Positions 1-64,000 of a stretch of 64,000 nucleotides of DNA are shown here, piece by piece (position 1 is the stretch's first letter; the number at the start of each line of letters is the position of its first letter). The notes under the pieces are model-generated. The model was given only the letters and a program-made list of their open reading frames with translations, searched no databases and was not told where the DNA came from. The stretch is from Nitrospira sp. (GTDB taxonomy: Bacteria > Nitrospirota > Nitrospiria > Nitrospirales > Nitrospiraceae): contig JACOEM010000013.1 of the NCBI GenBank assembly GCA_024998565.1, positions 1-64,000 of the forward strand. Reading direction: 5' to 3'. Made by a program: the position numbers and the translations under genes.

Positions 1-532
1 TCACCTGGCGACCACCGATGGAATACAACGCCCAACTGACCAATCCCAACAACACCAATGTGCCGCCCAGCCAGGGATTGTCCCCGCTCGGCGCCTCCCC
101 TCCGACACCGGACACGAGTGCGACTCCGGCAAAGGAGACCGCACAACCGGCCGCCACCGTGTTGAATGGAATGTCTCGCACGAGCAGAGACGACAGCAAC
201 GCCGTAATGGCCGGGCTGGCGCCGATAATGACGCCGGCGGTCGCTGCGCCGATATACCGTAGGCCGAAGAGGGTCAGAAGATGATTGCCCAACACCCCGA
301 GCCCCAGCAGCGACAACAGCCTGAGATCGCGAGCAGTCCATGTCGTACGACCGCGTTCGCTCCACCACCACAGAGGAATCAGGATCACCAGCGCGCCGAA
401 GCCGCGCAGCAGAGACGTTTCCACTGCCGAAAACGCGCCAAGCGCCAGCTTCTGTCCCACAATGGACCCGCCCCAGACCAGCGCCGAGGTGGTCAACGCG
501 GCATAGGCGGCGAATACCGATGGTTTCTGCAT
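1..532 (-). CDS. EamA/DMT-family transporter (N-terminal part, cut by window edge)
   Basis: Reading from 532 down gives about 177 residues of a very hydrophobic protein, roughly five membrane segments. It begins MQKPSVFAAYAALTTSALVWG and has the A-L-x-W-G-x-x-x-x-x-x-K-L pattern typical of EamA (drug/metabolite transporter) proteins, which export small metabolites across the inner membrane. The ATG at 532 has a GAGGA nine bases upstream. An ATG at 541 is possible but lies right against that site. The frame stays open to base 1, so the C-terminal half lies outside the window. The substrate cannot be inferred. Confidence 0.8.
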   Translation of the reverse strand, partial: MQKPSVFAAYAALTTSALVWGGSIVGQKLALGAFSAVETSLLRGFGALVILIPLWWWSERGRTTWTARDLRLLSLLGLGVLGNHLLTLFGLRYIGAATAGVIIGASPAITALLSSLLVRDIPFNTVAAGCAVSFAGVALVSGVGGEAPSGDNPWLGGTLVLLGLVSWALYSIGGRQV

Positions 533-591
533 GGACGCCATTCCTCAATCGACGACACACGTGGATTGCCACGGGCCGCGAGCACCGGATG

Positions 592-1242
592 CTAGGCAGA
601 TGGTGTTGGAGTGATGATCCAAATACCGTCCCGGATGGTCGCCAATACAGCGGACACCCGCCGGTCTGTCCTGACGACCCGGTTGAGTTCCTGAATGGCC
701 GCCGTACGCTCGTCCGGAGGCGGCTCCAGTAGCACCTCGCCGTCCCACAGGACATTGTCGATGAGAATGACCCCACGCGGAGACAGCAACTCCATCGCAC
801 GGCGGTAGTAATTCACGTAGTTCTGCTTGTCGGCGTCGATGAAGATCAGATCGAATGGAGCCGTGAGTCCCGCCATCGTCTCCAAAGCCGGCCCCATGCG
901 AATTTCGATCTTGCGACCATGGGGGGATTGCGCAAAAAATCGCCGGGCAACCGCCGCGGATTCGTCATCGATTTCACACGTCGTGACCCGCCCTTGCTCC
1001 GGCAACGCCTCGGCAAAACACAGTGCGCTATAGCCCGTGAACATGCCGATTTCCAGCACTCGCGTGGCCTGCACCAGGCGGGTCATCATATGCAAGAACG
1101 CCCCTTCGAGGGGCCCCACCAGCATACGCGCAAACTCCATCGTCCGTTCGGTCTCCTCGCGAAGCGCGCGGCGGACGGGAGTTTCGGGCAATGAATAGGC
1201 CGCCGCGTAGGCATCAATTTTCGGCAACACGAGATCGGTCAT
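592..1242 (-). CDS. Class I SAM-dependent O-methyltransferase (Methyltransf_3 / caffeoyl-CoA OMT-like)
   Basis: A 216-residue cytoplasmic protein. The SAM-binding motif I is RVLEIGMFTGYSAL at about residues 65-78, followed by the acidic E of TCEIDD. The metal/substrate stretch FDLIFIDADKQNY is characteristic of divalent-cation-dependent O-methyltransferases. It transfers a methyl group from SAM to a hydroxyl on a small aromatic or catechol-like acceptor, not identifiable here. The ATG at 1242 has GGAG six to eight bases upstream. The longer in-frame extension upstream overlaps the divergent carboxypeptidase start and is unlikely to be used. Confidence 0.85.
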   Translation of the reverse strand: MTDLVLPKIDAYAAAYSLPETPVRRALREETERTMEFARMLVGPLEGAFLHMMTRLVQATRVLEIGMFTGYSALCFAEALPEQGRVTTCEIDDESAAVARRFFAQSPHGRKIEIRMGPALETMAGLTAPFDLIFIDADKQNYVNYYRRAMELLSPRGVILIDNVLWDGEVLLEPPPDERTAAIQELNRVVRTDRRVSAVLATIRDGIWIITPTPSA

Positions 1243-1325
1243 TGGTTTCACTCCGGCAGAGAGTTGTGCGACAATTCGCACCGGCCGCGGGATCATACCA
1301 TGGACGTGCCCGGAGAAGGAGCCTG

Positions 1326-2849
1326 ATGGTGAAGACACTGACGACATTGGAACCGCTGACGACACGGTTGTTGGAAATCCGGCGCATCCAGAGCGCGGCC
1401 GCTGTTCTCTCGTGGGACCAGGAGACGTATATGCCCGCCGGCGGCGGGGCGGCACGGGCAGAGCAGATCGCGACGCTCGAAGGCCTGGCCCATCAAAAAC
1501 TCGTGTCCGCTGAGCTCGAAACGCTACTCACCGAATGGATCGACCCCGCGACCGGACAGGCCGCGGATAGTTGGGATGAACCTTCCCGGTCGCTGCTGCG
1601 TGAAACCTGGCGCGATTTCAGCCGCGCCAAGAAACTTCCATCCGACTTTGTGATCCGCCTCAGCCGCGAGTGTTCCCTGGCGCAGCAGGCCTGGGTGACG
1701 GCACGGGAAGAAAGCCGGTTCTCAAAATTTCTTCCTTCACTGAAGACCATCCTCGGCCTCAAACGTGATGAGGCTCAGTACCTGGGGTATCGGAACTCGC
1801 CCTACGATGCGCTCTTGGATACGTATGAGCCGGGGTCCACCATCGCCCAACTCGCGCCGTTGTTCACACAATTGCGGGAACGCCTTGTCCCCCTCTTACG
1901 GCGCGTTCAGGGCAGTACCGTCATCATCGACGACCGTTGCCTGCACCAGAGCTTCGACCCATCCAAACAGGTGGAATTCGGTCGGCTTGTGCTGACCGCC
2001 ATGGGCTACGACTTCGAGCGCGGGCGCCTCGATCTCTCCGCCCATCCCTTCACGACCTCTTTTCATCCGACCGATGTCCGGGTAACGACACGAGTCTTCG
2101 AGAAAGATCTGCCGTCGTGCCTGTTTAGTTGCATCCATGAAGGGGGCCATGGCCTGTACGATCAAGGCTTGGATCCTCGCTATTATGGCTCCCCCCTCGG
2201 CGAATCCGTGTCACTCGGCTTTCACGAAAGCCAGTCCCGCCTGTGGGAAAATTGTGTCGGCCGGTCCCGTGCGTTCTGGCACTGTTTCTACCCGCTGCTG
2301 CAGCAGACGTTCCCGCAACAGTTGGCCGACGTGCCTCTCGACCGGTTCTATGCGGCCATCAACCGGGCCACGCCCTCGCTGATCCGCGTCGAAGCCGACG
2401 AATTGACCTATAACTTGCACATCATGGTACGCGTCGAAATCGAGCAGGCTCTTATTGAGGGACGAGCAGAACCGGATGAGCTGCCCGGCCTCTGGAACGA
2501 GAAAATGCAGTCGTATTTGGGTATTGTGCCGGAACGGGATGCCGAGGGGGTTCTGCAGGATGTGCATTGGTCGATGGGTGCCTTCGGATATTTCCCGACG
2601 TACACCTTGGGCAACCTGTATTCGGTACAATTCTTCGAACAAGCCGCACTCGAACTCCCGCAGATGGAGGAGGAGATGAGGGCAGGTCACCTCATGCCGC
2701 TTCGGCGATGGCTCGAGCAAAAAATCCACCGCTGGGGACGGATGTTCACACCCGACCATCTGGCCCGACGGGTAACGGGTAGCGGAGTGAACCCCGAGCC
2801 GTTTCTCCGTTACCTCGAAACGAAATACGGGGAATTATACCGCCTTTGA
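1326..2849 (+). CDS. M32-family metallocarboxypeptidase (thermostable carboxypeptidase Taq type)
   Basis: 507 residues, the usual length for M32. The zinc-binding HEGGH motif is at residues 271-275. It is preceded by the family motif DVRVTTR and followed by the FHESQSRLWEN signature. M32 enzymes remove C-terminal residues from peptides in the cytoplasm using a metal at the HExxH glutamate site. The ATG at 1326 is chosen because GGAGAAGGAG lies just upstream. An in-frame extension back to 1191 would run antisense through the methyltransferase gene. It is divergent from that gene and followed by about 500 bases without a clear gene. Confidence 0.9.
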   Translation: MVKTLTTLEPLTTRLLEIRRIQSAAAVLSWDQETYMPAGGGAARAEQIATLEGLAHQKLVSAELETLLTEWIDPATGQAADSWDEPSRSLLRETWRDFSRAKKLPSDFVIRLSRECSLAQQAWVTAREESRFSKFLPSLKTILGLKRDEAQYLGYRNSPYDALLDTYEPGSTIAQLAPLFTQLRERLVPLLRRVQGSTVIIDDRCLHQSFDPSKQVEFGRLVLTAMGYDFERGRLDLSAHPFTTSFHPTDVRVTTRVFEKDLPSCLFSCIHEGGHGLYDQGLDPRYYGSPLGESVSLGFHESQSRLWENCVGRSRAFWHCFYPLLQQTFPQQLADVPLDRFYAAINRATPSLIRVEADELTYNLHIMVRVEIEQALIEGRAEPDELPGLWNEKMQSYLGIVPERDAEGVLQDVHWSMGAFGYFPTYTLGNLYSVQFFEQAALELPQMEEEMRAGHLMPLRRWLEQKIHRWGRMFTPDHLARRVTGSGVNPEPFLRYLETKYGELYRL

Positions 2850-3346
2850 TCTAGGGGACGGACTCTCGCCACACTCCATGAATCCACTGCCCTCCAGCCT
2901 CTCACTCTGAAGCCTTCCTTTCAATCAACTCAATCAATGATGGCGACCGTTTAGGTATCGCTCTAGGGCCACAACAGGGCCCTTTAGCTCTACTCGACCA
3001 ATCGTCGTTCATGGTAGTTCTCCAACCCACATGAATTAGGAATTCCTCTTAGTTTGTTACCCTGCTCCAGGGGATGAATCGGCTGAGCACGTGGGATTAG
3101 GAATCGAAAGACAAGTCCTCGAAGGTTTCCGCCGGCCCGAATGGGATCCGGCAATACGAGGTCTTGAGCGTCGATGTCCGAATCAGTGGCCGCCACGACT
3201 AGACGACATACAGGAGCCCATCGAGTGTTCTCTCCGCGTACGACCCAGACATTGACGGCCCCCCATGACGACGCCGACTCGAGGGCGGATCGGCCCATTT
3301 CCCCTGCTCGGCCGGGAACGCACCGAGTTGTGTTCCGGGGTGCTCC
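2850..3346. other. Intergenic stretch without a recognised gene
   Basis: About 500 bases between the carboxypeptidase and the response regulator. A short inverted repeat, AGGGCC/GGCCCT at 2965-2983 followed by two T, could be a weak terminator for the upstream gene. The minus strand has an open frame across 2990-3379. Its translation lacks any family motif and it has no good start, so I do not call it; it could be gene debris. Confidence 0.4.
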
Positions 3347-4051
3347 ATGAGCGGAACGCTGACCGTGGGTGCATGCCAAGACCTACCCCCGGCGAAGGCC
3401 GATGTCCGGATTCTGCTCGCGGATGACCACGCCTTACTCCGTCGCGGTCTGCGAGAGTTCCTGCGGGACTTCCTCGTTGAGGACGGATTGACGCCCGACA
3501 TTGTCGAAACAACCTCTGCCCGGCACGCAATCGATCACATTCGCGCAGGCACCTGGGATTTAGTCATTCTGGACTTGAATCTCCCCGATATGCCGGGTCT
3601 CGAAGTCCTGCGAATTCTCAAATCGTTGCGGCCGGCCCTGCCCGTCCTGGTGGTCAGCATTTATGCCGAAGAACATTACTCGGCTCGTGCGATTCGAGCC
3701 GGCGCAATCGGATACCTGACAAAAGAGCGGGGCCCACAGGAGCTTCGACTGGCGGTCTCACGCATTCTTCAGGGTGGACACTACCTGCCGTCTCCCGAAA
3801 CCGAACACAGCCTGGACGAGGGACCGCACCGGAATGGTCCCTCCACCGACACCCTCCCGGCAACCCTCTCGGATCGCGAGATCGAAGTACTGCAGTGGAT
3901 CGCACAGGGACGGCGCCTGACGGAAATCGCGGAGCATCTCAATTTGAGCATCAAAACGGTGAGCACCTACCGTTCCCGGCTCTTGATCAAATTAGGCATG
4001 AGAACCACGGCAGAATTGATCCGCTACGCCCTGGACCAGCAGTTGGTCTGA
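3347..4051 (+). CDS. NarL/FixJ-type DNA-binding response regulator
   Basis: 234 residues. The receiver domain (about 19-140) has the acidic pair D26/D27, phosphoacceptor D76 in VILDLNLPDMPG, S104, and K126 in YLTKE. All the switch residues are therefore intact. A LuxR-type helix-turn-helix follows (about 168-232: LSDREIEVLQWIAQG through SIKTVSTYRSRLLIKLG). It is a phosphorylation-dependent transcription factor. No histidine kinase is encoded nearby, so it is an orphan in this window. The start is uncertain, with a weak GGGGTG upstream of the ATG. The next gene is a degenerate receiver, which suggests a linked signalling role (inference). Confidence 0.88.
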   Translation: MSGTLTVGACQDLPPAKADVRILLADDHALLRRGLREFLRDFLVEDGLTPDIVETTSARHAIDHIRAGTWDLVILDLNLPDMPGLEVLRILKSLRPALPVLVVSIYAEEHYSARAIRAGAIGYLTKERGPQELRLAVSRILQGGHYLPSPETEHSLDEGPHRNGPSTDTLPATLSDREIEVLQWIAQGRRLTEIAEHLNLSIKTVSTYRSRLLIKLGMRTTAELIRYALDQQLV

Positions 4052-4181
4052 CACTGAATGATGATCGAGTTGATCGACCCGCTCCAGCACTATGCTCCAA
4101 ACGGACGGGCACCTGTGATCGGTCTACACAGACTCCCACGGCCGCCGGTCAGTACACCCTGCACCCTCTCATCGGAGGACT

Positions 4182-4568
4182 ATGGCCAATATTCTGATCA
4201 TCAATGCCGACGCGAATCTGAAGCGGCTTATGAAGCTGGCCTTACCGGGCATGGAACATTTTGTTCAACACAGCGCGACCCTGCAGACCGCCTGCGCTCA
4301 GTCCACATCGTCCAAGCTCGACCTGGTGATCAGTCGATTCGTCGCGGACGACGATCAAGGACCGGAAGACTTGATGGAACTTCGCAACACCTTCCCCAGC
4401 GCTCGCTTGATCGTTACAGCTGCGCTGCACGATCCCGCCTTGGAAGGCGAGAAATTTCAGCGCGTCGTCCACGAACTCCAGATCGAGTATTGTTTGCTGG
4501 AACCGATTGAGACCGGTACCCTGCTCCATACGATCCAGTCGGCACTCGCCCTTCCGAAACGGCCCTAG
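4182..4568 (+). CDS. Receiver-like protein lacking phosphorylation residues
   Basis: 128 residues with the size and alternating pattern of a CheY-like receiver domain and no output domain. It begins ANILIINADANLKRLMKLAL. By alignment to ordinary receivers the phosphoacceptor aspartate is R52 (DLVISRF in place of DLVILDL). The conserved lysine is E107 (CLLEPIE), while T79 is kept. It therefore probably cannot be phosphorylated in the standard way and may act as a pseudo-receiver in protein-protein contacts. GGAG lies five bases before the ATG. It is 130 bases downstream of an intact NarL-type regulator on the same strand. Confidence 0.7.
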   Translation: MANILIINADANLKRLMKLALPGMEHFVQHSATLQTACAQSTSSKLDLVISRFVADDDQGPEDLMELRNTFPSARLIVTAALHDPALEGEKFQRVVHELQIEYCLLEPIETGTLLHTIQSALALPKRP

Positions 4569-4662
4569 ATCGACCGGTTTTCGTCGGTCTCCCGCCACCC
4601 CACCATCCCACCGGTGCCGCACAATGTCAGCGCCGACGACCCGGCGGCCGAGGGCTTCCGGT

Positions 4663-5226
4663 TCAATATCCCATGGCCGTATTGAGCTTCGCCAACCGGC
4701 TTGGAGGCAGAAGAAACTCTGCCGACGTTTCAATGCGGGCAGGAACCAGCAGCGTGGTGTGGAACACGATATCGCGGATGGGAATCTTGAAATCGGGTTG
4801 CTGCGGGGTGCTGAGTTCGACTGTTTCGACGGACTGCGTAATGGCAGTGACATCCTGCGGCCCGTAGGTGGTGATCACCGCCTGCATCAGGTCACGAATT
4901 TTTTCATTGGTTTCGTTTCCCTCGATGCCGTTCATCAGCAGAGGAAGGACCTCGTCGCGAACCTGGTCCGACGGGCTGAAGTTCTCGACCCGTTCCTTGC
5001 GTCGAAGGGACGTCAAGTCATTGTCCAGATCGCGGCTGAAGGCGCCATAGGCAAACCGGACGAACTCGAAATGAAACCCCTTCATCCCCTTTCCAAACAT
5101 CTGCAGTTCGCACAGAAAACAGAGCTGCTGCAGCTTGACGTCACTCAACAAGCCATAGGGCTCGGCCAGCGATAAGGCATACAGCAGTAGCACTCGATCG
5201 ATCGTCATTTCGTGAGATTTGCGCAC
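4663..5226 (-). CDS. Panacea / SocA-like (DUF4065-type) domain protein
   Basis: 187 residues. The N-terminal half resembles the Panacea/SocA antitoxin domain: a KLQQLCFLCEL helix (about residues 31-41), then FEFVRFAYGAFSRDLDNDL (about 54-72), matching the KLQKLLY...YGPFS...L pattern of that family. Panacea domains serve as antitoxin modules or proteolysis adaptors, usually beside a toxin. No toxin-like gene adjoins this one, so its role is open. The GTG at 5226 is preferred because AGGAGA lies eight bases upstream; an in-frame ATG sits at 5208. It is convergent with the receiver-like gene and divergent from fur. Confidence 0.6.
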   Translation of the reverse strand: MRKSHEMTIDRVLLLYALSLAEPYGLLSDVKLQQLCFLCELQMFGKGMKGFHFEFVRFAYGAFSRDLDNDLTSLRRKERVENFSPSDQVRDEVLPLLMNGIEGNETNEKIRDLMQAVITTYGPQDVTAITQSVETVELSTPQQPDFKIPIRDIVFHTTLLVPARIETSAEFLLPPSRLAKLNTAMGY

Positions 5227-5379
5227 CTATTGAATCTCCTCTGAATCGTCCATAACCGGCAGGACTATAAACAGGCAGGTTTCGGTTCGTCAATTGATGA
5301 TCGTACCGGCCGGATCCCCTCTTGACCCGCCGAGGCACTTTCGTCTTTAATGGGCGTCTTTCATGCCGGTTCACGCGCC

Positions 5380-5811
5380 ATGAGCAAGACTCTCAAAGAA
5401 ATGGACGTGCTTCGCCAGCACCTGGCCAAGCATCAGTTGAAGCTGACTCGTCAACGCGAACTCATCCTGACGGCGTTCCTGCGACAAGAACACGTCACGG
5501 CAGAGACGATGTATCATCAGCTGGCGAAGAAAGATCCCCACCTCGGACTCGCCACGATTTACCGCACGCTGAATCTCTTCTGCGAAGCAGGCATCGCCCA
5601 AGCCCGCCACTTCGGCACCCAGACGCAATACGACAATATCTCGCATAAGGGCCATCACGACCATCTCATCTGCACCGGCTGTGGGACTATTGTAGAGTTC
5701 GAGAATTGCGAGATTGAACGGCTACAGGAAGAGGTCGCGACCAAGAACGGCTTTGTGATCCAAACCCACCGGCTGGAGCTGTACGGCCTCTGTGCGCGCT
5801 GCCGCCATTGA
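5380..5811 (+). CDS. fur: Fur-family ferric uptake regulator
   Basis: 143 residues from the ATG at 5380; an in-frame ATG at 5350 is also possible. The N-terminal winged helix includes KLTRQRELILTAFL and GLATIYRTLNLF. The dimerisation/metal domain contains HKGHHDHLICTGCG, with regulatory metal histidines and a CxxC, and it ends with a second cysteine pair, CARC, which fits a structural zinc. Fur represses iron-acquisition genes when Fe(II) is plentiful. Its place directly upstream of a ferric ABC importer and 8 kb from a candidate Fur box supports an iron-sensing rather than zinc or peroxide role (inference). Confidence 0.85.
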   Translation: MSKTLKEMDVLRQHLAKHQLKLTRQRELILTAFLRQEHVTAETMYHQLAKKDPHLGLATIYRTLNLFCEAGIAQARHFGTQTQYDNISHKGHHDHLICTGCGTIVEFENCEIERLQEEVATKNGFVIQTHRLELYGLCARCRH

Positions 5812-5906
5812 CGAATCGCTTCCGCATCCAGTACTATCTTGAGACGGTTTATCAATTTCAACTAGGATGGCCATTACAGGCTGTCCCCACTCTGGAGGCA
5901 CGCCGC

Positions 5907-6938
5907 ATGACTTCATCCTGTCGCACATTTTTGGCGCTGACGCTACTCCTCGGAGCGCTGACGCTTTCGCAGTGGGCCATTGGAACCGCGGAGGCCGCCG
6001 AGAAACTTGTCGTCTATTCGGGTCGCGCAGAACGGCTCATTAAGCCGGTGCTGGATGAATTTCAGGCCAAGAGTGGCATCCAAATCGAATTGCTGTCGTC
6101 GGGCACCACCGAGTTGGTCAACCGGTTACAAGCCGAAGGCGACCATACCCCGGCCGACGTCTTCCTGACGAACGATGCCGGGAGCCTCGAGCATGCCCGG
6201 GAACTCAAACTCCTCCGGCCCATGAATATGCGCGAAGTTGAACGAGCCATCCCGTCGCAATTCCGCGCGGCCGACAACAGCTGGATCGGACTCTCAGGCC
6301 GCTTCTGGATCGTCGTCTACAACACCAATCTCGTCAAACCCGATCAGATCAAATCACTGTTCGACCTCGCCCAGCCGCAATGGAAAGACAAAATCGCCGT
6401 TCCCAATTCCGGCAGTGAATATCTTCAGGCCGGCGTTTCAGTAATCAAAGCCACCTTCGGAGACGAACGGACGAAGCAGTTTCTGCAAGGACTCAAGGCC
6501 AATGCGGGCACGCAGGTATACCAAAAGAGTTCGCAGATTGTGGACGCCGTCGCGAAGGGGCAGGTCGCGGCAGGCATTGTGAACCACTACTATATCTATC
6601 GGCACCTTGCCACGCAGCCCACCGCTCCGATCGCCGCGGTCATGACCGATCAGCAGGAAGGCGGCATGGGCGCCATCATGAACGTGACCGGAATCGGGGT
6701 CACCCGCGCGTCCAAACACGTTGAAAGTGCCAAACTCCTGATCGAATTCCTGGTTGCCCAGGCCGGGCAAAAAATGTTCGCGGATCTGGACAAGGAATAC
6801 CCTCTCCATCCGGACGTGAAAGCCGATCCGACACTCATCGACCGGCGCACGTTCCGTGCGGCGCAAGTCCCCCTGGCTCGACTGGCCGAATTACGCGAGG
6901 CCACCCTCACGCTGATCGAACAGGTCGGCCTTCGCTAA
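5907..6938 (+). CDS. fbpA: Periplasmic ferric iron-binding protein of an ABC importer
   Basis: 343 residues with a signal peptide (about 1-30, cleavage near AEAA/EKL). The mature part starts EKLVVYSGRAERLIKPVLDEF, typical of the FbpA/FutA/AfuA class. The tyrosine cluster N226-H-Y-Y-I-Y231 matches the paired tyrosines that bind ferric iron in that class. The protein carries Fe(III) through the periplasm to the permease encoded next. The ATG at 5907 has GGAGG eight bases upstream; a longer in-frame extension would spoil the signal peptide. It lies 95 bases downstream of fur and 18 bases before the permease gene. Confidence 0.88.
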   Translation: MTSSCRTFLALTLLLGALTLSQWAIGTAEAAEKLVVYSGRAERLIKPVLDEFQAKSGIQIELLSSGTTELVNRLQAEGDHTPADVFLTNDAGSLEHARELKLLRPMNMREVERAIPSQFRAADNSWIGLSGRFWIVVYNTNLVKPDQIKSLFDLAQPQWKDKIAVPNSGSEYLQAGVSVIKATFGDERTKQFLQGLKANAGTQVYQKSSQIVDAVAKGQVAAGIVNHYYIYRHLATQPTAPIAAVMTDQQEGGMGAIMNVTGIGVTRASKHVESAKLLIEFLVAQAGQKMFADLDKEYPLHPDVKADPTLIDRRTFRAAQVPLARLAELREATLTLIEQVGLR

Positions 6939-6956
6939 GCCCTTGTGTAGCCGCGC

Positions 6957-8561
6957 ATGCTTACCGCCACAAGAGCTCACGCCCCCTCTTCGCTGCAATG
7001 GATCAGCCTGATCACTGCCGCATTTCTGGTGCTCCCCACCTGCTACATCATCTATGTGGCGCTCACCGCCGCACCGACCGTGTGGAGCCGGCTCTGGTCG
7101 ACGCGCATTCCCGAACTTCTCTGGAACACCCTCTCGCTGGCCACCGGCGTCGCTTTGACCACACTGCTGCTGGGCGTCTCCCTCGCCTGGATCACCGTTC
7201 GGTACGAATTTCCTGGTCGCCGGGTCTGGGAATGGGCACTCGCCTTGCCCCTCGCCATGCCGACCTATGTGCTGGCCTATGTGTATGCCCATCTGCTGGG
7301 AATGGGCGGCCCGGTGGAACAAGGATGGCAGACGCTCATGGGGTCCGACGCGCGACTGCTCTCCCCTCAAAGCTTTGTCGGCGTCACACTGATCATGGCC
7401 CTCGACACGTTTCCGTTTGTGTACCTGCTGGTCCGAGGAGCACTGCTGAATCTGAATATCTCCTTCGAGGAAGTGGCACGCGTCTGCGGCGTTTCTCCTT
7501 GGAGCACACTCTGGCGCGTCACGCTCCCGCTCATCCGCCCCGCCATTGCCGCAGGACTAGCGCTCGTGATTTTGTATGTGATCTCGGACTTCGGGGCGGT
7601 CTCTCTGCTCCGCTACCAGACACTCACGTATGCGGTCTATCAACAGATGACCAGCCGCTACGACCATACGTCCGCCAGCATTCTCAGCCTGCTCCTCGTC
7701 GTGATGGCAATCATCTTCCTGGTCACGGAACGATGGTTTCGCCAGCGGAGTCGCTTCTACCAAACATCCGGCCGCTATCGACAGGCGACCCGGCACCACG
7801 CCGGCCCCGCTGGAACGGCACTCATCACCGGGTACGTCGTACTGGTGTTCGGAGCCGCATTCGGGATTCCGGCTGTCATGTTGATCCAGTGGAGTATCGA
7901 AGCGATTGCACAGGGCGCCCTGGATGCGCGCTTTTTCGGCTTCATCTGGAACAGCAGCTTCCTGTCGGCACTGGCAGCCTGTGGGGCCGTGATCATCGGA
8001 CTTCCGCTGGCCTACCTCGCCAGCCGCCGTCCTTCGCGACTCAATCTTGCCTGCCTCCAAGCCGCCTATGCCGGCTATGCCTTGCCCGGTCCTGTCGCCG
8101 CCCTCGCGGTCCTTGTGCTCTTTACGCACTTCGTGCCGGTCTTGTACGGTACCGTCGCGGTGTTGCTCGTTGCTTACATCCTGCATTTTCTCCCGGTCGG
8201 CCTGCAGTCGATGGAGCCGGCTCTCCAACAAGTCACCCCCAATGTGGAAGAGGTGGCACGCACTCTGGGCTGTACGACCCGCCGGACCCTCCGGCGCGTG
8301 ACCCTTCCGCTCATTCGTAACGGTTTTATTGCGGCCTGGGTCCTGATGTTCCTCCAGACCATGAAGGAACTTCCGGCCACATTGCTGCTGCGGCCGGTAG
8401 GATTTGATACACTGGCGATTCGTGTATGGCTCGAAGCCAGCGAGGAGTATTATCAGCTGGCGGCGCCCGCCGCATTGTTGATCGTGCTCCTGAGCCTGCC
8501 GGCCCTGCTGCTACTGGTATCCAAAGATTGGCGTGGACGTGACCAAGAGGTCGTTACTTGA
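6957..8561 (+). CDS. fbpB: Ferric iron ABC transporter permease (fused two-domain)
   Basis: 534 residues with about 12 membrane helices in two permease domains. Both EAA loops that dock the ATPase are visible: EEVARVCGVSPWSTLWRVTL (about 170-190) and EEVARTLGCTTRRTLRRVTL (about 430-450). The duplicated layout is standard for FbpB-type ferric permeases. It moves Fe(III) delivered by the binding protein across the inner membrane. The start has only a poor ribosome-binding site. Its stop overlaps the likely TTG start of the ATPase gene by about four bases, which points to translational coupling. Confidence 0.9.
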   Translation: MLTATRAHAPSSLQWISLITAAFLVLPTCYIIYVALTAAPTVWSRLWSTRIPELLWNTLSLATGVALTTLLLGVSLAWITVRYEFPGRRVWEWALALPLAMPTYVLAYVYAHLLGMGGPVEQGWQTLMGSDARLLSPQSFVGVTLIMALDTFPFVYLLVRGALLNLNISFEEVARVCGVSPWSTLWRVTLPLIRPAIAAGLALVILYVISDFGAVSLLRYQTLTYAVYQQMTSRYDHTSASILSLLLVVMAIIFLVTERWFRQRSRFYQTSGRYRQATRHHAGPAGTALITGYVVLVFGAAFGIPAVMLIQWSIEAIAQGALDARFFGFIWNSSFLSALAACGAVIIGLPLAYLASRRPSRLNLACLQAAYAGYALPGPVAALAVLVLFTHFVPVLYGTVAVLLVAYILHFLPVGLQSMEPALQQVTPNVEEVARTLGCTTRRTLRRVTLPLIRNGFIAAWVLMFLQTMKELPATLLLRPVGFDTLAIRVWLEASEEYYQLAAPAALLIVLLSLPALLLLVSKDWRGRDQEVVT

Positions 8562-9736
8562 ACCCCGTGAACAACTCAGATATCGGCGAGCACCAGGCAC
8601 AAGGTGCGTCCACGATGCCGGACGCCATGGATCTCGCCGCCGGGCAGTCTCCCGTCCTTGAACTTCGCGGGATCTCCTGCGCCTACGAGCCTGATCGTCC
8701 GGCTGTCGAACAGATCACGCTCACGGTCCACCAGGGCGAAATTCTCTGCCTCCTGGGGCCATCCGGATGCGGCAAGACCACCATTCTCCGCGCGATTGCA
8801 GGGTTTGAGCGGGTGACCGGCGGGAGCATTTCTCTGTCCGGCCGGCTCGTGTCATCGCGAGACGTGATGGTGCCGACTGAACAGCGGCACATCGGGATGG
8901 TCTTCCAAGAATACGCACTGTTTCCTCATCTGCGCGTGGAGAAGAATATCGCCTTCGGTCTCAACCACCTCTCCCGCCCACAGCAGAAGGCCATCGTCGA
9001 TGACCTCCTCACCCTCACCGGCTTGCGCGGCCTGGAACAGCGGTATCCGCATGAGCTCTCAGGGGGGCAACAGCAACGCGTCGCGCTCGCCCGCGCCCTC
9101 GCCCTGCGTCCGGTGTTGTTGCTGCTCGACGAACCGTTCAGCAATCTCGATCCCGACATGGCCAGCCGCATGCGACAAGATCTCCACGCCCTGCTGCGAC
9201 AGACCAAGACCACGGCCATCCTTGTCACTCACGACCACGACGAAGCGTTTTCCATGGCCGACCGCGTCGCGGTGCTAAACCGGGGACGGCTGGAGCAATT
9301 TGATACGCCTGAAGCGATTTACCACGTCCCCACGACTCCCTTTGTGGCCGACTTCGTCGGACAGGCAGACTTTATCCCGGGGATCGTGGCCAATGATGTG
9401 GTGACCACCGAAATCGGAGACTTCCCTAACACGCAGCATCTCGCGACCGGAACCAGCGTGGTCGTGATGATTCGCCCCGACGATATTCATATCGTTCCGA
9501 CAAAGGGCGCAGATGCCCATATTCTGGCACGGCAATTCAAAGGCTCCGAAAATGTGTACACGATTCAGCTTCCCTCCGGACAGATCGTCCACAGCAGCGA
9601 ATCGTCTCTGAGTATTTATCAAGTCGGTACGGCGATTGCGCTTCGAGTGGTGGCAACCCATACCGTCCTCTTCCCGCAACCACCTGAATCGTCAGAAAAG
9701 AAGAAGCCCGAACACGGCAACGCCCCACCCCCGTAA
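8558..9736 (+). CDS. fbpC: Ferric iron ABC transporter ATP-binding protein
   Basis: 392 residues if translation starts at the TTG at 8558, which overlaps the permease stop and has GAGG seven bases upstream. An ATG at 8615 with AAGGTG upstream is a good alternative. Walker A is GPSGCGKTT (67-75), the Q-loop is Q117, the signature LSGGQ is 167-171, Walker B is LLLLDE (187-192), and the switch histidine is H225 in THDHDEA. The C-terminal 130 residues form a TOBE-like regulatory region (IRPDDIHI). It powers the FbpAB importer. Confidence 0.9.
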   Translation: MNPVNNSDIGEHQAQGASTMPDAMDLAAGQSPVLELRGISCAYEPDRPAVEQITLTVHQGEILCLLGPSGCGKTTILRAIAGFERVTGGSISLSGRLVSSRDVMVPTEQRHIGMVFQEYALFPHLRVEKNIAFGLNHLSRPQQKAIVDDLLTLTGLRGLEQRYPHELSGGQQQRVALARALALRPVLLLLDEPFSNLDPDMASRMRQDLHALLRQTKTTAILVTHDHDEAFSMADRVAVLNRGRLEQFDTPEAIYHVPTTPFVADFVGQADFIPGIVANDVVTTEIGDFPNTQHLATGTSVVVMIRPDDIHIVPTKGADAHILARQFKGSENVYTIQLPSGQIVHSSESSLSIYQVGTAIALRVVATHTVLFPQPPESSEKKKPEHGNAPPP

Positions 9737-9825
9737 AACCAGGCTCAATTCAGGCCTCCATGCCGAGAGCAGGGCAGGGGGTTGCCCCCTTAGACAACCA
9801 ACAGCGAGAGGCGGAGGATCGACGA

Positions 9826-10257
9826 ATGGATCTGCTGAAGAATGCGGTAGAATATGGAATCATCGGCTTGCTGATCGCGCTCAGCATCTGGTCGGTGGCG
9901 GTGGCGGTCGAGCGGTGGCTCTACTATCGCCGCGTGGACCTGACCCAATTCACAGACATTCAAACGTTTGAAATGGCGCTGACCAAACGCCTGGTCATCA
10001 TAGGCACGGTGGCCGCCAATGCACCTTATATCGGATTACTGGGGACCGTCCTCGGTATTATGATGACCTTTCACACGATGGGAACCTCAGGCACGATGGC
10101 TGTGAATACCATTATGATCGGCCTAAGCCTGGCCCTGAAGGCGACGGCTGTCGGCCTGCTCGTCGCCATCCCCTGCGTCGTGATGAACAATATTCTCCGC
10201 CGGCGGGTCACCGAATTGCTGACGATCTATAAGGTGCAACATGGAACGCGAGGTTAA
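9826..10257 (+). CDS. exbB: ExbB/TolQ-family proton channel protein (short form)
   Basis: 143 residues with three membrane helices. The conserved MotA/TolQ/ExbB core is visible as APYIGLLGTVLGIMMTF and ALKATAVGLLVAIPCVV. It is much shorter than a typical ExbB of about 240 residues because the cytoplasmic loop between helices 1 and 2 is nearly absent; compact forms exist in other phyla. With ExbD it harvests proton motive force to energise TonB. The ATG at 9826 has GGAGG eight bases upstream. The gene overlaps exbD by 17 bases. Confidence 0.85.
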   Translation: MDLLKNAVEYGIIGLLIALSIWSVAVAVERWLYYRRVDLTQFTDIQTFEMALTKRLVIIGTVAANAPYIGLLGTVLGIMMTFHTMGTSGTMAVNTIMIGLSLALKATAVGLLVAIPCVVMNNILRRRVTELLTIYKVQHGTRG

Positions 10258-10615
10258 TCAAATCAACGTCATTCCGCTGGTCGACGTGATGCTCGTGCTG
10301 CTCGTTATCGTTCTCACCACCGCCACCTTCATCAGCACCGGCCAGATCCCCGTGAATCTCGCCAAGGCCAAAGAGGCCGGAGATCACAAAGATGTCCCCG
10401 TCGTGGTGACCTTGACCGCGAACGGCGATCTGTTCCTCAACGACCGCCCCGTCCCGCCGGACGGCCTCAAGACCGTCATGCTGGCGCACCCTCGTGAATC
10501 GCTGGTGGTCGTACGAGCCGACAAAGTCACGTTACTGGAACGGTTTGTCTCGGTGGTAGACGAAATACGAGGTCTGGGATTTCAGTCCGTCAGTCTGGAG
10601 GTGGTACGGCTGTGA
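10241..10615 (+). CDS. exbD: ExbD/TolR-family biopolymer transport protein
   Basis: 124 residues. One N-terminal membrane helix follows the sequence INVIPLVDVMLVLLVIVLTT; its aspartate, D15, is the conserved proton-relay residue of ExbD/TolR. The periplasmic domain includes LVVVRADKVTLLERFVSVVD. It partners ExbB to drive TonB. It starts inside the 3' end of exbB and overlaps the tonB start by four bases, so the three are one translationally coupled unit immediately downstream of the ferric ABC importer. Confidence 0.9.
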   Translation: MEREVNQINVIPLVDVMLVLLVIVLTTATFISTGQIPVNLAKAKEAGDHKDVPVVVTLTANGDLFLNDRPVPPDGLKTVMLAHPRESLVVVRADKVTLLERFVSVVDEIRGLGFQSVSLEVVRL

Positions 10616-11571
10616 GGGCCCGCCAGCCCGACATATCGGACCCCTTCATCCGCTTCCATGCGAGCGGGTGGATCATCTCGATCGGCCTGCACGGCAGCGC
10701 CATTCTCCTGGCCGGATTCTTCGTCGCCAAAATCGGCCTGGCACCACCCTCTTCATCCTTTCAATGGGATGTGACCGTCGTCGGTTCTCAACCTCCGACG
10801 CCTGCACAGGTCGCACCCGGTGCACCACCACCTGCTGCAGCAATTGTCCGACCGGCTCAACGTAACGTTGCAGCGACAGCTCTGCGTCCTACACCTTCTC
10901 CGGCAGCGCTCCCGACCATGCCGGCCTCTACATCAAACTCTCCGGCAACAGTCGAACGTGACACAATCAAACCAGTCCTCCCCCCTCCTCAGCAGGCTCC
11001 CGCACAACTGCTTGAACGCACTCCTGCGGTCTCCAGTCCTCCCGAACCTCAGGCAACGAAGGATGACCGTCAACCTTCCCTGCACTCGACATCGGCATCG
11101 GTCGAGGCCCCCCCTGACTCCCGCTCACTGCCCCAGATGGCAAATCCTCCGGTTGCAGACGCACCTCTCGCCCCGGAAATGTCAGAAACGACATCGCAAC
11201 CGCCCTCTGAGCCCGCCACCTCTCCAGCCCAAACGGCATCGCTCGCCCCATCGACCAACACGGCTCAGGTTGCCCGAAAACCGGACTATGGCTGGCTCGC
11301 AGGGCCTTTGCTCCAGCGGATTGAAGCACTCAAACAATATCCCGCCACGGCGAGGCTGCATCGCCTGGAAGGTCGGGTGATTGTACGGATCGTGATTCAG
11401 CAAGACGGACACATTACATCGGCCACCGTCGCAAGAAGCTCAGGGCACGATGTGCTCGATCAAGCCGCACTGGAAACCATTCGGCAGGCCTCACCGCTCA
11501 CCTTGTCCCAGCCGCTCGAAAAATCCTCGGTCACGATGCAAATACCGCTCGGCTACTACCTGGATCGATAA
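10612..11571 (+). CDS. tonB: TonB energy-transducing protein
   Basis: 319 residues starting at a GTG that overlaps the exbD stop. One membrane anchor (about 19-43) is followed by a long Pro/Ala/Thr/Ser-rich periplasmic spacer (about 50-220). The C-terminal TonB domain has YPATARLHRLEGRVIVRIVI and SSGHDVLDQAALETIRQASP. TonB passes proton-motive energy to outer-membrane receptors for iron complexes. No TonB-dependent receptor gene is present in this window, so its client must be encoded elsewhere or be unusual. Confidence 0.9.
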   Translation: MRARQPDISDPFIRFHASGWIISIGLHGSAILLAGFFVAKIGLAPPSSSFQWDVTVVGSQPPTPAQVAPGAPPPAAAIVRPAQRNVAATALRPTPSPAALPTMPASTSNSPATVERDTIKPVLPPPQQAPAQLLERTPAVSSPPEPQATKDDRQPSLHSTSASVEAPPDSRSLPQMANPPVADAPLAPEMSETTSQPPSEPATSPAQTASLAPSTNTAQVARKPDYGWLAGPLLQRIEALKQYPATARLHRLEGRVIVRIVIQQDGHITSATVARSSGHDVLDQAALETIRQASPLTLSQPLEKSSVTMQIPLGYYLDR

Positions 11572-11580
11572 GCTGCAGAG

Positions 11581-11952
11581 TTATCCCTGGCAGGGTTGCT
11601 GTTCCCAGCCTCGCAAGACCGCCTGCTTGTCGAACGTCAAGACATAGGCCCGGCAGCCGCCTCCCCGCACTTGACCACCGAAGCCTGCCGTTCCGCTGCC
11701 GCGTTCGAAATAGGTCCAGATTTCTCCCCCGCCGGTAGCCGCTTGTGTCTTATGCGGTGATCCATATCGTTTCCCGACCATCTCTTGCGTCGCCTCGTTG
11801 ACCGCATCGTGAAAATATTTGGAACTACCGCTGCATGCGCTCAATACGAGCAGGCCGACTACTATCCCTGCGAGCATACCTTCCCAGCGCCAACCAGGGG
11901 CCAAGCCCCATCCGGAACGTCCGCCTTGGATGGAATTACTCGATGCCATCAT
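11581..11952 (-). CDS. Small putative lipoprotein
   Basis: 123 residues. A lipobox LSAC places the lipidated cysteine at about residue 40 after a hydrophobic stretch (GMLAGIVVGLLVL). An unusually long N-terminal arm precedes it, so the true start may be further in. The mature part includes GKRYGSPHKTQAATGGGEIWTYFERG, which resembles small outer-membrane lipoproteins of the SmpA/BamE kind in its G-x-P...WxY pattern, but I do not assign it. It begins within the last 17 bases of apbE, with GGAGG upstream, so it is probably cotranscribed with apbE. It converges on tonB. Confidence 0.65.
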   Translation of the reverse strand: MMASSNSIQGGRSGWGLAPGWRWEGMLAGIVVGLLVLSACSGSSKYFHDAVNEATQEMVGKRYGSPHKTQAATGGGEIWTYFERGSGTAGFGGQVRGGGCRAYVLTFDKQAVLRGWEQQPCQG

Positions 11953-12961
11953 TCATCCTCACCCTCCCCTTGAGATACGAAGAAACCCAGACTTTGCCGT
12001 CGCGATCTACGATCACCGCACCGACCCCCGGCAACCGCTCAACCAAGGCCAGTCCTCGCTCACGTCCCATCACAAAGATGCCGGTATCCAGGCCATCTGC
12101 GGTCAGTCCGTCGCGGGCGACCACGGTCACGCTTTGGCAGTCACGAGCCGGTTGCAAAGTGATCGGATCGAGAATGTGGTGATAGCGCACTCCATCCCGC
12201 TCGAAGTACCGCTCATAGTCACCGGCCGTCGAAATTGCCTCATCCTGAAGCTCAATAAAAGCCAGCACAGCCTCTTCATGCCTCGGATGCCGGACGCCGA
12301 AGGGAAATTTCATGCCGCCCGGCAGTCTGCCGAAGGTCCTGATATCCCCCGAGAGGGCCACGACCCCTGCAGTGGCTCCGGCCGTCTGCATGGCTGCGAC
12401 AGCCATATCCGCGGCAAAGCCTTTGCCGATCCCGCCCACATCTACCCGCATTCCCGGCTTGGCCAAATAGACCGTCCTCTCTGCGACATTCAGATGTAGC
12501 GAACGCAACTCCGTCAGCGGGCGAACCGCCTGCAAGACCGCATCGGATGGAATGTGCTGCCGATCGAGAACACTCCAGGCCTCAACCGCCGGGCCGACGA
12601 GAATATTAAACCCTCCTTCCGTCAGCCGAGCCATTTCGAGCGAGGCCTCCAGCACCTTCATCGTGTCGCGGCTGAGCATGACGGCGTCCCTGCCAGCGGC
12701 AGCATTCACCTGCGAGAGTTCGCTGGTCGCAATCCAGGTACTGAGCAACTCTTCCAAGCGATGAATCTCCTGGAATCCAGCCGATGCCGCATCCTGCGCC
12801 CGCCGACGATCAGACGCCACCGACGTAATGGTCACGAGCGTACCCATCTGCATCTGCGTTCGCTTCACGACGACAGGAGCGGATTCAGACCTTGTAGTCG
12901 CACATCCGGACGAGAACAAGAGCAGGAAGATCCCGCTCATGACTGCAAAACGATATCCCAT
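11936..12961 (-). CDS. apbE: FAD:protein FMN transferase (lipoprotein)
   Basis: 341 residues with a lipoprotein signal ending FSSGC (C20), so it is membrane-anchored outside the cytoplasm. ApbE uses FAD and magnesium to attach FMN covalently to a threonine of target proteins. Visible family features are QMQMGTLVTIT near the N terminus, GMRVDVGGIGKGFAAD, ISTAGDYERYF and HHILDP, then a late T-A-D-G-L-D stretch. The ATG at 12961 has a purine-rich AGGTGG upstream; the frame continues upstream but without a signal peptide. A likely target is the SGAT-motif FMN-binding protein encoded at 15568-16254. Confidence 0.9.
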   Translation of the reverse strand: MGYRFAVMSGIFLLLFSSGCATTRSESAPVVVKRTQMQMGTLVTITSVASDRRRAQDAASAGFQEIHRLEELLSTWIATSELSQVNAAAGRDAVMLSRDTMKVLEASLEMARLTEGGFNILVGPAVEAWSVLDRQHIPSDAVLQAVRPLTELRSLHLNVAERTVYLAKPGMRVDVGGIGKGFAADMAVAAMQTAGATAGVVALSGDIRTFGRLPGGMKFPFGVRHPRHEEAVLAFIELQDEAISTAGDYERYFERDGVRYHHILDPITLQPARDCQSVTVVARDGLTADGLDTGIFVMGRERGLALVERLPGVGAVIVDRDGKVWVSSYLKGRVRMNDGIE

Positions 12962-13194
12962 CTCCACCTCACCACCTCCGACGAATATGACAAACAGACT
13001 GCGCTTACCACTCAATAGATCACACAACTTCATTGGCGCAGCCCGGCGCTGATTTACGCGCACACGCGTCCATCTTCTGCGGGACGCCTGCAAAATGCAA
13101 ATGTCGCCCGTCGCGCCGACCGGCAGGCAAACACTCCTTTCCCGTACCCCACTCTATCCGACAAAATCACCTGTGGCAGGCGCGCAGCGCACAC

Positions 13195-13223
13195 AAAAAA
13201 GCGGCCAACTTTTAATTGGTCGC
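13195..13223 (-). terminator. Intrinsic terminator-like hairpin upstream of apbE
   Basis: On the minus strand GCGACCAA pairs with TTGGCCGC across a seven-base loop, with one A-C mismatch, and T6 follows (13200 to 13195). It faces apbE, whose start is 230 bases further along. It would therefore either attenuate apbE transcription or end a short RNA that starts near the Fur box. Confidence 0.45.
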
Positions 13224-13228
13224 CAGAC

Positions 13229-13258
13229 TTGACATTCCTCCGCTGATCGGGATATTAA
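13229..13258 (+). promoter_or_regulatory. Sigma70-like promoter for the Com-like/porin cluster
   Basis: TTGACA at 13229-13234 is a perfect -35 box. An 18-base spacer leads to TATTAA at 13253-13258. The start of transcription would fall near 13265, inside the Fur-box-like repeat and about 35 bases before the Com-like gene. Confidence 0.6.
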
Positions 13259-13270
13259 TAATCGTTCTCA
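13256..13270. promoter_or_regulatory. Candidate Fur box overlapping the -10 region
   Basis: On the minus strand the sequence reads TGAGAAC-G-ATTATTA. This matches the 7-1-7 Fur consensus TGATAAT-N-ATTATCA at 11 of 14 positions. It overlaps the -10 box and start site of the promoter above, where Fur-Fe(II) would block transcription. A fur gene lies 8 kb away and the surrounding genes are iron-related, which supports the reading. Confidence 0.55.
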
Positions 13271-13298
13271 ATTTTACCAACGAGACCGACCACCCGCT

Positions 13299-13478
13299 AT
13301 GATCACAGGAAAAAGTTTGGCATCCCCTACCTGCCAAGACAGTGAGACGCGCTGCGAGTGCGGACAACTCATTGCCAAAGTCCGTGGGCAAGGCCTTGAG
13401 CTCAAATGCAAACGCTGTAAGCGCATCGTCGTCATCCCATTCACCTCAATCGAAGGCTGGGGCACCGTCACAGCATGA
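13299..13478 (+). CDS. Small Com-like zinc-finger protein
   Basis: 59 residues. The core CECGQLIAKVRGQGLELKCKRCKR has cysteines C19, C21, C37 and C40. It aligns well with the zinc finger of phage Mu Com, a small RNA-binding translational activator (pattern C..C..LL.K......I.IKC.RCK). The ribosome-binding site is weak. It is the first gene after the candidate Fur-regulated promoter and lies 134 bases upstream of the porin. Its likely role is nucleic-acid binding, perhaps on the porin mRNA leader. That role is inferred from the fold and position only. Confidence 0.7.
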   Translation: MITGKSLASPTCQDSETRCECGQLIAKVRGQGLELKCKRCKRIVVIPFTSIEGWGTVTA

Positions 13479-13535
13479 TTCGATATATGAAAGGAGGCCT
13501 CACCACCAGGTACACCCCAGGGCATCGATCATGTA

Positions 13536-13578
13536 CACCTGTTTTCCCTGTAGACCAGAGACCTTTGAGTCCCGAGTC
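13536..13578 (+). repeat. Leader element shared by the two porin genes, copy 1
   Basis: CACCTG, ten variable bases, AGACCAGAGACC (13552-13563), two variable bases, then TGAGTCCCGAGTC (13566-13578). The same order and spacing occurs at 46485-46527 upstream of the second porin. The last 27 bases are identical at 25 positions. It ends 34 bases before the porin ATG at 13613, in the likely 5' untranslated region. Confidence 0.75.
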
Positions 13579-13612
13579 CAACCAAACCCTTACTCGCGGA
13601 TGGAGGATACCC

Positions 13613-15061
13613 ATGAAAATCAGGGCAATCCTCGGGGCTCTCGTCTTAGCCAGTCTACCGGCAATGCCGGCACTGGCGGAAAACATGACCCCGGAGGACA
13701 TTAAAAAACTGGTTGATGAGGCAGTCGAAAAGCGGCTTCAGGAACACGAACGACGTGAAGGCGGCATGCAACAAGGCCAAGGTGAAGCGGCCTCTACTCC
13801 GCAATATCCTGTGGCATCCGGTCCCATAACCGAAATTCGAGTCGAGCGAAAGGGCGAGGAAAAGATTCCGTTGGGATTCGGATCAACCGGATCCGGCAAA
13901 CTCATTTACGCCAAGCCCTTCTTGAGTGCTCCGAAAGCAACGGTCGGTGGATATGCCGATGTCATGTACAACTCACTGTCCCGTCAGAACCTGGACAACC
14001 CTAGTCGTAATTCATTCGGCCAGCAACGGCTGGTGCCATTTATTTATGCGGACATTACCGACCATATCAAGTTTGCAACGGAAATCGAGATCGAGCGCGG
14101 CGGCTCCAACGCGCCACAGGGCACTGACGGTTCCATGCAGATCGAGTTTGCCCAATTGGATTACCTGATTAATGAAGCGATCAATCTCCGAGCTGGTATC
14201 TTGTTGATGCCGGTCGGCAAGTTTAACTTACTGCACGACTCACCCTTGAACGATCTCGTCGATCGGCCGATGGTCTCTCGCATCGTCATCCCCAGCACCT
14301 GGTTCGAAGCCGGTGCCGGTATTTACGGAACCCTGTATCCCTCGTCACGCTCGAAGCTGGACTACGAAGTCTATGCCGTCAATGGAATGAGCCAGACGGC
14401 CGGCGGCATTACCGACCTTGGGGTGCGAAGCGCGCGAGGCAGCGTCTCTCGGGATCGCGACGACAACAAAGCCGTCGTCGGCCGCATCGCCTTCAGCCCG
14501 ATGCTGGGCATTGAAATCGCCGGATCCGGCTACCATGGAGCGTACAAGCCGGCCGCCGGAGCCGTGGGGGCGGGCTATATCGATATGTTCGCATTGGACT
14601 GGACTCTCCAGAAAGGCCCGTTCGAAATCATCGGAGAGTCAGCCTGGACGAGAATCAGCAACAACAATGCGACTGGTGTCGCCAACCGGGTCATCGGACC
14701 GGCTGGCATGCAAGGCTACTACGTTCAGGGGAATTATCACTTCATGCCGGAATTCCTCAAGAAATGGGCGCCCAGCCATTTCACCGACGCCTCTACGTTT
14801 ACGGCAGTCGTGCGGTGGGAACAGGTCAACACGGATACCGACGATCGCACCAAGCAGAACGCGCTGGGAGGCCAACGGAAGCTTGAGCGCTTGACCCTTG
14901 GTCTCAATTTCCGGCCGATTGAAGACACGGTGATCAAATTCGACTGGCAATTCAATACCCAGAGGGACGCAAAGGGCCTTGTAGCCGCCGGGGATCTCGG
15001 CACTGCAGGCAGCCCGATGAATGGAAACGGATTCTTAATCCAAGCAGCCACGTACTTCTAA
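13613..15061 (+). CDS. Outer-membrane beta-barrel porin (paralogue of 46553-48043)
   Basis: 482 residues. A signal peptide (1-22, ending ALA/EN) precedes a short charged helix (PEDIKKLVDEAVEKRLQEHE), probably a periplasmic coiled coil. A long barrel with alternating polar/aromatic strands follows and ends with a C-terminal phenylalanine (AATYF), as expected for Bam-inserted porins. No TonB box or plug domain is visible. The mature barrel is clearly related to the second porin (shared LVPFIYADIT-, LRAGI- and GKFNLLHDSPLNDL-like stretches). The ATG at 13613 follows GGAGG. Position behind a candidate Fur box suggests passage of iron complexes or electrons' partners (inference). Confidence 0.85.
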   Translation: MKIRAILGALVLASLPAMPALAENMTPEDIKKLVDEAVEKRLQEHERREGGMQQGQGEAASTPQYPVASGPITEIRVERKGEEKIPLGFGSTGSGKLIYAKPFLSAPKATVGGYADVMYNSLSRQNLDNPSRNSFGQQRLVPFIYADITDHIKFATEIEIERGGSNAPQGTDGSMQIEFAQLDYLINEAINLRAGILLMPVGKFNLLHDSPLNDLVDRPMVSRIVIPSTWFEAGAGIYGTLYPSSRSKLDYEVYAVNGMSQTAGGITDLGVRSARGSVSRDRDDNKAVVGRIAFSPMLGIEIAGSGYHGAYKPAAGAVGAGYIDMFALDWTLQKGPFEIIGESAWTRISNNNATGVANRVIGPAGMQGYYVQGNYHFMPEFLKKWAPSHFTDASTFTAVVRWEQVNTDTDDRTKQNALGGQRKLERLTLGLNFRPIEDTVIKFDWQFNTQRDAKGLVAAGDLGTAGSPMNGNGFLIQAATYF

Positions 15062-15069
15062 CCGGTTCC

Positions 15070-15105
15070 TCGTCCAGGCCGTCCCGATCGGGACGGCCTG
15101 GACGA
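15070..15105. terminator. Perfect 36-base palindrome after the porin
   Basis: TCGTCCAGGCCGTCCCGA is followed directly by its exact reverse complement. This gives a very stable hairpin of 16 pairs around a GATC loop. No T-run follows. It is therefore more likely a 3' mRNA stabiliser or a partial block between the highly expressed porin and the downstream lipoprotein than a full terminator. Confidence 0.6.
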
Positions 15106-15121
15106 TACCGACAGAATTGAT

Positions 15122-15583
15122 ATGACACAGCACTACCGCCGACTCAGCATCCTCCTAATTCCCGCTCTTCTGACCGCCTGTGCATCCCTGGGCGGTATGC
15201 AGGAACGATTCGCCGTCTGCAGCTACGACCATGCCTGGGAAGCTGCACTTGACGCAGTCAAAGATCGTGCGATAGCGCGGCAGGATAAGACCGCAGGCCT
15301 GATCGACACCGCGTGGCTTGAAATACCCATGCCGGGACGGACCTTTGGTGCCCTTCAGCGAGACTTGGGGGACAGCAAAGATCGGTCCCGGATTTCCCTG
15401 GCAGTCAAACGACTCGACGATGTCACAAAAATCGGCTTCATCGAAGAGCGACAACGGTGGGCATTCCGTGGCGGCTCTCGCCTGTTCGGCTGGACCGACA
15501 CCGAGTCCTCGGCCCAAGTCATGACCGACGTGCAGAACCGCTTAGACACCAAATTGAAGGAGCATGGATGTTCAGTACATTGA
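15122..15583 (+). CDS. Putative lipoprotein of the flavin/porin cluster
   Basis: 153 residues with a lipobox LTAC (lipidated C20). The mature domain begins SYDHAWEAALDAVKDRAIARQDKTAGLIDTAWLEIP and has the alternating pattern of small lipoprotein domains of the BamC/LPP20 kind. I do not recognise a named family. It probably sits in the outer or inner membrane facing the periplasm. Its last 16 bases overlap the start of the FMN-binding protein gene, so the two are likely made together. Confidence 0.7.
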   Translation: MTQHYRRLSILLIPALLTACASLGGMQERFAVCSYDHAWEAALDAVKDRAIARQDKTAGLIDTAWLEIPMPGRTFGALQRDLGDSKDRSRISLAVKRLDDVTKIGFIEERQRWAFRGGSRLFGWTDTESSAQVMTDVQNRLDTKLKEHGCSVH

Positions 15584-16254
15584 GTGCGTACCGCACCTTG
15601 ACCGCAGTCGTATTGCTTCTGACCTCGTCGCTCCCGGCGCTGGCGACGGAGAAAGTCTGGGACAACGAATTGCGCCGCTTCCTGAAAGACGACGACTTCA
15701 AGTACGAAGAGTTCATGACCGAAGAGGAGGCCGTGAAGACCATCCTCCCAAAATCTCAACGTGTGCGCAAGGAACTGATCCGACTCACGCAGGACAGGAA
15801 GGAACTCATCGAACAGCGCATCGGTTGGAAGTTTCCGGAAGACTCGTTCGATCTGTATATCGGGGAGACTGGAGACAAAGTCGACGGGTATGCGATGATC
15901 CACAACACCATCGGCAAATATAAACCCATGACCTATATGGTAGGAGTGGATCCCAAAGGGAATTGCACCGACGTCGAATTGCTGGTGTTTCGGGATGCAA
16001 AGGGCAGCGAGGTCGGGAAGAAGCGATTTAACTCTCAGTATGATGGCAAGACCGTCACGGACCCCATTCGAATCAACAAAGACATTATCAACATCAGTGG
16101 AGCCACGATGTCCGTCCGGTCGATGAACGCTGGCGTCAAACGAGTGTTAGTACTGGTAGACGAATTTTACTTGAAGCCGGCCGGCTTAGGCAGCGACACG
16201 GTCGCAGTGCAGAAGGCCGAGAGAGGACTGTTGGGGACCCTATTCGGCAACTAA
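15568..16254 (+). CDS. Exported FMN-binding-domain protein with flavinylation motif
   Basis: 228 residues with a signal peptide (about 1-26, LPALA/TEKV). The C-terminal FMN_bind domain (about 95-195) contains GYAMIHNTIGKYKPMTYMVGVDPKG and the motif S177-G-A-T180. This matches the [S/T]-G-A-[T/S] site where ApbE attaches FMN through a phosphoester to threonine in RnfG/NqrC and related periplasmic flavoproteins. It should carry electrons outside the cytoplasm. AAGGAG lies five bases before the ATG at 15568, and the gene overlaps the lipoprotein gene. apbE is encoded 2.6 kb away, on the other side of the shared regulatory region. Confidence 0.85.
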   Translation: MFSTLSAYRTLTAVVLLLTSSLPALATEKVWDNELRRFLKDDDFKYEEFMTEEEAVKTILPKSQRVRKELIRLTQDRKELIEQRIGWKFPEDSFDLYIGETGDKVDGYAMIHNTIGKYKPMTYMVGVDPKGNCTDVELLVFRDAKGSEVGKKRFNSQYDGKTVTDPIRINKDIINISGATMSVRSMNAGVKRVLVLVDEFYLKPAGLGSDTVAVQKAERGLLGTLFGN

Positions 16255-16277
16255 GGCCGTCGGGACACTGCACTGGC

Positions 16278-16796
16278 ATGCGAAATTTTAATGCTCGATT
16301 CCGCCTGCGTGATTCGGATCGTCACATCAGGTTGTTGTATACGCAATTCCTCTTTTTGATGCTGGTGGGGTTTCTTTTTTCTTTCTTCTGGGCGCACAGC
16401 ATGACCAGCTTGAGCCCACAAGGTATCGCCGACCACTACCGTGGCTCTGATGCGACCTTCGGCGAACCGATGTCGTTTCGGGAGCTGGCCGAGGTCACGC
16501 ACTTTCACCTGTTCACCATGCCGGTCGTGTTTATGATTCTCGTCCATGTCCTCTATCTCACGCAGGCCAGTCATGCCACGCAAGTCTGGCTGACATGGCT
16601 TTCGTTCGGAGGCGTGGCGCTGGACCTGCTCTCCCCCTGGCTGATCAGCTACATCTCACCTATTTTTGTGCTCACAATGCTGGCCGGGGACACTCTGATG
16701 ATGGGCAGCTTTCTCGCGATGATGGCTATCCCTCTCTACGAAATGTGGATTTTGAAGCAACCGCTGATGGCCGGGAAGCGAGGGGAAGAGTCATGA
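16278..16796 (+). CDS. Four-helix membrane protein with conserved-looking histidines
   Basis: 172 residues. Four membrane segments lie at about 19-40, 76-95, 103-126 and 128-158. H75, H77 and H90 sit in or next to helix 2 (VTHFHLFTMPVVFMILVHVLYL), spaced as b-type haem ligands might be. This would fit a role in passing electrons from the membrane to the periplasmic flavoprotein encoded 23 bases upstream. The haem idea is an inference; I recognise no named family. The start lacks a strong ribosome-binding site. It is the last gene before a strong terminator. Confidence 0.7.
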   Translation: MRNFNARFRLRDSDRHIRLLYTQFLFLMLVGFLFSFFWAHSMTSLSPQGIADHYRGSDATFGEPMSFRELAEVTHFHLFTMPVVFMILVHVLYLTQASHATQVWLTWLSFGGVALDLLSPWLISYISPIFVLTMLAGDTLMMGSFLAMMAIPLYEMWILKQPLMAGKRGEES

Positions 16797-16847
16797 ACGC
16801 CTAGAAGAAGTCCGTTGACTCCGTTGCGGCCAGAGGTATTCAGCCCA

Positions 16848-16888
16848 GAGCCCAAGATCGTGTGCAACGATCTTGGGCTCTTTTTTTT
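16848..16888 (+). terminator. Strong intrinsic terminator
   Basis: GAGCCCAAGATCGT (16848-16861) pairs perfectly with ACGATCTTGGGCTC (16867-16880) around a five-base loop, and T8 follows. It closes the porin/flavoprotein transcription unit. It sits only 13 bases before the HD-GYP start, so that gene's ribosome-binding site lies right behind it. Confidence 0.9.
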
Positions 16889-16900
16889 CGGAGGATTCCC

Positions 16901-17656
16901 ATGCATCCATCGATATCGCCGATCAATGCCACAACACAGCTCATCCAGGAAATAACCCGACAGCTTGATGCCTTGGATTCACTTCAGCTTTCCAAAGAAT
17001 CATTATACGCTGTTCGCCTGTTACAACTTCGACGCCTGACGCGGAGGATCGAAACCCTCATTCCTGGACACTTCGGACATGGCGAGCGCACCGCACACTA
17101 TGCCCGCTTGCTGGGCAAGGCCATCAGCCTTACGGATGACCAACACATCGAGCTGCACTATGCAGCCCTGCTGCACGATATCGGACTCCTCACGTTACCC
17201 GGCAGACTGCTCGACGAGACAGCAGCGCACAGCTTGGATGACTATGCCCTGATCCAAAGCCATCCCCGGGAAGGCGCTGCGCTCCTGAGCCCCCATCGAT
17301 TCCTCTCTGAGGCCGCACGCCTGATCGCTCATCATCACGAACGATGGGACGGCGCCGGATATCCTTATGGACTTCGCGGAGGCTATATCCCCTTGGCCGC
17401 CAGAATTTTGGCCATTGCGGACGTCTTCGACAGCATTGCCAATCGATCGACTTCGTTACACAGGGCCCTACGAACCCTACAAGCGTCGGCAGGCTCACAA
17501 TTTGATCCGATACTGACCGCCACATTTTGTGCACAGTTTCGCCATCAAGACCAGCTCCCGCCGCTACCATTCGGTGACGCGAGTGTCACCGCTCTCACTG
17601 TTGAACCGACCCTCGACCAACCGAGTCACCAGCATATGCCCTTTTCAATGTTCTGA
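16901..17656 (+). CDS. Stand-alone HD-GYP domain protein (probable cyclic-di-GMP phosphodiesterase)
   Basis: 251 residues made almost entirely of an HD-GYP domain. H92-D93 is the HD pair in LLHDIGLL, H121 follows in QSHPREGA, and HHERWDGAGYP (145-155) carries the GYP motif, then IPLAARILAIADVFD. Such enzymes hydrolyse cyclic-di-GMP with a bi- or tri-metal centre. The lysine usually seen in HDIGK is leucine here, so activity should not be assumed. No sensor domain is attached. The ATG at 16901 has GGAGG seven bases upstream. Confidence 0.8.
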   Translation: MHPSISPINATTQLIQEITRQLDALDSLQLSKESLYAVRLLQLRRLTRRIETLIPGHFGHGERTAHYARLLGKAISLTDDQHIELHYAALLHDIGLLTLPGRLLDETAAHSLDDYALIQSHPREGAALLSPHRFLSEAARLIAHHHERWDGAGYPYGLRGGYIPLAARILAIADVFDSIANRSTSLHRALRTLQASAGSQFDPILTATFCAQFRHQDQLPPLPFGDASVTALTVEPTLDQPSHQHMPFSMF

Positions 17657-17718
17657 GGAGTCGAACGAAAACAGTCCATACCCGGCGTACGGGCTATTGG
17701 CCTCACTGATGGAGCTGA

Positions 17719-18282
17719 ATGATGATGAACAACGCGCCCGACATCGAAATTCCAACTGATCGCCTCCGCACCCTCTCGTCCGAGCTTCGCGCACAGTCAC
17801 CACACTGGGCTGATCGTCTTGAGCAGGCCACGACGGAACAGGAGCTACGCAATCTCGTGTGCGATCTCTTTAACCTGTCCCATGCCCTGCCGTCCCACAG
17901 AGAGTCCGCTAATGAGACAACCACGCTGGCCGGACGCATCACCCGCTTCATCAACGAAAATCTCCATCGTGGACTGACACTCAAAGTCCTGGCAAATTTC
18001 CTCGGCTATTCGGAGAAATATTGCTCTGATCTGTTTTACCGCATCATGGGTGAATCGTTTTCCGGGTACATGAGACGACATCGGGTCGAACGGGCTCAAT
18101 CACTCCTCACCACAACCGCGCAGACGTTGGCAGAAGTTGCTACAGCGGTGGGGTTCAGCGATCAGTTTGCCTTCAGCCATTTCTTCAAACGCGCGACCGG
18201 GCATTCTCCCAGGGAGATTCGATCCCGGCAGGCACACTCACGGCATCGGCTGACGGTTCACGCCATGCAGAAAGCCCTGTAG
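17719..18282 (+). CDS. AraC-family transcriptional regulator
   Basis: 187 residues. The C-terminal 100 residues form the double helix-turn-helix of AraC proteins: LTLKVLANFLGYSEKYCSDLF for the first, and TLAEVATAVGFSDQFAFSHFFKRATGHSPREIR for the second. The short N-terminal region (about 1-75) is not a cupin effector domain, so the signal is unknown. Its position between the flavin/porin cluster and the bacterioferritins suggests control of iron genes, as for PchR-type regulators, but this is only contextual. GGAG lies five bases upstream of the ATG. Confidence 0.8.
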   Translation: MMMNNAPDIEIPTDRLRTLSSELRAQSPHWADRLEQATTEQELRNLVCDLFNLSHALPSHRESANETTTLAGRITRFINENLHRGLTLKVLANFLGYSEKYCSDLFYRIMGESFSGYMRRHRVERAQSLLTTTAQTLAEVATAVGFSDQFAFSHFFKRATGHSPREIRSRQAHSRHRLTVHAMQKAL

Positions 18283-18534
18283 CCAACGGCCAGACCAACC
18301 ACACGGCTTCACTGCTTGGAGAACGGGAATGTCCCCTGCCCTGAATGGCCATGGAATACAGAACGATCGAGTCGCTTCGCAGTAGTGAGGGGAGAATGAA
18401 TGCGCGGGTGATTCAAATTACCGGACGGAGGGGTTCAGCGAAGCATGTGCATGGGGAGAGACGACGACAGAGGAGAGAGCCGGCCAGCGGGGCCTTCGGG
18501 GATCCCACCGGCCGACCACCTGCGCACGCAAGGG

Positions 18535-19014
18535 CTAAGACTTCTCAGAATGAATCTGCTCGGCCAAGTATCGATCGAGACCTACTTGCCTGATGGTGCA
18601 GAGCTGAGTCTCAAACCAATCGATATGCTCTTCCGTATCGACGATCATCTCTTCGAGCCGACGACGGGTCGTGAAGTCAGCGACCTTTGTGCAATGGGCA
18701 ATCCCGTCGCGAAGCATTTCCGCATCCTCACGCTCGAAGGCCAGATCGGCTTCCAGCAACTCCGAGACTTTCTTGCCAGCGGCGACGGTGTCCAGGCGAT
18801 CCATCTCCGGAGCCCCCCCCAGGTACAGGATATGATCGATCAGGCCCGAGGAATGGCTGACCTCTTCCTCGGCCAAGTGACTAAAATGCTCGTGGAGTCG
18901 ACCATACCCCCAATGCTTACACGAGGCCGCATGCAGGAGGTATTGATGCACCGCCGTGAGCTCAGTGACCAATACCTTATTCAGGATCTCGAGGACGCCC
19001 TCTTTCGCTTTCAT
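18535..19014 (-). CDS. bfr: Bacterioferritin subunit lacking the haem methionine
   Basis: 159 residues, aligning without gaps to E. coli Bfr. The ferroxidase ligands E18, E51, H54, E94 and H130 are present; position 127 is T instead of E. The haem-binding M52 is replaced by V. It should therefore contribute iron oxidation but not bind haem by itself. Bacterioferritins build 24-subunit cytoplasmic shells that store ferric iron. It lies 35 bases downstream of a second subunit gene with the opposite pattern, so the two probably make a mixed shell. Confidence 0.88.
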   Translation of the reverse strand: MKAKEGVLEILNKVLVTELTAVHQYLLHAASCKHWGYGRLHEHFSHLAEEEVSHSSGLIDHILYLGGAPEMDRLDTVAAGKKVSELLEADLAFEREDAEMLRDGIAHCTKVADFTTRRRLEEMIVDTEEHIDWFETQLCTIRQVGLDRYLAEQIHSEKS

Positions 19015-19049
19015 GCATACCCCCGTTACAACGCCGGGACGGCGCTCGC

Positions 19050-19526
19050 TTAACTGTCCTTTTTGATCTGCTCTGCCAGATAATTCTCAAGACCCACTTG
19101 TTTGATCGTCTCCATCTGGGTCTCGATCCAATCAATATGCTGGTCCACATCTTTCGCCATGTCTTCGAACATGTGCCGTGTCGTAAAGTCACCTACCTTT
19201 GCACAATGCACAACTCCGTCGCTGAGCAGCGTGAGCATTTCCTGCTCCGCCTTGAGATCAAGCTTCAATTGCTCAGGAACGGTCTCTCCGACCTGCACCG
19301 TGTTCATCCGCTGAACATTCGGCACCCCTTCCAGGTACAGAATGTGGCCGATCAACTCGTCCGCATCCTTCATCTCATCGATGCTGCGCTCTCGAACCTT
19401 GTGGTGCAGCCGGTCGTAACCCCAATTGTCACACATCTTTGCATGGACAAAATACTGGTTGATGGCGGTGAGATCCGCGGTAAGCACTTTATTAAGAAGC
19501 TCAATGATACCTTGTTTGGCTTTCAT
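19050..19526 (-). CDS. bfr: Bacterioferritin subunit keeping the haem methionine
   Basis: 158 residues, gap-free against E. coli Bfr. M52, the axial haem ligand at the subunit interface, is kept in SIDEMKDAD. The ferroxidase centre is weakened: E18 is D, H54 is D, E127 is V, while E51, E94 and H130 remain. Its probable role is haem binding and electron transfer in a mixed shell with the product of 18535-19014. GGAGGGA lies just upstream of the ATG. It is first in a two-gene unit reading away from topA. Confidence 0.88.
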   Translation of the reverse strand: MKAKQGIIELLNKVLTADLTAINQYFVHAKMCDNWGYDRLHHKVRERSIDEMKDADELIGHILYLEGVPNVQRMNTVQVGETVPEQLKLDLKAEQEMLTLLSDGVVHCAKVGDFTTRHMFEDMAKDVDQHIDWIETQMETIKQVGLENYLAEQIKKDS

Positions 19527-19849
19527 ACATCCCTCCTCCGGCCTTGGAGCGCCTCATTGCCTGCCTGGCCTCTTGATTGAGACAGATACGAATATGCCCT
19601 CTCTTATGATTCATCCTACACCTTACTTAGACATTCTCGAAAGGGTTGTCAAGCAGAGACATACGTATTTATGAGGACGGTTATCAACATCGCCGAGAAC
19701 ATTTCTCATTGTCCTCATCAGGATGCGACGGTAAACGATCTGCTATGCAAGTAGGCGGCGAGGAGTTGAAGAAAATGGAGGGGAGCAGCGGAAGGGAGAG
19801 CTTGCGCTTCAAAAGCGGAGGATAACAGCAGGCAACAAATCCACCATGG
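19527..19849. other. Intergenic region: bacterioferritin promoter and 3' flank of topA
   Basis: 323 bases between the start of the first bacterioferritin gene and the end of topA, both on the minus strand. A candidate promoter lies at 19624-19652. I see no gene, no clear terminator for topA and no convincing Fur box here. Confidence 0.5.
19624..19652 (-). promoter_or_regulatory. Candidate promoter of the bacterioferritin pair
   Basis: On the minus strand TTGACA (19652-19647) is followed after 17 bases by TAAGTA (19629-19624), a weak -10. Transcription would begin near 19617 and give a leader of about 90 bases. Support is the perfect -35 box and spacing only. Confidence 0.4.
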
Positions 19850-22186
19850 CTATCCGGCTTCACGATAGCCGCACTCTTCATTGCGGCATTGCACCGAGCG
19901 TCCGGCCTGCTTGCTGACTTTCTCAATGAGGAACGGAGCCTGGCACGTGGGACAGGGCTTGTTGATCGGACGATCCCAGAGCGCATATTCGCACTGCGGG
20001 TACCGGCTGCACGAATAAAAGTTCCGCCCTTTTTTGGTGCGCTTCTGAACCAGATCTCCACCACATCCGGGCTGCGGACATTTCACCCCCAGGGCGATGG
20101 CCTTGGTTGTCTTACATTCTGGATAGGCAGAACAAGCCAGGAACTTTCCGAAGCGTCCAGATTTCACCACCATCGGGCTGGAGCACTTTTCGCACTTCTC
20201 GTCCGTCGTCTCTTCCAGCTTGGGAACAATCTTAATCGTTCCATCCGGCAACTTTTCAAAATTTTGCGTATTTTTGCAGGGAGGATCGTCCTTATAGGCG
20301 GGGCACGCGAGGAACTTCCCATTCCGTCCCCATTTGATCTCCAACATGCGGCCGCATTTTTCACAGGGAAGGTTCGTGGGCGGCTCGACGATATCCTTCG
20401 GTCCAGGGATACCTTGAGCGAGTTCCATTTCCCTCACAAAGGGTGTGTAAAAATCGCGCACCGCTGAAACCCAGGGCTTTGTGCCCTCTTCGACTTCATC
20501 GAGCTGCTCTTCCATGTGGGATGTAAATTCCGTATCCAGCAGATCCGGAAATCCCTTCAACAGAAAGTCATTCACCGTTCTCCCGGTTTCGGTCGGGAGA
20601 AACCGCCCTTCGACCTTCTCGACATACTTCCGGTCTTGGATCGTCGAAATGATCGAAGCGTAGGTGGAGGGCCGGCCGATCCCCTTTTCTTCCAGCTCTC
20701 GAATCAGCAATGCTTCATTGTACCGGGGAGGCGGCTGAGTGAAATGCTGTTTAGAAACGAGCCCGAGCAAGGTCTGGGCTTCCTGAGCGACCAGATGCAA
20801 GGATTCACCTTCGCGCAATGCGGGCAGCTGGCGATCTGATTCGTCCTCCGCCTCTTGCTCATTCTTGGGCTTGTGCGACGGCAATTCCTTGTCGGTTCCC
20901 TCTAAGTACACCGCCGTATGGCCGGCGAACTTGACCACGGTGCCGGTCGTGCGAAACACATATCGATCCGGAGTTCCCACCGGAGACGAATCCACACGCG
21001 TCACATCCATGATTGCAGGGACCATCTGTGAGGCAATGAAACGATTCCAAATGAGCTTGTACAAATTGTACTGATCCTGCTCAAGGTATTGCCTGATGGA
21101 TTCGGGGTCGCGAGCCGCGGACGTCGGCCGAATGGCTTCATGCGCCTCTTGCGCGGCTTTCTGCGTCTTGTACACGTTGGGCGTAGCAGGCAGATACTCC
21201 GCTCCGAACCGCTCTCGAATCACAATTCTGGCGTCTTCGGTCGCTTCTTGCGAAATCCTCGGCGAGTCCGTTCGCATGTAGGTAATGAGACCGGTGGGCC
21301 CTTCCGACCCGATTTCAATACCTTCATACAACTGCTGCGCCAGCGTCATCGTCTTCTTCGGGCTGAAATGCAGCTTTCTGGCGGCTTCCTGCTGCAGCCG
21401 GCTCGTGATGAAGGGTGCGACCGGATTGCGTTTCTTTTCCTTGCGCTCGATCGATTGCACGACGAACGGCTTCCCCTGCACGGCATCCAGGATCTGCTGG
21501 GCCCGCTCGCCCGTGCCGATATCGGCATCCTGGCCGTTCACGGAATGCAATTTGGCTTCGAACGCTGGTGGATTGTCCCCAGCCAACAACGCGACGATAG
21601 ACCAGTATTCTTCCGCCCGGAAGGCTTCTCGCTCTTTCTCCCGGTCGCAAATCAACCGCACGGCCACGGACTGCACCCGGCCCATGCTGAGACCACGGCG
21701 CACCTTTTTCCACAGCAACTGACTGCCCTGGTACCCCACGATGCGATCGAGGACTCGTCTCGCCTGCTGAGCCTGGACCAGCTTCATATCGATTTCACCC
21801 GGCGACTTCAGTGCCCGCTTGATCGCCGATTCCGTGATCTCATTGAACAGCACACGATAGACTTTGCCGTCTTTCTTCTTTCCCTTGCCGTGCAGTTCCT
21901 GCGCAATATGCCAGGCAATCGCCTCGCCCTCGCGATCAGGGTCCGGCGCGAGAAACACGGTGTCGACTTCCTGGGCTTTCTTTTTAATGTCGGCAAGGAC
22001 TTTCGACTTGCCCTTGATCGTGACGTACTGGGGTTCAAAATCGTTGTCGAGATCCACACCCAGCTTGCTGGTAGGGAGATCCTTGACGTGGCCGACGGAG
22101 GCCATGACGGAATAGCCACGACCGAGATATTTCGTGATGGTGCGCGCCTTGGTCGGCGACTCAACGATGATCAGCGATTTGGCCAT
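19850..22186 (-). CDS. topA: DNA topoisomerase I
   Basis: 778 residues. The N-terminal TOPRIM domain has E9 in VESPTKA and the DPDREGEA acidic cluster (82-89). The catalytic tyrosine is Y303 in GLITYMRTDSPRIS. The C-terminal quarter carries four four-cysteine zinc ribbons (first CEKCGRM..., last CPTCQAP...CRNEEC). Type IA topoisomerase relaxes negative supercoils by cutting one strand and passing the other. GGAG lies four bases before the ATG. dprA follows the opposite way round in order: dprA lies upstream and is transcribed first, as in many bacteria. Confidence 0.95.
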   Translation of the reverse strand: MAKSLIIVESPTKARTITKYLGRGYSVMASVGHVKDLPTSKLGVDLDNDFEPQYVTIKGKSKVLADIKKKAQEVDTVFLAPDPDREGEAIAWHIAQELHGKGKKKDGKVYRVLFNEITESAIKRALKSPGEIDMKLVQAQQARRVLDRIVGYQGSQLLWKKVRRGLSMGRVQSVAVRLICDREKEREAFRAEEYWSIVALLAGDNPPAFEAKLHSVNGQDADIGTGERAQQILDAVQGKPFVVQSIERKEKKRNPVAPFITSRLQQEAARKLHFSPKKTMTLAQQLYEGIEIGSEGPTGLITYMRTDSPRISQEATEDARIVIRERFGAEYLPATPNVYKTQKAAQEAHEAIRPTSAARDPESIRQYLEQDQYNLYKLIWNRFIASQMVPAIMDVTRVDSSPVGTPDRYVFRTTGTVVKFAGHTAVYLEGTDKELPSHKPKNEQEAEDESDRQLPALREGESLHLVAQEAQTLLGLVSKQHFTQPPPRYNEALLIRELEEKGIGRPSTYASIISTIQDRKYVEKVEGRFLPTETGRTVNDFLLKGFPDLLDTEFTSHMEEQLDEVEEGTKPWVSAVRDFYTPFVREMELAQGIPGPKDIVEPPTNLPCEKCGRMLEIKWGRNGKFLACPAYKDDPPCKNTQNFEKLPDGTIKIVPKLEETTDEKCEKCSSPMVVKSGRFGKFLACSAYPECKTTKAIALGVKCPQPGCGGDLVQKRTKKGRNFYSCSRYPQCEYALWDRPINKPCPTCQAPFLIEKVSKQAGRSVQCRNEECGYREAG

Positions 22187-22268
22187 GTGGCTCCACGTTC
22201 CTCAGTACCTATGCCCAGACTACCACACCCACTATAACAAATATCGAGCCCCTGTCAGCTCTAATCTC

Positions 22269-23405
22269 TCAATGTTGGCCCGATGTGAGACGTACATACT
22301 CGTTGCCGGGTAACTGGCGAACACAATTCTTTAATTCGAGCGATAACAGGATCGTCATCACCTGAGCAGCAGGCAATCCACTGCGCCGAATCACGTCGTC
22401 GATCGATTGCGGCAGGACCGACAAGACATCGTATACCACCGTTTCATCCGAGCTGAATGGCATCTTCGGCTGGGCGAGGGTCCCTGCTCCCCCTGTCAAC
22501 CGCGCACGGAAGGCCTGATCAAGCTGCGGCAACAATTCCTCTAGAATATCCTGCGCGGACTCAACCAATCGGGCGCCATCCTTAATCAAACTGTTCGGGC
22601 CACGACTCTGCTCCGCTTTGACGAAACCCGGTACCGCAAACACTTCCCGCCCCTGCTCACCGGCCAATCTCGCCGTAATAAGTGACCCGCTCTCAATGGC
22701 CGCCTCGGTCACTACTACACCCAACGATAATCCGCTGATGATGCGGTTGCGCCGCGGGAAGTGATAGCTGTGCGGTGCCGCCCCCAGCGGGAGTTCAGAC
22801 AACACGGCGCCCTGCTGTTCGATCGTCTCGCGCAAGTGCCGATGGTCGGCCGGATAGGTACGGTCCAGTCCACAGCCCATGACGGCAAGCGTTCGCCCCT
22901 TACCGGCAAGGGCCCCGCGATGCGCGGCCGCATCGACTCCACGCGCCAAACCACTGACGATCGTAAAACCCATCTTCACCAAGTCGCGCGCCAACTCCTC
23001 AGCCACGATGCGCCCGGCGGCACTGACTTTTCTCGTGCCGACAATCGCCACGGCATGCCGATCGGTTTCCAGCAGCGAGCCCTGAACGTACAACAACGGG
23101 GGCGGGTCCGGAATCGTCCTGAGTGGCGTGGGGTACTGTGCATCAAGATACGTCAGCACCGTAACCTTCCGGCGCTGCAGCTGCTCTAATTCCTTGTCGA
23201 GTTCCCGGATCGCATCCGGAGCCGGCCCTCGACGAATCGCCTCGACTAGAGGCGGCCGGCATCCAATCTCCTCCAACGCCGACTGCGGCGCCGAGAACAC
23301 AGCATCCGGCGCCCCGAATGCATGCACAAGCTTGAGAAGGATGGCGTCGCCCACACCGGGAATCGCGCGCAACACCAACCAGGGACGGAGAGATCGATGA
23401 CTCAC
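22269..23405 (-). CDS. dprA: DNA-processing protein DprA (Smf)
   Basis: 378 residues starting at a GTG. An N-terminal helix-hairpin-helix region (LRAIPGVGDAILLKLVHAFG) precedes the Rossmann-like core with AIVGTRKVSAAGRIVAEELA, SGLARGVDAAAHRGAL and NRIISGLSLGVVVTEA. A C-terminal winged-helix (about 310-378) follows. DprA binds incoming single-stranded DNA and loads RecA during transformation. The GTG overlaps by one base the stop (TAG) of a short upstream frame, see 23405-23506. It is upstream of topA on the same strand. Confidence 0.92.
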   Translation of the reverse strand: MSHRSLRPWLVLRAIPGVGDAILLKLVHAFGAPDAVFSAPQSALEEIGCRPPLVEAIRRGPAPDAIRELDKELEQLQRRKVTVLTYLDAQYPTPLRTIPDPPPLLYVQGSLLETDRHAVAIVGTRKVSAAGRIVAEELARDLVKMGFTIVSGLARGVDAAAHRGALAGKGRTLAVMGCGLDRTYPADHRHLRETIEQQGAVLSELPLGAAPHSYHFPRRNRIISGLSLGVVVTEAAIESGSLITARLAGEQGREVFAVPGFVKAEQSRGPNSLIKDGARLVESAQDILEELLPQLDQAFRARLTGGAGTLAQPKMPFSSDETVVYDVLSVLPQSIDDVIRRSGLPAAQVMTILLSLELKNCVRQLPGNEYVRLTSGQH

Positions 23406-23506
23406 TATCGTCTCAACTCATCACACGTCGTCAGTGCGATGTCATGCCCGTTGTACTGGAGAAAGACCACGTTCAGCGGCAGGATGCCCACCCGGAACAG
23501 GTACAC
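23405..23506 (-). CDS. Possible short ORF between rng and dprA
   Basis: From a GTG at 23506 the frame reads VYLFRVGILPLNVVFLQYNG and on for 33 residues in total, ending TAG at 23405-23407, overlapping the dprA GTG by one base. The same frame is in phase with rng and begins right after the rng stop codon. The composition looks protein-like, but no strong ribosome-binding site precedes the GTG. It could be a coupling peptide for dprA, a readthrough tail of rng, or chance. Confidence 0.25.
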   Translation of the reverse strand: MYLFRVGILPLNVVFLQYNGHDIALTTCDELRR

Positions 23507-23524
23507 GCCCGGTCGCTCGGCGGA

Positions 23525-25036
23525 TTAGATCACGACCAGATCGAATTGCTCCAGATGCAACCGATCGTCGGGCGTGACCAGAATTTTTGCGCTATATCGC
23601 CGTTCGAGTTCCTCGACGCCTGGTTGCTCCTGTTCCTGCAAGAGCAGAGCAACGGCAGGATGCGCGCCGACAACCACGCGCTGCTGCTCGATCTCATGGC
23701 CGAGCCGCCGCACTTCACGGAAAATTTCGTAGGCCACCGACATCGGCGACTTGGTGTAGCCGCGCCCGTCGCAATAGTGGCAGGGCTCCGACAACGAACG
23801 CAGCAAGTCCTCTCGCACACGCTCACGGGAAATTTCGATCAACCCGAGATCGGACACCCTGGAAATTCTGGTGCGGGCTTTATCAGACGACATGGCATCC
23901 ACCAGTGCATGGTAAACCTTGTCGCGATTTTTCTCCCGCTCCATGTCGATGAAATCCACGATGATGATGCCGCCGATCCCGCGCAACTTCACCTGATAGG
24001 CGATTTCGCGCGCCGCTTCCAGGTTGTTTCTGAGGATCGTTTCTTCCTGATCGCGCTTCCCGACAAACCGGCCGGTATTCACGTCGATCACCGTCATGGC
24101 CTCGGTATGGTCGATCACCAAATATCCTCCGGACTTGAGCCACACCTTGCGGCTCATCGCACGGGCGATTTCCTGCTCCACGCCCAGGTAATCGAACAGG
24201 CTTTCTTCTTTGTCATAAAAATGAATCCGCGAGGTTTGCTCCGGCGAAAACCGCTGGACGAACCCCTTGATCGCGTTGTACTCCTCGCGGGAATCGATCA
24301 ATAACCGGTCCACCCGACGACCGAAAAGATCGCGCACGACGCGAAAACTCAAACTCAAGTCGCTGTGTAAGAGGCTCGGGGCCGGCTGCTGATCACGCTT
24401 CGTCAATACGTCTTGCCATAAGACGTGCAAGAACTCGACGTCCGAGCGCAACTCCTCTTCCTTGACCCCTTCACTGACGGTTCGCACGATGTAGCCGAAC
24501 CCCGGGCGCCGTGCCCGTTTCATAATTTCTTTCAGGCGTGCCCGCTCCTCATCACGAGGAATGCGGCGGGAGACGCCGATATGCTCGACCGTCGGCATGA
24601 ATACCAGGTACCGGCCCGGCAAGGACACATAGGTCGTCACGCGCGATCCCTTGGTGCCGATCGGACCTTTCGAGATCTGCACCATGACTTCCTGCCCCTC
24701 GGACAGCAACTCTTCAATGGGTTTCGAGCTTTGCCGCTTGGGCTTGGGGACCTCCGAATCCTTGTTGTCGTCGTCGTCGCCCTCGACGAGGGTATCCCCG
24801 GGTTCGACATCCATCGAGAGGTCGGACACATGCATGAATGCCGCTTTTTCCAACCCGATATCGATGAACGCCGCCTGCATGCCGGGCAGCACTTTCGCCA
24901 CCCGGCCCTTATAAATATTCCCGACGAAATCCTGGTCTTTGGCGCGATCGCCATAGAGGTCGGTGACAACCCCGTTGTCGAGTACCGCCACGCGGGTTTC
25001 TTCCCGCGCTATACTGATTGCTATCTCCACACCCAT
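23525..25036 (-). CDS. rng: Ribonuclease G/E family endoribonuclease
   Basis: 503 residues. An S1 RNA-binding domain lies near the N terminus (GNIYKGRVAKVLPGMQAAFIDIG), with an acidic insert (about 85-105). The catalytic aspartates occur in TVIDVNTGRFVGK and GGIIIVDFIDM. The zinc-link cysteines are in CHYCDGRG. There is no long C-terminal degradosome tail, so it resembles RNase G. It cuts single-stranded RNA with a 5' monophosphate and matures 16S rRNA in other bacteria. The ATG at 25036 has AAGGAG five bases upstream; a GTG two codons earlier is less well placed. Confidence 0.93.
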   Translation of the reverse strand: MGVEIAISIAREETRVAVLDNGVVTDLYGDRAKDQDFVGNIYKGRVAKVLPGMQAAFIDIGLEKAAFMHVSDLSMDVEPGDTLVEGDDDDNKDSEVPKPKRQSSKPIEELLSEGQEVMVQISKGPIGTKGSRVTTYVSLPGRYLVFMPTVEHIGVSRRIPRDEERARLKEIMKRARRPGFGYIVRTVSEGVKEEELRSDVEFLHVLWQDVLTKRDQQPAPSLLHSDLSLSFRVVRDLFGRRVDRLLIDSREEYNAIKGFVQRFSPEQTSRIHFYDKEESLFDYLGVEQEIARAMSRKVWLKSGGYLVIDHTEAMTVIDVNTGRFVGKRDQEETILRNNLEAAREIAYQVKLRGIGGIIIVDFIDMEREKNRDKVYHALVDAMSSDKARTRISRVSDLGLIEISRERVREDLLRSLSEPCHYCDGRGYTKSPMSVAYEIFREVRRLGHEIEQQRVVVGAHPAVALLLQEQEQPGVEELERRYSAKILVTPDDRLHLEQFDLVVI

Positions 25037-25181
25037 AGACACTCCTTTACACCCAGATCGGTCGGATCGGCAGACGAACGCGGACGCAGAGTCCGGGTTC
25101 TTTCTCGTCTTACCGTCAGTCCGGTGCCAATCCGGTTCACATGGTTATTTCATACCCAGTCGGCCCCTGTCCAGGCATCGC

Positions 25182-26303
25182 CTAATAGAACAAGGTCAAC
25201 CGACGTCGTTTGACGTTCAACAATAATCCCAACGAAGCCATGGTCATGATGGTCGCACTCCCTCCGTAACTCACCAACGGAAGCGGAATGCCGACAATGG
25301 GAAACATCCCTGCGGTCATCCCGATATTGACGACCACGCAAAAACAGAGCATCGCCACAATCCCTGCCGCGAGTAATGCCCCCAATGTATCTTTCGCACG
25401 CGCGGCAATTTCCAACGACACCCATATCAGCGCAATAAAGAGGGCCAACAGCACCAGTACGCCGACAAAGCCCCATTCCTCCGCATAGACCGCAAACACG
25501 AAGTCGGTATGGCCTTCTGGAAGGAACTTCAGCTGGCTTTGTGTGCCGCCGTACAGCCCTTTTCCCGACAATTCCCCGGAGCCGATGGCAATTCTGGACT
25601 GGAGCGCATGATAGCCTTTTCCTCCCGGATCGTAATCCGGATCGACAAATGCCATGACACGTTCCCGCTGATAATCGTGCAAGGATGCCCAGACCATTTC
25701 CCACACGAACGGGAAGAGCATGACGGAGAGCAATAAAATCACCCCCAACGTCTTCGAGCGCACGCCGACCATCAATAACATGGCCGCGTACACAGCCAGA
25801 AAACTCAGACCGCTCCCCAAATCAGGCTGCTTGAGGATCAACAGCAGGCCGGGCAACACAATCAACCCCGGCAGAACCACCCGATGGAGCCACCCCGCAC
25901 GAGACACCCGGGAGTAATAGTTCGCCAGTACCAACACCAGAACCAGTTTCGCAAATTCAGATGGTTGAAAGGCGAAGGGCCCGATCGGAATCCACCGTTG
26001 GGCTCCACGGCTGGACTTACCCATGACCAACACGACCGCCAACATAATCAGAATCACCGCATAAGTCGGATAGGCCAGGCGCGCAATCTTGTGATAGTCG
26101 GACAGGTACATCACCAGGAACGCGATCGTGCCCAGCAGAATCCACACGAGCTGTTTGAGATAAAAAGGAAAGGCGGTGTCCTGAGAATGCGTGACGCTGT
26201 AGATCGACAGCACCCCGACCGACAGGATGACCGCGATCAACCCCATGAAGCGGAGGTCGAAACTATCCAATCCTCGACTGTCGATCACCCGATCAATCAT
26301 CAC
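25182..26303 (-). CDS. rodA: Rod shape-determining protein RodA (SEDS glycosyltransferase)
   Basis: 373 residues with about ten membrane helices. SEDS-family signatures are visible: GAQRWIPIGPFAFQPSEFAKL, KQPDLGSGLSF and GIPLPLVSYGGSATIM. RodA polymerises lipid II into glycan strands for sidewall growth, in complex with PBP2. The gene overlaps the PBP2 gene by four bases (ATGA), which supports coupled production of the two partners. It ends the mreB-mreC-mreD-mrdA-rodA cluster. Confidence 0.95.
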   Translation of the reverse strand: MMIDRVIDSRGLDSFDLRFMGLIAVILSVGVLSIYSVTHSQDTAFPFYLKQLVWILLGTIAFLVMYLSDYHKIARLAYPTYAVILIMLAVVLVMGKSSRGAQRWIPIGPFAFQPSEFAKLVLVLVLANYYSRVSRAGWLHRVVLPGLIVLPGLLLILKQPDLGSGLSFLAVYAAMLLMVGVRSKTLGVILLLSVMLFPFVWEMVWASLHDYQRERVMAFVDPDYDPGGKGYHALQSRIAIGSGELSGKGLYGGTQSQLKFLPEGHTDFVFAVYAEEWGFVGVLVLLALFIALIWVSLEIAARAKDTLGALLAAGIVAMLCFCVVVNIGMTAGMFPIVGIPLPLVSYGGSATIMTMASLGLLLNVKRRRLTLFY

Positions 26304-28171
26304 GTCTTCGGTCGTACGTCAGCGGATTTCGTCCGCCCACCCGCAGGAACTCCATTGAGGACCTCGGGATAGGCCTTGACGTAGGCTTCAATCACATCTT
26401 TGGCCAAGGGGGCCGCGGCCGATCCGCCATGTCCCATGTGCTCAGCCAGGACCGCCACGGCAATGCGCGGAGCCTCCACGGGCGCAAAGGCGACGAACCA
26501 GGCATGGTCTCTAAGCTTTTTCGGGATATCCTTCTCCGGACCGGTGCGGAGCGCCGCCGTTTGAGCGGTCCCGGTTTTTCCTCCGATCGTCACGAGGGAC
26601 GACTTCGCTCGCGTCGCGGTTCCTTTGGTCACCACATCGGCCAGCGCCTCCTTAATCAAAGCAATGGTGGCCGGCTTCACTGCCACCTTGCCGCGCACGG
26701 TCGGAGGGAATTCGGCCCGTTCTCCCGTCGCGCGATTCATCACCGCCTGCACCAGGCGCGGTTTGATCGACAGGCCGTCGTTGGCCACCGTACCGATGAC
26801 GCTGGCCATCTGCAAGGGTGTCACCGTGACATATCCTTGTCCGATCGCCGCGGAAATGGTTTCACCGGGGTACCAGGGCTGATTTCTTGCTTTCTGCTTC
26901 CATGCCGTCGAAGGAACGATACCGACACGTTCCGACGGAAGCTCGACTCCGGTCTCCTGCCCGAGCCCGAACTGCTTCGCATACTCGGCGATCGTATCGA
27001 TCCCCATTCGCTGGCCGACGGTATAGAAATAGACGTCGCACGAGTGGATCAAGGCCTCGTTCATATCGACTGACCCATGACCGCCTTGCTTCCAGTCGTG
27101 AAACAGCCGATTCCCGAATTGATACCCGCCGTTACACCGAACCATGGTCGAGGGAGTCACGGTGTTGGATTCAAGCGCCGCCGCCGCCATCACCACCTTG
27201 AACGTCGAGCCTGGAGGATATTGACCTTGCGTGGCGCGATTATTCAGGGGGCGCCGCTCGTTCTGAACGATTTCAACCCACTGTTTGTTCGTTAATTCTT
27301 TCGACAACATGTTCGGATCGAATCCCGGACGGCTGGCCATCGCCAGAATATCCCCGTTGGTCGGATCCAGCGCCACGATGGCGCCCGACTCCTCCCCAAG
27401 AAGATCTTCGGCGGTTTTCTGAAGCCGGGCATCGATGGTGAGATAGAGATCGTCACCCGCCACCGGCTTGTCCGACACCACGGCGCGTTTTTCGTGGCCG
27501 AGCGCATCGACTTCGACGCTCTTCTGACCCGCCCGCCCGCGGACTTGCCGGTCGAACCACTTCTCGACTCCATACTGCCCGACCACGCTGCCTTGATGGA
27601 GGTCGGCAAAATCAGCCTTTTCAAGTTGATCCGCCGACACTTCTCCCACATATCCCAGTAGATGCGCCGCAACCGGCCCGCCGGGGTAGTTCCGTTGCGA
27701 CTCCACTTGAATCATCACACCGGGCAAATCCAACCGATGAGACTCGATCAATGTCGCCTCGCGCAACGTCAGCCGGTCTTTCACCTTGCGAGGCTGCAGC
27801 TTGCCGCCCTTGCCGGTCGACAGTTTCTTTTGAATCACCTCCGGCTCGAGATTGAGCAACGAGGCCAACTGCGCGACCAGAGCCGGCCGATCCTTCACGT
27901 CTTCCAGCGTGACATACAGGGCAAAACTCGGCACATTGTTCGCCAGCAACACACCGTTCCGGTCGAAGATGAGACCGCGGGCCGGCTCCAACACTACCGA
28001 GCGTGTCCGGTTGTTTTCAGACAAATCCCGGTAATAGGGGCCTTCCCGAATCTGAAGATGCCACAGACGCAAGGCGAGCAACGCCACCACCAGCAGGAGG
28101 CCCACACGGAGGATGACCAGCCGCCGCTGGAGATCGAGGAGATCCGAATCGTTAAATCCTATCGAAGCCAT
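26300..28171 (-). CDS. mrdA: Penicillin-binding protein 2 (peptidoglycan transpeptidase)
   Basis: 623 residues. One N-terminal membrane anchor (about 18-38) is followed by the PBP dimerisation domain and the transpeptidase domain with the catalytic S322-T-F-K325 box, SCD in IHSCDVYFY, and KTGTAQT. It cross-links peptidoglycan strands made by RodA. The start at 28171 is the first in-frame ATG after the mreD stop, 45 bases away. Length is typical. Confidence 0.95.
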   Translation of the reverse strand: MASIGFNDSDLLDLQRRLVILRVGLLLVVALLALRLWHLQIREGPYYRDLSENNRTRSVVLEPARGLIFDRNGVLLANNVPSFALYVTLEDVKDRPALVAQLASLLNLEPEVIQKKLSTGKGGKLQPRKVKDRLTLREATLIESHRLDLPGVMIQVESQRNYPGGPVAAHLLGYVGEVSADQLEKADFADLHQGSVVGQYGVEKWFDRQVRGRAGQKSVEVDALGHEKRAVVSDKPVAGDDLYLTIDARLQKTAEDLLGEESGAIVALDPTNGDILAMASRPGFDPNMLSKELTNKQWVEIVQNERRPLNNRATQGQYPPGSTFKVVMAAAALESNTVTPSTMVRCNGGYQFGNRLFHDWKQGGHGSVDMNEALIHSCDVYFYTVGQRMGIDTIAEYAKQFGLGQETGVELPSERVGIVPSTAWKQKARNQPWYPGETISAAIGQGYVTVTPLQMASVIGTVANDGLSIKPRLVQAVMNRATGERAEFPPTVRGKVAVKPATIALIKEALADVVTKGTATRAKSSLVTIGGKTGTAQTAALRTGPEKDIPKKLRDHAWFVAFAPVEAPRIAVAVLAEHMGHGGSAAAPLAKDVIEAYVKAYPEVLNGVPAGGRTKSADVRPKT

Positions 28172-28216
28172 GGTCGCCAGATTTTTTTCGATGGATGCCC
28201 GGATACCCGCACGCGA

Positions 28217-28717
28217 TTACAACGCCCCCTCGGTCACCATTCGATCGTCGGACCAACGCTGACGGAACAACAGATACAGGCCGGCCCCGACCAAGGCGTC
28301 GAACCCGGCCTGCACGAGCACCGTCGAACGCACACCCATCCAGACCTCATCGATACCCGCCGGATTCATCGAGTAGAGAAACACGGCACTGGACAGGCAG
28401 GAGATGATCGCTAATCCGGCAGTCAACACGGCCGGAGTGATATGGGCCATATGGCGGCCCGCCAGCCCGGCCAGAAACCCACCCCCGCCCTTGGTCACTA
28501 CATTGATCCAGAGATCTCCCGCGGACAACATATCCTGAAAACACCCCAGCAGGAGCCCCAGAATCAATCCGTCCAACTCGCCGCCGAGAAACCCGACGAG
28601 ACAGGCGGCCACCAGACCGAGATCGGGACGCACGCCGAAGATGCTGAAGTAGTGCAACAACGTGGTCTGAAAGGGGACCACCACCAGCGCCAGGAGCAGA
28701 TACAGGAGAAACTTCAT
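28217..28717 (-). CDS. mreD: Rod shape-determining protein MreD
   Basis: 166 residues, almost all hydrophobic, five to six membrane helices. It carries the MreD-like stretch FGVRPDLGLVAACLVGFLGGELDGLILGLLLG. MreD links MreC to the elongation machinery in the inner membrane. Its ATG overlaps the mreC stop by four bases. Identification rests on size, hydropathy, that stretch and position. Confidence 0.9.
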   Translation of the reverse strand: MKFLLYLLLALVVVPFQTTLLHYFSIFGVRPDLGLVAACLVGFLGGELDGLILGLLLGCFQDMLSAGDLWINVVTKGGGGFLAGLAGRHMAHITPAVLTAGLAIISCLSSAVFLYSMNPAGIDEVWMGVRSTVLVQAGFDALVGAGLYLLFRQRWSDDRMVTEGAL

Positions 28718-29595
28718 GGCTTCTTTCGATCCCCGCGAATCTCCTGCAACAGTTTTTGCGCTGAGTCGGCATCCTCATACGGAGCCGTGATGATGAGAAC
28801 CTCATCGAGTTTGGAAAGGTCCACTTCCGGCTCGATTTCGGCCGATTGAAACAAATCACCCTCCGACTTCTCCACTTGGGTCAGGCCACCGATCGCCAAA
28901 CCACGTGGAAAGGTCCCGGTCAATCCTGAGGTCACGACCCGGTCGCCCGCCTGAACCCGGGACAACAAGGGGATGTATTTGAGTCGCGCCCGCCCATGGC
29001 TGGTGCCCTCCACGATGCCTTCATCGCGAGTCCGTTGCACCACTCCCGCAATCGCATTGTTGGGATCAGTCACGAGGAGGACCACCGACGAAGTGGAATT
29101 GGTCTTCACGATTCGTCCCACCACACCTGCGGGAGTCACGACCCCCATCTCGACGCGAACTCCATCGCTTTCGCCCTTGTTGAGAATCATCCCGCCATAC
29201 CAATTGGTGGCATCTCGGCCGATCACCTGCGCCGCCAGAGTCTGGGACGGCGACTGCTGCCTAAAATTCAGCAGGGTCTCGTACCGTTGCGTGGCCGCCA
29301 CGGCTTCGCGCAGCTGATTGTTCTGGCCCTTCAGCAGCTCAAGGTCCCGATGAAGCTGGCGGTTCTCTTCGTGAACACCCTGCAGGGCAAGATACGCATT
29401 CCAGGTTTCCGAAATGCCGTGATCGACGGAAGAAAACGCGGCGAGCGGAACGCTGAGGATCTGACCAAGAGGTCCGCCGACATACTGAAGCAGCCTCTGG
29501 CTTTGACTAGGAAGAAGGAAGAGGGCGACGAGCAAGCAGGCGAACAGCACGATGGCAAGACGTCTAGTGCCGTATGTTGAGCGAGATATAGCCAT
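28714..29595 (-). CDS. mreC: Rod shape-determining protein MreC
   Basis: 293 residues from the ATG at 29595; a GTG two codons upstream is also open. A single N-terminal membrane helix, then a periplasmic coiled coil (about 65-100, LHRDLELLKGQNNQLREAV) and two beta domains with the MreC motifs GVVTPAGVVGRIVKTN and VTSGLTGTFPRGLAIG. It scaffolds the elongasome outside the inner membrane. It lies between mreB and mreD. Confidence 0.93.
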   Translation of the reverse strand: MAISRSTYGTRRLAIVLFACLLVALFLLPSQSQRLLQYVGGPLGQILSVPLAAFSSVDHGISETWNAYLALQGVHEENRQLHRDLELLKGQNNQLREAVAATQRYETLLNFRQQSPSQTLAAQVIGRDATNWYGGMILNKGESDGVRVEMGVVTPAGVVGRIVKTNSTSSVVLLVTDPNNAIAGVVQRTRDEGIVEGTSHGRARLKYIPLLSRVQAGDRVVTSGLTGTFPRGLAIGGLTQVEKSEGDLFQSAEIEPEVDLSKLDEVLIITAPYEDADSAQKLLQEIRGDRKKP

Positions 29596-29613
29596 CCACA
29601 CTCGGGATGGAGA

Positions 29614-30693
<1,080 letters not shown>

Positions 30694-30711
30694 TCAGCCA
30701 CACCGTCCTGC

Positions 30712-31257
30712 TCAATCCGACACATCCAGCTGACCACTCTCCAGCACTTGAGTTTTGGCGATCTCATCGCCCAATCGCCGCCCCTGCTCATTTCCAATGA
30801 CCAACAACCCTTCCAGCGAGAGCACGGCGCCCCATCCGATCCATCCGACATACGGTATTTCAAACGCCAACTGGGCAAGGCCGCAAGGCAGATTACGAAT
30901 GATCGATTCTCGGAACCCTGCCGGGTCCCTGGTACGGGGCACGATGGTCTGGAGCCCGATGAGCCGCTTCCCGACACTGCGACCGCCGCCGAATCCGTCG
31001 GCCAGCAAGAGATAGGCAAGTCCGGCCAGAGCACCGATCGGGGGAACCAACTTACTCACCGCCGCGACGATCAGGAGATCGATCATTTTGGCAATGAAGC
31101 GATTCAGCACCTGGGCCTTGGGATAAACGCCCAGTTCGAGCGGGCTGTGCCCGATTGCCTCCTCCACCACCGGAGATCTCTCCAATTCTTCGACACTATA
31201 GCAAATCTCTTTCACCTGCACAAACAAAGTCGCAATCTCGCCGCGCGCACCATCCAT
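30712..31257 (-). CDS. RDD-family membrane protein
   Basis: 181 residues. From about residue 53 the sequence QVLNRFIAKMIDLLIVAAV matches the opening R-x-x-A-x-x-x-D pattern of RDD proteins. Two or three membrane helices follow, then a GKRLIGLQTIV stretch. The function of this widespread family is mostly unknown; some members act in ion exchange. The ATG at 31257 has AGAGGAAG upstream. It is divergent from the SurA-N-like gene and upstream of mreB. Confidence 0.78.
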   Translation of the reverse strand: MDGARGEIATLFVQVKEICYSVEELERSPVVEEAIGHSPLELGVYPKAQVLNRFIAKMIDLLIVAAVSKLVPPIGALAGLAYLLLADGFGGGRSVGKRLIGLQTIVPRTRDPAGFRESIIRNLPCGLAQLAFEIPYVGWIGWGAVLSLEGLLVIGNEQGRRLGDEIAKTQVLESGQLDVSD

Positions 31258-31330
31258 GCGTCTTCCTCTTGCCTTTACCCTCGTCGCCTGAGTAGAATCC
31301 GCGAAACTTTGCCGACAAGAGGCACGCTCG

Positions 31331-32029
31331 ATGATCAAACTGTTACGCGAAGCTGCTCACGACTATCCGTGGTTCCTCAAATCCATCATGGGCCTGCTCG
31401 CCCTCGCGTTCGTCATTACGATGGGCTGGTGGGGCTTCGGCCAGAGCAGCGGCAATGTCGTCGCCTCCGTCGGGGACCAGGTCGTTCCTTTGGATGAATA
31501 CCGCCGGGCCTATGAAAATACGTATCGCTTTTACAAGGACAAGGGTCAAAACGACATCAAGGATGAGTTTCTGAAACAGTTTGTGCTGGAGCAACTCATC
31601 GACAATCGCATGTGGCTGCATGTGGCGAAAGAGATGGGTCTAACGGTCTCCGACGAAGACTTGCGCAAAGCGATCATGCAACGCACGGAGTTTCAGAAGA
31701 ACGGGAGTTTCGATCCCGACGCGTACAAGAGATTGCTGTCGGCGAATCGCTTGACCCCGGCTTCATTCGAGGCCATGGAGGCCAAGGATATTCTCACCAA
31801 CAAAGCGCGGCTGGTCATCATGGATGCCGTCGCGCTCACGCCGGCTGAATATACGGAAGCACAGACACTCGCGGCTCGCGAAGGGGACGCCGATCCGGCC
31901 AAGGCTGCTGCGGCCAAGGAGCGGGTTTTCCAGAGCCTCCTGTTTCAGAAGCAGCAACGGGCGTTGATGGCCTACGCGGAGTCGATGAAGAGCAAAGTTC
32001 CCGTGAAAATTCACAAAGAGCTTATGTAA
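31331..32029 (+). CDS. SurA N-domain / PpiD-like membrane-anchored chaperone
   Basis: 232 residues. One membrane anchor (about 14-36) is followed by a periplasmic SurA-N-like region: ASVGDQVVPLDEYRRAYEN, then FVLEQLIDNRMWLHVAKEMGLTVSDEDLRKAI. No parvulin prolyl-isomerase domain follows, so it is a truncated PpiD/SurA-type holdase rather than an isomerase. It probably assists folding of exported proteins. It converges on queA, overlapping its end by eight bases. Confidence 0.75.
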   Translation: MIKLLREAAHDYPWFLKSIMGLLALAFVITMGWWGFGQSSGNVVASVGDQVVPLDEYRRAYENTYRFYKDKGQNDIKDEFLKQFVLEQLIDNRMWLHVAKEMGLTVSDEDLRKAIMQRTEFQKNGSFDPDAYKRLLSANRLTPASFEAMEAKDILTNKARLVIMDAVALTPAEYTEAQTLAAREGDADPAKAAAAKERVFQSLLFQKQQRALMAYAESMKSKVPVKIHKELM

Positions 32030-33062
32030 CGGTCGCCCAGCCACTCCCGATCAGCATCGCATCCCCATAACTATAGAATCGATACCGTTGCGCCACTGCC
32101 TCTTCATAGGCGGCGCGGAGCGGTTGCACACCCACGAAGGCGGACACCAGCATCAGCAGGGTCGTCCGCGGCAAATGAAAGTTTGTCACCATCGCGTCGA
32201 TCACCTGAAATTCAAACCCCGGGGTAATAAACAGTTCGGCCGGTCCCTGAAAGGGCTCAATCCCGCGCCCGCCTCGCGCCGCTGTCTCCAGGGCGCGCAC
32301 GACCGTAGTGCCCACTGCCACCACACGATTCCCCCGCTCCCGCGTCAGGCGAATCTGCGCCACCGTCTGCGCCGACACCTCGATTCGTTCGGCCAGCATG
32401 CGATGGTCTTCGATTCGCTCGGTCTTCACACTGCGAAACGTGCCGGGGCCGACGTGTAACGTCACCTGTGCCAGCTCGATTCCCTTTCCCGCCAGGGCCT
32501 GCACCAACTCGCGCGTAAAATGTAGCCCGGCGGTGGGCGCCGCAATAGCCCCTTCATGTTGAGCAAACATGGTCTGGTACCATTCCTGATCGTCCGCTGA
32601 CGGTTCCCGTTTGATATACGGAGGAAGCGGCATCGTGCCCGTGGCCTGCATGAGTTCGTAGACGCTTGCGACACCCGACACCTGTACGGTCGTTCGAAGC
32701 CGGCTGCGCTCCACAATCTCTCCGGTACCGCCGCCCGGAAACTCGATCACCGCGCCTGGCCGAAAGCGTCCCTTGATCAGCACCTCCCAGAGCCCCTGCC
32801 CGAGATCTTCCACAAACAGCAGGTCGAGGAGTTTTCCGTTCGACCGGACCTGCGCGGGCACACGGGCCGGCATCACCTTGGTGTTATTCACCACCACGAG
32901 ATCCCCCGACTGCAGCAATGATGGAAGGTCAGCCACCTGCCGGTGCACGCGTTCGCCTCCCTGCCGATCCAGCACAAGCAAACGCGCGCGATCACGCGGG
33001 ATCACCGGGTGATCGGCTACAAGTACTGGATCAAAGGGGAAATCGAACTCGCTGAGTAACAT
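32022..33062 (-). CDS. queA: tRNA S-adenosylmethionine ribosyltransferase-isomerase
   Basis: 346 residues. QueA moves the ribosyl group of SAM to preQ1 in tRNA to give epoxyqueuosine. Family stretches: NNTKVMPARV, GTMPLPPYIKR, APTAGLHFT and HVGPGTFRSVK. The ATG at 33062 shares one base with the stop of the upstream SpoIID-like gene (TGATG), which favours this start through coupling even though no good ribosome-binding site is seen. The longer open frame upstream is antisense-free but inside the neighbour gene. Confidence 0.93.
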   Translation of the reverse strand: MLLSEFDFPFDPVLVADHPVIPRDRARLLVLDRQGGERVHRQVADLPSLLQSGDLVVVNNTKVMPARVPAQVRSNGKLLDLLFVEDLGQGLWEVLIKGRFRPGAVIEFPGGGTGEIVERSRLRTTVQVSGVASVYELMQATGTMPLPPYIKREPSADDQEWYQTMFAQHEGAIAAPTAGLHFTRELVQALAGKGIELAQVTLHVGPGTFRSVKTERIEDHRMLAERIEVSAQTVAQIRLTRERGNRVVAVGTTVVRALETAARGGRGIEPFQGPAELFITPGFEFQVIDAMVTNFHLPRTTLLMLVSAFVGVQPLRAAYEEAVAQRYRFYSYGDAMLIGSGWATVT

Positions 33063-34273
33063 CAGGGGGTCGGTATCACCGGCATCATCAACTGCGAGAG
33101 CGCCGCGTTGTGCAACTCGGTTCCAGGATAGTAATACTGCAGAATACTGCTGTACGAATAGCCCAGCTCGGCCAACTCTTTCGCGCCCCATTGGCAGAGC
33201 CCCACGGCATGGCCTGCTCCATAGCCGGCAAACACCACCTCGGCACCGATCGATTCCACCTCGAACTGGGTGCTGGGAATGACGGTGTACCCCACGGCCT
33301 TCCGAAGATCCTCGCCACGCAATACCGTCTCTCCGCCGGAGTGCAAAATCCGCAGGCGCGAGACCCGTCCGGCCCGGCTGTAGGCAATCGGAGTGATCGT
33401 GGCAATCGTTCCCACAGAGAAACCCTGATGCCGCAGATTGTGCTCAAGTTGATCGATCTTCACACTGGCCCGCCATTGATAGTAGGGCGATTCGAGATCG
33501 AATGGGCATTCGACCCCCTTGAGGTAGGGCAGGTCTTTGTTCGCCCAGACATTCACGGCATCTTCCGTCGGGCCGGCCGCGGTGGATGAGAACGCGGCAT
33601 AGATCGGCGCCTGTTGATGGGTGACGACAATGCCTCGCGTCGATTCAACCGCATCCTCCACTCGGCGGTCTACTCCTGTGCGACCTCGATACACCTGATC
33701 CTGAATGGTCGCCACCACATCATAGTCCCGTGCCGCACTGAGCATTTTGTTATACAGCGCATAGGTCCGTGCCGCCACGGCCTGCACCTTCAACATTTCC
33801 GGGTGCCAGGCCGAACTGACCTCCGACGGCACGACCCCCTTCACATACTCCTCCAAATCGACCTGGTTGACAACCGAGAGCCCGCGCCCTTTGCGCGACA
33901 GACGCACAACCCCGCTGAGCGCCAATGGAGCTCCCGCGGTTGCGCCCCCCTCTTTGCCGATCACCAGCGAGAGGTTGTTCCGCAGCGGACGGATGAGGAC
34001 CTGCCCGCCCATGCTGCGCCGGCCATCGACATGCACGCCGTCTCCTCGGGCCGTGAGATGGATCGGCGCTTGCAGGATTTTCGTGTCGCCCGTCTCCGTC
34101 ACAAGAGCGAGAGCGCCCTCTGATCGCACTTCCACCAACGGCGCCTCTTGGGCCAAGAGGACGCGAATGGATTCGGCAAAGACGGCCGGTACGCAGAACA
34201 GCGCGAGCAGCAACATGCCCCCCGCTGCGGCCAGGCTGGATGACTGATGTCGAATCAGCGGCGAAAGAGCCAT
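33062..34273 (-). CDS. SpoIID/LytB-domain protein
   Basis: 403 residues with an N-terminal signal-like segment (about 15-33). The SpoIID/LytB domain includes LEEYVKGVVPSEVSSAWHPEMLKVQAVAARTYAL and, near the end, GHAVGLCQWGAKELAELG with YSSILQYYYPGTEL. In spore-formers SpoIID is a lytic transglycosylase for peptidoglycan; homologues in non-sporulating bacteria act on cell-wall glycan or activate amidases. No sporulation genes are present here. The start overlaps the DUF2905 gene by 19 bases and lacks a clear ribosome-binding site. Confidence 0.85.
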   Translation of the reverse strand: MALSPLIRHQSSSLAAAGGMLLLALFCVPAVFAESIRVLLAQEAPLVEVRSEGALALVTETGDTKILQAPIHLTARGDGVHVDGRRSMGGQVLIRPLRNNLSLVIGKEGGATAGAPLALSGVVRLSRKGRGLSVVNQVDLEEYVKGVVPSEVSSAWHPEMLKVQAVAARTYALYNKMLSAARDYDVVATIQDQVYRGRTGVDRRVEDAVESTRGIVVTHQQAPIYAAFSSTAAGPTEDAVNVWANKDLPYLKGVECPFDLESPYYQWRASVKIDQLEHNLRHQGFSVGTIATITPIAYSRAGRVSRLRILHSGGETVLRGEDLRKAVGYTVIPSTQFEVESIGAEVVFAGYGAGHAVGLCQWGAKELAELGYSYSSILQYYYPGTELHNAALSQLMMPVIPTP

Positions 34274-34509
34274 GAAAGGAAGTAGAACACCAGGCTCAGC
34301 AGGATGCTGAACACGAGACTGGTCGCGATCGGGACATACAGACTGAATCGCTCTCGCGTGACCGAGAAGTCGCCCGGTAATTTACCGATCCACGCGAACG
34401 CAGAGCCAAGGCCTGGCCATTTTTCCGCCAGCGTGAGCAGCAGCCCGACGGCGACCAACACCAGGCCCGCCACAATCAACGATCGACCGATACCAGTCCA
34501 CGCTGCCAT
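34255..34509 (-). CDS. DUF2905 small membrane protein
   Basis: 84 residues with two membrane helices separated by GSAFAWIGKLPGDFSVTRERFSLYVPI. The K-L-P-G-D motif is the hallmark of DUF2905. Function unknown. Three bases separate it from the end of asd and it overlaps the SpoIID-like gene, so it is probably translated as part of the same unit. Confidence 0.85.
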   Translation of the reverse strand: MAAWTGIGRSLIVAGLVLVAVGLLLTLAEKWPGLGSAFAWIGKLPGDFSVTRERFSLYVPIATSLVFSILLSLVFYFLSWLFRR

Positions 34510-34512
34510 CGT

Positions 34513-35532
34513 TCATTGTATCAGACATTCGGCGATCTGCACGGCGTTGAGGGCGGCGCCCTTCCGCAGGTTGTCGCTCACAACCCAGAGATTCAACCCG
34601 TTGGTAATCGACTCGTCCACTCGCACCCGACCGACATACACGTCATCCTTACCGGACACATCGAACGGCATCGGATACAGCTTCTTCACGGGATCGTCGT
34701 ACACAATCACGCCGGGCATCTCCGCCAGCGCAGCCCGCGCATCGTTCGCCTTCAACGGACGATCCAGTTCAACGTTGATCGCCTCGGAGTGACAACGCAA
34801 CACCGGCACCCGCACCGTGGTCGCCGTGACCCGCAACGACGGCATCTCCAGAATCTTCCTGGTCTCCTGAACGATCTTCACCTCTTCCGAACAGTCGCCG
34901 CCGTCACCGAACGATCCCACCTGCGGCAACAGGTTGAACGCGATCTGATAGGGATAGACCTGCACCTTCACATCCTGGAAGGCCATTAAAGCCTTGGTCT
35001 GATCGACCAACTCGTCCATCGCCGCAGAACCGGTGCCCGATACCGACTGAAAGGTGGTCACGACCACCCGCTTGATGCCGGCAATATCGCGCAGCGGCTT
35101 CAGCGCCATGACCAGGGGGGTTGTGGTGCAGTTCGGAATGGCCACGATCCCGCGCTTCATCGAGCGCAACGCTGCCGCATTGACCTCCGGAACGACCAGC
35201 GGCACATCGGGATCCATCCGGAAGACCGCGCTGTCATCGATGACGACGACACCGGCCGCGCCCAACCGTGCCCCGTAGTCCCGACTGATGGCATCGGTCG
35301 CGGAGACGAATGCGATGTCGACTCCGGCAAAGGACGAGGCCTCCGTCAACTCCTCCACCTTGTACTCCTTGCCCTGGCACGACAACACGTCGCCGGCCGA
35401 CCGCTTGGAGGAGAACAGGCGCAACGTCTCGATTGGAAAGTTGCGTTCTTCCAGAATCTCCAGACTTTCTTTTCCCACGGCCCCGGTCGCACCGAGAATC
35501 GCCACCGTATAGGCCTGTTTTTTCTTCAACAT
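34513..35532 (-). CDS. asd: Aspartate-semialdehyde dehydrogenase
   Basis: 339 residues. NADP-binding GATGAVGKE (14-22), catalytic C135 in AIPNCTTTPLV, and substrate-site stretch FQSVSGTGSAAMDEL. It reduces aspartyl phosphate to aspartate semialdehyde, the branch point to lysine, diaminopimelate, threonine and methionine. AAGGA lies nine bases upstream of the ATG. It lies downstream of an NHL-repeat gene and leuB in a run of same-strand genes. Confidence 0.95.
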   Translation of the reverse strand: MLKKKQAYTVAILGATGAVGKESLEILEERNFPIETLRLFSSKRSAGDVLSCQGKEYKVEELTEASSFAGVDIAFVSATDAISRDYGARLGAAGVVVIDDSAVFRMDPDVPLVVPEVNAAALRSMKRGIVAIPNCTTTPLVMALKPLRDIAGIKRVVVTTFQSVSGTGSAAMDELVDQTKALMAFQDVKVQVYPYQIAFNLLPQVGSFGDGGDCSEEVKIVQETRKILEMPSLRVTATTVRVPVLRCHSEAINVELDRPLKANDARAALAEMPGVIVYDDPVKKLYPMPFDVSGKDDVYVGRVRVDESITNGLNLWVVSDNLRKGAALNAVQIAECLIQ

Positions 35533-35542
35533 GATGCTGTCC

Positions 35543-36757
35543 TTACGCAGTCGCGGTCAGAACCCTGATGCGGTGATTGAATGTATCCGCAACATAGACG
35601 GTCCCGGACGCGTCCACCGCTACACCGAATGGATAACTGAGACTTCCTGCCAAGGCATCGCCGCCGTCGCCGCCGAACTGCGCGACACCGGTACCGGACA
35701 GACGAGCGATCGTCTTGGTCTGCCCGTTCCACACCCGAATCAAGTGGCTGTCTGAATCCGTCATATACACGTTTCCATCGGACCCGACGGCAATCCCCGC
35801 AGGCCTGGAGAGGCTCGGCGAACTGGGCTCAGCCGATCCCTGGTATCGATAGGTCCCGCCGTCTCCCGCTACCGTCGCAATCTGCCCGGTTGCCGGATCA
35901 ACGGACCGTATCCGGCTGTTAAACGTATCGGCCACATAGACGACGCCGTCCCCGCCTAACGCCACGCCGCTGGGGCCGGCCAGACTCGCTTGAACGGCCG
36001 AAACCTGGTCTCCGCTATAGGCCGCCGTTCCATCTCCGGCCACCGTGGTGATGACTCCTGTTGCCAGGTCGACCCGACGCACACGATTGTTGCTTTGATC
36101 CGCGATGTACAACGCCTCGTCGCTGACGGCCAACCCGGTCGGTTCATTGATCGCGGCCGACACCGCCGGTCCGCCATCGCCGGAATACCGCGCCTGGCCT
36201 GTGCCGGCCACGTTGGTGATGATCCCGGTCGCCGCATCGACCTTTCTCACCCGGTGATTCATCGTATCGGCAATATACAGGTTGCCTGCGCGATCGACGG
36301 CCACAGCACTGGGGAAATTCAGTCGCGCTTTCCTGGCGGGGCCGCCGTCGCCCGAATCGTGCTCAACCGTCAACCGCCCTCCGGTCACATACCGGACGGT
36401 GCCACTCAGATCGGTCACTTGCGTGTAGGCCTTGGTGCTGTCGCCGGAATGATCGGCAAAGGGATCCTCGTCGTCACCAGTCTCCGCCGCCACAGGCGGT
36501 TCAGGCACTGACGGTCCGGTCGTTCCTGACGGACAAACTCCGGCCACGGTCGTAATGATGCCTGTGGCCCGATCGACGCGGCGGACGACATGGTTTTCGG
36601 AATCAGCGATATAGAGGTTGCCCTCGCGATCAACGCACAAGCCTTTCGGCTCGTTGAGTGAGGCGGCACCGGCAAGCCCACCGTCACCGGCGTACCCCGG
36701 CTCGCCGTTGCCTGCCAGAGTCTCGATGAGTCCGGATTGTGTCGTGCGTGTCGTCAT
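35543..36757 (-). CDS. NHL-repeat beta-propeller protein
   Basis: 404 residues with no signal peptide. Six NHL repeats are visible, each of the form ...SGDGGPA..A.L..P.GVAVD..GNLYIADT.NHRVR.VD.ATG.ITTVAG, enough for a six-bladed propeller. The second repeat has an insertion of about 70 residues rich in acid and glycine (about 75-140). Such propellers bind proteins, nucleic acid or ligands, but nothing points to a specific partner. It lies three bases after leuB and ten before asd, an unexpected insertion among amino-acid genes. Confidence 0.85.
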   Translation of the reverse strand: MTTRTTQSGLIETLAGNGEPGYAGDGGLAGAASLNEPKGLCVDREGNLYIADSENHVVRRVDRATGIITTVAGVCPSGTTGPSVPEPPVAAETGDDEDPFADHSGDSTKAYTQVTDLSGTVRYVTGGRLTVEHDSGDGGPARKARLNFPSAVAVDRAGNLYIADTMNHRVRKVDAATGIITNVAGTGQARYSGDGGPAVSAAINEPTGLAVSDEALYIADQSNNRVRRVDLATGVITTVAGDGTAAYSGDQVSAVQASLAGPSGVALGGDGVVYVADTFNSRIRSVDPATGQIATVAGDGGTYRYQGSAEPSSPSLSRPAGIAVGSDGNVYMTDSDSHLIRVWNGQTKTIARLSGTGVAQFGGDGGDALAGSLSYPFGVAVDASGTVYVADTFNHRIRVLTATA

Positions 36758-36760
36758 GAC

Positions 36761-37837
36761 TTACGAAGGAAGGTTGCGCACGATCGCATCGCCCATCTCC
36801 ACGGTGCCGACCAGCTGCATGCCTTCGGCATGAATATCCTTGGTGCGGAACCCAAGCTCCAGCGTCTTGACGATGGCCTGCTCGATCGCCGCCGCTTCTT
36901 TGTCGAGCTGAAACGCATAGGACAACATCATCGCGGCCGAAGCGATCGTTGCAATCGGATTGGCGATATTTTTGCCGGCAATATCCGGCGCACTGCCGTG
37001 GATCGGCTCGAACAACCCCACCTTGGCGCCGACACTGGCGGACGGCAACATGCCGATCGACCCGGTCAGCATCGCGGCTTCGTCGCTCAGAATATCGCCG
37101 AAAATGTTGTTACACAGCAACACATCGAACTGCCGCGGGTTGCGCACCAACTGCATCGCGCAATTGTCGACATAGATGTGACTCAAGGCCACATCGGGAT
37201 ACCCTTTGTGGACGTCCGTCACCACTCGCCGCCACAGTTCCGAGGACTCCAGCACATTGGCTTTATCCACCGAGGTGACCTTTCTGCGGCGTTTGCGGGC
37301 CGCGTCGAACGCCACCACGGCAATGCGGCGAATTTCCTCGGTCGTATAGACTTCGGTATTGAAGCCACGCTCTCCGCCCCCTGGCAAGGGCTCGATGCCC
37401 TTCGGCTTGCCGAAATAGATGCCTCCGGTCAGCTCCCGGATCACCAGCATATCGATGCCTTCGATCACGTCACGCCGTAACGTAGACGCATCGGCCAGCA
37501 TGGGATACAGCTTGGCGGGTCGTAGGTTGGCATAGAGCCCGAGTTGCTCCCGCAGTCCCAGCAAGGCACGCTCGGGGCGAAGGCTATATTCCAAACCTTC
37601 CCATTTAGGCCCGCCGACGGCGCCGAGCAGCACGGCGTCGCTCTGCTTTGCGATGGCGAGCGTCTCAGCCGGAAGCGGCACGCCGACTTTATCGATCGCA
37701 TGGCCGCCGACATCGCCCGGGATAAATTCAAACGTATGCCCGTGGCGTTCTGCAACGACCTTCAATACCTTGACCGCTTGCGGGACGATTTCACGGCCGA
37801 CTCCATCACCGGCCAGGACTGCAATTTTCGCGTTCAC
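36761..37837 (-). CDS. leuB: 3-isopropylmalate dehydrogenase
   Basis: 358 residues starting at a GTG with GAGGAGA upstream. It oxidatively decarboxylates 3-isopropylmalate to 2-oxoisocaproate with NAD, in leucine synthesis. Signatures: [21 protein letters not shown], the isocitrate/isopropylmalate dehydrogenase pattern [25 protein letters not shown] and [15 protein letters not shown]. It lies downstream of leuA and a cupin gene. leuC and leuD are not in the window. Confidence 0.95.
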
Positions 37838-37855
37838 GTGCGAATCTCCTCTCGA

Positions 37856-38218
37856 CTATTCACCAACGGCCTCATCCTCCGCGGTCCAGGCTGGATCGAC
37901 CAGGCAGAGAAACTCAATCGGGACTGTTCCATTGTTCACTAACGATTGCTTGGCCCCCGGGGGCACATAAACCACGGAGCCCGCCTCAACAGGAACCGAC
38001 TCTTCCTCCACCTTCATCACGCCGTGGCCGCCAATGAAGTAATACACTTCGGAGGATTGTAAGCGATGCCAGAGGCTCTGCTGGCCAGGGTCGAGCAATC
38101 CGTGCGCCAGGCTATATCCAAGCGCGAGCGATGCCTTCGCCGGGTGCAGCAATTCCCGCAGCCTGGTGTGATCGCCCGCCAAGAACTCCGGGCATCGTTG
38201 AAGATGCGTGTTTACCAT
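37856..38218 (-). CDS. Cupin-domain protein
   Basis: 120 residues forming one cupin barrel: SLWHRLQSSEVYYFIGGHGVMKVEEE (motif 1 region with E replacing part of the usual H-x-H) and VEAGSVVYVPPGAKQSLVNNG (motif 2). Small cupins are sugar isomerases, metal-dependent enzymes or regulators; this one cannot be assigned. The start at 38218 is the ATG before NTHLQRC; upstream codons open further but lack support. It sits between leuA and leuB on the same strand. Confidence 0.75.
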   Translation of the reverse strand: MVNTHLQRCPEFLAGDHTRLRELLHPAKASLALGYSLAHGLLDPGQQSLWHRLQSSEVYYFIGGHGVMKVEEESVPVEAGSVVYVPPGAKQSLVNNGTVPIEFLCLVDPAWTAEDEAVGE

Positions 38219-38320
38219 CGTGTCCCGACATTCGTAGTAGGAATGACAGACGATGTCGCTCCGTCCAGTCCGATACGAACGCATCGGCCCGGACGGAGGA
38301 ATCTACCCCGCAGGTTGCGC

Positions 38321-39868
38321 TCAAATCAAGCTGACCTTCTGAATCCCTTCTGCCTGTTTCGCAGCGAAGTAGGCCAATTTATTGAGCGCATTCAAATAGG
38401 CCCGCGCAGCCGCCGTGATGATGTCGGTATCGGCGCCATGGCCGGACACGGTTCGGCCATCCTCTTCGAGCCGCACCGACACTTCCCCTTGCGCATCGGT
38501 TCCACCGGTGATGGCATTGACCCCGAACATCAGCAACTTGCTTTTCGTCTGAGTCATCGCGGCAATGGTCCGATAGACCGCATCGACCGGGCCGTCGCCT
38601 GTTCCGCTGTGAGAGACCAGCTTCCCGTCAATTTCCAATTCCACCGTGGCCTTCGGAGTCTTGTTGGTTCCGCTTTCGACCTGAAACGATTTCAACACCA
38701 CCCGCTCAGACATTTTCGCGACTTCTTCGGACACAATGACTTCGAGGTCTTCCTCGTAAATCTCTTTCTTTTGATCCGCCAGCCGCTTGAATCGCTCGAA
38801 CGCATGGTTCGTTTCGTCTTCGGTCAACTTGTAGCCCAACTCCTCCAGCCGCTGACGAAACGCATGGCGCCCGGACAACTTGCCCATCACCAGCTTGACC
38901 TGCTCAAGACCGACGGATTCCGGCCGCATGATCTCGTACGTCGTCTTATCTTTCAGCAACCCATCCTGATGGATGCCCGACGTATGGGCGAACGCATTCG
39001 CACCGACAATGGCCTTGTTCGGTTGAATGACCATACCGGTAATCTTGCTCACCAGGCGACTGGTCTTGGAAATCTCCTCCGTCACGACCTTGGTATCGGC
39101 CCCGTACCAGTCTCTGCGCGTGCGGAGTCCCATGACGATCTCCTCCAGCGAGGTGTTGCCGGCCCGCTCGCCGATACCGTTGATCGTACACTCCACCTGC
39201 CCGGCCCCTGCTACCACCGCCGCCAGACTGTTGGCCACCGCCAACCCTAAATCGTTGTGGCAATGGACGGAAATGACGGCTTGTCCGCTGTTCGGCACCG
39301 TGTCTTTGATTCGCTTGATCAGACCGCCGAACTCCTGGGGAACAGCATAGCCCACCGTATCGGGAATATTGATCGTTCCCGCCCCGGCCGCAATCACCGC
39401 CTCGATTACTTCACACAGATAGGCCGGATCGGACCGGCTGGCGTCCATCGGTGAAAATTCGACGTCATCGACATAGGTACGAGCCAACTGGACCATCTCC
39501 ACGGCGCGCTTCTTCGCTTCTTCTCGCGTCATCCGGAACTGGTGCTTGAGGTGGATGTCCGACGTCGAGAGAAACGTATGGATTCGCACACGGGGCGCAC
39601 CTTTCAATGCCTCCGACGCCCTCGTGATGTCTTCCGGCCTGGCCCGCGCCAGGCTGCACACCACTGGGCCTTCGACTTCCAAAGCGATCCGTCTGACCGC
39701 TTCGAAATCTCCGGGCGAACTATAGGCGAAGCCAGCTTCAATGATATCCACGCCGAGGCGCGCCAGCTGCTTGGCGATCATAAGTTTCTCTTCGACGTTC
39801 ATGCTCGCCCCCGGTGACTGCTCACCGTCCCGCAACGTCGTATCGAATATTCTGATCATCCTGGTCAT
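38321..39868 (-). CDS. leuA: 2-isopropylmalate synthase
   Basis: 515 residues. The catalytic TIM barrel opens with [19 protein letters not shown] and has the metal-binding [18 protein letters not shown] linker and a C-terminal LeuA regulatory domain (about 390-515) bind leucine for feedback inhibition. It condenses acetyl-CoA with 2-oxoisovalerate, the first committed step to leucine. GGAGGAGGG precedes the ATG. A T-box attenuator ends 153 bases upstream, so expression should respond to uncharged tRNA-Leu. Confidence 0.96.
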
Positions 39869-40020
39869 GGCTTACCCTCCTCCTGTCCCGCAGCTTGCTC
39901 AAACGGATCTTCCAACGCGGCCGCAGGCGAGACAACCCCGGCGGCGTACCCGCTGGGGTACGTTGAGGATGTTGTCGAGCCGAGAACACAGTTGGAAGGC
40001 CGTTTCAACATGCTGCCAAT
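39869..40020 (-). other. Leader between the T-box terminator and leuA
   Basis: 152 bases of untranslated leader. No gene is apparent apart from the purine-rich ribosome-binding site of leuA close to 39875. It is transcribed only when the T-box terminator is bypassed. Confidence 0.5.
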
Positions 40021-40285
40021 AAAAAAGCCTCCGCCCCGGGACAGGGACGAAGGCCTTGCGAGCTTCGTGGTACCACCCTGATTCAGCGAGGGATGAAGCT
40101 TGGCCTTCATCCGAACGCCCTTCATTCAATCCGTGACGAGGATGATTCGGGACCCACTACCCCCCACCGGGGGGTTCACAAGTCCAGCTCAGAGGCGAGT
40201 TCGGCAGGTCACCGGCTGGTTCGCACCATCCACCAGCTCTCTCAGTTCGGTCAGCGCTGCCTACTACTCCTCGTCGTCGCTGTTG
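40021..40285 (-). promoter_or_regulatory. T-box riboswitch (leucine type) upstream of leuA
   Basis: On the minus strand the T-box core AGGGTGGTACCACG lies at 40079-40066. A terminator follows: GCCTTCGTCCC pairs with GGGGCGGAGGC, then T6 at 40026-40021. Stem I features lie upstream: an AGTA-containing strand (GGAGTAGTAGGCAG), the distal-loop sequence AGAGAGCTGGTGGATGGTGC, and the specifier strand GAACTCGCC, where CTC (40199-40197) is a leucine codon. Uncharged tRNA-Leu(GAG) would pair with the specifier and the T-box and prevent termination. It begins right after the pssA stop codon. Confidence 0.9.
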
Positions 40286-41086
40286 CTACTCTCTCGAATC
40301 GAGTACCGGTACGTCCGTCTTCGTCACCGGCTTCCCTGCCCCCTTAGAAACCATCGTCCAGAGACGCGCCAAAGGACCGGACGCAGCGTACCCGGTGAAC
40401 GTCACAAACAACATCGCCTGGGGCCAGGCGACAATCAACATCAAGGCAAGAATTCCCCACACCAGATAGGTGAAATGATCCCCACGCCGGAACTTCATGT
40501 CCTTAAAGCTTCGGTACTTGATCGTACTGACCATCAAGAACGCCAGCGCGAACGTGATCACGAGGATCAATAACGGCTTCACTTCCGACCCCATCTGGGT
40601 GATGTGCAGATCGAAGATCACCAACGACGCAATGACACCGGCTGCAGCAGGAATAGCCAAACCCGTGAAGTATTTGCTGTCGGAGGTGCTCACCGTCGCA
40701 TTGAACCGGGCCAACCGAACGGCCCCCATGGCCACATAGGCAAACATCACCGCCACGCCGAACATCCCCTGCCCGCTCAATGCGTACGAATAAATCAAGA
40801 CACCGGGTGCAACCCCGAACGACACCACGTCGGAAAGAGAATCATACTCGATGCCGAACTGGCCGGTACTGTTCGTCAGGCGGGCCAACTTCCCGTCCAG
40901 CATGTCGAAAATCATGCCGACCAGGATGGCGATCGCGGCCACCAGATGCTGACCGTTAAAGACCGACAGGATCGCGAACACGCCGCAGAACAGATTCCCC
41001 GTCGTGCAGAGGTTCGGGATCAGGTACATCGCCTGTCGCTTTCGATTGCCCTTCGCAAACGGAGCTCGCATGGCCGGTGATTTCAT
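40286..41086 (-). CDS. pssA: CDP-diacylglycerol--serine O-phosphatidyltransferase
   Basis: 266 residues with seven to eight membrane helices. The CDP-alcohol phosphotransferase motif is visible as D-M-L-D-G-K-L-A-R followed by F-G-I-E-Y-D-S-L-S-D (D-G-x2-A-R-x8-G-x3-D-x3-D). It makes phosphatidylserine from CDP-diacylglycerol and serine. The ATG at 41086 overlaps the psd stop by four bases. A longer open frame upstream lies within psd. Its product is the substrate of Psd, encoded immediately upstream. Confidence 0.93.
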   Translation of the reverse strand: MKSPAMRAPFAKGNRKRQAMYLIPNLCTTGNLFCGVFAILSVFNGQHLVAAIAILVGMIFDMLDGKLARLTNSTGQFGIEYDSLSDVVSFGVAPGVLIYSYALSGQGMFGVAVMFAYVAMGAVRLARFNATVSTSDSKYFTGLAIPAAAGVIASLVIFDLHITQMGSEVKPLLILVITFALAFLMVSTIKYRSFKDMKFRRGDHFTYLVWGILALMLIVAWPQAMLFVTFTGYAASGPLARLWTMVSKGAGKPVTKTDVPVLDSRE

Positions 41087-41733
41087 CGGAGTTCCCCCAC
41101 GATGGTTTCGCCTCCCTTGACGCGGTCGCCCAAGGAGACACAAATCTTGGAGCCGAGCGGAAGGAACGTATCCATCCGCGACCCAAACCGAATCAGCCCG
41201 AACCGCTCTCCCCGCTGCACCCGATCACCCTGCCCGACCCAGCACACGATCCGGCGGGCAATCAGTCCGGCAACCTGCACACACAGCACTTTCGCCCCTG
41301 ACTCCGTCTTCAACATCACCGCATTTTGCTCGTTGCGGAGCGTCGCCTCCGGCTTACTCGCCACCAGAAACTGGCCGGGCTGGTAACTCACACCCTCAAC
41401 CGTTCCCGTGCAGGGCATCCGGTTCACATGCACATCGAAGACGTTCAAGAACACCGTCACCCGAATGCTCTTTTCTTTCAAGTAGCGCGGCTCGAACTCT
41501 TCCTCGATCGCAATGACTTTGCCATCCCCCGACGACACCACCACATTCGGCTGCTGTGGAATCGTCCGACTGGGGTTGCGAAAAAACCACGCCGTAAACA
41601 GCGTGAACCCGCCCGCAATCACGGCCGGAATGATCCAACCGGCCGCCCCGAATAGCAGCGTCGCGCCCACAAGACCACCGACAAACGGCAGGCCTTCTTT
41701 TACAATCGGTATCCCGACGGCTCGATCAGCCAT
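41083..41733 (-). CDS. psd: Phosphatidylserine decarboxylase (short form)
   Basis: 216 residues, the compact form found in archaea and many bacteria. N-terminal hydrophobic region (about 10-50), then VTVFLNVFDVHVNRMPCTG (substrate site with the paired H/N) and FGLIRFGSRMDTFLP, where self-cleavage between G and S makes the pyruvoyl cofactor. It converts phosphatidylserine to phosphatidylethanolamine. GGAGG precedes the ATG. It follows ilvC and overlaps pssA. Confidence 0.93.
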   Translation of the reverse strand: MADRAVGIPIVKEGLPFVGGLVGATLLFGAAGWIIPAVIAGGFTLFTAWFFRNPSRTIPQQPNVVVSSGDGKVIAIEEEFEPRYLKEKSIRVTVFLNVFDVHVNRMPCTGTVEGVSYQPGQFLVASKPEATLRNEQNAVMLKTESGAKVLCVQVAGLIARRIVCWVGQGDRVQRGERFGLIRFGSRMDTFLPLGSKICVSLGDRVKGGETIVGELR

Positions 41734-41783
41734 ACACCTCCAGGCCTTCTTGTTATGCTATCACGAAGAGCCCGGTCGCAGGG

Positions 41784-42800
<1,017 letters not shown>

Positions 42801-42868
42801 TCACTCCTGAAGGTTCATAGGGCACATGGGTGGAAACGACAGCTAGCTGCACACAGGGGATGAGCGAA

Positions 42869-43387
42869 TTATTCCCGGGCGATCTTTTTGGGTTGGCTGA
42901 GGGCCGGTCGGATCGCTTCACGCGCAATCGCCACTCGCCCCGTTCGAATCAGTTCCTTGATGCCAAGCGGTTGGAGCAGATTAATGATGGCCTCAAGTTT
43001 CTTTGGATCACCCGTCACCTCGATGGTGTAGGTCGACGGCGTCGAGTCGATCACGTTGGCCCGGAAGATATCCGCGATCCGGAGCGCCTCGGCCCGGTCT
43101 TCCGCCTTGGTATGAACCTTGATGAGCGCTGTCTCCCGCGAAACGAAGTCACTCTCATTGAGATCCACAACCTTGATCACATCGATCAGCTTATTCAGCT
43201 GTTTAACGATTTGCTCCACGATCCGTTCGTCCCCGGACGTAACGATGGTCATCTGCGACATCGAGGGATCCAGCGTGGGGGCAACCGACAAGCTTTCGAT
43301 ATTGAAGCCGCGGCCGCTGAACAACCCGGCCACGCGGGATAACACGCCGAACTTATTTTCTACCGTCACTGAAATGATATGTTCCAT
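42869..43387 (-). CDS. ilvN: Acetolactate synthase small (regulatory) subunit
   Basis: 172 residues. An N-terminal ACT domain begins ISVTVENKFGVLSRVAGLFSGRGFNIESLSV; the C-terminal domain includes TGDPKKLEAIINLLQPLGIKELIRTG. It confers valine feedback inhibition and raises activity of the large subunit encoded upstream, 41 bases away. Confidence 0.95.
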   Translation of the reverse strand: MEHIISVTVENKFGVLSRVAGLFSGRGFNIESLSVAPTLDPSMSQMTIVTSGDERIVEQIVKQLNKLIDVIKVVDLNESDFVSRETALIKVHTKAEDRAEALRIADIFRANVIDSTPSTYTIEVTGDPKKLEAIINLLQPLGIKELIRTGRVAIAREAIRPALSQPKKIARE

Positions 43388-43428
43388 CGGAAAACTCTAT
43401 CCTGATAGCTGTCGGCTGACAGCGTGAT

Positions 43429-45207
43429 TTAGGCTGTTAAGATCGTGTCCTTATTTTCGTCAGACCCGGTGCTGGGCGCGCCGGCCATTCGTCGCTTCAG
43501 TTCAGGCGGATCTTCCAGAATCATCTCGTGATTGCACCCGCCCGCGGGAATCATCGGATAACAATTCTCGTACGGATAGGTCGGCACATCGACGACGACG
43601 GGCTTGTCGATCGCGATCGCTTCCCTCAGCACGGCATCCAGATCCCCGACCTTGCTTGCGCGTAAGCCGACCGCGCCATAGGCTTCGGCCAGCTTTACGA
43701 AATCCGGGGTGGTGTCGAGATAGCTCGACGCGTACCGTCCTTCATAAAACAGATCCTGCCACTGCCGGACCATGCCGTGAAAACGATTGTTCAGAATGAT
43801 CACCTTCACCGGCAGCTTCGACACCACCGCGGCGGCCATTTCCTGCATATTCATTTGTATGCTGCCGTCGCCGGCCACACAGAGCACCAATCGATCTCTG
43901 AACGCAGCCTGCGCCCCCATGGCCGCGGGAAATCCGAACCCCATGGTTCCCAAACCGCCCGAGGTCAACCAGCGATTCGGACGGGCGAGCTTGAAGTACT
44001 GCGCCGTCCACATCTGATGCTGGCCCACGTCGGTTGCCACAATCGGGTCCCGATCCTTGGTCAGTTCGTACAAACGCTTCACGACATGCTGCGGCTTAAT
44101 CGCCCCATCCGGCTCCTGCTGATAGGCCAGCGGATGCGCCTGCTGCCATTCGCGAATCTGATCCCACCAGGGCTTGCGCAGATCCTTTTGGTTTCCGTTC
44201 ACAGTGGCCCGGAGAATTTGATTCAACTCCCGCAAAACGGCCTTACAATCGCCCACGATGGGAATGTCGACATGGATATTCTTCCGGATGGAGGTCGGAT
44301 CGATATCGATGTGGATGACTTTGGCAAACGGGCAGAACTCAGACACCTTCCCCGTCACGCGATCGTCGAAACGAGCCCCCACCGCGATGACCAGATCCGA
44401 ATAGTGAACGGCCATATTGGCACAATAGGTGCCGTGCATACCCATCATGCCCATGGACTGCGGATGTTCGCCCGGAAACGCCCCGAGGCCCATCAAGGTC
44501 ATATCCACGGGGATCTGAGTCATCTCCGCCAATTCGAGCAATTCTTTGGAGGCCTGCGAAAAGACAACGCCCCCGCCCACATACAGAATGGGCTTCTTCG
44601 CCTTCATGATGGCTTCGGCAGCCTGCTTGATCTGCCACTTATTGCCTTCGTAGGTCGGATTGTATCCGCGAATCGAGACCGAGCTGGGATAGGTATACTC
44701 CGTCTTGGCCATCGACACGTCTTTAGGAATGTCCACTAGCACCGGGCCGGGACGGCCCGTCGTGGCGATATAGAACGCTTCCTTGATGGTCGTCGCCAGG
44801 TCGTTCACGTCCTTCACGAGGAAATTGTATTTTGTGCAAGGCCGGCTGAGACCGATGTTGTCGGCTTCCTGAAACGCGTCATTGCCGATCAAACTCGTCG
44901 AGACCTGCCCGCTGATGCAGACGAGCGGCACGGAATCCATATAGGCATCGGCCAGAGCCGTAATCACGTTGGTCATGCCAGGGCCGGACGTCACCAAACA
45001 CACACCGGCCCTGCCGGTCGCCTTGGCATACCCTTCAGCCATATGCCCTGCGCCCTGTTCGTGCCGAGTCAAGACGACTTCAATGTCTTTCTGTTGGTGC
45101 AGCATGTCGAAAATCTTCAACACCACACCGCCCGGCAAGGCAAAAATCGTCTTCACGCCTTCCGCTTTTAAGCATTCGATCAGGATTTCGGACCCTGTAA
45201 GCTTCAT
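43429..45207 (-). CDS. ilvB: Acetolactate synthase large subunit (ThDP-dependent)
   Basis: 592 residues. The thiamine-diphosphate glutamate is in LTRHEQGAGHMAEGYARATG-like stretch near residue 48, and the ThDP-binding motif is GDGSIQMNMQEMAAAVVSKLPVKVIILNN in the C-terminal third. FAD-domain features lie between. It condenses two pyruvates, or pyruvate and 2-oxobutyrate, as the first common step of branched-chain amino-acid synthesis. GGGAGGG lies upstream of the ATG. It is the first gene of the ilvBNC-psd-pssA run. No T-box is visible upstream of it. Confidence 0.95.
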   Translation of the reverse strand: MKLTGSEILIECLKAEGVKTIFALPGGVVLKIFDMLHQQKDIEVVLTRHEQGAGHMAEGYAKATGRAGVCLVTSGPGMTNVITALADAYMDSVPLVCISGQVSTSLIGNDAFQEADNIGLSRPCTKYNFLVKDVNDLATTIKEAFYIATTGRPGPVLVDIPKDVSMAKTEYTYPSSVSIRGYNPTYEGNKWQIKQAAEAIMKAKKPILYVGGGVVFSQASKELLELAEMTQIPVDMTLMGLGAFPGEHPQSMGMMGMHGTYCANMAVHYSDLVIAVGARFDDRVTGKVSEFCPFAKVIHIDIDPTSIRKNIHVDIPIVGDCKAVLRELNQILRATVNGNQKDLRKPWWDQIREWQQAHPLAYQQEPDGAIKPQHVVKRLYELTKDRDPIVATDVGQHQMWTAQYFKLARPNRWLTSGGLGTMGFGFPAAMGAQAAFRDRLVLCVAGDGSIQMNMQEMAAAVVSKLPVKVIILNNRFHGMVRQWQDLFYEGRYASSYLDTTPDFVKLAEAYGAVGLRASKVGDLDAVLREAIAIDKPVVVDVPTYPYENCYPMIPAGGCNHEMILEDPPELKRRMAGAPSTGSDENKDTILTA

Positions 45208-45457
45208 ATCACCCTCCCCTTCGCACGTCGTGACGAAGGACGCGATGCCTTAACTGCGAAACACTCGGCTCTCTGCGTCACTCACGCGACACAGATTGAT
45301 ACAATCTTTCTGGAAAATCAACGGGTAAGATGGCGGATCGTATCACCAGCTCTCAAGCGAGGTCAAGAGAGTCGAAGTGCGTCCCGTCGCCAAGCAGACT
45401 GGTGTCGGCTCATGCCACGTGATATAGGAGTTTCGCGATCCATTGATCCCGTTGCCT

Positions 45458-45763
45458 ATGAATTCTCTACGCGTCACGATCATGTCCCGCCATGAATGCC
45501 ATCTTTGTCGGGTGGTCACTCGGCTGGCCAGGCAAGTGCAACAAGACCTTCCCTTCGAGCTCATCATAGTCGATATCGACAGTGACGAGCGCCTCCGCCA
45601 GCAATACAGCGACCGCGTGCCGGTGCTGTTGATCAATGATCGGGAAACGTTCTCCGGCAAGGTGACCGGTGGCGAGCTGCGCGAAGCGATTAAAAAAGCG
45701 CGTTGGAGAAACCCTATAAGCCGGATTCTGTCCCGCGTGAAGCTTGCGCTCACACGGGGGTGA
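45458..45763 (+). CDS. Glutaredoxin-like (DUF836-type) protein
   Basis: 101 residues from the ATG at 45458; a TTG five codons upstream is also open. A thioredoxin-fold redox motif C14-H-L-C17 occurs in MSRHECHLCRVV, followed by VDIDSDERLRQQYSDRVPVLLING-like sequence with the cis-proline in VPVLL. It probably reduces disulfides in the cytoplasm; the substrate is unknown. The last 66 bases, coding for the final 21 residues, lie antisense to the 3' end of rnpB. It is divergent from ilvB. Confidence 0.75.
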   Translation: MNSLRVTIMSRHECHLCRVVTRLARQVQQDLPFELIIVDIDSDERLRQQYSDRVPVLLINDRETFSGKVTGGELREAIKKARWRNPISRILSRVKLALTRG

Positions 45764-46134
45764 TCATTTCTCTGGGACTCGAGTTACCTCGAGCCTCAAG
45801 CAACCTACCCGGGAACCTCGGCCGGGCCGGCCTTTCTGCCGAGCTCTCGCGAGCCCACAGGCGTTCCCCTATTTGGTCTTGCTCCGGACGACGCTTACCG
45901 TGCCGTTGATGTCGCCATCACCGCGGTGGGCTCTTACCCCACCGTTTCACCCTTACCTGAGCCGGCGCACTCGACCGAAGTCTCCCGCGCCGGCCATCGG
46001 CGGTTTGTTCTCTGTGGTGCTGGTGTCGGATCGCTCCGCCTGGACGTTATCCAGCGTCCTTGCCCTTGGAGTCCGGACTTTCCTCCCGTCGAGCAAGCTC
46101 AACGGGCGAGCACCCGTGTCCCCCCAGCGCGCAA
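45698..46134 (-). ncRNA. rnpB: RNase P RNA (bacterial type A)
   Basis: On the minus strand the 5' part contains the universal GAGGAAAGTCCGGACTCC (46089-46070 region) and the 3' part contains ACAGAATCCGGCTTAT (45732-45717). The two ends form helix P1: GCGCGCTGGGG (46132-46122) pairs with CTCCAACGCGC ending near 45698, with one mismatch. T6 just beyond (45697-45692) acts as terminator. It is the catalytic RNA that trims tRNA 5' ends. The ends given are from P1 pairing and the promoter, so they may be off by a few bases. Confidence 0.95.
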
Positions 46135-46138
46135 CTGC

Positions 46139-46167
46139 AGTATAAAATCGATTCCCCCCTGATTCAA
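46139..46167 (-). promoter_or_regulatory. rnpB promoter
   Basis: On the minus strand TTGAAT (46167-46162), a 17-base spacer, then TATACT (46144-46139). Transcription would start at about 46132, the first base of helix P1, which makes the assignment consistent. Confidence 0.75.
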
Positions 46168-46484
46168 GGTCGCGTTCTGGAGTCCCACCCTCGCATGGCG
46201 AGCAATCTCGCACAGGGCGCACTGAGCAAAATCGCACCCCAGGCCTTGCAGGCGTCTGATCCCGCGCATCATTCCACCACTGATGCAGCCGCACAGTGAG
46301 CGATGACGGGCGCGACCGCAGCCGTCGCGCCTGCGCGATTTTTGCAGAGGATTCCCTCTTCAGTTCGTCCCTTACGCGAGACCGGCCTACCGAAACCACA
46401 AAATCGGTTTCATAAACGAGCGCCATGATGCGAACAATGCCTCGCTACATGAACAGAAAGGAGGTGTAGCCAACACAGAACACT
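46168..46484. other. Intergenic region upstream of the second porin
   Basis: About 320 bases between the rnpB promoter and the porin leader element. GAAAGGAGG at 46456-46464 also occurs upstream of the first porin (13489-13497). A short hairpin, GAAACC...GGTTTC, is centred near 46405. I see no convincing gene and no clear promoter or Fur box. Confidence 0.45.
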
Positions 46485-46527
46485 CACCTGCTCGACATTC
46501 AGACCAGAGACCAGTGAGTCCCGAGTC
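46485..46527 (+). repeat. Leader element shared by the two porin genes, copy 2
   Basis: CACCTG, ten bases, AGACCAGAGACC (46501-46512), two bases, TGAGTCCCGAGTC (46515-46527). Order and spacing match the element at 13536-13578. It ends 25 bases before the porin ATG. No start codon exists in the frame that would make the two copies encode the same peptide, so the conserved unit is DNA or RNA. Confidence 0.75.
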
Positions 46528-46552
46528 ACACCATTCAAATTTAACGGAGGGA

Positions 46553-48043
46553 ATGATGATGAAGAGGACTCAACTATTGTTCTGGGGTTGTTTGCTATGC
46601 ATAGCGCTCGTGACGCCGACTCACGCAGAGGATCTCACGGTCGAAGAACGTATGCATAAATTGGAGCAGCGGTTACATGAGATGGAACAGCGGAACCGCC
46701 AGCTTCAGGGAGCCACCCCTACCGGACACGAACCACCGACCACAGACCCGACAGCAGAACCGCCGCCTACGCCAGGGGGCACAATCCTCCCTGACATCGG
46801 CAAGGATTCGCGCCGAGCCAAGCAAGCCCCGCTTTCCTTCAGCACGTCCGGCTCCGGAACGATGATCTATGCCAAGCCGTTTGTGAACGCACCAAAAGCC
46901 TTCGTGGGCGGCTACTTCGACCTTCAATACCGTAATCACAGAAAGGATGTCATCGACAATGGCGCCGGCGCTCCCGGCAGCAATCCCGGCATCGGCGCCA
47001 CGAACAGTTCGTTCGATCAACAACGCTTCGTCCCCTTCATTTATGCGGATATTACCGAGCATGTGAAATTTGCGTCCGAACTCGAAATCGAACATGGCAT
47101 TCGCGAAGGGACGGAAACCGAGGTCAGTCTGGAGTTTGCCCACGTCGACTACCGGTTCAACGAGCCGGTCAACCTTCGCGCGGGGATCATTCTCCTACCG
47201 GTCGGCAAATTTAATCTTCTCCACGATTCACCTTTGAACGACCTGACCGACCGTCCGCTGGTCAACCAATTCATCATTCCAACGACCATGTCAGAGGCCG
47301 GAGCCGGCTTCTACGGAACATTTTATCCGGGCCGCTACTCCAAGATGGATTACGAGTTCTATGTGACCCAGGGCCCCAATGGGTACCAGCCGGACGGAAC
47401 GGCCAGAATCGGGGAGGCCAGCGGACTGAAAAACTCCCGGCAACGGAAATCCCTAACGGATGACGGATTCGATAACAACCGAGGGAAAGCCGTGGTCGGA
47501 CGAGTCGCCTACAGCCCCATGTTGGGGGTCGAAATTGCCGGTTCTGGCTACCATGGCACCTATGACCCGGAGAGCAAACGGTCGCTCTCGATCGTCGTGC
47601 TGGATTGGACGCTGCAGCGCGGCCCTTTCGAATTAATCGGTGAAGCTGCCTGGGCCTACGTGAAAAACAACTCACGCAATCTGGACGGCGCGCCTGCCAT
47701 CGATCCCGACACAGGACGCTTACGACCGCAGCGGATGAACGGCTATTACATCCAAGGGAACTATCATTTCATGCCGGAGTTGTTGCGCCGCCTCTTGCCA
47801 CAACGCTTTTCGGAAGGGTCGACCCTGACCGCGGTGGTCCGGTGGGACAAGATTAACACCAACCAGGATGTGAGGGGAGGTTTCGGCGATCTTGAGCAAC
47901 TGAGTCTGGGATTGAACTTTCGCCCGATCGAGGACACGGTCTTCAAAGTGTCGTATCAGTTCGGAACGCGAGCGTTCAACCCGAACACCAACCAACGCAT
48001 TCACGACAATGCGGTGGTATTATCGGCGGCGACCTACTTTTAA
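46553..48043 (+). CDS. Outer-membrane beta-barrel porin (paralogue of 13613-15061)
   Basis: 496 residues. The start is one of three consecutive ATG codons (46553, 46556, 46559) behind GGAGG; the later ones have better spacing. Signal peptide (cleavage near THA/ED), a short coiled coil (LTVEERMHKLEQRLHEMEQRNRQ), a proline/threonine-rich linker, then a barrel ending AATYF. Shared stretches with the first porin include FVPFIYADITEH, LRAGII, GKFNLLHDSPLNDLTDRP, GVEIAGSGYHG and LGLNFRPIEDTV. It should form a channel in the outer membrane; the solute is unknown. Confidence 0.85.
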   Translation: MMMKRTQLLFWGCLLCIALVTPTHAEDLTVEERMHKLEQRLHEMEQRNRQLQGATPTGHEPPTTDPTAEPPPTPGGTILPDIGKDSRRAKQAPLSFSTSGSGTMIYAKPFVNAPKAFVGGYFDLQYRNHRKDVIDNGAGAPGSNPGIGATNSSFDQQRFVPFIYADITEHVKFASELEIEHGIREGTETEVSLEFAHVDYRFNEPVNLRAGIILLPVGKFNLLHDSPLNDLTDRPLVNQFIIPTTMSEAGAGFYGTFYPGRYSKMDYEFYVTQGPNGYQPDGTARIGEASGLKNSRQRKSLTDDGFDNNRGKAVVGRVAYSPMLGVEIAGSGYHGTYDPESKRSLSIVVLDWTLQRGPFELIGEAAWAYVKNNSRNLDGAPAIDPDTGRLRPQRMNGYYIQGNYHFMPELLRRLLPQRFSEGSTLTAVVRWDKINTNQDVRGGFGDLEQLSLGLNFRPIEDTVFKVSYQFGTRAFNPNTNQRIHDNAVVLSAATYF

Positions 48044-48048
48044 GACAG

Positions 48049-48077
48049 ATGGGGCATACGCTACGCGTATGCCCCAT
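48049..48077. terminator. Hairpin between convergent porin and M48 genes
   Basis: ATGGGGCATACGC (48049-48061) pairs perfectly with GCGTATGCCCCAT (48065-48077) around TAC. No T-run follows on either side. It lies five bases after the porin stop and 13 bases from the M48 stop, so it may protect or end both transcripts. Confidence 0.5.
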
Positions 48078-48090
48078 TGCAATCGAGCAT

Positions 48091-48981
48091 TCAACGCAAC
48101 TGGGGCAATTCGCTATTCGGCGCCGGTGGCTTTGACTGATAGATCGGCATGGCCTCCGCCATCCATTCCTCCAGCTGCTCGATTCTCGTCTCGTGGCTGG
48201 GGTGGGTCGACATGAATTCAGACGCCGATTTGCCGCCGGAGAGTTCGCCCATTCGCGTCCAAAGCTGAATCGATTCCCGTGGGTCATATCCGGCATCTGC
48301 CGCGAGCAACACGCCGACATAGTCGGCCTCGGACTCGTGTTTCCGGCTGAACGGAAGCAACACCCCGACTTGTGCACCGACACCCAATGCCGCCATCGCT
48401 CCTTGCGAGACCACTGGGTTGGCGCCGCTGACGCCCAGCGCGATTCCGATCGCCTGCAGTGTGGTCTGCGCCAGGGTATTTTGACTCATTCGTTCCCCGC
48501 CGTGCCGTGCCAACGCATGCACGACCTCATGGCCCATCACGGCCGCAAGTCCGGCCTCGGTCTTGGCCACCGGAAAAATACCGGTGTAGACGGCGATCTT
48601 TCCGCCCGGCAACGCAAACGCGTTCATCGTCTTGTCATCCTTGATGACGGTCACTTCCCATTCGAATTGATTCGCCATCTCGCTGTACTTGGACCGCTTG
48701 GCAGCCTCGATCACCCGCGCCGCCACCCGTTTGACCGGTTCAATCTCACGCGGATCGGTCGATTGTTTCATCTTCGGATCATTCTTCACTTCGGCATAGG
48801 CCTGGGCCCCCATCTGCGTTTCCTGAGACATCGGCATCATCATCAACTGCCAACGCCCAGTGTAAGGGTTGGTCTGGCAACCTGTGGTCACCAGCATCCC
48901 GAGCACAACCCCTGCCAGGCACAGCATGTTCGATCGCATCATGAACGTCCGTATCCTGACCGTCTTCCGTTGAGCCTCCAT
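48091..48981 (-). CDS. M48-family metalloprotease, lipoprotein
   Basis: 296 residues from the ATG at 48981 (GGAGG four bases upstream). The lipobox LVTTGC gives lipidated C35. The zinc motif H151-E-V-V-H155 is followed by the glutamate of HESEADYVGVLLAADAGYDP, as in LoiP/YcaL and BepA-type outer-membrane quality-control proteases. It probably degrades misfolded outer-membrane proteins. It converges on the second porin. A shorter start (MRSNML) is possible. Confidence 0.88.
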   Translation of the reverse strand: MEAQRKTVRIRTFMMRSNMLCLAGVVLGMLVTTGCQTNPYTGRWQLMMMPMSQETQMGAQAYAEVKNDPKMKQSTDPREIEPVKRVAARVIEAAKRSKYSEMANQFEWEVTVIKDDKTMNAFALPGGKIAVYTGIFPVAKTEAGLAAVMGHEVVHALARHGGERMSQNTLAQTTLQAIGIALGVSGANPVVSQGAMAALGVGAQVGVLLPFSRKHESEADYVGVLLAADAGYDPRESIQLWTRMGELSGGKSASEFMSTHPSHETRIEQLEEWMAEAMPIYQSKPPAPNSELPQLR

Positions 48982-48995
48982 CACGCCTCCACAAA

Positions 48996-49024
48996 TTGAC
49001 CAGTCCGATGAGCTCTGTTAGATT
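48996..49024 (+). promoter_or_regulatory. Candidate promoter of the RNase HIII gene
   Basis: TTGACC (48996-49001), a 17-base spacer, TAGATT (49019-49024). It lies 42 bases before the GTG start codon. Support is box similarity and spacing only. Confidence 0.4.
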
Positions 49025-49065
49025 ACCGCGCCGCCCGGCCAGTTGCTACATGGGAGTTTCACCGA

Positions 49066-49725
49066 GTGCCTGCCGCCACCAACCTCTCATCGCTCAGTCG
49101 CATCGGAATCGACGAGTCAGGCAAGGGGGACTACTTCGGCCCGCTGGTCATCGCCGCAGTGTTCGTCACACCGGCCTTGGAACAGGACCTGGCCCTGATG
49201 CAGGTCCGGGACAGCAAGAAAATCTCCGACGGGCGGATCCTCGAAATGGCGCCCGACATCCGCCTGCTCTGCCCCCATAGTCTCGTAGCCATCGGGCCGC
49301 AGCGATACAACGAGCTGTATGCCAAGATCAAAAATTTGAATCGTCTCCTGGCCTGGGGACATGCCCGCGCGCTGGAAAATCTGCTCCAGCAAGTCGACTG
49401 TGACCTGGCCATCGCGGACCAGTTCGGAGACGAGCGATTGATCTTGAATGCACTGCAGGAAAAGGGGAAACAGATACGGCTGGTTCAACGTACGAAAGCG
49501 GAGTCCGACCTGGCTGTGGCAGCGGCCTCGATCCTGGCTCGAGCGGAGTTTCTTCAGCGCCTCGATCGACTCTCTCAAGAGCTGAGCACCACACTGCCCA
49601 AGGGCGCGTCGGCGGCCGTGGAACTGGCCGGGCGAATGGTGGTCAAGAAATACGGACGTGACCGGTTGGAGACCGTCGCCAAGCTGCACTTCAAGACAAC
49701 GAAGCAGGTCCTGGGAGAAACCTAG
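49066..49725 (+). CDS. rnhC: Ribonuclease HIII-type enzyme without the N-terminal domain
   Basis: 219 residues from a GTG with GGGAG upstream. The catalytic core opens with RIGIDESGKGDYFGPLVIAA; D16-E17-S-G-K-G is the RNase HIII rather than HII signature. VRDSKKISD and DLAIADQFGDE supply further acidic residues. It cuts the RNA strand of RNA-DNA hybrids. Ordinary RNase HIII is near 300 residues because of an N-terminal TBP-like substrate-binding domain, which is absent here. Confidence 0.85.
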   Translation: MPAATNLSSLSRIGIDESGKGDYFGPLVIAAVFVTPALEQDLALMQVRDSKKISDGRILEMAPDIRLLCPHSLVAIGPQRYNELYAKIKNLNRLLAWGHARALENLLQQVDCDLAIADQFGDERLILNALQEKGKQIRLVQRTKAESDLAVAAASILARAEFLQRLDRLSQELSTTLPKGASAAVELAGRMVVKKYGRDRLETVAKLHFKTTKQVLGET

Positions 49726-50498
49726 AAGGATTCACCGATTTCCAGGTTCTTGGCCTGATCGTGATCCACGGCCCCTTTCACCTCAGTTGCCGGATCCCCT
49801 TCCCAATACAGCATCCGATAGCAATAGGGGCAGGTATGGACATCTTCCCCGCGCTTAACCTGCGAGACCAACTGCGGCGGCAATTGGAGACGGCACCCTA
49901 CGCAAATGCCGTCCTTGATGAGTGCCAGCGCCTGCTCTTTCCTCGTGGTTTTGAGCTTGTTGTATCGAGCCAGGAGTGATTTGTCGACTTGTCCCGAGAG
50001 CTGCTTCTGCTTGACCTCTAATTCGGCCAGCTCGGTTGCAAGCACCTGATCCTTCTCGTCCAACTTTGCCTTCTCTTTGATGAAGAGGGCTTCGGATTCC
50101 TTCAGCTTTGCCTGCACATCGACAATGGTTCGCTGCGTCTGCTCGATCTGCTCCATCGCCAGCAGAATTTTTTCTTCAATCTCGCCCCTCTTCTTGTTGG
50201 CAAGTTCCACTTCGAAGAGATGCGCCTGATATTCCTGATTCGTTTTTAACTGGGCGGCGCGGTCCTTCATCTTACCGATACGGTCTTCGTGCGCCTCAAG
50301 ATCCTTCTCGTGGCCACGGCGTTCCTTGACGAGAGCGTCGACAGAAGCCGAAGCCTCCTGAAACACACGCTTCGCCTCGCGAAGCGGCGCCTCATTTTCT
50401 TCAAGCCGCTCGGGGATTTTTCGCCGCTGCTCCTTGAGATCGGCGATTCGAAGGTCGAGCTTCTGCAATTCAATAAGGGGGGAAAGCTGTAGGTTCAA
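49722..50498 (-). CDS. Coiled-coil protein with C4-type zinc ribbon
   Basis: 258 residues from a TTG with GGAG upstream. A long antiparallel coiled coil (about 8-185) is followed by a zinc ribbon with cysteine pairs in ICVGCRLQLPPQ and HTCPYCYRMLYW. This is the zf-RING_7/CT398-like architecture, widely found next to core replication and transcription genes. Function is unsettled; a link to sigma factor or flagellar function is proposed for some homologues. It converges on the RNase HIII gene with a four-base overlap. Confidence 0.82.
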   Translation of the reverse strand: MNLQLSPLIELQKLDLRIADLKEQRRKIPERLEENEAPLREAKRVFQEASASVDALVKERRGHEKDLEAHEDRIGKMKDRAAQLKTNQEYQAHLFEVELANKKRGEIEEKILLAMEQIEQTQRTIVDVQAKLKESEALFIKEKAKLDEKDQVLATELAELEVKQKQLSGQVDKSLLARYNKLKTTRKEQALALIKDGICVGCRLQLPPQLVSQVKRGEDVHTCPYCYRMLYWEGDPATEVKGAVDHDQAKNLEIGESF

Positions 50499-50575
50499 CG
50501 GGCTCCTTGTGGGTTATGCGATACCGATGTCGACCGGACACCGTTCGCACGGAATTCATCGTGCGGCACTCAGGT

Positions 50576-50652
50576 TGGTGGGCCCACTAGGACTTGAACC
50601 TAGGACCAGCTGATTATGAGTCAGCCGCTCTAACCACCTGAGCTATGGGCCC
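50576..50652 (-). tRNA. tRNA with anticodon CAU (probably Ile2, possibly elongator Met)
   Basis: 77 bases including an encoded CCA. The acceptor stem GGGCCCA pairs with TGGGCCC, the D arm has AGCTCAGGTGGTTAGAGC, the anticodon arm is CTGACTCATAATCAG, and the T arm has GGTTCAAGTCC. The first base pair is G-C, so it is not the initiator. A CAU anticodon in an elongator means Met or lysidine-modified Ile; the GACTCATAATC loop resembles Ile2 but sequence alone does not decide. It lies between rpoD and the zinc-ribbon gene. Confidence 0.93.
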
Positions 50653-50684
50653 AGCCCTACGAGCCAGTCGCCTGGACACAGATT

Positions 50685-50705
50685 GCATGAGGGCATCCCT
50701 CATGC
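50685..50705 (-). terminator. Hairpin downstream of rpoD
   Basis: GCATGAGGG (50685-50693) pairs perfectly with CCCTCATGC (50697-50705) around CAT. No T-run follows. It is about 100 bases beyond the rpoD stop and 33 bases before the tRNA, so it may mark the 3' end of the dnaG-rpoD message or be a processing site. Confidence 0.35.
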
Positions 50706-50805
50706 CGGCCGGTCATCAGGCATACACACGCCGCCGGCACCTGATTCGAGCGGGCTCGATTCTAGGCTGCCGATCAGGCAGAGTCAAACCAGCCGGACAG
50801 CGCGA

Positions 50806-52611
50806 CTAGAGGCTCTCCACAAAGCTGCGCAACTTCTTGCTGCGACTCGGGTGTCGAAGCTTGCGCAACGCTTTCGCTTCGATCTGCCGGATGCGCTCGC
50901 GAGTCACTTCGAAATCCTGCCCCACCTCCTCGAGAGTATGATCGGTGGCCTCGCCAATCCCGAACCGTTTGCGCAACACCTTTTCCTCTCGAGGCGTGAG
51001 GGTTTCCAGCGCGCCGTTGATCTGGCGTTGCAAATCATACCGGATCGCGGCTTCCAGTGGCGAGACCGCCTTCTTGTCCTCGATAAAGTCCCCCAAGTGA
51101 CTGTCTTCTTCCTCACCAATCGGGGTTTCGAGCGAAATCGGTTCGCGCGCGATTTTCAGAATTTTTCGCACCTTGTCGAGCGGCAAGTCCATGCGCTCGG
51201 CGATCTCTTCCGGCGTCGGTTCGCGGCCGAGCTTTTGCACCAGATGGCGCGAGGTCCGGATCAGCTTGTTGATCGTTTCGATCATATGGACCGGGATGCG
51301 GATGGTCCGGGCCTGGTCGGCAATGGCACGAGTGATCGCCTGCCGGATCCACCAGGTGGCGTAGGTGCTGAATTTGTACCCGCGCTTGTACTCAAATTTA
51401 TCGACTGCCTTCATGAGGCCGATGTTGCCCTCCTGGATCAGATCCAGGAACTGCAGACCCCGGTTCGTGTACTTCTTGGCGATACTCACGACCAATCGCA
51501 GGTTGGCTTCAACAAGCTCCGCCTTTCCGCGCTTCACTTTTTCTTCGGCCACATCGAGATGCTTGACCGCGTCCTTAATTTCTTCGGCAGAAATCAGCGC
51601 CTCTTCCGTCTCAAGCTGGCGAATCCGTCCCTTGGCCGCCTGATAGTGCTTCTTGATGTCCTGTAGTACCTCTTCGGAGAGGCTGGTCCGCCGTTTGACC
51701 GCGAGAAGATCCTTGTGTGTCCGACACAAGCGCCGCAAGAGCTCCGCACCGGCTTCACCGCCGACACCCAGACGACGTTGGCAGCTCGTGACCTCACGCT
51801 CTGCTTGGCGGAACAACAGATTGAGGTCACGAACCCGCTGCGTCATCCGGTCTTTCAACACGCCGTGCAGATTGACCGACTCCATCTTGTCGACGACCTG
51901 CCCGCGTACCGTATCGATCTGTTTGCGCAGTCTCTTCTGCTTCTCCGGATCGGCGCCCACATGGCGAGCCTTGTCGTACAAGTCTTTCAGCGAGGCCGAG
52001 ACCTTGCGAACCGCGTTGAGAGAATCCAGCGTCTTGACCCGCAACTCTTCGTAGTCCTTCTCGACGGCTTCTTCTTCAAAGTCTTCTTCCGTCTCGACCA
52101 CCGGCACAATCTCTCGCACATCGATCTTGCCGTTCTTCAGCTGATCCCGCAGATTAAGCACGAACTCCAGAGTCATCGGGAGGCCGTAGACGACCGTGGC
52201 GATATCTTTCTTGCCCTCCTCGATCCGCTTGGCAATCTCGATTTCGCCTTCGCGGCTCAGCAGCGCGACGCTTCCCATCTCTTTCAAGTAGAGCCTGACG
52301 GGATCGTCGGTTCGGCTTAGGGCCCCAGGTGTCAGATCGATCTCTTTTTCATTTTCCTCGGACGCCTCGGATTCTTCGCTCTCCTCGATGGCCTCTTCGC
52401 CTTCCGCAGCCTTCGGGGCGCGCTCGGTGTCAGCGGACTCCACAATCTCAATGTCCATTTCGCCGAACATCGTCATGATCGTGCTGAACTGGTCCGATGA
52501 CACGACATCGGCCGGCAACGTGCTGTTGAGATCGTCGTAAGTGAGAAAGCCCTTCTCTTTGCCGAGATTGATGAGCTTCTTCACTTCGCCGAGTAATTCT
52601 TGTTTCGGCAT
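50806..52611 (-). CDS. rpoD: RNA polymerase primary sigma factor (sigma70)
   Basis: 601 residues. Region 1.1 lies at the N terminus, an acidic stretch at about 60-85, then 1.2 ([31 protein letters not shown]). Region 2 has the core-binding and -10 recognition helices ([36 protein letters not shown] in part). Region 4 has the -35 helix-turn-helix ([30 protein letters not shown]). It directs housekeeping transcription. AAGGAG precedes the ATG; dnaG ends two bases upstream. Confidence 0.97.
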
Positions 52612-52613
52612 AC

Positions 52614-54458
52614 CTACTCCTTCACCGCAGACGTCAGCGCAGCCGGCATCACGCCGGCTTTCCGAATCCGCATCTCGTTAATCAATCCGTTCAGGCGGTG
52701 CACATCCGCTTCACGCCGCTCCCGTTCGGCGGCCTTCAACTCCTGAATCAGCGCACCCATGGTCCGCTCACGACCTCTCCGCTCGAGCGTGTCCAAACAT
52801 CCGGCAATATGTGCAGGGACATCATCATAATGCTGCTCCAGCATCGACAACTCAGACACCAACGAGCCACAATCCTCGTCATTGATCAGCGCATCCAACA
52901 GGCCCCGGACGGATACCCGCCCATCCTGCTCAAGATGCTGCATCGCGCATTCAATCAGTCGGCGATAAGCCGGTGCGGAAAAGGCGTCCGGCGACAACTT
53001 CCGAAGATCCTCGGCCGACAGACTTCCCTGCACCAGGAGATGTGCCAGATCACGCTCCTCCGGGTTGCCCTTCGGTTTCGACGCCGCCGCAGTTGGCGGG
53101 GCCGTGGGACGGGAAGAAGGCCGGCGTGTCTCCTCGGATGCCAACGTCGGATAGCGATCGATCAATCGTTGCTGACTGAGTCCCAACCGTTCCGCGACTA
53201 GACGGATCCGTTCCTCTCGTTCGATAGGATGGGCGCTTTTCTGCAGAATCCGTAACACCGCATCCACGGCGCGGATCCGGTCTTCCACGGTCCCGGACTC
53301 AGCCGTCCGCAGACTATGCTCTACGGCAAAATCCAGCAGACTCGGGGCCGCTCCGTGTAAAGCCGTAAACCCTTCGGCTCCGTATTTCCTCACGTATGTA
53401 TCGGGATCATCTCCCTCCGGAAGCGAGACAACCTTAACGCTCAACCCACTGTTGACGAATAAGTCCAACGTTCGCAGTGCAGCCCGTACCCCGGCCTGAT
53501 CAGGATCGAACAACAGCACGACATTGGAAGCAAATCGCCTGATCACAGCAATGTGTTCGGCGGTCAGGGCTGTACCCAATGTGGCGGCCACATGACGGAT
53601 GCCGGCCTGGTGCAACGCGACGGCATCGAAATACCCTTCCACAATAATTAATGTGTGTTGCTGCCCCGCCGCCTCACGGCCCGCTTCCAGGGCGAACAAG
53701 GTCTGCCCTTTCTTAAAGAGCGGCGTCTCGGGGGAGTTCAAATACTTGGGCATCCCCTCTCCAAGAATCCGTCCGCCGAACGCCACGACCCGTTTGCGCA
53801 AATCCACGATGGGAAACATGACCCGGGAACGGAACCGATCGTAGTGGCCTGACACGGCGGTTTTCTGTTGTCCGCTCTGATCTCGCGGAATGGACAGGCC
53901 CGCGGCAACCAGATCCGCAGGAGTGAAGCCCTCTTTCAACATGGCTTTGGTCAATCCATCCCATTCCTGCGGAGCATAGCCGATTTGAAACTGGGCAATC
54001 GTGTGGTGCTGAATGCCGCGCCCATCGAGATACGCACGGGCAGGAGCACCGGCGGTGTGATCCAGTAACATGCGCTGATAATAGGCCCCGGCGGCAGCAT
54101 TGAGCCGTTCCAGCCGACCCAGCTGCGTGCGCGCCTCGCTGGAATATCCACCGGCCGACTCCGGCACATCCACCCCTACCTTGCGGCCCAGATCACGAAC
54201 AATCTCAGGAAAGCCGGCCCCGGTCAATTTCATCAGAAACGTAAACACGTTGCCGCCGGCGCCGCAGCCGAAGCAGTGAAAGATCTGTCGCGAAGAGCTG
54301 ACCGTAAAGGAGGGAGACTTTTCTTGATGGAACGGACAGAGCCCCTTGAGATTCTGGCCGGCTCGGGTCAATGCCACGTGGTGACCCACGATCTCCGCGA
54401 TGTCCACTCGGTCTCTGATTTGGTTGATGACGTCGTCCGAAATCAGGCCTTGGCCCAC
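52614..54458 (-). CDS. dnaG: DNA primase
   Basis: 614 residues from a GTG with AGGA upstream. The CHC2 zinc finger is C41-P-F-H44 with C62 and C65. The TOPRIM catalytic domain carries [13 protein letters not shown] and LFDPDQAG (acidic triad). A C-terminal helicase-binding region (about 460-610) follows. It makes RNA primers at the replication fork. It pairs with rpoD as in the classical macromolecular-synthesis operon, though rpsU is missing. Confidence 0.96.
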
Positions 54459-54589
54459 GGCGGTCCTCGCTTATGCCCGCAGGAATCCAACCAGGCTGCA
54501 GCCGGCTGGAGTGCATTGAGCGCGATTGAAAGTTGACCGTTCACCCTAACAAACGGTCCGTATGAGTGTCAATCGAGGAGAGGAGCGGA

Positions 54590-54934
54590 TTATCCCGGAG
54601 GCCAGGCCATGTGCCTTCCGCCGAGCACATGAAGATGGAGATGAAACACGGTCTGCCCGCTCTCCGCTCCAGTGTTCGTCACAATCCGATAGCCGGATTC
54701 AGCCAGGTTTTTCATGCCTGCAATTTTTGAGCAGGTCAACAAAAGATGCCCTAGGAGAGCCTGGTCTCCCTCTCGACAGTCCTGCACCGCGGCCACATGG
54801 CGTTTCGGAATCACCAGGATATGGACCGGGGCCTGGGCATTGATGTCATCGAATGCCAGAACCTGATCATCCTGGTACACAATTTTGGCAGGAATACCGC
54901 CTTCGACAATGCGACAAAAAATACAGTTATCCAC
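54590..54934 (-). CDS. HIT-family hydrolase
   Basis: 114 residues from a GTG with GGAGG six bases upstream. The HIT motif H98-L-H100-L-H102-V-L supplies the nucleophile histidine. C4-I-F-C7 near the N terminus is the zinc site of the HINT/PKCI branch. It hydrolyses nucleoside phosphoramidates or related nucleotides. It overlaps hisIE by eight bases and is the last gene of the his operon. Confidence 0.9.
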   Translation of the reverse strand: MDNCIFCRIVEGGIPAKIVYQDDQVLAFDDINAQAPVHILVIPKRHVAAVQDCREGDQALLGHLLLTCSKIAGMKNLAESGYRIVTNTGAESGQTVFHLHLHVLGGRHMAWPPG

Positions 54935-55610
54935 GTGATCCCTCCTCAGGCGAGGGCCGGATCCCGGACTTTCCGAATCGAGTCCCGAGTTCACGATACA
55001 CCTCGTTCAGCGTCACATCGTGGTACCCCAGCACCAGCAAGGTGTGAAAGAGCAGATCGGCTGTCTCGTAGATGATCTCATCCCGCTTTTGATTCTTTGC
55101 GGCAATGATCACTTCTCCCGCCTCTTCTGCCACCTTCTTGAGAATGCGATCAGCTCCGCCCTGCAAGAGTTTCGACACATAGGAGTCGGGCTGCGGACTG
55201 GCCTTCCGGCTCAAAATGGTCTGATACACCCGATCCAAGATCCCGCCACCGGCATCCTGGGTTTTCTCCTCACCGGCCTGCCCCTCTTGCGTCATACGGG
55301 CGAAAAAGCAGGCACGTTCACCGGTATGGCAGGTCGGTCCGACAGGTTCCGCTTTCACGAGGATCGTGTCACGATCACAATCGACAAAGAGGTCCTTCAC
55401 CTTGAGGAAATGCCCGGACGTCTCGCCCTTCTCCCACAACTTCCGGCGAGACCGGCTCCAAAAGTGAACGGACCGCGTCTGAAGTGTCTTGGCAATGGCA
55501 TCTTGATTCATATACCCGACCATCAGCACGGTACCATCCAGCCAATCTTGAATCACAGCAGGGATCAACCCCTGCCCGTCAAACGTCATGGCCCGACTTT
55601 CTTTCGACAT
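54927..55610 (-). CDS. hisI: Bifunctional phosphoribosyl-AMP cyclohydrolase / phosphoribosyl-ATP pyrophosphatase
   Basis: 227 residues. The N-terminal HisI domain (about 10-115) has MVGYMNQDAIAKTL, HFWSRSRRKLWEKGETSG and the zinc cysteines in DCDRDTILVKAEPVGPTCHTGERACFF. The C-terminal HisE domain (about 130-215) has KLLQGGADRILKKVAEEAGEVIIAAKN. It catalyses steps 2 and 3 of histidine synthesis. The ATG at 55610 has GGAG nine bases upstream; an earlier ATG at 55625 directly abuts the hisF stop. Confidence 0.94.
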   Translation of the reverse strand: MSKESRAMTFDGQGLIPAVIQDWLDGTVLMVGYMNQDAIAKTLQTRSVHFWSRSRRKLWEKGETSGHFLKVKDLFVDCDRDTILVKAEPVGPTCHTGERACFFARMTQEGQAGEEKTQDAGGGILDRVYQTILSRKASPQPDSYVSKLLQGGADRILKKVAEEAGEVIIAAKNQKRDEIIYETADLLFHTLLVLGYHDVTLNEVYRELGTRFGKSGIRPSPEEGSRG

Positions 55611-55625
55611 CACCTTCTGCTCCAT

Positions 55626-56396
55626 CTAGGCTGGGCTCAGTCTCACCGGGACCCCGCGGTCTCGCAGATAGGCCTTCGCCTGCTGAATGGTATGGGTTCG
55701 ATAATGAAAGATCGAGGCGGCCAGGACGGCGTCCGCCTTCCCTTTCACCAACCCTTCGTAGAGATGCTCCAAGGTCCCCACCCCGCCCGAGGCAATCACC
55801 GGAATCGAGAGACGCTCCGAAATCGCCGCAGTCAGCGCCAAATCATACCCGTTCTGGCGACCATCCTGGTCCATACTGGTCAGGAGGATCTCTCCGGCCC
55901 CGTACCCTTCCATCCGTTGCGCCCACTCGACTGCGTCCAGACCGGTTGGTTTTCTTCCACCGTGGGTAAATACTTCCCAGCGACCCGCCTGGCCGGACTG
56001 TTTGGCGTCGATCGCCACCACGATGCACTGGGTACCGAATCGCTGGGCAGCCTCGCGAACAAATTCCGGTTGCTGCACCGCCGTCGTATTGATACTCACT
56101 TTGTCGGCCCCGGCGTTCAGCAAGGTCCGAATATCATCCAACGTACGCACCCCGCCTCCGACCGTAAGCGGCATAAACACACGAGCGGCGGTTTGCTCCA
56201 CTACATCGATGATGGTCTTGCGGTTTTCGTGTGAGGCGGTGATATCCAAAAAGCACAATTCGTCCGCGCCTTCGCGATCATAGATGGTCGCTACCTCGAC
56301 CGGATCGCCGGCATCCCGCAAATTCACAAAGCTCACGCCTTTGACGACTCGACCATCCTTCACATCCAAGCAGGGAATAATGCGTTTGGTCAGCAT
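55626..56396 (-). CDS. hisF: Imidazole glycerol phosphate synthase cyclase subunit
   Basis: 256 residues forming a TIM barrel. It begins [20 protein letters not shown] (catalytic D11) and has [28 protein letters not shown] in part and catalytic D in LLTSMDQDG. With HisH it converts PRFAR plus ammonia to imidazole glycerol phosphate and AICAR. The longer upstream frame is rejected because the conserved N terminus starts at 56396. hisA lies upstream. Confidence 0.95.
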
Positions 56397-56470
56397 AGAG
56401 GTTTGTGGCGTGTGACATGTGGAATCTGAAGGGAGCCGGTTCTTGTTGCGCGCAGCCTCATGCAAGCTCC

Positions 56471-57196
56471 TCAACGTATTCCGATGGCTGCAACCGCTGC
56501 CGCATAATCCAATTTCCCGTCGTAGAGGGCCTTGCCGACGATGGCCCCCTCCACGCGAGGACCGAGCGCATGCACCGCCTGCAGATCTTCCACACGCGTG
56601 ATGCCACCGGACGCGATGACGGGAAATGACGAACAATCAACGACTTCTCGCAACGCCGTCAGGTTCGGCCCATTGAGCATTCCATCCCGGGCGATATCGG
56701 TGTAAATGACGGCCCCCAGTTCAAGGCCGGCAAGTTCTTTGAGGAGATCGATGGCCTTGGTTTCGGACACTGCCGTCCAGCCCTTCACCGCGACCTTCCC
56801 GTCTCGCGCGTCGAGTCCCAACAAAATACGCCGAGGGAACTCCTGACAGGCCTGCGCCAGAAACGTTCGATCCATAAGGGCAGCCGTGCCGAGCACCACG
56901 CGCGCCACACCCGCATGGAGATATCGCCGCACGGTCTCAATGGTCCGGATTCCACCTCCCACCTGCACCTTCACGCTGACTGTCTTCATGACCGCTTCGA
57001 TCTGGGTAAGATTCTTCGGCTCCCCATCGACGGCGCCGTTCAGATCGACGACATGAATAAGATCGGCGCCTTGCTGCTGCCAGCGGCCGGCCACCGAGGG
57101 CACGTCTTCGGAATACACCGTTTCAGCGGCCATGTCGCCCTGCCGCAATCGGACGCAACGGCCGTCTTTGAGATCAATTGCCGGAATTACACGCAT
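56471..57196 (-). CDS. hisA: Phosphoribosylformimino-5-aminoimidazole carboxamide ribotide isomerase
   Basis: 241 residues, TIM barrel. [20 protein letters not shown] carries catalytic D8, and [10 protein letters not shown] carries the second catalytic aspartate. [13 protein letters not shown] is a phosphate-binding loop. It opens the ribose ring of ProFAR in step 4 of histidine synthesis. A purine-rich AGGTGG lies before the ATG at 57196. Confidence 0.95.
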
Positions 57197-57218
57197 ACCA
57201 CCACCTGTCGCAACACGT

Positions 57219-57953
57219 TCATTTTGCCTCACCCGCTGCGCCACCATAGGGAAACGCGTCCGCCAATTCGGCCGCTCCATAGGCGGCTAGCTCCTCGGCA
57301 GTGACAAACGCGCCATAGCGCTGCACGAAGCCTAGGAAGTCTTCCGTCATCGGCCGCTGCTTCTCATAGTAGTTGCCCTCCCACAGGACCGTACCGTCCG
57401 GCGCGACCAGGTTCACCTCGAATCCTACGGCGGCGGGCGGGTCCGCGCCCAGTCGACTACCGACACGTTCCTGATAGACGAGCACCTTGCCGCTGAGTGC
57501 CGCATCGGCTCCGAGCCGTTGCGCGATCTTGTGGGCCGGCATCGGTTCCGTCGCAGTCCCCGCGGAAATTTCCCGCGCAACTCTTACGGATTCGTTGGGG
57601 GAAAGCAGTCGCAACCCTGATCGGGCTTTGAGTTTTGTCCACATCAAATCCGTGACTTTCTCACCTGCAGAGGCCGGCACGCGATGAGTCTGGCGCACGG
57701 ACTCATCGGTCGTTGGAGGAACCCCGACAGCCATGTCGGACCGTCTTGCGCCGGACGGGACGGGAAACGCGGGCCCGGACGCCTCGACCGCTTGAGGAGT
57801 CGCCATCGTTTCAAACGGAATGAGGGCGATTGTGCGGACCGGATACTTTTCCAACTGCGACGAGGCTTTGGACGTCACTTTCGTCCCGCTGCAGCCCGCC
57901 AGAAGCAGCAACGCCATCGGAATCCATAGCGCCCGCACAGACCAGCCTCTCAC
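57219..57953 (-). CDS. Lipoprotein embedded in the his operon
   Basis: 244 residues from a GTG that overlaps the hisH stop by four bases. Lipobox LLAGC gives lipidated C21. The mature part has VRTIALIPFETMA, AGEKVTDLMWTKLKARSGLRLLSP and APDGTVLWEGNYYEKQRPMTEDFLGF. This order resembles lipoproteins that supply a CsgG/LpoB-like nucleotide-fold domain, but I do not assign a family. It has no obvious link to histidine synthesis; tight packing suggests at least shared transcription. Confidence 0.75.
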   Translation of the reverse strand: MRGWSVRALWIPMALLLLAGCSGTKVTSKASSQLEKYPVRTIALIPFETMATPQAVEASGPAFPVPSGARRSDMAVGVPPTTDESVRQTHRVPASAGEKVTDLMWTKLKARSGLRLLSPNESVRVAREISAGTATEPMPAHKIAQRLGADAALSGKVLVYQERVGSRLGADPPAAVGFEVNLVAPDGTVLWEGNYYEKQRPMTEDFLGFVQRYGAFVTAEELAAYGAAELADAFPYGGAAGEAK

Positions 57954-58558
57954 GTCCAGGCCCCGAAGTTCTTGATCACTTGAAGTCCGACCGCTTGGCT
58001 TTTTTCAGGATGAAACTGACAGGCGACGACATTGTCTTTCCACACGGCAGATGCAAAGGACCGCCCGTACTCGGTCACGGTGGCGATCACCGAGGACTCA
58101 ACCGGCTCAACGTAGTAGGAATGTACAAAATAACAATAGCTACCGGTCGCGATGCCTGCAAACGGAGGGGCGGATTGCACGATTTGAATCTCGTTCCACC
58201 CCATATGCGGCACTTTCAGCGGGGGCTCCAGCACAATTTTTTTCACCCGCCCCGGTATGATGCCGAGACCTTTGTGCACCCCGAACTCTTCACTCTCCGT
58301 GAACAGCAATTGCAGTCCCAGGCAGATGCCCAGAAAAGGTTTTCCGGATTGAACGGCGGCATGAATCGGCGCGATCAATTCATACCGTTCCAGATTCGCC
58401 ATGCAATCCCCGAAGGCTCCCACGCCGGGCAATACCACGTGACTGGCATCCGCAATGACGCGAGCCTCGCGCGTGACCACCGCCTGATGTCCCATCGCCT
58501 CAAAGGCCTTGGAGACACTCCGCAAATTACCCATGCCGTAATCGATGATGGCAATCAT
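57950..58558 (-). CDS. hisH: Imidazole glycerol phosphate synthase glutamine amidotransferase subunit
   Basis: 202 residues. Class I glutamine amidotransferase triad: C in GICLGLQLLFTESEEFG, H and E in QFHPEKSQAVG. The N terminus MIAIIDYGMGNLRSV is diagnostic of HisH. It supplies ammonia to HisF. The start at 58558 is fixed by that N terminus; the upstream extension in the same frame is not conserved-looking and no good ribosome-binding site is seen. Confidence 0.95.
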   Translation of the reverse strand: MIAIIDYGMGNLRSVSKAFEAMGHQAVVTREARVIADASHVVLPGVGAFGDCMANLERYELIAPIHAAVQSGKPFLGICLGLQLLFTESEEFGVHKGLGIIPGRVKKIVLEPPLKVPHMGWNEIQIVQSAPPFAGIATGSYCYFVHSYYVEPVESSVIATVTEYGRSFASAVWKDNVVACQFHPEKSQAVGLQVIKNFGAWT

Positions 58559-58644
58559 ATATCGCGTTCGGAGACGGCCCGTGGGGACTCGGTGGACGAC
58601 GGATAGGCCGGCAGACACTGCCCCGCTCGCACCACCGCTGTTAC

Positions 58645-59250
58645 CTAGAGGCTTCCCTTCGTGGAGAGGACGGCCCCAGACAAACGCTCTTCCAACGCGG
58701 TGGCTTGATCCAACGCTCGGGCCAACGCCTTGAAGATAGCTTCCATAATGTGGTGCGGATTGCGTCCGTACTGGAGATTCACATGCAGATTCAGCCCACC
58801 GTGGGTCACAAAGGCCTGGAAAAAATCCTCAAAGAGGCCCAGGTCGAATGTCTTGATCTTTCGATCCGGCAAATTGACGTTGTACACCAGATAAGGGCGC
58901 CCGCTGAGATCCACCGTCACCTGGGCGAGGGTTTCATCCAGCGGGACCGAGGCGAATCCGAATCGCTTGATCCCCGCCTTTTCACCCAAGGCCTGATTCA
59001 GCGCCTTGCCCATGACGATCCCGACGTCTTCTACCGTATGATGTTCGTCGATGTCGATATCGCCCTTGGCCTGGACCGTCAGGTCAAAGAACCCATGCTT
59101 GGCAAGCAGATCCAGCATGTGGTCGAAGAACCGGATGGAGGTCTCGACCTTGCCCTGGCCGGTGCCGTCCAGAGTCCATTCGACGCGGATGTCCGTTTCC
59201 TTCGTAGCACGGTGAAGCGAGGCCTGCCTGGGAACACCGTTCTTTTTCAT
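58645..59250 (-). CDS. hisB: Imidazoleglycerol-phosphate dehydratase
   Basis: 201 residues, the monofunctional form without the phosphatase domain. Manganese-binding motifs [24 protein letters not shown] and [17 protein letters not shown] are clear. It dehydrates imidazole glycerol phosphate in step 6. Its ATG overlaps the hisD stop by four bases. A separate histidinol-phosphatase is not seen in the window. Confidence 0.96.
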
Positions 59251-60530
59251 GCGAACCTGCTTTGGGCTGATTTGGCGTGCGCATCGAAGCCCTCGATATG
59301 CGCCAGTCGGACGATATGATCCTTGGCTTTCGTCAACTCTTCCTTGGTGTAATGCACGATGTTGCTCACCTTCACGTAATCGTTGACCGACAACGGCGAA
59401 AAGAAGCGGGCCGTCGCCCCGGTCGGCAACACATGGTTCGGACCGGCGACGTAATCCGCCACCGCAGGCGGTGTATACCGGCCCAGAAACAGGGCCCCGG
59501 CGTGCCGAACCTGTTCCAAATAATCGAACGGCCGGTCGACCGAGAGGGTAAGATGCTCGGGCGCGATCGCATTCGCCACCTCAATGGCTTCATCCATGGT
59601 AGGAACGACGAATGCCACAAAATGTCGGGCAATCGACTTCGCCGCAATTTTCTCTCGTTGCAAGCCTTTCAACTGCACCTGAATCAGGCGCACCACTTCT
59701 TTGGCCAACGACGCGGAGGTCGTCACGAGGTAGACCTGCGCATCTTCGTCATGCTCCGCCTCGCAGAGCAGATCCGCCGCCACATGTGCCGGCTTGGCGT
59801 CATCATCCGCCACCACGAGCAACTCACTGGGACCGGCCACCATATCGATACCGACGGTGCCATAGAGCAGTCGCTTGGCCGTAGCGACGAAAATATTGCC
59901 GGGCCCCACAATTTTATCGACTTTGGCGATGGTCTTCGTCCCGAACGCCATCGCGCCGATGGCCTGCACACCGCCGACGCGGTAGATTTCATCCACACCG
60001 GCAATATCCGCGGCTACCAACAGATAGGGATTGATCTCGCCTTTTGGGGTCGGGGTACACATCACGATACGCCGAACACCCGCCACTTTTGCAGGAATCG
60101 CGCACATCAATACCGACGAGGGATACACGGCCTTGCCGCCCGGCACATACACGCCGACGGCGTCCAGGGACGTGACCATCTGACCGAGTGTGGCGTTCTG
60201 TTCCTGGTACATCCAGGTTTTGGTGCGCTGACGCTCATGGAATTGCCGGACACGTTCCGCGGCATAGCGGAGGGAATCCCCCTCATCCTTGCGAATGTGG
60301 TAGTAGGCCTCTTTGATGTCTTCGGGAGCGACACGCATGTGATCGAGCTTCAAGGACAGCCGATCGAACTTTTTCGTATACCGGAGGACTGCACGATCCC
60401 CGCCCCGCTCCACGGCCTTCAGAATCGTGCGCACGCTCTTCTCCACGCCTGCGCCTTGACTGCGCGAGCGGGTTACGATTTTTCGCAACGCCTTGTCATA
60501 CGCCCGATCGGTGCTCGCCAGAATGGTCAT
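59247..60530 (-). CDS. hisD: Histidinol dehydrogenase
   Basis: 427 residues. The signature with [37 protein letters not shown] in part supplies zinc ligands; [20 protein letters not shown] and [12 protein letters not shown] follow near the C terminus. It oxidises histidinol to histidine in two NAD-dependent steps. It lies 51 bases from hisG and overlaps hisB. Confidence 0.96.
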
Positions 60531-60580
60531 ATCATCTGTCCCGCCGCTTCGACACCGGCCACGAACTGAGAGACTTACGT

Positions 60581-61282
60581 TTATGCGCGCACTGCAGCCC
60601 CGCGGCCATCTTCCACCGCTACAGCAGCGCGCAGCCGCTCGATCAACACCTTGAGCGGCTCATGTTTCAATTTGAGGCTGGCCCGGTTCACAATCAACCT
60701 GGCGGTCGAGTGCGTGATCACCTCAACCTCCGCCAAGTCATGCGCCTTAAGCGTACTGCCCGTTTCAACCAAATCGACAATTCGATCGGCTAATCCGACA
60801 ATCGGCGCGAGTTCGATAGAACCGTACAGTTTCACAATTTCGACCGGCACCCCACGCTGATTGAAATACCGTTCGGTGACGTTGGGGTACTTCGTCGCCA
60901 CACGAATCTTCGACGACCACCGGTCCGGCGAGGGCTGCCCCTGCAGTGCGGCGACCGAGATTCTACACGCTCCGACCTTCAAATCCAACGGCTCATAGAC
61001 GTCGCTCCCCTGCTCCAGCAACACATCTTTACCGACCACCCCGACATCCGCCGCTCCGTGCTCGACATAGGTGGGCACATCGGTCGGCCTGACGATCAGG
61101 AAAGTGGCATCGTTGGACGAACAGGCAAACACCAACTTACGACTCTCCGTCGACAGGCCGGGACTGTAGTAGCCGGCTTGTTTCAGCAGATGCAGCACCG
61201 GCCCCAACAACTTGCCCTTGGACAGCGCAATGGTCAGGCCCTGCGACTTCTTGCTGCGTGATTTCGTCGCCCCCACGGTCAC
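60581..61282 (-). CDS. hisG: ATP phosphoribosyltransferase, short form
   Basis: 233 residues from a GTG overlapping the murA stop. Catalytic core begins LTIALSKGKLLGPVLHLLKQAG; the PRPP loop is DLVETGSTLKAHDL. The C-terminal allosteric domain of long-form HisG (about 70 residues) is absent, so it is the short form, which normally needs the HisRS-like partner HisZ. No hisZ is in the window. It catalyses the first step of histidine synthesis. Confidence 0.93.
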   Translation of the reverse strand: MTVGATKSRSKKSQGLTIALSKGKLLGPVLHLLKQAGYYSPGLSTESRKLVFACSSNDATFLIVRPTDVPTYVEHGAADVGVVGKDVLLEQGSDVYEPLDLKVGACRISVAALQGQPSPDRWSSKIRVATKYPNVTERYFNQRGVPVEIVKLYGSIELAPIVGLADRIVDLVETGSTLKAHDLAEVEVITHSTARLIVNRASLKLKHEPLKVLIERLRAAVAVEDGRGAAVRA

Positions 61283-62535
61283 TTCCCCTTTCTTCGCTCC
61301 ACGCTGGCGCCTAATGCTCTGAACTTCTCCTCGAGACGCTCGTAGCCTCGATCGAGATGGTAGACTCGCGAGACTTCCGTCGTGCCCTCGGCGGCGAGCC
61401 CGGCCACGATCAATCCGGCGCTGGCGCGAAGGTCCGAGGCCATGACCGGTGCGCCCGTCAACCGCTCTTTCCCTGTAATGACGACCCGGTTTCCTTCGAC
61501 TCGAATATCCGCGCCCATACGGCGCAACTCCTCCACATGCATGAACCGGCTTTCGAAAATCGTTTCTGTGACGACGCTGGTCCCTTCGGCCACAGACATG
61601 AGCGCGACAAACTGCGCCTGCATATCGGTGGGAAATCCAGGATGCGGACTGGTCCGGACATTCGTCCCCTTCAGCCGTCCGGTGACCTTGAGGCGAATCC
61701 GTTCCTTTTCCTCGATCAACTCCACGCCACTTTCCCGCAGTTTGACCAACAGCGGCTCCATGTGCTTAGGTCGACAGCAATCCACCACCACCTCACCACC
61801 GGTAATGGCTCCGGCGACAAGATAGGTACCCGCCTCAATCCGGTCGGGAATCACGGCATGATCCGCGCCGTGCAGCTCCGTCACACCATCAATCGTAATC
61901 ATGTCCGTGCCCGCCCCGCTGATGCGCGCGCCACGCTTGACGAGAAAGGCGGCCAGATCGGTAATTTCAGGTTCTTTCGCCGCGTTTTCGAGCACTGTAG
62001 TTCCCTCGGCCAGGACGGCTGCCATCATGAGGTTCTCAGTGCCGGTCACGCTGGGCGTATCGAAGTAGATGCGAGCTCCTCTCAAACGACGCGCCGTCGC
62101 CTTGATATAGCCGTGCTCGATTTCGACGGTCGCGCCCATTTTTTCCAAGCCCGCGAGGTGGAAGTTGACCGGGCGAGACCCTATCGCACAACCGCCAGGG
62201 AGCGACACCTTCGCTTCACCCAATCTGGCCACGAGGGGGCCCAGCACTAAAACAGACGCCCGCATGGTTCGAACAAGATCGTACGGCGCTTCGGTGGAAG
62301 CAATCGCCTGAGCCTCCACAATCGTATGATTCGCCTCTTGCGCGACGGAAATGCCCAGCATGCCGAGCAACTTTCCCATCGTAAGCACATCGACGACCCG
62401 AGGCATATTCGAGAGCACACATTCGCCGCCTCCAAGAATGGTCGATGCGAGAATGGGCAATGCCGCGTTTTTCGCCCCGCTAGTGCGGACTTCTCCTCGT
62501 AGCGGCCTGCCGCCCTGGATGATGATCTGGTCCAT
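61279..62535 (-). CDS. murA: UDP-N-acetylglucosamine 1-carboxyvinyltransferase
   Basis: 418 residues. The PEP-binding catalytic cysteine is C116 in [17 protein letters not shown], the residue attacked by fosfomycin. [13 protein letters not shown] near residue 19 is the substrate-binding K-N pair. It commits UDP-GlcNAc to peptidoglycan synthesis. It lies between prmC and hisG. The stop overlaps the hisG start by four bases. Confidence 0.96.
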
Positions 62536-62575
62536 GAGAATTACGAAGACGATCCGCCCGTTGCCGCTAGCATGC

Positions 62576-63505
62576 CTAGTTGACGATCAAGGGACTCGAC
62601 CTCTCCTCCTTCTTCTCGAAGCAAACCACGCGGTCAATGCCACCTTCGTCCCGCAGAACATCGTAGGTGCGAAACCATCCGCTTTTCTCGGCTTCGCGAC
62701 AGACCGACGCCGCCTGACCGAGGCCCACTTCCATCAGCAGCACCCCCCCGGACTTCAAATAGACGGGCGCTTGCTGCAGAAGCCGACGATGTACATCCAT
62801 TCCATCAGGCCCGCCGGCTAACGCCAAACGCGGCTCGAAACATCGTACCTCCGGCTGGAGCGTCACCAGATCGAAGTCGGCGATATAGGGCGGATTCGAC
62901 ACAACCACGTCCACCTGACTCGCCCACCCACGTTCGGCCAACGGTGCCAGCAGATCTCCCTGTACACATTCAATTCGCGCATCGAGTCCGTGTTGTTCCA
63001 TATTGGCCCGCGCCACAGCCAACGCGTCACCCGAGGCATCGATCGCCAGCACTCGCGCATCAGCTAGGGCCGAGGCCACAGACACAGCCAGGCAACCGGA
63101 CCCGGTTCCCACATCTACCACAACCGCCGCGGGATTCTGCCTGCATCGACGGATCGTCCCCTGAACCAATAAGACACTCTCTGGCCGCGGGATAAGGACA
63201 GCGGAGGTGACACGAAACTCCCGGCCGCAAAACTCCTGCGTGCCCAGCAGATACTGCAGCGGCTCACGGTTGGCGCGCCGTGCAACCAACTCTTGCACGT
63301 TCGCATAATCCACGGCCGACACAGGACGCTCACCCTGTACCCTTTGCATGAGCGGGGAAAGATGCAGCACATGCTCCAGCAGCCAGGCTGCCTCCAATGC
63401 AGGCTCCTCGATACCGGCCACGTGCAGACTCCGCTGAGCTTCAGCCAGCGCAGAACGGATGCTTCCTGCGGGGCTAGCGGCGATGCCGAGTTGATCCATA
63501 CTCAT
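62576..63505 (-). CDS. prmC: Release factor glutamine methyltransferase
   Basis: 309 residues. SAM motif [10 protein letters not shown] (131-140) and the catalytic N204-P-P-Y207 motif that binds the target glutamine amide. The N-terminal helical domain (about 15-85) recognises release factors. It methylates the glutamine of the GGQ loop in RF1 and RF2. Its ATG overlaps the prfA stop by four bases, so enzyme and substrate are translationally coupled. Confidence 0.95.
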
Positions 63506-64000
63506 TTCGTTTCCAGGGAAGCCAAATGTTCATAGTGTGCGCGTAGCGCCTGAACAATCTCTTCCAGATCCCCGGCCAAGACTTGATCGAGTTTGTGCAC
63601 CGTCAGTCCGATGCGATGATCCGTCACACGGTTTTGAGGGAAATTGTACGTGCGGATCTTTTCGCTTCGGTCGCCCGTTCCCACCTGCGATTTACGGTTT
63701 TGTGCGATTTCCGCTTCCTGTTTTTCACGCTCGGCTTCGACAATCCGCGCCCGCAAATTCCGCATGGCTTTCGTTCGATTCTTGAGCTGCGACCGCTCAT
63801 CCTGGCAGCTGACGACCACGCCGGTCGGGATGTGGGTAATCCGGACCGCCGAATAGGTCGTATTGACACTCTGCCCGCCCGCTCCCGACGAACAAAACGT
63901 GTCGATACGCAAATCCTTCGGGTCGATATGCACGTCGACCTCATCCACCTCCGGCATGACCGCCACCGTCACCGTCGAGGTATGAATTCTTCCGCTGGCT
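63502..64000 (-). CDS. prfA: Peptide chain release factor 1 (C-terminal part, cut by window edge)
   Basis: The frame is open to base 64000. The visible 166 residues begin [21 protein letters not shown], the RF1 sequence just before the GGQ loop. [20 protein letters not shown] holds the GGQ motif that triggers peptidyl-tRNA hydrolysis. The C-terminal domain follows. RF1 is distinguished from RF2 by this stretch. The N-terminal codon-recognition part (PxT motif) lies outside the window. Confidence 0.95.

Follow-up and report, generated by a model that had tools for sequence, protein, structure and literature searches.

A tandem pair of haem-type and ferroxidase-type bacterioferritin subunits in Nitrospira that looks like an independent duplication

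Nitrospira genomes carry two adjacent bacterioferritin genes, here called A and B, of which A encodes the haem-ligand methionine with an altered ferroxidase site and B the better-preserved ferroxidase residues. We consider it fairly probable that the two products assemble together, as a hetero-bacterioferritin that arose in Nitrospira by a tandem duplication of its own, with A as shell and haem subunit and B as ferroxidase. The window analysed here, the whole 64,000-nt stretch of DNA, contains A followed by B on the minus strand, co-oriented and separated by 35 nt (Table 1); plus-strand translations at the same coordinates are unrelated to bacterioferritin.

Table 1. Features of the A/B locus and its surroundings in the window
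Feature	Position	Strand	Basis or remark
bfr A, haem-type bacterioferritin subunit, 158 aa	19050..19526	-	ORF, profile, alignment
bfr B, ferroxidase-type subunit, 159 aa	18535..19014	-	ORF, profile, alignment
A codon 52, ATG (haem-ligand Met)	19371..19373	-	
B codon 52, GTC (Val replacing haem-ligand Met)	18859..18861	-	
B codon 23, His (A: Asn), haem-pocket position	18946..18948	-	pocket position, PMC2777505
B codon 127, Thr (T or S across all B rows read)	18634..18636	-	
Topoisomerase I gene, other side of A	19850-22186		Pfam Topoisom_bac
AraC-type regulator gene, convergent with bfr pair	17719-18282		Pfam HTH_AraC
Possible promoter upstream of A, TTGACA-N17-TAAGTA	19624..19652	-	
Near-palindrome upstream of A, GAGAACATTTCTCATT	19695..19710	.	

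Both products belong to the bacterioferritin family. Scores against the NCBIfam model TIGR00754 'bacterioferritin' (A 184.9 bits, B 143.0 bits) lie above its curated cut-off of 125.55, and phmmer aligned each protein to E. coli Bfr (1bcf) over residues 1-157. AlphaFold2 monomer models of A (pLDDT 94.6) and B (pLDDT 95.2) each contained five helices, in keeping with the four-helix Bfr fold and its short fifth helix, with 5zur_A (rmsd 0.7) and 4to9_B (rmsd 0.8) as the respective top Foldseek matches in the PDB and rank-1 TM scores of 0.96-0.98 to solved Bfr. In the numbering given by alignment with E. coli Bfr from NC_000913.3, A has D18, N23, E51, M52, D54, E94, V127 and H130, and B has E18, H23, E51, V52, H54, E94, T127 and H130. 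Every residue that the sequence-only reading had named for the two proteins was correct in this alignment, to which we add that A retains E51, E94 and H130. Measured against the six-ligand ferroxidase centre (E18, E51, H54, E94, E127 and H130), B is exact at five positions and A at three; A is altered at 18, 54 and 127, two of these three changes still being carboxylates.

The loss of E127 is common to both subunits, and full activity of B is therefore not assured. T127 is nevertheless no proof of a catalytically dead B, as it occurs together with otherwise complete ferroxidase residues and M52 in four proteobacterial Bfrs, including the solved 5ZUR. In SoBfr1, the haem-free subunit of Shewanella, iron is coordinated by E18, E51, H54 and E94, and replacement of E128 and H131, equivalent to E127 and H130, made no noticeable difference (PMC12120770), which likewise speaks against the dead-B reading. 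The Achromobacter Dh1f bacterioferritin 5ZUR, the top structural match of A, shares E18, E51, H54, E94, T127 and H130 with B and differs from it in having M52 and N23. Our literature search found no paper on the 5ZUR structure, and we know of no partner subunit for this protein.

The pair is conserved across Nitrospira. Scanning genome contigs with B as query yielded 43 loci, 40 of which (L036-L075) were kept for pair counts; their records are labelled Nitrospira, Nitrospirales, Nitrospirota or, in one case, Nitrosospira, and three are contigs of one assembly, giving about 38 assemblies. Left out were an acidobacterial and a proteobacterial locus with one Bfr each (L076 and L077) and a fragment (L078). 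A lies directly upstream of B in all 40 loci, with a gap of 5-84 nt, and because the loci were retrieved through B, the presence of A beside it is a result rather than a product of selection. A has M52 and D54 in every pair, D18 in 36 (N in three, E in one) and V127 in 39 (E in one), and B has E18, H23, E51, H54, E94 and H130 in every pair, with T (25) or S (15) at position 127. Position 52 of B varies: V in 24 copies, M in 10, I in four, and L and T in one each. The residue split is fixed over the 40 pairs and is more than chance would give; the description of the two residue sets as complementary breaks down at the haem ligand, where Met stands in both partners in 10 of 40, and at E127, which neither subunit supplies.

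A and B are 51% identical in the window and 49-68% identical over the 40 pairs (median 52%). Position 23 separates them completely: all 77 distinct A rows have N there and all 68 distinct B rows have H. Conservation is stronger for A, whose copies are more alike than those of B in 760 of the 780 comparisons between loci. Measured against five relatives by the NG86 method, dN/dS is well below 1 for both genes (0.025-0.035 for A and 0.038-0.076 for B), at dS values of 0.8-1.75 that are partly saturated. The window's B shares 89% identity with the B of Candidatus Nitrospira defluvii FP929003. In two genomes outside the pair count (L030 and L031) the order is B then A, and one genome (G161) has an A-type gene and B on different contigs. 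The canonical dimer contacts at positions 30 and 56 are largely kept by A in altered form (K30, D56), whereas B has A or G at 30 and S or A at 56 and so has lost them.

Known two-subunit bacterioferritins offer likely functional parallels. In Shewanella oneidensis SoBfr12 (PDB 9IIG), six haem-free and six haem-binding homodimers build one shell (PMC12120770); as in Nitrospira, the haem-type gene comes first and the haem-free gene second, M52 is confined to the haem type, and E18, E51, H54 and E94 lie in the ferroxidase type. The window's pair has the same make-up, with one partner carrying Met52 and the other lacking it, and with ferroxidase residues kept in the Met52-less partner, save for E127, and decayed in the other. 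SoBfr1 is of other origin than Nitrospira B and differs from it at position 23 (D against H), at position 52 (K against V) and by an additional residue ahead of the helix-D His that B lacks; in haem-free dimers D23 forms salt bridges at the interface (PMC12120770). The pairs also differ in divergence, partner identity being at most 45% in the tandem-duplication hetero-Bfrs of PMC12120770, below the values for A and B. The bicistronic Bfr1/Bfr2 pair of Magnetospirillum gryphiswaldense is functionally split in a similar way, the M52-less subunit holding the ferroxidase centre and the M52 subunit an altered one (PMC6529640), with Q18, A54 and M131 as the altered residues there and D18, D54 and V127 in Nitrospira A.

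Alignment also bore out the likeness to the Neisseria tandem pair that had been proposed: the N. gonorrhoeae subunits (NZ_CP119142.1) have E18, D23, T52, H54 and E94 in one, ferroxidase-type partner and L18, N23, M52, A54 and N127 in the other, a division that corresponds to B and A. In Magnetospirillum the haem-free gene comes first, the reverse of the Nitrospira order. Unlike Nitrospira B, the haem-free gonococcal subunit has D23 and an extra Asp before the helix-D His, and it falls in the proteobacterial haem-free clade. In Pseudomonas aeruginosa, haem-free and haem-binding homodimers of FtnA and BfrB (PDB 3R2H, 5D8Q) share a shell (PMC8945002), an arrangement that the Nitrospira pair would have in common with them; in contrast to Nitrospira, the P. 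aeruginosa genes are not in tandem, the BfrB centre is full (PMC8945002), and FtnA lies in another clade. The string 'Nitrospir' does not occur in the main text of PMC12120770, no paper among the matches listed in our searches of openly accessible literature concerned a two-subunit Bfr of Nitrospira or Nitrospirota, and literature searches found no single- or mixed-shell experiments on Nitrospira A and B.

From these residues and the published hetero-Bfr work, as far as PMC12120770, PMC6529640 and PMC8945002 describe it, we infer a working model in which co-assembly, dimer composition, activities and Bfd use in Nitrospira are all carried over by analogy. A would build the basic 24-subunit shell, and A2 dimers would hold haem between two M52 residues and receive electrons from a Bfd-type ferredoxin, leading to iron release; the ferroxidase site of A, altered at D18, D54 and V127, would probably be slow. 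B would enter the A shell as B2 dimers and carry out fast Fe(II) oxidation through E18, E51, H54, E94 and H130, its haem site apparently gone in the host species. A could manage without B, and B probably could not manage without A; the loss in B of the 30/56 contacts fits such dependence and parallels what has been proposed for Magnetospirillum Bfr1, which self-assembles poorly (PMC6529640). A Bfd-type ferredoxin of 71 aa is coded elsewhere in the same genome. The 300 most expressed genes of N. moscoviensis include two bacterioferritin genes that lie next to each other (PMC6606698), presumably A and B. If the model is right, Nitrospira holds a second, separately evolved bacterial ferritin shell that splits oxidation and haem-mediated release between two subunits.

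Genomes with A and no B bear on how far the subunits depend on each other. We searched 137 genomes of the host family with B. A match at E <= 1e-15 was present in 115 of them, and 33 of these had a single match; the 23 of the 33 that were read all carried an A-type gene with N23, M52 and D54. We tabulated 21 A-only loci, 19 with D18/V127, one with E18/E127 and one with D18/S127, and two further genomes were A-only, one with B reduced to a broken remnant (G127) and the other being G027. Broken B copies also occur in G009 and G206. Absence of B from draft genomes is weaker evidence than absence from complete ones, and there is no B beside A in G189 (one contig, 99% complete) or G070 (eight contigs, 99% complete). 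Conversely, no B without A was found among the loci read; the stretch at L113 lacks A, and an A-type gene lies elsewhere in the same genome. The earlier suggestion that both subunits are needed for a working shell is hence doubtful for A, at least in these relatives.

More distant relatives extend this series. Nine single Bfrs of Nitrospirota outside the order (L118-L126) have E18, M52, H54, E94, E127 and H130, with N at position 23 in eight and S in one. A-type genes of the sister family within the order (L067, L110, L111, L114, L115 and L116) have D54 together with E18 and E127, and several have no B in the stretch read. Grouping the D54-type Bfrs with A as one clade was not rejected by AU test (p 0.371 with the acidobacterial L076, 0.356 without it). 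Stages that could be intermediates in such a split are thus alive in relatives: a single canonical Bfr, a single Bfr with D54, A still carrying E18/E127 in pairs, B with or without M52, and A alone. If the split is real, the order of its steps could be tested directly with natural proteins of abundant nitrifiers. At L115, the A-type gene adjoins another Bfr in which every canonical ligand and M52 are present, so that this pair is composed differently. L076 carries a single A-like Bfr (D54, E18, E127) inside the Nitrospira-side clade, through transfer or a binning error.

With five metal-capable residues (D18, E51, D54, E94 and H130) and a solitary existence in many genomes, A may itself be a competent ferroxidase, and the split weaker than drawn above. 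Taken to its end, this would make A a haem bacterioferritin of full activity whose site has changed yet still works, and B an accelerator or regulator that can be dispensed with instead of the catalytic half, an account we regard as possible and rather doubtful. It draws on the 19 of 21 tabulated A-only loci that keep D18, D54 and V127, on the stronger conservation of A, and on the D54 relatives with E18 and E127, which indicate that a lone gene can work with D54 in place. The loss of E127 and the shortening of E18, however, resemble the decay of the haem-type partner in N. gonorrhoeae, the Magnetospirillum differences E18Q, H54A and H131M are similar in kind (PMC6529640), and the other ferritin-domain proteins present in the A-only genomes checked could oxidise iron in place of B. 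A and B could also each form their own shell, as two homo-oligomeric bacterioferritins with different roles expressed from one operon. Solitary A genes agree with separate shells, as does the position of the single-Bfr relatives beyond the order as outgroup of the pair; we nonetheless think this unlikely, given that B was never seen without A in the loci read, that it has lost both dimer-contact residues, and that every solved or studied tandem pair that we met in PMC12120770 and PMC6529640 co-assembles.

The co-assembling hetero-bacterioferritin that we favour could in principle have obtained B by transfer, B then being orthologous to the haem-free Bfr/Ftn subunits of proteobacteria, which it resembles at positions 18, 51, 54 and 94, in T127 (in a gapped alignment) and in being mostly non-Met at 52. 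The trees make this highly improbable. In the main tree, built from 99 of 167 rows after removal of columns 18, 23, 52, 54 and 127, Nitrospira A and B group with their near kin in a single clade (support 99/88), and P. aeruginosa FtnA, A. baumannii Ftn, SoBfr1 and 9h1u_M lie apart from it (100/99). Within the Nitrospira clade, A is supported at 99/94 and B at 91/78 with all 48 rows, or 99/94 without L074 and L075. A second tree of 67 rows, including eleven plasmid-collection loci, agrees, with Nitrospirota and one Chloroflexota row together at 99/91. AU tests rejected the constraint of B with the proteobacterial haem-free subunits (p 0.0163 and 0.0012), and we reject transfer in this form. All eight haem-free rows have D23, and all eight carry an additional residue ahead of the helix-D His (four uncut rows and four printed chains), whereas B has H23 and lacks the insertion before H130; the 51% identity between A and B also tells against a foreign source. 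The AU rejection and the lack of both markers in B imply that the ferroxidase-type subunit arose at least twice, and A and B look like an independent duplication rather than shared descent with the known haem-free subunits. Accordingly, the 'same division of labour' that the sequence-only reading had seen in Neisseria and Magnetospirillum survives as likely function, that of a tandem haem-type/ferroxidase-type pair, and not as common descent.

The haem half of the split is clade-dependent and not general. M52 occurs in the B copies of L058 and L060-L066, which form one clade, and in those of L074, L075, L099, L107 and L109. The first clade includes UW-LDO-01 and two CMX-labelled records, which we take to be comammox Nitrospira; D50 and Q53 accompany M52 in its B copies. 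Elsewhere in the pocket, M52-bearing B copies remain B-like (H23, L26 and S55). On the tree, 11 separate losses are required if M52 was never regained and three changes in all if regain is allowed, so that M52 may possibly have been regained in part. An AU test on L058-L066, a group picked after the tree had been seen, argued against its M52 as an early-branching relic (p 0.013 against a position outside the V52 crown). Partial copying of A into B near codon 52 was also dismissed as the source of the Met, DNA identity not being raised there. N23 is listed as a haem-pocket residue (PMC2777505), with which PMC10301331 and PMC3728335 agree. A speculative reading, to which we give little credence, is that the two-fold site of B has been rebuilt, with invariant H23 newly coordinating haem, or another metal, where the two subunits of B2 meet, and residue 52 thereby able to vary (V, I, L, T, C or M), including back to Met in some clades; B would then carry a haem site caught mid-switch between ligands and not a dead one.

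Finally, we examined the surroundings of the pair. An AraC-type relative is present in 13 of the 40 named loci and topA in 15, the loci ending at 3-kb flanks or contig ends. Of 41 upstream stretches, 13 contain the possible promoter of A in its strict form and 34 in a looser one; a consensus scanner did not pick it out, its rule requiring the second hexamer to end in T. The near-palindrome GAGAACATTTCTCATT was found in 13 of 41 upstream stretches, all from close relatives, and has one exact copy in the 4.13-Mb genome; it is possibly the site of a local regulator, for which the convergent AraC-type gene is a candidate. A Fur box upstream of A is not claimed, the best matches in the 41 stretches reaching 11-14 of 19 positions against the E. 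coli consensus. The same genome encodes two more ferritin-domain proteins (L003 and L004) and a short rubrerythrin-like match, one of the stretches also matching the rubrerythrin model.
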